The position numbers and the translations under genes were made by a program. Source: a bacterium (GTDB taxonomy: Bacteria > SM23-31 > JAUVVT01). Taken from it: a stretch of DNA of 22,088 nucleotides. The stretch spans positions 1 to 22,088 of the forward strand of contig JAUWXV010000035.1 of assembly GCA_030616165.1 (NCBI GenBank), written 5' to 3'. Under the pieces are notes generated by a model. The model did not search any database, was not told where the DNA came from, and was given only the letters and a program-made list of their open reading frames with translations. This document shows positions 1 through 22,088 of the stretch, piece by piece (position 1 is the first letter of the stretch; each line of letters opens with the position of its first letter).

Positions 1-656
1 GTGATGCTTTTAAAAATGTTTACGGTAATGAAACAGAGATGAAATCTTACATAATTGGATTGGCAATCTCTCAATTTTTATGGGAAACGCACTATGACAT
101 ATATAATTGTTTTGGAGATTATATGTCAAAAAATCATCAACAAATTAATTCTTATCTCGAAATAGGACCTGGACATGGTTTATTTCTAAATAAGGCAATG
201 GAATATCTAAGCAAAGAAACAAAAATAACAGTCGTTGATATTAGTTTAACATCATTGAATATAACAAAATCCATTATAAACTTTTTCAGACCACAAAATA
301 TAAATATAACCTATTACAATAACGATATTCTTGAAATAGTCTTGAATGAAAAGTATGATTTTATAACTATGGGTGAAGTATTAGAACATGTCAATTCCCC
401 TGAAAAATTACTTACAAAGTTGAAAAATTTATTGAACCATGATGGTAAGGCATTTGTTTCGACTTGTGTAAATTGCCCGGCTATAGACCATGTTTATCAC
501 TTTAAAACAGTAGATGAAATTAGAGATAAGTTTTATTTATGTGGACTTAAAGTCGAAAAAGAGATTGTTCTGCCAGTGGAAGACTTACCGTGGGATGAGA
601 TTGTAAGTAAAAATATTACAATAAACTATTGTTCTATATTAAAAAAGGAGCAATAA
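1..656 (+). CDS. Class I SAM-dependent methyltransferase (5' end outside window)
   Basis: The reading frame is open from the first complete codon (position 3) to the TAA at 654-656, and no start with a ribosome-binding site precedes it, so the gene very probably begins upstream. An ATG at 39 is in frame but is preceded by open coding sequence. Motif I of a Rossmann-fold methyltransferase is visible as LEIGPGHG, followed by an acidic residue after the second strand (VVDIS) and the GEVLEHV stretch typical of Methyltransf_11/23 enzymes. It would transfer a methyl group from S-adenosylmethionine in the cytoplasm. The substrate cannot be read from the sequence. Its stop codon overlaps the next start (TAATG), so it is translationally coupled to the MaoC/SDR, FkbH and acyl-carrier genes. 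Methylation of a hydroxyl on the acyl or sugar product of that module is a reasonable inference. Confidence 0.85.
   Translation, partial: DAFKNVYGNETEMKSYIIGLAISQFLWETHYDIYNCFGDYMSKNHQQINSYLEIGPGHGLFLNKAMEYLSKETKITVVDISLTSLNITKSIINFFRPQNINITYYNNDILEIVLNEKYDFITMGEVLEHVNSPEKLLTKLKNLLNHDGKAFVSTCVNCPAIDHVYHFKTVDEIRDKFYLCGLKVEKEIVLPVEDLPWDEIVSKNITINYCSILKKEQ
646..650 (+). promoter_or_regulatory. Shine-Dalgarno that fixes the start of the MaoC/SDR gene
   Basis: AGGAG lies five bases before the ATG at 656. It selects that codon over the longer in-frame alternative at 629, which would lie inside the end of the methyltransferase gene and has no such site. Confidence 0.75.
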
Positions 657-1840
657 TGAGTAGATTTAATGATATTAAAGTGGGTGACAAAGCTGAACTT
701 AAACATGTTATTACACAAGATGATATTGAAAAGTTTGTAGCTCTGACAGGAGATGACAATAAACTTCATATAGATAAAGATTATGCAAGTAAAACAACCT
801 TTAAAAAACCAGTAGCTCACGGAATGTTAGGAGCATCTTTTATATCTACTATAATTGGGACTAAACTTCCTGGAGACGGTGCTTTGTGGTTTGCTCAAAA
901 TTTGGAATTCTTGCTTCCTGTTAGAGTTGGTGATGAGATAGTCGTAAAAGCAGAAGTTATAAAAAAGATCGAACGGTTAAAGATAATAGAATTACAAACC
1001 GATATCTATAACCAACACAAACAAAAAGTCACAACAGGTATAGCAAAGGTAAAAATTATAGAACAAGAAATTCCACAAGAAAAAAAAGAAAAAAAACAAC
1101 CCGGAAAAGTTGCATTAGTAATTGGTGGAACAGGCGGTATAGGGAGAGAAACTTGTTTAAGATTGGCAAAAGATGGCTTTGATGTAGTCGTCCACTATTA
1201 TAAAAATGATGAACAGGCAAAAAAAATAAAAGAAGAGATAGAAAGATTAGGGCAAAAATCCATTATGGTTAAGGCTGATATTACAGATAATGTTCAAGTG
1301 AAAGAAATGATATATCAAATAGTAAGAAAACTTGAAACTGTAACAGTATTGATTAATTGTGCAACCGTAAAGATTCCTAATATTAAATTTACAGATTTGG
1401 ACTGGGAAGATATACAAAAGCATCTTGATATCAATATAAAAGGCTCTTTTTTTCTCGTAAGAAATATTATGCCTGTTATGGAAAAAGAAAAATATGGAAA
1501 AATAATTAATATTACTACCCAAGCTATTGAAACACCAAACCCTGAATGGCTACATTATATAACAGCAAAATCAGCATTAAATGGCTTTTCAAAGGCACTC
1601 GCAGTAGAGCTTGCCCCTAAAGGAATCAAGGTCAATATGATTTCTCCTGGAATGACGGACACAGAATTGATATCAGATATTCCAGAGAAAGCAAGATTGC
1701 TTGCAGCTGCTAAAACACCTTTAAAAAGAATTGCTAAACCAGAGGATATAGCAGGTGCTATTAGTTTCTTAGCCTCGGATAAATCCGATTTCATAACAGG
1801 AGAAACTATTAGAGTTAGTGGTGGACAGGTAATGATATGA
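656..1840 (+). CDS. MaoC-like dehydratase / short-chain dehydrogenase fusion
   Basis: A two-domain protein of 394 residues. Residues 1 to about 135 are a MaoC hot-dog domain with the hydratase-2 signature: TGDDNKLHID carries the Asp and His of the catalytic pair, though Lys stands where Pro is usual, and PVAHGML follows. Residues about 150-394 are a classical SDR with the nucleotide motif IGGTGGIG (from about residue 156) and the YITAK active site (Tyr301, Lys305). The residue 13 before the Tyr, normally the catalytic Ser, is Thr288. Established activities of these families are reversible hydration of enoyl thioesters and NAD(P)H-dependent reduction of ketoacyl thioesters. Fused, they could process a chain held on the acyl carrier protein encoded two genes downstream. 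The start at 656 has AGGAG in front and overlaps the previous stop by one base. The end overlaps fkbH by ATGA. Confidence 0.92.
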   Translation: MSRFNDIKVGDKAELKHVITQDDIEKFVALTGDDNKLHIDKDYASKTTFKKPVAHGMLGASFISTIIGTKLPGDGALWFAQNLEFLLPVRVGDEIVVKAEVIKKIERLKIIELQTDIYNQHKQKVTTGIAKVKIIEQEIPQEKKEKKQPGKVALVIGGTGGIGRETCLRLAKDGFDVVVHYYKNDEQAKKIKEEIERLGQKSIMVKADITDNVQVKEMIYQIVRKLETVTVLINCATVKIPNIKFTDLDWEDIQKHLDINIKGSFFLVRNIMPVMEKEKYGKIINITTQAIETPNPEWLHYITAKSALNGFSKALAVELAPKGIKVNMISPGMTDTELISDIPEKARLLAAAKTPLKRIAKPEDIAGAISFLASDKSDFITGETIRVSGGQVMI

Positions 1841-3576
1841 AAAATTTAAAATATAGTGAAATCTTAAAAGCAAATAGAGAACTGGGAAAAAGTTTAGGCG
1901 GGAGTAAATTTGAAATAACTATTTTATCAAACATAATTACTTCCCAACTAAACGATATTTTAGAATACTGTTTGAGAAAAAGAAATATCAATGCCTATGT
2001 AAAATCAGGAGACTATGATAATATTGTTCAGGATAGTGAAAAATTTAAGAATTCAAATTTAGTAATTATCTTCTGGGAACTTGCGAATATTATTGACGGT
2101 TTGCAATATATAGCAAATATAATGAGTAATGGCGAAATAGAATCTCTGTTGTCAAAAGTAAAATCTAATATAGATTTTGTGTTAACCAATCTTAAAAATA
2201 CTTCTTTGGTTCTTTTTAATAAATTTTCATCACTAATCTTTAACTATGAAAATATTAAGTCAAATAACTTTGATAAAATTTTCCAAAATCTGAACAAATA
2301 TTTAGAGCAAAAAGTCCAATCAAACACGATATTCATTGATATAGACAAATTAATTTCCAAAGTCTCAATAGAAAAAAGTGTTGATTTTAGGTACTTTTAT
2401 TCTTCCAAAGCTTTATATACAATAGAATTCTATAAGAATTATGCAGAGTATATTAAACCTATCATTTTGTCTGCGAATGGGAAAACCAAGAAAGCGATTA
2501 TATTTGATTGTGATAATACCTTATGGAAAGGTATAGTGGGTGAAGATGGTTTTGATGGTATTGAGATGTCAAGTAAAACGCAAAATGGAGTCGTATTTGA
2601 AGAAGTACAACATCTGGCACTTGAGTTGAATAAACGAGGGATATTATTGGGTATTTGCAGTAAAAATAATCCACAAGATGTAGACAAAGTTATTTCAAAT
2701 CATCCTGATATGAAGATAAAAGATGAACACTTAACTATAAAAAAAGTAAATTGGAATGATAAAGTATCAAATCTGAAAGGAATGGCAAATGAGTTAAATA
2801 TTGGACTTGACAGTATAGTATTTGTTGAGGATTCAAGTTTTGAAGTTAATTTTATCAAGGAATATTTGCCTCAGATAACAATTTTTCAAGTGCCTGAAAA
2901 GTTAAGTGAATACCCAAGAATGTTAAGAGAACATATAAATTTATTTTACAATATTTCAGAATCTAAAGAAGATTTAAAAAAAGCAGAAATGTATAAGCAG
3001 CAGGCAAAAAGAGAACATGAAAAGAGTAGGTTTAGCAATCTTGATGATTACTTAAAATCATTAGAATTAAAATTAACAATTTATATAAATTATAATTTGC
3101 TTATCCCAAGAATATCGCAGTTGACACAAAAAACGAATCAATTTAATCTCACAACAAAAAGATATACAGAATCTGATATAAAAATATTTGTTAATAGTAA
3201 CAAATATAGAGTATTTGCATTTAATGTTAGTGATAAATTTGGAGATTATGGAATAACAGGTCTTAGCATTGTAAAATTAGACAATGAAATTAAAAGTGCA
3301 GATATTGATACTTTTCTTATGAGTTGCAGGGTGATAGGTAGAAATGTTGAATTTTCTTTTTTGGATTTTATTATAAACTGCTTGAAAGATTTAGGAATTA
3401 TCTCATTATCGTCATGTTATATTAAATCATTAAAAAATGAGCAAGTTGCTAATTTTTATGAAAAAAATGGATTTGAACTAATAAAAAGTTTTGATAACGA
3501 GAAATCATATAGATTAAGACTTGAAAAATACAAGTCCAAAAATTTAGAATATATAGGAGTAGAAATTGGAAGATAA
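1837..3576 (+). CDS. FkbH-like protein (HAD-IIIC phosphatase/acyl-loading domain plus GNAT domain)
   Basis: A 579-residue protein with the usual FkbH layout. There is an N-terminal alpha/beta region of about 210 residues, then a HAD domain opening with DCDNTLWKG (Asp224 and Asp226), with GICSKNN and the acidic VFVEDSS segment. A C-terminal GNAT-type region carries the diagnostic FGDYGITGL and FLMSCRVIGRNVEF motifs. In polyketide pathways such proteins take glycerate from 1,3-bisphosphoglycerate, dephosphorylate it and load a glyceryl group onto an acyl carrier protein. Homologues are also found in O-antigen clusters. The acyl carrier gene directly overlaps its 3' end, which supports the same loading role here. 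The exact three-carbon substrate is an inference. The start ATG overlaps the preceding stop (ATGA). Confidence 0.92.
   Translation: MKNLKYSEILKANRELGKSLGGSKFEITILSNIITSQLNDILEYCLRKRNINAYVKSGDYDNIVQDSEKFKNSNLVIIFWELANIIDGLQYIANIMSNGEIESLLSKVKSNIDFVLTNLKNTSLVLFNKFSSLIFNYENIKSNNFDKIFQNLNKYLEQKVQSNTIFIDIDKLISKVSIEKSVDFRYFYSSKALYTIEFYKNYAEYIKPIILSANGKTKKAIIFDCDNTLWKGIVGEDGFDGIEMSSKTQNGVVFEEVQHLALELNKRGILLGICSKNNPQDVDKVISNHPDMKIKDEHLTIKKVNWNDKVSNLKGMANELNIGLDSIVFVEDSSFEVNFIKEYLPQITIFQVPEKLSEYPRMLREHINLFYNISESKEDLKKAEMYKQQAKREHEKSRFSNLDDYLKSLELKLTIYINYNLLIPRISQLTQKTNQFNLTTKRYTESDIKIFVNSNKYRVFAFNVSDKFGDYGITGLSIVKLDNEIKSADIDTFLMSCRVIGRNVEFSFLDFIINCLKDLGIISLSSCYIKSLKNEQVANFYEKNGFELIKSFDNEKSYRLRLEKYKSKNLEYIGVEIGR
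3555..3559 (+). promoter_or_regulatory. Shine-Dalgarno for a TTG start
   Basis: AGGAG inside the last codons of the fkbH-like gene lies six bases before the TTG at 3566. It supports that unusual start for the acyl carrier protein, which otherwise would lose its first helix. Confidence 0.65.
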
Positions 3577-3793
3577 AATCAAAGAAGTAATGTTATCGGT
3601 GTTTGGAGTAGAAATATCCGAGATTGATGATAATACCTCTTCAGATACTTTAGAGGTTTGGGATTCACTGAGACATATGAATCTGATAGTTGCACTTGAA
3701 GAAGAATTCGGCATTGAGTTTAATGATGAAGAAATTATTGAAATGACAGATTATAAGTTGATTAAAGCAATAATTCAAGAAAAAAAATGTTAA
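3566..3793 (+). CDS. Stand-alone acyl carrier protein
   Basis: A 75-residue acidic protein with the acyl-carrier fold pattern. The segment VWDSLRHMNL contains the phosphopantetheine attachment serine (Ser34) in the DSL motif, and EEEFGIEF follows in the third helix region. After attachment of the 4'-phosphopantetheine arm by a transferase encoded elsewhere, it would carry thioester intermediates in the cytoplasm. The start is TTG with AGGAG six bases upstream, overlapping the fkbH-like gene by 11 bp, so the two proteins are probably made in coupled amounts. With FkbH and the MaoC/SDR fusion it makes a self-contained loading, reduction and dehydration set. It is too short and too isolated to be a primary-metabolism AcpP locus, where fab genes would be neighbours. 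Confidence 0.9.
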   Translation: MEDKIKEVMLSVFGVEISEIDDNTSSDTLEVWDSLRHMNLIVALEEEFGIEFNDEEIIEMTDYKLIKAIIQEKKC

Positions 3794-3850
3794 TATGTTG
3801 AAAGAAGTGTGATAGATTACAAACAATTTTTAATATAAAAAGGATTATAT

Positions 3851-5302
3851 ATGAAAATATTATTTAATGCTTTTTCTGAAATGTGCAAGATTTACTGCAA
3901 GATTGCACATTTAATGGAAAAATATAACGATATTAATGTGGATAAATATTACTTTTTAATTGAATCAACAGTTTTTGAAAATTACATTAAAGAAAATGCT
4001 CCCCAAAACAAATCTGAAATTATTTATACATATAAAAACTTTGATGTAAATAAATTAGGTGATGTAAATTTAGAAAGACTAAAAAAATATGAGAAATATT
4101 ATGGAATTCCTAATTTGTGGTTCTATATTGTAGCAGATAGATTTTTCAGAAGATATGATGAAAAAAGGATTTTGAAAGCTTTAAATTGGCACATTGAATT
4201 TTATGAAAATCTATTTGATAAACACAAAATAGATGTTCTCATATCTGCGGATATCGGTGGTCTTTATAGTGGAGTAATGCACCGGATTGCAGAGGAAAAA
4301 AGTGTTATCAATTTCAAAATACTAAGTTCAAGATTACCTGAACCTTCCCGTATTTACATATCAGATGATTTGTATCTCAAACCTAAAGATATTCACAAAC
4401 ATTATGAAAATCTTCTTAATAGAAACCTAACCAATGAAGAACTGAAAAAAGCCAAGGAGATTGTTGATTTATATAGAAATAAAAAATCCACCACAGCTGC
4501 AATGTCTGCGTTTAAACTTAAAAAAACACAATATCTCAATACCACTAAGAATATTTTTAGAAAAATTATCAATTTCAAATTTAAAGGGATAAAAAATATA
4601 CAAACTCCTCTTGATATAATAAAAAATTCGGTCTTTATTGTAAAAATTAGGTCTTTTATTCTAAAGAAATTCTATAATAGTTTATTTGAAAATCCAGATT
4701 TTAATGAAAAATATTATTACTATCCTTTACATGTGCAGCCAGAACGAAGCATAGATTTAATTGCTCCCTTTTATATGGATCAAATATACTTAATTGAAAA
4801 TATTGCCAATTGTATGCCAATAGAATATAAATTATATGTGAAGGAACATCCAGGTTTTGTTGGGATGAGATCCATAAAATATTACAAAAGACTTCGCAAA
4901 ATTCCTCGCGTTAAATTAATTAAAACTGAATATGATAATCACACTCTTATTAAAAACAGCACGGGGATTACAACAATAACTGGAACTGTTGGATGGGAAG
5001 GATTGATTTTTGGTAAACCTGTTATATCGTTTGGGCACGTCTTTTACAACTTAATGAAAGACAGTGTATTTTTCGTGAAAGATTTTTATAATTTACCTTA
5101 TCTATTTCAGGAAATTATATCAAATTTTAAACCCAATGAAGAAAAAATTTTGAAATTTTGTTACGCTAAATATTTGAGTACTTATCCTGGTTCCATGATG
5201 CCCCCGTCAATGGATAAATTCGCTACCTCTAATGAGAATATTAACAATTTATATAAAGTAATTATCAATGAAATTAAAAAAAGAAAAGATATTACGCATT
5301 AA
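3851..5302 (+). CDS. Capsule polysaccharide biosynthesis (KpsC/KpsS-type) glycosyltransferase-like protein
   Basis: A 483-residue cytoplasmic protein. The C-terminal half has the hallmarks of the Capsule_synth/KpsC-KpsS group: YPLHVQPERS (about residues 294-303), YVKEHPGF, and the nucleotide-sugar-binding type stretch TGTVGWEGLIFGKPVISFG. The N-terminal half is charged and less recognisable, with LISADIGG marking a GT-B strand. Some known members add Kdo to a lipid acceptor in capsule assembly. Others are simply annotated as surface-polysaccharide transferases, and the sugar used here is unknown. AAAAGGA lies six bases before the ATG. The gene is separated from the acyl module by 57 bp, and no terminator is visible in that gap, so it may belong to the same transcript. 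Confidence 0.75.
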   Translation: MKILFNAFSEMCKIYCKIAHLMEKYNDINVDKYYFLIESTVFENYIKENAPQNKSEIIYTYKNFDVNKLGDVNLERLKKYEKYYGIPNLWFYIVADRFFRRYDEKRILKALNWHIEFYENLFDKHKIDVLISADIGGLYSGVMHRIAEEKSVINFKILSSRLPEPSRIYISDDLYLKPKDIHKHYENLLNRNLTNEELKKAKEIVDLYRNKKSTTAAMSAFKLKKTQYLNTTKNIFRKIINFKFKGIKNIQTPLDIIKNSVFIVKIRSFILKKFYNSLFENPDFNEKYYYYPLHVQPERSIDLIAPFYMDQIYLIENIANCMPIEYKLYVKEHPGFVGMRSIKYYKRLRKIPRVKLIKTEYDNHTLIKNSTGITTITGTVGWEGLIFGKPVISFGHVFYNLMKDSVFFVKDFYNLPYLFQEIISNFKPNEEKILKFCYAKYLSTYPGSMMPPSMDKFATSNENINNLYKVIINEIKKRKDITH

Positions 5303-5395
5303 TATATCACAGTTTAAAAAGAAAGTATTATTAAAATTATATTAGTTATAAATTTTAATATTTTTGTGTATTAATATAATAATTTATCGTTTAAT

Positions 5396-6391
5396 ATGTA
5401 TAAAGTTGGAATAGTAGGCCTGGGAAGAGTTGCCAGCACCTATGATGATGACCCTCTTGTTAAAGGTGTATATACGCATACTGGAGCATATAGTATCAAT
5501 CCAGAGACAAAAATTGTGGCAGGGGCAGATATAGACAGAGAAAAGTTGGATGCATTTGGCAAAAAGTGGAATGTTGCTTCTTTGTATTTAGATTATAATG
5601 AGATGTTTAAAAATGAAGAATTAGATATTATCAGCGTCTGTACTGGTGTTGATATCCATTATGATATAGTTAAAGAAGCAGCGAAGTATGATATTAAAGC
5701 AATCTATTGTGAAAAACCAATGACAGATACTCTTGAAAAAGCGGATGAGATTGTTGATTTATGTAGAAAGAAAAACATCGTCCTTGCGGTTAACCATTTT
5801 AGAAGGTGGGATTATGGCTTTCAATCTATAAAAAAATACATTGATGAAAAAAAAATAGGTAATATCCAGAAGGTAAAAGTTTATTATACTAAAGGAATAT
5901 TGAATAATGGCTCTCACGCTGTTGATTTACTTAATTACTTTTTCGGGAAGGTCGAATATTTATGGAGTTACTATTCTTATAAAGAAAAAAATTTAGATGA
6001 TCCAACTCTTGATGTTTATTTAAAGTTTAAAAACGGATTATCCGGAATATTGATGGGCTTGGATGCTGATTATTTCAGTATATTTGAGATAGATATATTA
6101 GGTACAAAAGGAAGAATATCCATCAAAGATGGGGGAAATAGATTTGAATATTATAAGGTTCAGGAAAGCGATAAATTTTTGGGATATAAAGAATTATTTA
6201 AGGAAGAATTACCCTTTACCCCACAACTTGGCAGCGCAATGCCACAGGCTGTTTCTGATATTTTAGAATGCATAAAAACCGGCAAAAAGCCCTTATGCTC
6301 AGGTGAAGATGCAAGAAATTCTCTATTAGTAATACTCTCTGCAATAAAGTCTGTTAACAATCAGGGGAAGAAGATATTTATATCAGAATAG
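5396..6391 (+). CDS. Gfo/Idh/MocA-family oxidoreductase
   Basis: A 331-residue NAD(P)-dependent enzyme. The N-terminal Rossmann motif is VGIVGLGRVA, the cofactor/active-site motif is EKP (Lys107), and the second domain carries GSHAVDLL with His174 and Asp177 in the positions of the family's catalytic pair. Members oxidise or reduce hydroxyl/keto groups on sugars, inositols and nucleotide sugars. The neighbour 41 bp downstream is a PLP aminotransferase, a pairing often seen where a keto sugar is made and then aminated, so an amino-sugar or amino-cyclitol precursor is a likely product. No convincing Shine-Dalgarno precedes the ATG. A TATAAT at 5375-5380 ends 15 bases upstream and could be the -10 of its own promoter with a very short leader. 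Confidence 0.88.
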   Translation: MYKVGIVGLGRVASTYDDDPLVKGVYTHTGAYSINPETKIVAGADIDREKLDAFGKKWNVASLYLDYNEMFKNEELDIISVCTGVDIHYDIVKEAAKYDIKAIYCEKPMTDTLEKADEIVDLCRKKNIVLAVNHFRRWDYGFQSIKKYIDEKKIGNIQKVKVYYTKGILNNGSHAVDLLNYFFGKVEYLWSYYSYKEKNLDDPTLDVYLKFKNGLSGILMGLDADYFSIFEIDILGTKGRISIKDGGNRFEYYKVQESDKFLGYKELFKEELPFTPQLGSAMPQAVSDILECIKTGKKPLCSGEDARNSLLVILSAIKSVNNQGKKIFISE

Positions 6392-6432
6392 AATTTTAGA
6401 TTTTTAACAACAAAAATATTGATTTAGGGAAA

Positions 6433-7716
6433 ATGAATTCGAAACTTGCGCTATTTGGCGGTAAACCGATTAGGGAAAAACCATTCCCTCCGTATATTAC
6501 CATAGGAGAAGAAGAAAAAAGGGCGGTAATGAAAGTTCTCGATTCCGGGATTCTTTCAAGATTTGTCGGCTCTTATGGGGATGATTTTTATGGCGGGGAT
6601 ATGGTAAGGAAAACTGAGAGGGAATGGGAAGAATTTTTTGGGGTAAAATATGCCGTGACGGTAAACTCTGCTTCCTCTGGACTTTATTCTGCTGTAGGTG
6701 CTTTGGGGATAGGACCCGGCGATGAAGTTATAGTTACTCCTTTTACGATGACAGCAACCGCAAGCGCTATACTCGTTTATAATGCAGTTCCAGTTTTTGT
6801 AGATATTGATGAAGATATATTTTGTATTAGTCCAGAAAAGGTAGAAGAGGCAATAACATCACGAACCAAAGCAATTATGGTAGTGCATTTGTATGGTCAT
6901 CCAGCAAGAATGGATGAAATTATGAGAATTGCAAGTAAGCATAACCTGAAAGTAATTGAAGACTGTGCACAAGCACCCGCTGCCACATATAAAGGGAGCT
7001 ATGTTGGAACTTTAGGAGATATTGCTGTTTTCAGCCTGAATTGTTATAAGACCATTCAAACTGGCGAAGGGGGTGTAATTGTAACTAATAATGAAGAACT
7101 TGCGGTAAGAAGTCAGTTAATCAGAAACCACGCTGAATATGTTGTTGGAGATATGGGTGTAAAGAATTTGGATAATATGCTCGGATGGAACTACCGTATG
7201 ACCGAAATTCAGGCAGCAATTGCTTCAGAGCAGTTAAAGAAACTTAATGCTTTAACTGAACCAAGAATAGAATTAGCAAATTATCTTACCGAACGAATAT
7301 TTAAGATAGATGGAATAACGCCTCCTGTTGTATTACCTGAATGCAAGCATGTTTATTATGTTTATTCAATGAAATTTGATGAAGAAAAAATAGGAATTTC
7401 ACGTACAAGTTTTGTAAAAGCATTGAATGCTGAGGGTATTCTTCACTGGGAGGGATATTGTAAGCCTCTATATATGCTTCCGATGTATCAGAATAGGATG
7501 GTTTTTGGTGGAAAGGGCTGTCCTTTTAATTGCCATTATTATGATGGGAATGTAAGTTATGAAAAAGGGCTATGCCCAGTAACAGAAAAGATGTATGAAA
7601 AGGAACTTTTCTTTAACGATTTCTGCAGACCTCCACTCACAAAAAAGGATTTGGATGATGTGGTGAATGCATTTTATAAAGTCCTTGAAAATAAAGATGA
7701 ATTGAGAAATATTTAA
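6433..7716 (+). CDS. DegT/DnrJ/EryC1/StrS-family aminotransferase
   Basis: A 427-residue PLP enzyme of the sugar aminotransferase family. Visible landmarks are VNSASSGLYSAVGAL, VIEDCAQAP (the ring-stacking Asp region) and FSLNCYKTIQTGEGG, with Lys206 as the expected Schiff-base lysine. NYRMTEIQAAI is the family motif from the substrate loop. It would move an amino group from glutamate or glutamine to a keto sugar or cyclitol. The length is 40-50 residues above a typical sugar aminotransferase. The extra part lies near the C terminus and includes a Cys-rich stretch (GCPFNCHYY, then LCPVTE), reminiscent of the cyclitol/AHBA-type branch, though I cannot assign a substrate. AGGGA lies very close to the ATG. 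The upstream oxidoreductase is the probable partner. Confidence 0.9.
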   Translation: MNSKLALFGGKPIREKPFPPYITIGEEEKRAVMKVLDSGILSRFVGSYGDDFYGGDMVRKTEREWEEFFGVKYAVTVNSASSGLYSAVGALGIGPGDEVIVTPFTMTATASAILVYNAVPVFVDIDEDIFCISPEKVEEAITSRTKAIMVVHLYGHPARMDEIMRIASKHNLKVIEDCAQAPAATYKGSYVGTLGDIAVFSLNCYKTIQTGEGGVIVTNNEELAVRSQLIRNHAEYVVGDMGVKNLDNMLGWNYRMTEIQAAIASEQLKKLNALTEPRIELANYLTERIFKIDGITPPVVLPECKHVYYVYSMKFDEEKIGISRTSFVKALNAEGILHWEGYCKPLYMLPMYQNRMVFGGKGCPFNCHYYDGNVSYEKGLCPVTEKMYEKELFFNDFCRPPLTKKDLDDVVNAFYKVLENKDELRNI

Positions 7717-7830
7717 TAATTTATAATTTAAATTCTATATTTATTCAGTATTTCTTTTACTAAATGGAAGATAAGTAATTTAATATTTCATAATTAACAG
7801 CATTTGTTTGAATTCTGTGAGTATTAAAAA

Positions 7831-8991
7831 TTGAAAGGAAGAAAAAATAAAATTTTATTTGTTAGCAGAGATCCAGGAGGTTCAAATGCTATTGCACCTG
7901 TTATAAAAAAGTTGTTTAACAGTCTTGATTTTAATGTAAAAGTTTTTGCATCAGGTTCAGCTGAGAAAATTTTTACAAATAAGAATATTACCTTTATTTC
8001 TCTTGATGATAGCGATGTTGAAGAATTTAAAATTGAGAGTGCAGAAAAAATAATAAAAAATGAAAATCCTTCAATAGTAATTACTGGCACGAGTTCAAAT
8101 GATAATTCTGAAAATTATTTTAGATTAGTAGCAAAAAAATTTGGTATTCCAACTGTTTCGATTCTCGACCAGTGGATGAATTATATTCAGAGGTTTCAGT
8201 GTAATAAGGAAGATTTAAAATGTATTCCAGATATTATTTGTGTTATGGACGAAGTGGCAAGGGACGATATGATAAAAGATGGATTTGAATCAAGTAGAAT
8301 AGCGATTACTGGGAATCCTTACTTTGATGATTTATTTACATTTAAAGAAGAATTTGATAAAGAGAAGGTAAAAGAATTTCGAAGACTGCTTGGTATTGAC
8401 AAGGATGAATATCTTATAACTTTTGCTTCTGAACCTATTGAAAATTCAGAAGATGATAATTATAAAATCAGGGATGAATGGGGCTATACTGAAAAAACTG
8501 TTATATCTTCTCTTCTGACTGCATTAGAAAATATTTCTTTGAGGAAAAGATTAAAGATGTGCTTAATTATTAAATTACATCCGCGGGAAATAAAAAGTAA
8601 TTTTGATAAAATAATAAAAAATTTTATTTCTGAAAATGTAAGGATAATATTGAATGATTATGCAGAGCCAAGAAAGTTGATTTTGTCTTCAGACCTTGTT
8701 ACTGGTATGACATCAATGTTTCTTATTGAATCAGTCCTTCTAAGTAAATTGACTATCAGTTTACAGCCAGAGTCCAAAAAGCCGGATTTTTTGATAACAA
8801 ACAGAGTCGGTGCAAGTATTGGAGTTTATAATAAAGTAGATGTTGAGCCTTTATTAGAAAAGATGATTTTTGATAAAGAATTTCAAGAAGATGTTTTAAA
8901 AAAGGGGAAATTGTTTAATGTAAAAGGCTATGCGACTGATAATGTGATAAATAAGATTCACGAATTAATTGAAATGGAAGGTATAAACTGA
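7831..8991 (+). CDS. GT-B-fold glycosyltransferase-like or epimerase-like protein, unassigned
   Basis: A 386-residue soluble protein. It opens with a short strand and glycine-rich loop (ILFVSRDPGGSNAIAPV), followed by VITGTSS and SILDQWMNY. The second half contains TGNPYFDDL, a beta-strand run LIIKLHPRE and LVTGMTSMFLIES. The HPRE and TGMTSMFLIES segments resemble the nucleotide-binding domain of GT-B proteins such as UDP-GlcNAc 2-epimerase or CDP-glycerol/capsule transferases. I do not recognise the exact family. The start is a TTG at 7831, chosen because the first strand begins only six codons later and no ATG is available. The Shine-Dalgarno is weak. It lies between the aminotransferase and the flippase, so a role in building or transferring the repeat unit is inferred from position. 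Confidence 0.7.
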   Translation: MKGRKNKILFVSRDPGGSNAIAPVIKKLFNSLDFNVKVFASGSAEKIFTNKNITFISLDDSDVEEFKIESAEKIIKNENPSIVITGTSSNDNSENYFRLVAKKFGIPTVSILDQWMNYIQRFQCNKEDLKCIPDIICVMDEVARDDMIKDGFESSRIAITGNPYFDDLFTFKEEFDKEKVKEFRRLLGIDKDEYLITFASEPIENSEDDNYKIRDEWGYTEKTVISSLLTALENISLRKRLKMCLIIKLHPREIKSNFDKIIKNFISENVRIILNDYAEPRKLILSSDLVTGMTSMFLIESVLLSKLTISLQPESKKPDFLITNRVGASIGVYNKVDVEPLLEKMIFDKEFQEDVLKKGKLFNVKGYATDNVINKIHELIEMEGIN

Positions 8992-9165
8992 CATATCCTA
9001 TGAGATAAAGTTTATACAATAAATAAGAACAATCATCATATCTAACAAAATAAGTTCTACTTTATATAAATTCAAATGAGCAAGGAGTTGCTATATTATA
9101 ATTTCTGTTTATATAGACATTTTAAAAGACCAGAAGTAAAACTTTATTCTATAATATAATATTTA

Positions 9166-10653
9166 ATGGATGAGCGTTATCGGATAATCAGGCAGATATT
9201 CAATACCTTTTTCTATCGGGTAATTGGATTTGTTATTGCTTCTTTCAGAATTTTTATCATTGGCAGAAATTTTTTCCCCGCTGAAGCTGGCGCTTATGAC
9301 CAGATACTCAGAATAATTGGAATCGGGCAATATTTTTTTGGTATGAATGTAAATGCTTATATGTATAGAGTTGTGCCAGGAGAAAAAGAGGAAAGGAGAT
9401 TATCTTTATACAAAACATTACTTTTACTTGAGGCTTTTACCGCTGTAGTTTTCATAGTTATCATAATTTTATCGAGAGTAGATTTGTTTTTTTGTAATGC
9501 TGTGAAAATTTCGCAGTATAAGAATATTTTAAGATTAGGTCTGTTTATTGTCGTAATTCAAATTATTGCGATGGGTTTCAGTCGGTTTTTCTCGGCTATA
9601 AAAGAAATTGAATATTCAAATTTTATCGCGTTTTTTAATTCTGGATTCTGGATACTTCTCCTTTTAGTGTTATGGGGAATTGGCGTTCGAATTACTCTTG
9701 TGATTTTTTTTCTGTCGTGGATTGCGGGCTCGTTTTTTACAATTGTATTTGGATTAAAAAAGATAGATTTGTCAAAGTTCCTAAAAGCGAAGATAGATAC
9801 ATCTATAATAAAAAATGCATTTTTATTTGGGGCACCTTTAATTCTTGCCTCTGTCGGATATAATTTGGTGAGTGCCTCCAGCAGTTTTATCCTTTCGCAT
9901 TATCACACATCAGGTGCAACAGGTTTATATTTCGTTGCTTATAGACCCCTCACTATGATATACGATTTTGTCGCCGCTGTGGGAATGACAGTATTCGTCC
10001 CATATATTATCGAGGCTCATAATATTAATGATAATAATAAAAAGAGTTACTATTTAAGCATAATGACAAAATATACATTTATAGCGGCACTCCCCTTGGT
10101 TATGGGGATATTGATCGGAAGGGTTGATTTAATCAGATTTATATGCAAACCAGACTACTGGAGTGCAGCAAGTATTATCCCTTTTGTTGTTATTATGCCT
10201 TTGATTTATATTTTCATTTATCCTGCATATTATACTCTATATCTTCAAAATAGAACAGTACTGATGGGGGTTGTTTATTTAACTGGAGGATTAATAAGCG
10301 TTGGATTGAATTTTTTACTTATACCAAAGTATAAATATTATGGGGCAGCATCTTCTACGGTGTTATCCTTGATCTTCGTTTTTGTAATATTTTACCTTTT
10401 AACGTATAAATCACTTAATTTAAGATGGAATTTTATAAAAGTTGGTAAGATTTTATTTATTTCTCTAATTTCAGGATTAATTTCATATATTTTATATCGC
10501 TATTTCGATAATTTTTCTGTCGAATTTGTGAGATTGATTTTATTAGGAACTATAATTTTAATATTATACGTGATCGGACTTTATCTTTTTTCGGTCTTTG
10601 AATCAAGAGAGATAGAAATTTTTAAGCAATTTGTGAGAAAAGTATTGAAATAA
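9166..10653 (+). CDS. Wzx-type polysaccharide flippase (MOP superfamily)
   Basis: A 495-residue polytopic inner-membrane protein with about 12 to 14 hydrophobic segments, the usual size for Wzx/RfbX and PST transporters. It begins with a short charged N terminus and FNTFFYRVIGFVIASFRIF, and the centre has YFVAYRPLTMIYDFVAAVG and the LPLVMGILIGR helix typical of the second half. Proteins of this group move undecaprenyl-linked oligosaccharide units across the inner membrane. Its presence indicates Wzy-type assembly, although no polymerase gene is intact in this window. No Shine-Dalgarno is visible. Two overlapping TATAAT boxes (9150-9155 and 9155-9160) end just before the ATG. Substrate specificity cannot be read from the sequence. 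Confidence 0.85.
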   Translation: MDERYRIIRQIFNTFFYRVIGFVIASFRIFIIGRNFFPAEAGAYDQILRIIGIGQYFFGMNVNAYMYRVVPGEKEERRLSLYKTLLLLEAFTAVVFIVIIILSRVDLFFCNAVKISQYKNILRLGLFIVVIQIIAMGFSRFFSAIKEIEYSNFIAFFNSGFWILLLLVLWGIGVRITLVIFFLSWIAGSFFTIVFGLKKIDLSKFLKAKIDTSIIKNAFLFGAPLILASVGYNLVSASSSFILSHYHTSGATGLYFVAYRPLTMIYDFVAAVGMTVFVPYIIEAHNINDNNKKSYYLSIMTKYTFIAALPLVMGILIGRVDLIRFICKPDYWSAASIIPFVVIMPLIYIFIYPAYYTLYLQNRTVLMGVVYLTGGLISVGLNFLLIPKYKYYGAASSTVLSLIFVFVIFYLLTYKSLNLRWNFIKVGKILFISLISGLISYILYRYFDNFSVEFVRLILLGTIILILYVIGLYLFSVFESREIEIFKQFVRKVLK

Positions 10654-10824
10654 TCAGCGATAAATAATGTTTAAAAACAAAAAATATCTTTATGTACTAA
10701 TAAATTACATCTTAAGTAAATTTAGATGATAAAAGGTTTATTAATAGATCAGGTTAGAAAGTACTAAACTGAAATATATAAAAATTAACATGTAAGAATA
10801 TTAAAAACTGTGTAATTATTGTTG

Positions 10825-11259
10825 ATGGATAAATCAAAAGAATTGCTAAAACATTCATTGGTTTGTATTTTATACTTATTATTGACATTATTATTTATAT
10901 ATCCAACATATCTTTATTATTCAAATGCAGTATATTCATTTGACGACCCCCAGGATATGATCTGGCATTTGATGTGGGCATATGATAATATTCTAAAAGA
11001 TTTTGGGCAATTATTTCACGGCAATATATTTTATCCGGTAAAGTATTCATTTATTTTTACAGACCATATGATAGGAACATTAATAATCTTTGCTCCCGCT
11101 TATTTTTTGACAAAGAATCCTGTGCTTTCACATAATATTTTAATGTTTTTTCTGACAATTTTATCAGGAATTTCAGTGTATTCTCTTTTTTACTATTGGA
11201 CAAAAAAGAGATTAGCGTCGTTTTTTACTGGTTTTATTTTTTGCCTTTTCATTTTTTGA
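10825..11259 (+). pseudogene. Truncated polytopic membrane protein (glycosyltransferase/YfhO-like N terminus)
   Basis: An open frame of 144 residues from the ATG at 10825 (two in-frame TTG codons precede it at 10819 and 10822). It encodes the N-terminal helices of a large membrane protein. The loop motif SFDDPQDMIWHLMWAY, then NIFYPVKYSFIFTDHMIG, is the pattern seen near the start of GT39/YfhO-like polytopic proteins, which normally run to 500 residues or more. Here the frame ends at TGA 11257-11259 after about four helices. Shifting one base near 11236 restores a few plausible hydrophobic residues (FFAFSFFE) before a TAG, so a frameshift rather than a natural short gene is likely. No ribosome-binding site is evident. 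It could be the remains of a Wzy-like or lipid-linked sugar transferase gene. Confidence 0.6.
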
Positions 11260-11271
11260 ATAGATATATAA

Positions 11272-11824
11272 AAGAGTTTTCGAGCCACTCAAACGGAATA
11301 TGGTATAATGCATTTTAATATTCCTCTCGAGGCAAATAAGGCAACAATTTGTTGGATTTTAGGAAAAATTTTCAAAAAGAATTTCCAGAAAAAATACAGC
11401 GGGCATATTCATTCTTATTCCTTAGATGGAGTGAAATTTGCAAGTAATATTATAAAATCGATTAAAAAATATTCAGATAGAGCTGATTATGTATTCACGA
11501 GAGATCAATTTGTCTTAAATTTAGTCACTGAAACAATTGATCCATCCGAGAAAAAAATACTCATTTATGCATCATTATTAAGACTATTTGCAAGCGACGA
11601 ATCTCGAAAAAGGAGTTGTAGATATTTTAGTAAAAAAAAAATCTAAAATTGTTTGTTTATACTCTGATTTTTTATAGAGAATTAAAAAGAATAATCTAAT
11701 AGAATTGGAACATTTACTCAATACACGCTATGAGATTGAAGACTATTTCACTTTTGACACTTCTCAACAGAAGTATAAAACAGGTGGGATAGCAGATTGT
11801 CATATTTTTGTGTTAAAAGAATAA
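11272..11824 (+). pseudogene. Decayed coding remnant with frameshifts and an internal stop
   Basis: Coding-like sequence is spread over several frames. One frame reads from about 11272 through the ATG at 11308 to a TAA at 11644-11646 (112 residues from that ATG) and contains ordinary-looking stretches such as YSDRADYVFTRDQFVLNLV. An adjacent frame holds KEFSSHSNGIWYNAF just upstream, ending at 11318. From about 11612 the +1 frame continues as GVVDILVKKKSKIVCLYSDF, is broken by TAG at 11675-11677, and resumes to a TAA at 11822-11824 with YEIEDYFTFDTSQQKY. I do not recognise the protein. The final part is reminiscent of the end of a transferase or methyltransferase, but this is weak. The pattern of at least two shifts and one stop indicates a dead gene next to the truncated membrane protein. 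Confidence 0.5.
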
Positions 11825-11986
11825 AAAAATAACCAATGAACTGATGAAAAGAATGTAATAATGAGTGTTGGAAAGTTCGCCTATCCAATCAATAAAGATG
11901 TTAAAACGCACTTTTTAATAATCTAATAGTATATGTGCGTTTATGTGTCTGTTCTCAATATTAAATAAAGGAGTTTTATAATTATT
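11825..11986. other. Non-coding stretch with a long-loop inverted repeat
   Basis: No supportable gene is present. A 21-codon frame at 11861 has no ribosome-binding site and no recognisable content. The inverted repeat AAACGCAC (11904-11911) and GTGCGTTT (11935-11942) is perfect over 8 bp, but it encloses a 23-base AT-rich loop and lacks a T-run. AAGGAG at 11968-11973 serves the next gene. Confidence 0.4.
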
Positions 11987-12880
11987 ATGTCCTTAAAGAA
12001 ATACTTCATGCCTTGTAACTATTTTTATAACTTATTTAAACTTTTAGGAGCCCATAATTTAATTATCAAACATCAAATCATGCCTGTTTCTTTTGATGAT
12101 TTAAGTGTATTAAAATGTGTAAAACTTACCTATTTTAATATAGATAGTAGAGAATTTGATAAATGGGTAAAGGAATATTTCCCTAAATTTCATGATCAAT
12201 TTAAACATATTCGGCATAAGAAGCTAATTGAGTTTTACACTACGTTTACATTGCTCGATGCTCAACCAGACGATGTATTTATGGATGTTGCGGGTGGACT
12301 ATACACATATTTAGACAAACTCGAAAGCAAAGAAAGATATTTGCAGGACATAATGATATCCCAGGAGCTGAAAAATAGCCTTGGAGAAAAGGTTGAGTAT
12401 ATAGAAAGTGATGTTCGTGAGATAAATCTTCCTGACGATAGTATTGATAAAATTTCCTGTCATCACTCTTTAGAACATTTTCAGGCTGATTCAGACATTT
12501 TATTCACAAAGGAAATACAACGTTTACTAAATCTGAATGGTAAATGCTGTGTTCTTCCAATATTTATTGCTGATCGTTACGTAGAGGTAACGAACGCTTT
12601 AACATTCAATAAGAAATTTGACAGCAGATTCAAGTTTATTATTGATCCAACTGCAATTATCCCTGGCGGTAAAGAGTCCGGTAAATATTCGAGGATTTAT
12701 GATTTAAAAGCATTTCAAGAACGAATCCTCAACAATATAGATTATTCTGAGTTCAAAGTTACTATTTCTGAATTACGAATGGATGGAGATGCGGTCCCTG
12801 ATCTAACATTGAAATGTCACAGAGATATTGCAGCGATTGAACGCCCATATAGGGCAATGGTTATTGAAAGATTTCAGTAG
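11987..12880 (+). CDS. SAM-dependent methyltransferase-like protein
   Basis: A 297-residue protein. FMDVAGGLYTYLDKL holds a degenerate motif I (DVAGG for the usual D-x-G-x-G). VEYIESDVREINLPDDSIDKISCHHSLEHF carries the motif II/III region, and its LPDDSID-x10-LEHF order is characteristic of Methyltransf_11. The C-terminal third is unusual for a minimal methyltransferase and may form the acceptor pocket. It would methylate a small molecule or sugar in the cytoplasm, and the substrate is unknown. AAGGAG precedes the ATG by 13 bases, longer than usual, with no better in-frame start. It stands between the decayed block and a 272-bp gap, so it may be a recently acquired single gene. Confidence 0.7.
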   Translation: MSLKKYFMPCNYFYNLFKLLGAHNLIIKHQIMPVSFDDLSVLKCVKLTYFNIDSREFDKWVKEYFPKFHDQFKHIRHKKLIEFYTTFTLLDAQPDDVFMDVAGGLYTYLDKLESKERYLQDIMISQELKNSLGEKVEYIESDVREINLPDDSIDKISCHHSLEHFQADSDILFTKEIQRLLNLNGKCCVLPIFIADRYVEVTNALTFNKKFDSRFKFIIDPTAIIPGGKESGKYSRIYDLKAFQERILNNIDYSEFKVTISELRMDGDAVPDLTLKCHRDIAAIERPYRAMVIERFQ

Positions 12881-13152
12881 ATAGGTTTCGAAGTAATTTA
12901 ACATACAAGTCTGTCTGGATTCTTTATTTAATTTTTTTACTTAATGATCCTATACAGCAAAAAATTCTTGTAACTTAAACTATATGTTAGGTTGTAAGCA
13001 AAATAATATGAAATTCCCTGAAGAAACAGAATTTTTTTAAACAAAAGATTTGTCAAAAGACATTTGAATGTATAAAGACTTATATTATTGCTGATAATAT
13101 CATCAAAGATATTAGTATTTTTGTTAATCATACTTAAATATAGGATTTTTAA

Positions 13153-13899
13153 ATGAAGGGTGTAATACTTGCAGGCGGACTTGGGAAAAGGCTTTATCCA
13201 CTTACAAAAATTACAAATAAACACCTTCTGCCTGTATATGACAAGCCGATGATTTATTATCCCCTTGAGTGTTTGATAAAGGCTGGTATTGAGGAGATTA
13301 TTATTGTAACTGGCGGTAATAACGCCGGTGATTTTTTGCGGCTGCTCGGAAATGGTAAGGAATTTGGATTAAAACACCTTCACTATACCTATCAGGAGGG
13401 AGAGGGAGGAATAGCTGCTGCTCTTGCTCTTGCGGAAGACTTTGCAGATAACGAGTGTATATGTGTTGTGCTGGGAGATAATATTATTGAAAAAAATATA
13501 AAAAAAGACATTGAAGATTATTCGAAAAAATCCAGAGGTGCAAGGATATTTCTTAAAGAGGTTCCTGATAGGGAGCGATTCGGTGTACCCGAAATCGTGA
13601 ATGGGAAAATTATTAAGATAGAAGAAAAACCAAAAAATCCTAAATCGAAATATGCAGTAACAGGAATATATATTTATGACTCGAATGTATTTGATATTAT
13701 TAGAACTCTTGTTCCTTCACAGAGAAATGAACTCGAAATAACGGATGTTAATAACAGATATGTAGAATTGGGGGAGATGACATATTCTATACTTGATGGC
13801 TGGTGGGCTGATGCAGGAACCCCGGAATCCCTTTTTAAAGCAAGCAGACTTGTCAGTGAAACCGGGGCAAATAACCTACTTCTTTTGAAAAAGAAGTAG
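13153..13899 (+). CDS. rmlA: Glucose-1-phosphate thymidylyltransferase (short RmlA type)
   Basis: A 248-residue nucleotidyltransferase joining dTTP and glucose-1-phosphate to give dTDP-glucose. The N-terminal signature is GVILAGGLGKRLYPLT, with Lys where Thr is commoner. KHLLPVYDKPMIYYPLE, YQEGEGGIAAAL, VVLGDNI and IEEKP follow in the family order, and WADAGTPESL lies near the end. The protein is of the short form that lacks the extra C-terminal allosteric part of enterobacterial RmlA. The last codons (reading LLLLKKK) and the TAG stop lie inside a perfect hairpin of a dispersed repeat, so the native C terminus may have been replaced. AGGA lies seven bases before the ATG. rmlB follows 123 bp downstream. 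The two genes supply dTDP-4-keto-6-deoxyglucose to the polysaccharide pathway. Confidence 0.92.
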   Translation: MKGVILAGGLGKRLYPLTKITNKHLLPVYDKPMIYYPLECLIKAGIEEIIIVTGGNNAGDFLRLLGNGKEFGLKHLHYTYQEGEGGIAAALALAEDFADNECICVVLGDNIIEKNIKKDIEDYSKKSRGARIFLKEVPDRERFGVPEIVNGKIIKIEEKPKNPKSKYAVTGIYIYDSNVFDIIRTLVPSQRNELEITDVNNRYVELGEMTYSILDGWWADAGTPESLFKASRLVSETGANNLLLLKKK

Positions 13900-13901
13900 G
13901 T
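13874..13901 (-). repeat. Hairpin repeat, copy 1 (inverted copy)
   Basis: CCTACTTCTTTT and its exact complement AAAAGAAGTAGG are separated by two bases. One further A-T pair extends each arm to 13 bp. Read on the - strand the loop is TC and the lead is AAGTTTTCTTA, matching the design of the other two copies. It covers the last codons and stop of rmlA. Confidence 0.75.
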
Positions 13902-13916
13902 AAGAAAACTTATTGA

Positions 13917-13954
13917 TATTCCTTATCCCCCGAGTACTCGGGGGATAAGGAATA
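13917..13954. repeat. Perfect 38-bp palindrome
   Basis: The half-site TATTCCTTATCCCCCGAGT is followed immediately by its exact complement, centred at 13935/13936 with no unpaired loop base. Its five-C/five-G core is GC-rich against very AT-rich surroundings. It lies exactly between the two oppositely oriented hairpin copies at 13874-13901 and 13959-13997. Confidence 0.85.
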
Positions 13955-13958
13955 AGTC

Positions 13959-13997
13959 TAAAGTTTCTTTGCTTACTTTCTTTTCAAAGAAAGTAAG
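13959..13997 (+). repeat. Hairpin repeat, copy 2
   Basis: The lead TAAAGTTTCTTTG is followed by arms CTTACTTTCTTT and AAAGAAAGTAAG with loop TC. The arms are perfectly complementary over 12 bp. The same lead and layout recur at 16032-16071 with only one change in the lead. A T-rich stretch follows, so it might also weakly stop transcription. Confidence 0.8.
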
Positions 13998-14022
13998 TTT
14001 GTTTTATCTTTAAAGGTTAATA

Positions 14023-15039
14023 ATGAATATTTTAGTTACAGGTGGAGCGGGATTTATTGGTTCAAATTTTATTCGATATTTACTTGATTTATCTGATGAG
14101 TATTTTATTATTAATTTGGATAAATTGACTTATTCTGGAAATCTTGAGAACTTGAAAGATGTTAAAAAAGGGTTTTCTGAGAGATATAAATTTTTGAAGG
14201 GTGATATATGCGATAGAGAAAAGGTAAGAGATATAATCAAAAATTATCAGATAGAAGCAATAATAAACTTTGCAGCAGAGACGCATGTTGACAGAAGTAT
14301 AAAGGAGGGTTCGAAACTTTTTATCAGGACAAATATTCTGGGAACTGAGACATTACTGAGCGAAGGATTATCTGGAAATATAAGATTATATATTCAGATT
14401 TCTACCGATGAGGTATACGGGTCTCTGGGTGAAGAAGGGATATTTACCGAGAAAAGCGTTCTTTCTCCTACAAATCCGTATTCGGCATCAAAGGCTAGCG
14501 CTGACCTTCTTGCTTTATCATATTTCAGGACTTTTGGATTTCCTGTTATTATTGTAAGGTCGTGTAATAATTTTGGTCCTTATCGATTTCCCGAAAAATT
14601 GATTCCCCTTCTTATTACCAATGCTATTGAAGATAAATATCTTCCCATATATGGTGAAGGCAGGAATGTTCGGGAATGGATATTTGTTGAAGATTTTTGC
14701 AGAGCCGTGTATATGGTAATGAACAAAAGCAAACTTGGTGAAGTTTATAATATTAGCACTGGGTTCCAGAAAAGGAATATTGAAGTAGCAGAGTTGATAT
14801 TAAAAAAATTTAATAAGGGGAAAGACCTGATAAGATTTGTCGAGGATAGAAAAGGACACGACTGGAGATATTCGATGGATTTTTCTAAGATTAAAAATGA
14901 GATTGGATGGAATCCAGGCATAGATTTTGAAAGGGGACTGGATGATACTATTAGATGGTATTCCGAAAACAGCAGATGGGTAAAAAATGTTAAATCTGGT
15001 GAATATCTTAAATATTATGAGAAGTATTACGGGCTTTAA
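14023..15039 (+). CDS. rmlB: dTDP-glucose 4,6-dehydratase
   Basis: A 338-residue extended SDR converting dTDP-glucose to dTDP-4-keto-6-deoxyglucose. It begins with the NAD motif TGGAGFIGSNF, then FAAETHVDRSI, the catalytic STDEVYG stretch and the YSASK active site (Tyr153, Lys157). SCNNFGPYRFPEKLIPL and DRKGHDWRYS are the family's conserved substrate-binding segments. Length and motif order match RmlB/RfbB. AAAGG lies six bases before the ATG. rmlA is immediately upstream, with three hairpins in the gap. No RmlC epimerase or RmlD reductase follows, so either they lie elsewhere or the keto sugar goes to another fate, for instance amination. Confidence 0.94.
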   Translation: MNILVTGGAGFIGSNFIRYLLDLSDEYFIINLDKLTYSGNLENLKDVKKGFSERYKFLKGDICDREKVRDIIKNYQIEAIINFAAETHVDRSIKEGSKLFIRTNILGTETLLSEGLSGNIRLYIQISTDEVYGSLGEEGIFTEKSVLSPTNPYSASKASADLLALSYFRTFGFPVIIVRSCNNFGPYRFPEKLIPLLITNAIEDKYLPIYGEGRNVREWIFVEDFCRAVYMVMNKSKLGEVYNISTGFQKRNIEVAELILKKFNKGKDLIRFVEDRKGHDWRYSMDFSKIKNEIGWNPGIDFERGLDDTIRWYSENSRWVKNVKSGEYLKYYEKYYGL

Positions 15040-15051
15040 TAAGATGTACTT

Positions 15052-16029
15052 ATGAAAGAGAGAGTGTTATTTTTCCGTCCAGACCATATTGGCGATCTCC
15101 TTTTGACGACCCCTGCAATTCACTCGCTGAAGAAGAGTTTTCCAGAACTCGATTTGACAGCCGCAGTTGGTTCGGGGTCAGCAGAAATTTTAAAATATAA
15201 CCCGTACATAGACGATATATCGATAATAAACTTGCCGTGGCTTGCAAGAGATACTAAGGCTTCATACATTGAAATGGTAAAAAAGATTTTTCAATTAAGA
15301 AGGTCAAATTATGACCATATTTTCAGTTTCAGGATTGCGGCAAAATCGGCGCTCGTCTCTTATCTTCTTGGGGGTAAAAAAAGATGGGGTTTTGACGTGG
15401 TTAAATCAAGATGGGCTTTTACAGACAAGGTCCCATATAACACAAAAAAGCATGTGGTTGAAAATTATCTTGATATAATAGAAACTTTTGGAGCAAAAAG
15501 GGAAAATAATGGTCTTGAAATTTTTATCAGAGAAGAAGAGAGGTCAAATTTTATAAAAAGATTTACTCTGCCCGATGATTATGTTGTAATTTCTCCGGGT
15601 GCAGGTTATTCTCCGAAATTATGGATTTCTGAAAGGTGGGCAAAAATTGCAGATTGGGTAAGTTTTAATATCCCTGTTGTGATTACTGGAAGCAATTCGG
15701 AAAAATCGCTCATAAAAGAAATAACTTCTGAAATGAAAGGAAAATGTGTAAATCTCTGCGGAGAACTTTCAATAAGAGAACTGGCAGTTCTAATAGAAAA
15801 ATCCAAACTTCTTATATCTGTTGATTCGGCGGCTGTGCATATAGCATCGGCATTAAATACTCCACTTGTGGCATTGTTCGGATTCACTGACCCCGTTCAA
15901 TGGGGTCCTTACCCAGTGAAAAATACAAATATAGTGATTTTTAAAAGACTTAAAGGTCAAAAATTTGAAAATAGTATGAAAAATATAGAAGTTGAGGACG
16001 TAAAAAGAGCGGTTGAACTATTCATTTAG
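15052..16029 (+). CDS. Family 9 glycosyltransferase (heptosyltransferase-like)
   Basis: A 325-residue GT-B enzyme. The N terminus has FRPDHIGDLLLTTPAIHSL, where Asp15 is at the site of the catalytic Asp in characterised heptosyltransferases. The C-terminal domain has ISPGAGYSPKLWISERWAKI, and LISVDSAAVHIASALNTPLVALFGFTDP is the donor-binding region. GT9 enzymes add heptose or other sugars to lipopolysaccharide core or related glycolipids at the inner face of the cytoplasmic membrane. The donor here is not known. The Shine-Dalgarno is weak. The gene lies 12 bp after rmlB, so it is probably co-transcribed. Its stop is directly followed by the third copy of the hairpin repeat and by a second GT9 gene. 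Confidence 0.9.
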   Translation: MKERVLFFRPDHIGDLLLTTPAIHSLKKSFPELDLTAAVGSGSAEILKYNPYIDDISIINLPWLARDTKASYIEMVKKIFQLRRSNYDHIFSFRIAAKSALVSYLLGGKKRWGFDVVKSRWAFTDKVPYNTKKHVVENYLDIIETFGAKRENNGLEIFIREEERSNFIKRFTLPDDYVVISPGAGYSPKLWISERWAKIADWVSFNIPVVITGSNSEKSLIKEITSEMKGKCVNLCGELSIRELAVLIEKSKLLISVDSAAVHIASALNTPLVALFGFTDPVQWGPYPVKNTNIVIFKRLKGQKFENSMKNIEVEDVKRAVELFI

Positions 16030-17218
16030 TTTAAAGTTTTTTTGCGCAACTTTTTTTTCAAAAAAAGTTGCAGGAATAAGTAAAAAAATCAAAATATTTA
16101 AATTGAAAGATATAGATAAAAATAAAATCGAAAGGATAATGATTCTTGGAGCTGTGGGAATTGGGAATCTACTTTTGTTTTCACCTGCTTTAAAGGCAGT
16201 TAGGAGAGAATTTCCAAACGCAAGAATAACTTTGATTGTATTGGGGGATTCATTTAAATATTTGTATGAGGATTCGGATGAGGTCGATGAAATAATGGTT
16301 GTTGAGCAAAAGAAGTATCCACAAATTACTGATAAAATTAGATTAATATTGCAACTTCGAAAAAAGAAGTTTAATCTTTCGATTACTACTTTTCCTTCAA
16401 ATAGATTTGAATATAATCTTCTTCCTTTTTTATCCGGTGCGAAATACAGGATTGCTCATAAATATCCGCTTAAATACTTGCGGTCTCTTTCATTCCTGCA
16501 AAATTCTAAGGTAGAGGTTGATATGAATGTTCATGACCTTGAGCAAAATCTGAATCTTTTAAAGCCTCTGGATATTGATTCGGTTATTGAAAAAAAGATA
16601 TTTTTTAAAATTTCTAATGATAACAGGAAAAAAGCTTTAGAGGTTTTGCATGAAAGAGGATTAAATGATAATAAGACAATATTAGGATTTCACCCCGGTT
16701 CAAGTATAGAGAGAGGGATGTATTTTAAGAGGTGGGAAGCGGAGAAGTTTGCAGAATTGGGAAAAAGACTGATCGAAAAATTTGGGCTGAACATTTTAAT
16801 TTTTGGAGGTCAGGAAGAAAATCCATTAAAGGAGGAGATACAAAGTCTTATTGGGGATGGTTCTTTTGTAGTAAGTGAACTCTCTTTGAAGGATACCGCT
16901 GCTCTAATCGAAAAATGCAGGTTATTTGTCAGCAATGATTCGGGATTAATGCATATAGCAGTTGCAGTGGATGTTAAGACTATTGCCATTTTTGGACCTT
17001 CAGACCCATTGCGGACCGCACCTTATGGAAATGAGCATGTAATTATCAGGAAAAAAGTTGAATGTTCTCCCTGCTGGTCTATAAAAAATCTGGGTGTGGG
17101 GAAGGTTAAATGTAAATACAATCAAAATATTTGTATGGAAAAAATTGAAGTTGATGAAGTTTTTGACGCTGTCTGTAAGTTTTTAGGAAATAAAGATTAT
17201 AACAAAACTGAATTGTAA
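16013..17218 (+). CDS. Family 9 glycosyltransferase (second copy, start uncertain)
   Basis: A GT-B glycosyltransferase of up to 401 residues, clearly GT9: ILGAVGIGNLLLFSPALKAV at the N terminus, GFHPGSS, and VSNDSGLMHIAVAVDVKTIA with FGPSDPLRTAP in the donor domain. The Asp expected after the glycine of the first motif is Asn here (codon 16166-16168). Three in-frame starts exist: TTG 16013 (overlapping the previous gene, purine-rich AGAG before it), TTG 16103 and ATG 16139. The family usually begins 4-20 residues before the first strand, so 16103 fits best. If 16013 is used, the hairpin repeat is translated as an N-terminal extension (LKFFCATFFSKKVAG). It is not an obvious duplicate of the preceding gene, as the two differ in most positions. 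Confidence 0.82.
   Translation: MNYSFSLKFFCATFFSKKVAGISKKIKIFKLKDIDKNKIERIMILGAVGIGNLLLFSPALKAVRREFPNARITLIVLGDSFKYLYEDSDEVDEIMVVEQKKYPQITDKIRLILQLRKKKFNLSITTFPSNRFEYNLLPFLSGAKYRIAHKYPLKYLRSLSFLQNSKVEVDMNVHDLEQNLNLLKPLDIDSVIEKKIFFKISNDNRKKALEVLHERGLNDNKTILGFHPGSSIERGMYFKRWEAEKFAELGKRLIEKFGLNILIFGGQEENPLKEEIQSLIGDGSFVVSELSLKDTAALIEKCRLFVSNDSGLMHIAVAVDVKTIAIFGPSDPLRTAPYGNEHVIIRKKVECSPCWSIKNLGVGKVKCKYNQNICMEKIEVDEVFDAVCKFLGNKDYNKTEL
16032..16071 (+). repeat. Hairpin repeat, copy 3
   Basis: The lead TAAAGTTTTTTTG and one C are followed by arms GCAACTTTTTTT and AAAAAAAGTTGC with loop TC. It differs from copy 2 at four stem positions, each matched by the complementary change in the opposite arm. 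It starts two bases after the stop of the first GT9 gene and lies within the longest open frame of the second. Confidence 0.8.
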
Positions 17219-17306
17219 TAATTGAAATTATTCTTTTTGAAATATTTATCTTTTTAAACAAATTTGTAAATATTTTTTTAATAAAATCTCTATAATCTGT
17301 CTAAAA

Positions 17307-17414
17307 GGTAGTGTCAAAAGTTCTATGAAAAACGAGGATAAAATATGAAACCACAGAGACCACCCTGTGGGCTTGCCCTGTGGGTGTACTATTTGGTAAA
17401 ATTTTGACAACACC
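17307..17414. mobile_element. MITE-like non-coding element with terminal inverted repeats and 8-bp target duplication
   Basis: The ends are GGTAGTGTCAAAA (17307-17319) and TTTTGACAACACC (17402-17414). They are complementary at 11 of 13 positions. The element is flanked by exact copies of GTCTAAAA at 17299-17306 and 17415-17422, the form of an 8-bp target-site duplication. Inside is a GC-rich stem at 17361-17386 (CACCC/GGGTG and GGGC/GCCC around a TGT/TGT internal bulge), built from two direct copies of CCCTGTGGG. No protein is encoded, so movement would need a transposase supplied elsewhere. The end sequence and 8-bp duplication fit families such as IS256 or IS6, but I cannot assign one. It lies just upstream of the kinase gene and leaves its ribosome-binding site intact. 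Confidence 0.7.
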
Positions 17415-17437
17415 GTCTAAAAAAAGAGGAGATTTAT

Positions 17438-18631
17438 ATGAAATGGATAATATATCCACATAAGACAGCCTTCAAAGGTGGACTTTTTATTTTTGCCCTT
17501 ATAATGATAATGTTAATGTTTTTTTATGTTAAGAATATGGTATCTGATTTAAGAAAAGATTCTCGAGAGGTACTTGAGATGTATGCGAATATATATGCAA
17601 AGATAGGAAGTGAGGAATTATCCGAATTTAGTTTTTTGTTTGATGAGATAATTCAGAAGACTAATTTCCCACTTATAGTAACTGACAATAATGGGGAGCC
17701 AGATATATGGCAGGGAATAAACATTCCGCCAAATGATAAATCTGAAAAATCACTTGAGAAGGTCAGAAGTCTAATTAGAAAAATGGATAAGGAGTCAGAG
17801 CCCATTCCAGTTATGTATGGGGATATGGTTCTTCAGTATCTTCACTATGGTGATTCACAATTAATCAAAAGTCTTGGAATGCTTCCCTATATTCAGATTC
17901 TTGGAGTTGGTCTTTTTATTATGATTGGTTTCATTGGATATAATAATATCAGGAGAAGCGAGCAGAGATTTATATGGGTTGGTATGGCTAAAGAGACTGC
18001 ACATCAACTTGGGACGCCCATATCTTCTCTTATGGGATGGGTGGAGATATTGGAAAACTCAGCCGATGATAAAGAAAAGTATAAAAAAACCATTATCGAA
18101 GTGGAAAATGATGTAAAAAGACTCGATAAGATAGCAAACAGGTTCTCATTTATAGGTTCGCCCCCTGAATTAAAGGAAGGAGATATAACAGAATCGGTGA
18201 GGGAAGTTATATCTTATATAAGAAGAAGACTGCCCCAGGTCGGCAAAGATGTTCAGATAATCGAAAAATTTGAAGAAATTCCTCATTTATATTTTAATAA
18301 GGGATTGTTTGAATGGGTAGTTGAAAACCTTCTTAAGAATTCTTTAGATGCAATTAATAGAGAAAAGGGGAGAATTATTATTTATCTATCGAATGATGAG
18401 AAAAAGAAGGGGCGGGTATTTATAGATGTTAAAGATAATGGTAAAGGTATTCATAAGAAACACTGGAAGGAAATATTTAAACCCGGATACACCACGAAAA
18501 AGAGGGGATGGGGTCTTGGACTTAGCCTCGCAAAAAGGATTATTGAAGATTATCATAAGGGGGCTCTTTTTGTAAAAGAAAGCAAATTAGGTGAAGGAAC
18601 AACGATAAGGGTCGCCCTTTCAGCCAAATGA
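17438..18631 (+). CDS. Sensor histidine kinase, two transmembrane helices
   Basis: A 397-residue inner-membrane sensor kinase. TM1 is about residues 13-32 and TM2 about 150-168. The roughly 115 residues between them would be a periplasmic sensing domain without a family I recognise. The H-box is MAKETAHQLGTPISSLMGW with phospho-acceptor His189. The ATPase domain has ENLLKNSLDAI (Asn301), DNGKGI and GWGLGLSLAKRIIEDYHKG. There is no HAMP domain of normal length between TM2 and the H-box. No response regulator is next to it, so its partner is elsewhere. GAGGAG lies six bases before the ATG. A MITE-like element sits directly upstream and may separate it from its promoter. The ECF sigma gene follows 100 bp later, suggesting a shared envelope-sensing theme. 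Confidence 0.92.
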   Translation: MKWIIYPHKTAFKGGLFIFALIMIMLMFFYVKNMVSDLRKDSREVLEMYANIYAKIGSEELSEFSFLFDEIIQKTNFPLIVTDNNGEPDIWQGINIPPNDKSEKSLEKVRSLIRKMDKESEPIPVMYGDMVLQYLHYGDSQLIKSLGMLPYIQILGVGLFIMIGFIGYNNIRRSEQRFIWVGMAKETAHQLGTPISSLMGWVEILENSADDKEKYKKTIIEVENDVKRLDKIANRFSFIGSPPELKEGDITESVREVISYIRRRLPQVGKDVQIIEKFEEIPHLYFNKGLFEWVVENLLKNSLDAINREKGRIIIYLSNDEKKKGRVFIDVKDNGKGIHKKHWKEIFKPGYTTKKRGWGLGLSLAKRIIEDYHKGALFVKESKLGEGTTIRVALSAK

Positions 18632-18679
18632 AAATTCTATAATAAGATTTGTTTTTTTATTTGGATTTTGATATATTAA

Positions 18680-18710
18680 TTGAATAAATTTTTCCGTTCG
18701 TTTGTATAAA
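18680..18710 (+). promoter_or_regulatory. Possible sigma-70-type promoter for the sigma-factor operon
   Basis: TTGAAT (18680-18685) and TATAAA (18705-18710) are separated by 19 bases, slightly longer than ideal, and end 21 bases before the TTG start. In so AT-rich a genome such matches occur by chance, so this is only a candidate. Confidence 0.25.
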
Positions 18711-18731
18711 ATATAACAGGGGATTACGTAG

Positions 18732-19313
18732 TTGGAAGATTTAAATACCTTAATAGAGGATATTAAAAAAGGAGATGACAAGGCTTTTAATGAATTGGTT
18801 CTAATGTATATGAAAAAAGCCTATTCAGTTGCTTTTCGTTTTATGAGGAATGATGGTGATTCTCAGGATATGGTTCAGGAGGCTTTTTTAAAGGTTTACA
18901 TTAATATCGATAGTTATAATAAAAAATACAATTTTTCTTCCTGGTTTTACAGGATTCTAATAAATTGCTGTATAAATGCTTTGAAAAAAAGGAGCAGAAG
19001 CAGATTCTTATTAGATTCATGGGAAAAGGATAAGACCTTAGAAATTGAAAAACTGGAAATTGGGAGAGATAACTCAATAAGAAACCCTGAAGAAGATTTA
19101 ATAAAAAAAGAAAAGAATAAAATCATTATGGAAGGTGTATATGCTCTCCCTGAAAAACAGAGGGATATTCTGGTGCTTTATGATATTGAAGGATTTTCTC
19201 AGCACGAAATATCAGATATTCTCAACATACCGTTAGGGAGTGTTATGTCTAGACTATTTTATGGAAGAAAAAGATTAAAAAAGTATTTGAGAAAGTTTTT
19301 AAAAGAAATATAA
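18732..19313 (+). CDS. ECF-type RNA polymerase sigma factor
   Basis: A 193-residue group 4 (ECF) sigma factor. Region 2 spans about residues 17-85, with DSQDMVQEAFLKVYINID (the core-binding and -10 melting helix) and FSSWFYRILINCC. Region 4 is about residues 128-183, with LPEKQRDILVLYDIEGFSQ and the recognition helix region IPLGSVMSRLFYGRKRL. Region 3 is absent, as expected for the family. The start is TTG with AGGGGA eight bases before it. The gene is followed by an anti-sigma factor with a zinc-binding domain and by an RseB-like protein, the order known for RpoE-type envelope-stress systems. It is likely held at the membrane until released by regulated proteolysis. Its target promoters are unknown. 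Confidence 0.93.
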   Translation: MEDLNTLIEDIKKGDDKAFNELVLMYMKKAYSVAFRFMRNDGDSQDMVQEAFLKVYINIDSYNKKYNFSSWFYRILINCCINALKKRSRSRFLLDSWEKDKTLEIEKLEIGRDNSIRNPEEDLIKKEKNKIIMEGVYALPEKQRDILVLYDIEGFSQHEISDILNIPLGSVMSRLFYGRKRLKKYLRKFLKEI

Positions 19314-19437
19314 CTTTATAACAAATAATAACAAGAGTTTAGTTCTATATGATTTCTTGGATAATAGTTTTTATTTTAATAAATGAAAATTATTTTATCG
19401 GGAAATGATTAAAATTTTATAAAGTCGGAGATTCAAT

Positions 19438-19944
19438 ATGAAATGCAAAGAATTTATTAAGAATATAGTACAATATCAGAAGGGTGAAGTTGATTCATCT
19501 TTAAAAGATGAGATGGATTCTCATCTTTCTATATGTGCGAGTTGTAGGGAAGAATTGAATATTTCTAAAGAAATGGCTGAAGTTCTTCATAATGTTAATG
19601 TGATAAATAGAGATGATTATTTCTGGAATGATCTTTACAGGAATGTAAGAAATTTGAGGATAGGCTATAGAATAGCAAGAGAAAAATATCCATCTGAATC
19701 TTATGTTTTAAGTTTTTGGGATAGATTTTTAAAGCCGGCATTAATGGGGTTCAGTTTTGGGCTTTTGCTGTTTTTATCTTTCCTATACTTCGATTTAAAG
19801 TCAGGAGGTTTATTAGGAAGGGGAGAGGCAAGTTTTACAAGCGACGAGATAGAATTTTACATTAATGAACATTCTTTGTCGGAAAATGGAAATATCTTTT
19901 CCCAGGAGGGATTAACCTCTGTATTTGTTTCAGTTCAAGAATAA
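19438..19944 (+). CDS. Zinc-finger anti-sigma factor, single transmembrane helix
   Basis: A 168-residue protein. The N-terminal ZAS-type zinc site is visible as Cys3 plus His29-x3-Cys33-x2-Cys36 (HLSICASC). A single hydrophobic helix at about residues 99-119 is preceded by the positively charged side, giving a cytoplasmic N terminus and a periplasmic C-terminal tail of about 48 residues. It should bind and hold the ECF sigma factor encoded just upstream, 124 bp away. The periplasmic tail (SDEIEFYINEHSLS, then VFVSVQE) would be the site contacted by the RseB-like partner or by a protease. GGAG lies seven bases before the ATG. Confidence 0.88.
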   Translation: MKCKEFIKNIVQYQKGEVDSSLKDEMDSHLSICASCREELNISKEMAEVLHNVNVINRDDYFWNDLYRNVRNLRIGYRIAREKYPSESYVLSFWDRFLKPALMGFSFGLLLFLSFLYFDLKSGGLLGRGEASFTSDEIEFYINEHSLSENGNIFSQEGLTSVFVSVQE

Positions 19945-19960
19945 ATGATAAAAAAGATTA

Positions 19961-20980
19961 ATGAGAAATTTTTTAAAAATATCTGTTTGCATAATTCTTG
20001 TTTGTACGGGAATATTAATTTCCTTAAGTTTAAAATTATTTTCATATCAGAGAAAGGATTTTAAAGCCCTTCTTGAAAAGGTTATTTTGTGCCCGGAGGT
20101 GGTCAACTATTGGGGGATTAAGGAGGTTGAAAGTTATCGGGGTGAGCAAAAATTTTATATTAAATATGAAATTATATATCTTGCCCCTGATAGGATGTGG
20201 ATGAAGTATATAAAGCCAGATAAACTTTCTGACAGAGAGGTAATACGAAGGAATGGAAGATTATATTCTAAAAATAGGAGAAGCGGCAGGTTTTCTCTTG
20301 AAAGGGGAAGGTATCCTGTAATCGATTTTGAAATAAAGAAGGAAAATCTGAGGCTCTTATTTAAAAATTATAAAATAAATTTTCACGAGGATGAAATTGT
20401 TTCAAACAGAGAAAATGCCGTATTTGAGATAGAATCGAGAAGTTGTAAAAAGCCCAGAATGAACGTATGGATTGATTATGAAACCGGTCTTGTAATGAAA
20501 TATGAACAGTACTTTGGAGAAAATAAGATAAACAGTTATTGGTTCGATGAAATTAAAATAAATCCCGAAATTGATAAAGATATTTTTTCATTCAAAGAAC
20601 GTTTTGATAAAAAATCTACCGATTTGAAAGACTATTTTTCATTAGAATCCATTGAAAAGGATGTCGATTTCCCGGTGGTTAAATCAAAAGAGGTTGCCTA
20701 CGGCTATGTGTTTTATAAGGGGAACATAACTTTAAGGAGAAACAATAAGATAGTGCATCTATTATATACCGATGGATTGGATAATATTTCTATTTTTATG
20801 AATAGATTGAGCCGTAGAGACCGCCAAAGGTTTGATGAAGGTGAGATAAAGATAAGAACCGAAAGAGGAAGAACAGTAATCAGCAAAATGGAAAATAATG
20901 TTCATCTCAGTCTGATTGGAGGGCTTGAGAAGAAAGATATGATGCAGATTTTCTTTTCTATTAATAATACTGGAAAATGA
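19961..20980 (+). CDS. RseB/LolA-like periplasmic regulatory protein
   Basis: A 339-residue exported protein. Residues 1 to about 28 form a signal peptide or membrane anchor (KISVCIILVCTGILISLSL). The following part has the lipoprotein-binding (LolA/RseB) beta pattern: YIKYEIIYLAPDRMWMKYIKP, then NVWIDYETGLVMKYEQYFG. A smaller C-terminal domain ends in HLSLIGGLEKKDMMQIF, similar to the end of MucB/RseB proteins, where a GG motif is followed by a helix. In the known system this partner shields the anti-sigma factor from proteolysis until envelope lipids or misplaced lipoproteins are sensed. The gene is 16 bp behind the anti-sigma gene, in the right order for that role. A weak purine-rich site precedes the ATG. 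Exact function is inferred from fold pattern and context. Confidence 0.75.
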   Translation: MRNFLKISVCIILVCTGILISLSLKLFSYQRKDFKALLEKVILCPEVVNYWGIKEVESYRGEQKFYIKYEIIYLAPDRMWMKYIKPDKLSDREVIRRNGRLYSKNRRSGRFSLERGRYPVIDFEIKKENLRLLFKNYKINFHEDEIVSNRENAVFEIESRSCKKPRMNVWIDYETGLVMKYEQYFGENKINSYWFDEIKINPEIDKDIFSFKERFDKKSTDLKDYFSLESIEKDVDFPVVKSKEVAYGYVFYKGNITLRRNNKIVHLLYTDGLDNISIFMNRLSRRDRQRFDEGEIKIRTERGRTVISKMENNVHLSLIGGLEKKDMMQIFFSINNTGK

Positions 20981-21051
20981 CAATATAAATATATTTATTT
21001 ATTGTAATTTTAATCTAAAACAATTATATTTAATTAAGTAATAATATAAAC

Positions 21052-21078
21052 AAGCTACTTTTAAAGGGTAGCTTTTTT
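21052..21078 (+). terminator. Intrinsic terminator-like hairpin and T-run after the sigma operon
   Basis: AAGCTAC (21052-21058) and GTAGCTT (21068-21074) form a 7-bp stem with a 9-base loop, and the T-run 21073-21078 follows. It lies 71 bp past the RseB-like stop, so it suits the end of that operon. It also lies only three bases before the next ATG, with a purine-rich AAAGGG covering the loop and the first base of the right arm. It could therefore modulate the downstream gene as well. Confidence 0.6.
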
Positions 21079-21081
21079 AAT

Positions 21082-21654
21082 ATGAAGTTCAATACAGAGG
21101 TTTTATCGTTATCTGCTATTTTTATTGCATGCGCAGTTTCTATTGGATTTATTTTCTCTTCTGTTCCAAATTTGGAATTGATGACTGCGACTATATTTTT
21201 GGGCGGATACGTTCTCGGCAGAGTTTGCGGACTGGTTATCGGGTTTTTTTCAGCACTATTATGGTCTTCATTGAACCCCTGGGGTTCGGGTCTCGCATAT
21301 CCACCGATTTTAGCCGCACAGACTATTAGTTTTGCTGTGGCTGGATTTTCTGGCGGGATTATAAGATTAATCGTGAATCCATCGAAACTTGGTTTTAAAA
21401 GTCTGGTTATTCTTGCATTATCCGGCTTCATATTAACTGCATTTTATGATATAGTCACAAATTTGGGCTCTATATTTTTTTCAGGATTTGAACTGAAAAT
21501 GATGAGAAATATCTTAATTGCAGGTATTCCGCTCTCTTTTTTTCATATTGCTGTAAATACAGTGGTCTTTTTTACGATTCTGCCGTCTTTGATTAAAACA
21601 TTAAACAAATCAGGATTTCTTAATAAATATTTTGGAAAAAATAGAATATTGTAA
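21082..21654 (+). CDS. ECF-transporter S-component-like membrane protein
   Basis: A 190-residue hydrophobic protein with five to six membrane helices. The segment PNLELMTATIFLGGYVLGR, then FFSALLWSSLNPWGSG, is characteristic of substrate-binding S components of energy-coupling-factor transporters, which capture vitamins or metals for the shared EcfAAT module. The following APPILAAQ-like stretch (YPPILAAQTISFAVAGFSGG) also fits. The substrate cannot be named from sequence. Many members of this branch are uncharacterised or linked to cobalamin-type compounds. No ATPase or EcfT gene is adjacent, so a shared module elsewhere would be needed. The start is the ATG at 21082 just after the hairpin. 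No conventional Shine-Dalgarno is free outside it. Confidence 0.75.
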   Translation: MKFNTEVLSLSAIFIACAVSIGFIFSSVPNLELMTATIFLGGYVLGRVCGLVIGFFSALLWSSLNPWGSGLAYPPILAAQTISFAVAGFSGGIIRLIVNPSKLGFKSLVILALSGFILTAFYDIVTNLGSIFFSGFELKMMRNILIAGIPLSFFHIAVNTVVFFTILPSLIKTLNKSGFLNKYFGKNRIL

Positions 21655-21677
21655 AATGGGTATGAAAAGAACCCATT
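21655..21677. terminator. Hairpin between convergent genes
   Basis: AATGGGT (21655-21661) and ACCCATT (21671-21677) pair over 7 bp around a 9-base loop, directly after the stop of the S-component gene. Read on the - strand it is followed by a short T-run, so it would better serve the small - strand gene at 21721-21819. The + strand side lacks a T-run. Confidence 0.35.
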
Positions 21678-21720
21678 GGAAACCGGTTATAAAGAATCTG
21701 AAGTGAAAAAGATTATTTTA

Positions 21721-21819
21721 TTAAAATTTTCTATTTTCCCGGTCAATCTGCATAATTATCCCACTTATACCTATTATCACTATAAATATTGCTATACTGA
21801 ACGGAATAATTATTTCCAT
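21721..21819 (-). CDS. Possible 32-residue single-pass membrane protein
   Basis: The - strand frame from ATG (21819-21817) to TAA (21723-21721) encodes 32 residues. A start of MEIIIPFSIAIFIVIIG runs into a hydrophobic helix (about residues 3-23), followed by a hydrophilic, charged tail ending in DRENRKF. A purine-rich AAGAGAG lies seven bases before the ATG and a possible terminator hairpin lies 44 bases past the stop. This composition, one helix plus charged tail, is typical of small membrane-associated subunits or regulators. No family is recognised. It is shorter than most annotation cut-offs. A chance open frame in AT-rich DNA remains possible. Confidence 0.4.
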   Translation of the reverse strand: MEIIIPFSIAIFIVIIGISGIIMQIDRENRKF

Positions 21820-21899
21820 AATAAATCTCTCTTAATTAATAAGAATTTTTTACTCTATTAATAATTTCGACCAACAAGTCCAGTATCTTTAATGTTACA

Positions 21900-22088
21900 A
21901 TGTTTAAAAGTGTAAAGATATATTTATTTATATTATTGTTAAGTATAGTCTTTTCAGACAGGATGAACTGCGCTTTTGAACGAACTAACGGAGGAGCCAG
22001 AGCAGAAGCATTAGGAGGAGCATTTACCGCTTGTGCAAATGATTACAATTCAATATTTTACAATCCTGCAGGACTCTCGGAATTGACA
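21900..22088 (+). CDS. PorV/UPF0164-like outer-membrane protein (3' end outside window)
   Basis: The first 63 codons of a gene that runs off the right edge. Residues 1 to about 25 form a signal peptide (FKSVKIYLFILLLSIVFS) with a likely cleavage near MNCA. Then comes the hallmark of this family, NGGARAEALGGAFTACANDY, followed by IFYNPAGLSEL. Such proteins form outer-membrane beta-barrels of the FadL/TodX-like group. Some belong to type IX secretion systems (PorV, PorQ), but the first 63 residues cannot separate these from UPF0164 porin-like members. No strong ribosome-binding site is visible before the ATG. Its place next to the sigma/anti-sigma/RseB block fits an envelope theme. Confidence 0.85.
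   Translation, partial: MFKSVKIYLFILLLSIVFSDRMNCAFERTNGGARAEALGGAFTACANDYNSIFYNPAGLSELT

Follow-up and report, generated by a model that had tools for sequence, protein, structure and literature searches.

The window analysed here, the whole stretch of 22,088 nucleotides, carries an rmlA-like and an rmlB-like gene in the same orientation, and the gap between them holds a composite element made of two leader-plus-hairpin ends around a perfect palindrome. A single further leader and hairpin, of another type, lies in the same window. The features are as follows.

13153-13899, plus strand: rmlA-like glucose-1-phosphate thymidylyltransferase open reading frame (ORF)
13874-13901, minus strand: left-end hairpin, type B, with AAAAGAAG as the minus-strand purine tract of its stem
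13902-13908, minus strand: left leader and predicted third strand TTTTCTT, in parallel match to the hairpin's AAAAGAA
13917-13954, no strand: central perfect 38-bp palindrome, loopless, sequence TATTCCTTATCCCCCGAGTACTCGGGGGATAAGGAATA
13960-13971, plus strand: right leader AAAG-TTTCTTT-G, with TTTCTTT (13964-13970) as the predicted third strand
13972-13997, plus strand: right-end hairpin, type A, CTTACTTTCTTT TC AAAGAAAGTAAG
14023-15039, plus strand: rmlB-like dTDP-glucose 4,6-dehydratase ORF, starting 25 nt past the right hairpin
16037-16071, plus strand: second, single leader and hairpin, type D, TTTTTTT-GC-GCAACTTTTTTTTCAAAAAAAGTTGC

The left hairpin reads ACCTACTTCTTTTGAAAAAGAAGTAGGT (13874-13901) and the right hairpin CTTACTTTCTTTTCAAAGAAAGTAAG (13972-13997), and the left leader (13902-13908) has an A in place of the usual terminal G. 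Together, positions 13874-13997 make up the window's longest inverted repeat, an imperfect one of 56+56 with 73% complementarity. Folded as DNA it gave z = -11.9 for the plus strand and -12.3 for the minus strand, and none of 200 shuffles was as stable. The rmlA ORF enters the left hairpin and terminates inside it at the TAG of 13897-13899, giving a C-terminus ...GANN-LLLLKKK whose final codons (LLLLKKK) are supplied by the element; 3hl3, the closest solved relative of the product, ends at about the same point. A search of the window against Rfam gave no match above the gathering score. The left hairpin, the 38-bp palindrome and the right hairpin that a preliminary description had placed in this gap are all present at 13874-13997. 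Its outline of the unit as hairpins plus palindrome left out the leaders, which belong to the unit too, and its view of the two hairpins as copies of one sequence does not hold, since the right stem (CTTACTTTCTTT) and the left stem (CCTACTTCTTTT) are of different types.

Copies of the family were collected through sequence searches and genome stretches. The host genome (G000) is a fragmented draft of 3.74 Mb in 343 contigs, in which a 161-base query of the element gave 81 blast places and the 20-mer core TTTCTTTGCTTACTTTCTTT, with at most 3 mismatches, was found at 40+40 places against 5+3 for a reversed control, so the expectation of many dispersed copies was borne out, with dozens of loci that are unrelated to one another. 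With the control subtracted, about 70 A-type copies are present; copies within one genome are related, many being paralogues, and such counts therefore represent non-independent events. G001, the only same-family genome (assembly 70% complete), has about 27 copies, and the full exact pattern occurred in the host and G001 only (2 of 386 sampled relatives). Beyond the host family, a 24-mer was found mainly in Oscillospiraceae (Gemmiger, Pseudoflavonifractor) and also in a Dehalococcoidia MAG and others, with 1-16 copies per genome. A viral origin was rejected, as 44 of the 45 viral contigs with the 20-mer lacked the purine arm and were mostly low-complexity T/C runs, and plasmid carriage was rejected as well, the matches being partial and weak only. 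The exact motif strings were absent from the literature searched.

Each end consists of a leader, namely AAG (often AAAG), a T/C tract of 6-8 nt and a G, followed by a hairpin with a 4-5-bp foot, a pyrimidine 5' arm, a loop of 2-3 nt and a purine 3' arm. Hairpin types distinguished by their stems are A (AAAGAAAG), A' (AAAAGAAAG), B (AAAAGAAG), C (AAAAAAGG), D (AAAAAAAG) and E (AAAAAAG), and there is also a AAGAAAAG type. Every one of the host's 12 close pairs was inward-facing and heterotypic (chance of no same-class pair, 7e-4). The paired inverted layout was thus found in other copies, as predicted, and the composite-repeat reading stands, with the addition of a pairing rule that had been overlooked: each of the 12 pairs combines different types. 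In several copies (L004, C302:10434-10524; L025, C55:1896; L015, C297:8088; L172, 3625-3743) the leader is interrupted, at roughly one and the same point, by a second small palindrome (CCGCCATAGGCGG / CCGCCTAAGGCGG), a nested repeat that favours one target.

The family varies in position between related genomes. We compared orthologous gaps in syntenic stretches of G000 and G001. At gap 3a (C259:19405-19503 in the host), the host sequence ...ATG GAA GGA TAA is immediately followed by hairpin, leader and palindrome, and G001 has a 42-nt gap without the element behind ...ATG GAA AGT TGA, with the TGA at the same codon as the host TAA. Gap 3b is the reverse, with the element in G001 (L184, 1721-1746) and not in the host; at gap 3c it is found only in the host, and at gap 1c both genomes carry elements that differ in types and palindromes. 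As read from the two assemblies, these gaps show that the element was gained or lost at orthologous places, and the expected orthologous loci lacking it do exist. The rmlB genes of three class-level relatives have no such element upstream, and no rmlB match was found in G001 (70% complete). The sequence is thus neither unique nor fixed at all rmlA-rmlB loci, and a fixed regulatory region of this gene pair was rejected on the basis of the relatives' rmlB loci. The G000 and G001 flanks are too diverged to define a target-site duplication; no parent transposon was seen, and no autonomous partner was found.

Paired inverted hairpins with a spacer, their dispersal and the Y1_Tnp genes of the host all suit a REPIN moved by a RAYT/Y1 transposase, whose hairpins would be REPs cut and pasted as single-stranded DNA, and three hairpin copies lie near RAYTs, two at 1.0-1.3 kb from L063 and one at 1.2 kb from L066. 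The Y1 gene sought in the host is represented by seven Y1_Tnp matches, several with GC-rich palindromes of their own beside or inside them, but none has the element hairpin at both ends, and across 10 genomes the hairpin stands at the ends of none of 29 Y1 loci. Moreover, 4 of 13 other hairpin-bearing genomes gave no Y1_Tnp match, including G001 (70% complete, about 27 copies). Known RAYT substrates have a GTAG foot (PMC8266576, PMC3733652); here GTAG is not found at the foot, 5' of the stem, where the leader reads AAG-Y tract-G, and GTA(A/G)G occurs inside the stem only. Mobilisation by a REP-associated Y1 transposase, which the preliminary description had proposed, is accordingly not borne out, and we regard it as quite improbable. 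Identity with a known REPIN was rejected on the same two grounds, a missing hairpin-flanked cognate RAYT (29 loci) and a missing GTAG foot, and the element, which looks and probably works like a REPIN, is therefore not filed as one. The near-identical RAYT genes L062 (1381-1878) and L063 (1354-1881) have REP-like GTAGGGGCGGATTTATCCGCC / GGCGGGTAAACCCGCCCCTACG inside their own coding sequence, and the Y1 loci L061, L064 and L066 have the palindromes CCGAGCCTGGGGACAGGCTCGG (6 copies), CGCCCTGGGTTTCATTACCCAGGGCG (2) and GGGGC..GCCCC nearby.

The central palindrome is a recurrent part of the unit. A palindrome paired at 12 or more of 15 positions lies a few nucleotides upstream of AAG in 57 of 87 leader-plus-hairpins and is perfect (15/15) in 39 of 87, and paired positions never exceeded 12/15 in shuffles of the upstream regions. 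Its arms comprise 49 distinct sequences with inner positions 92-100% paired; the perfect 38-bp palindrome had been described correctly, while its variation in sequence between copies that stay palindromic had been overlooked. The mismatches were A-C (13) and G-T (8) without a G-U excess, so the constraint looks DNA-level. Central palindromes of the G001 loci and L173 are often of another theme (TAAATTTCCCCTCG...) than those of the host, and the palindrome type hence appears lineage-specific, with the hairpin ends common to both genomes.

A relation that had been missed when the hairpin structure was recognised links each leader to its own stem. With the purine arm taken in the direction from loop to foot, the leader T/C tract is its parallel (mirror) complement and not its antiparallel one, as in the leader/arm pairs TTTCTTT/AAAGAAA, TTTTCTT/AAAAGAA, TTCTTTT/AAGAAAA, TTCTTTTT/AAGAAAAA and TTTCTTC/AAAGAAG, after which the G faces the last purine. 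This match spans about ten stem types and several phyla, and contigs of other phyla (Oscillospiraceae and others) show the same relation with new asymmetric types. In a first count of 321 purine-armed hairpins, 84 had an 8/8 parallel match and 2 an 8/8 Watson-Crick match, with controls of 0 for the 3' flank and 0 for leaders with shuffled letters. In a second count, units were selected only by the generic leader, without reference to the match, and agreement was scored where the leader C positions equalled the purine-arm G positions in parallel register. Agreement was found in 50 of 55 host and G001 units (permuted leads: mean 20, maximum 29 in 2000 permutations) and in 27 of 28 units from other phyla (mean 15, maximum 20). 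The commonest tract, TTTCTTT, is mirror-symmetric and alone cannot separate the two registers; the asymmetric tracts were parallel rather than antiparallel by 13:0 in the host and G001 and by 6:0 in other phyla, ruling out Watson-Crick pairing between a leader and the stem that follows it.

Copying errors yield direct or inverted repeats and not mirror repeats, which makes a third strand in the major groove the natural explanation. From the sequence pattern we strongly infer that the leader is the third strand of a predicted intrastrand Y.R-Y triple helix on the purine arm, corresponding to class IV of the published scheme, in which Hoogsteen Y, Y and R blocks follow from 5' to 3' (PMC4666352), with the complement as a class II-like R motif. 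As the leader changes in step with the stem in the way a triplex would require, this predicted three-stranded DNA (or RNA) shape was probably kept by evolution. Because the 3' end of the leader runs straight into the stem foot, leaving no nucleotides over, the lowest predicted triple, that of the terminal G, may not form, and this G may act as a linker instead. The same relation bears on the idea that template-switch correction in replication, not selection, keeps the palindrome perfect and that the whole is a passive replication-derived repeat. Such correction would suit the many different yet perfect palindromes and mismatches unbiased toward G-U, but it cannot make a mirror relation between leader and arm and leaves the heterotypic ends unexplained, and we consider it highly improbable.

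Many hairpins also lie at gene ends. With ORFs called by a simple script, no nucleotide separated the hairpin foot from a stop codon (0 nt) in 10 of 43 host cases, 4 of 9 G001 cases and 7 of 19 cases from other genomes; where both neighbours were usable, 9 of 29 host cases (2.1 expected) and 7 of 13 others (0.66 expected) were at 0 nt. Eleven further host genes run 1-26 nt into the hairpin. A stop codon provided by the element was ruled out as the cause of this spike at one locus, where G001 has its stop at the same codon without the element. According to work cited in PMC12306157, ribosomes stall at E. coli REPs that lie no more than 15 nt from a stop codon, so by analogy the element may affect the gene upstream of it. 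Both the 0-nt position, seen in several phyla, and these stalling REPs would fit an RNA-level 3'-UTR element, in which the hairpin, which might include a U.A-U triple helix, would end or shield transcripts or delay the release of ribosomes, and would owe its spread to this usefulness. A terminator-like match in the window copy points the same way, but it is a single weak one (3 G-C pairs) near the shuffle mean of 0.4 +/- 0.9, the 3' flank varies between copies, and BoxC reportedly had no terminator activity (PMC4666352). Furthermore, the strand transcribed by the stop-abutting gene is the one whose third strand is purine, and RNA does not form triplexes of the purine motif (PMC4666352); the missing G-U excess in the palindrome also argues against this role, which we judge unlikely.

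We lean towards a scattered non-autonomous repeat with predicted triplex-forming heterotypic ends around a palindrome, mostly selfish and spread by single-strand mobilisation or template switching. Each end comprises a leader, a pyrimidine arm and a purine arm, and when single-stranded, presumably during replication, the leader would lie parallel on the purine arm; changes in the stem would be met by changes in the leader because the fold is under selection. The paired folded ends and the palindrome might then be used by a single-strand-acting enzyme, or by replication template switching, to copy or move the element, and the place immediately after a stop codon would be where insertions are best tolerated. 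We take the element to be probably selfish for the most part, with a possible but secondary effect on mRNA 3' ends. Several points weigh against this mobile repeat: its triple helix is a prediction whose lowest triple may not form, presence and absence could reflect loss as well as gain, neither autonomous partner nor target-site duplication was found, and the placement at stop codons points to a role in the transcript, for which purely selfish DNA offers no explanation.

The closest known systems are the PIT elements, BoxC and TM_ECO, intrastrand-triplex motifs with inverted A+B pairs that fold in vitro and for which a mover is not known (Holder et al. 2015, PMC4666352, citing earlier PIT papers from Maher's group). 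They share with the present family the three-block single-strand triplex layout, dispersed intergenic copies that are patchy among relatives, and inverted close pairs that always join type A and type B. The class layout of three blocks in one strand with T.A-T / C.G-C (or R-motif) triplets, stems of 6-15 nt and loops of 1-6 nt agrees with our units, which have a 7-9-nt parallel match, a loop of 2-3 nt and a spacer of about 5 nt (G plus CTTA). The AT-rich element differs in sequence from the BoxC/TM_ECO consensus CCCTCNCCCN3-6GGGNGAGGGN3GGGNGAGGG. TM_ECO is a symmetric, near-invariant class II motif rich in GC (CCCTCNCCC..GGGNGAGGG..GGGNGAGGG) with no set distance to genes, whereas the present family is AT-rich, best read as class IV, comes in natural types that co-vary in several phyla, has 4-5 bp of additional stem beneath the predicted triplex and a central variable palindrome, and often abuts stop codons. 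With REPIN/BIME repeats (GTAG REPs with RAYT; PMC3116915, PMC3733652, PMC8266576), for which structured spacers and heterodimers are known, it shares two inverted short hairpins with a spacer in many dispersed copies, often behind genes, but it has neither the GTAG foot nor a found cognate RAYT and adds the leader-stem parallel co-variation and a variable perfect palindrome as spacer. CGTC REPs (PMC3733652) are likewise dispersed hairpin repeats without a dedicated transposase; they have 8-9 bp stems, 4-5-nt loops and no described third-strand block, and the element lacks the CGTC tag. Like MITEs it is short and non-coding, with two inverted ends and presence or absence at orthologous sites, but its ends are themselves hairpins, unlike each other, and no target duplication or parent transposon was found. 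Taken together, the element is, by its sequence, an AT-rich, palindrome-centred variant of intrastrand-triplex repeats with a REPIN-like layout.

Intrastrand triplexes in cells have been an open question since PIT/BoxC, for which folding was demonstrated in vitro and in vivo footprinting was negative, and near-invariant symmetric sequences offered no co-variation test. About ten natural stem types with a third strand changing in step provide a compensatory-change test for triple helices, as for RNA helices. A bolder form of the mobile-repeat reading, which we hold only tentatively, is that such repeats are recognised through three-stranded DNA hairpin ends, with the triplex formed and selected in cells and with heterotypic ends and palindrome as the substrate of single-strand mobilisation directed at the 3' ends of genes. 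If true, the leader-stem mirror co-variation would be natural cross-phylum evidence that an intrastrand triplex arises and is under selection in living cells, and the element would predict a machine or process handling such ends, which would also fit the A+B pairing of E. coli BoxC.

In two genomes outside the host family the setting differs. A ruminant-gut Clostridia MAG (G075) carries the motif in short direct arrays with a spacing of about 90 bp (C10:1920-2118 and C23:14589-14803), and in Clostridiales NK3B98 (L081, 184-221) a hairpin lies directly 5' of an apparent 5S rRNA gene with no stop codon ahead.
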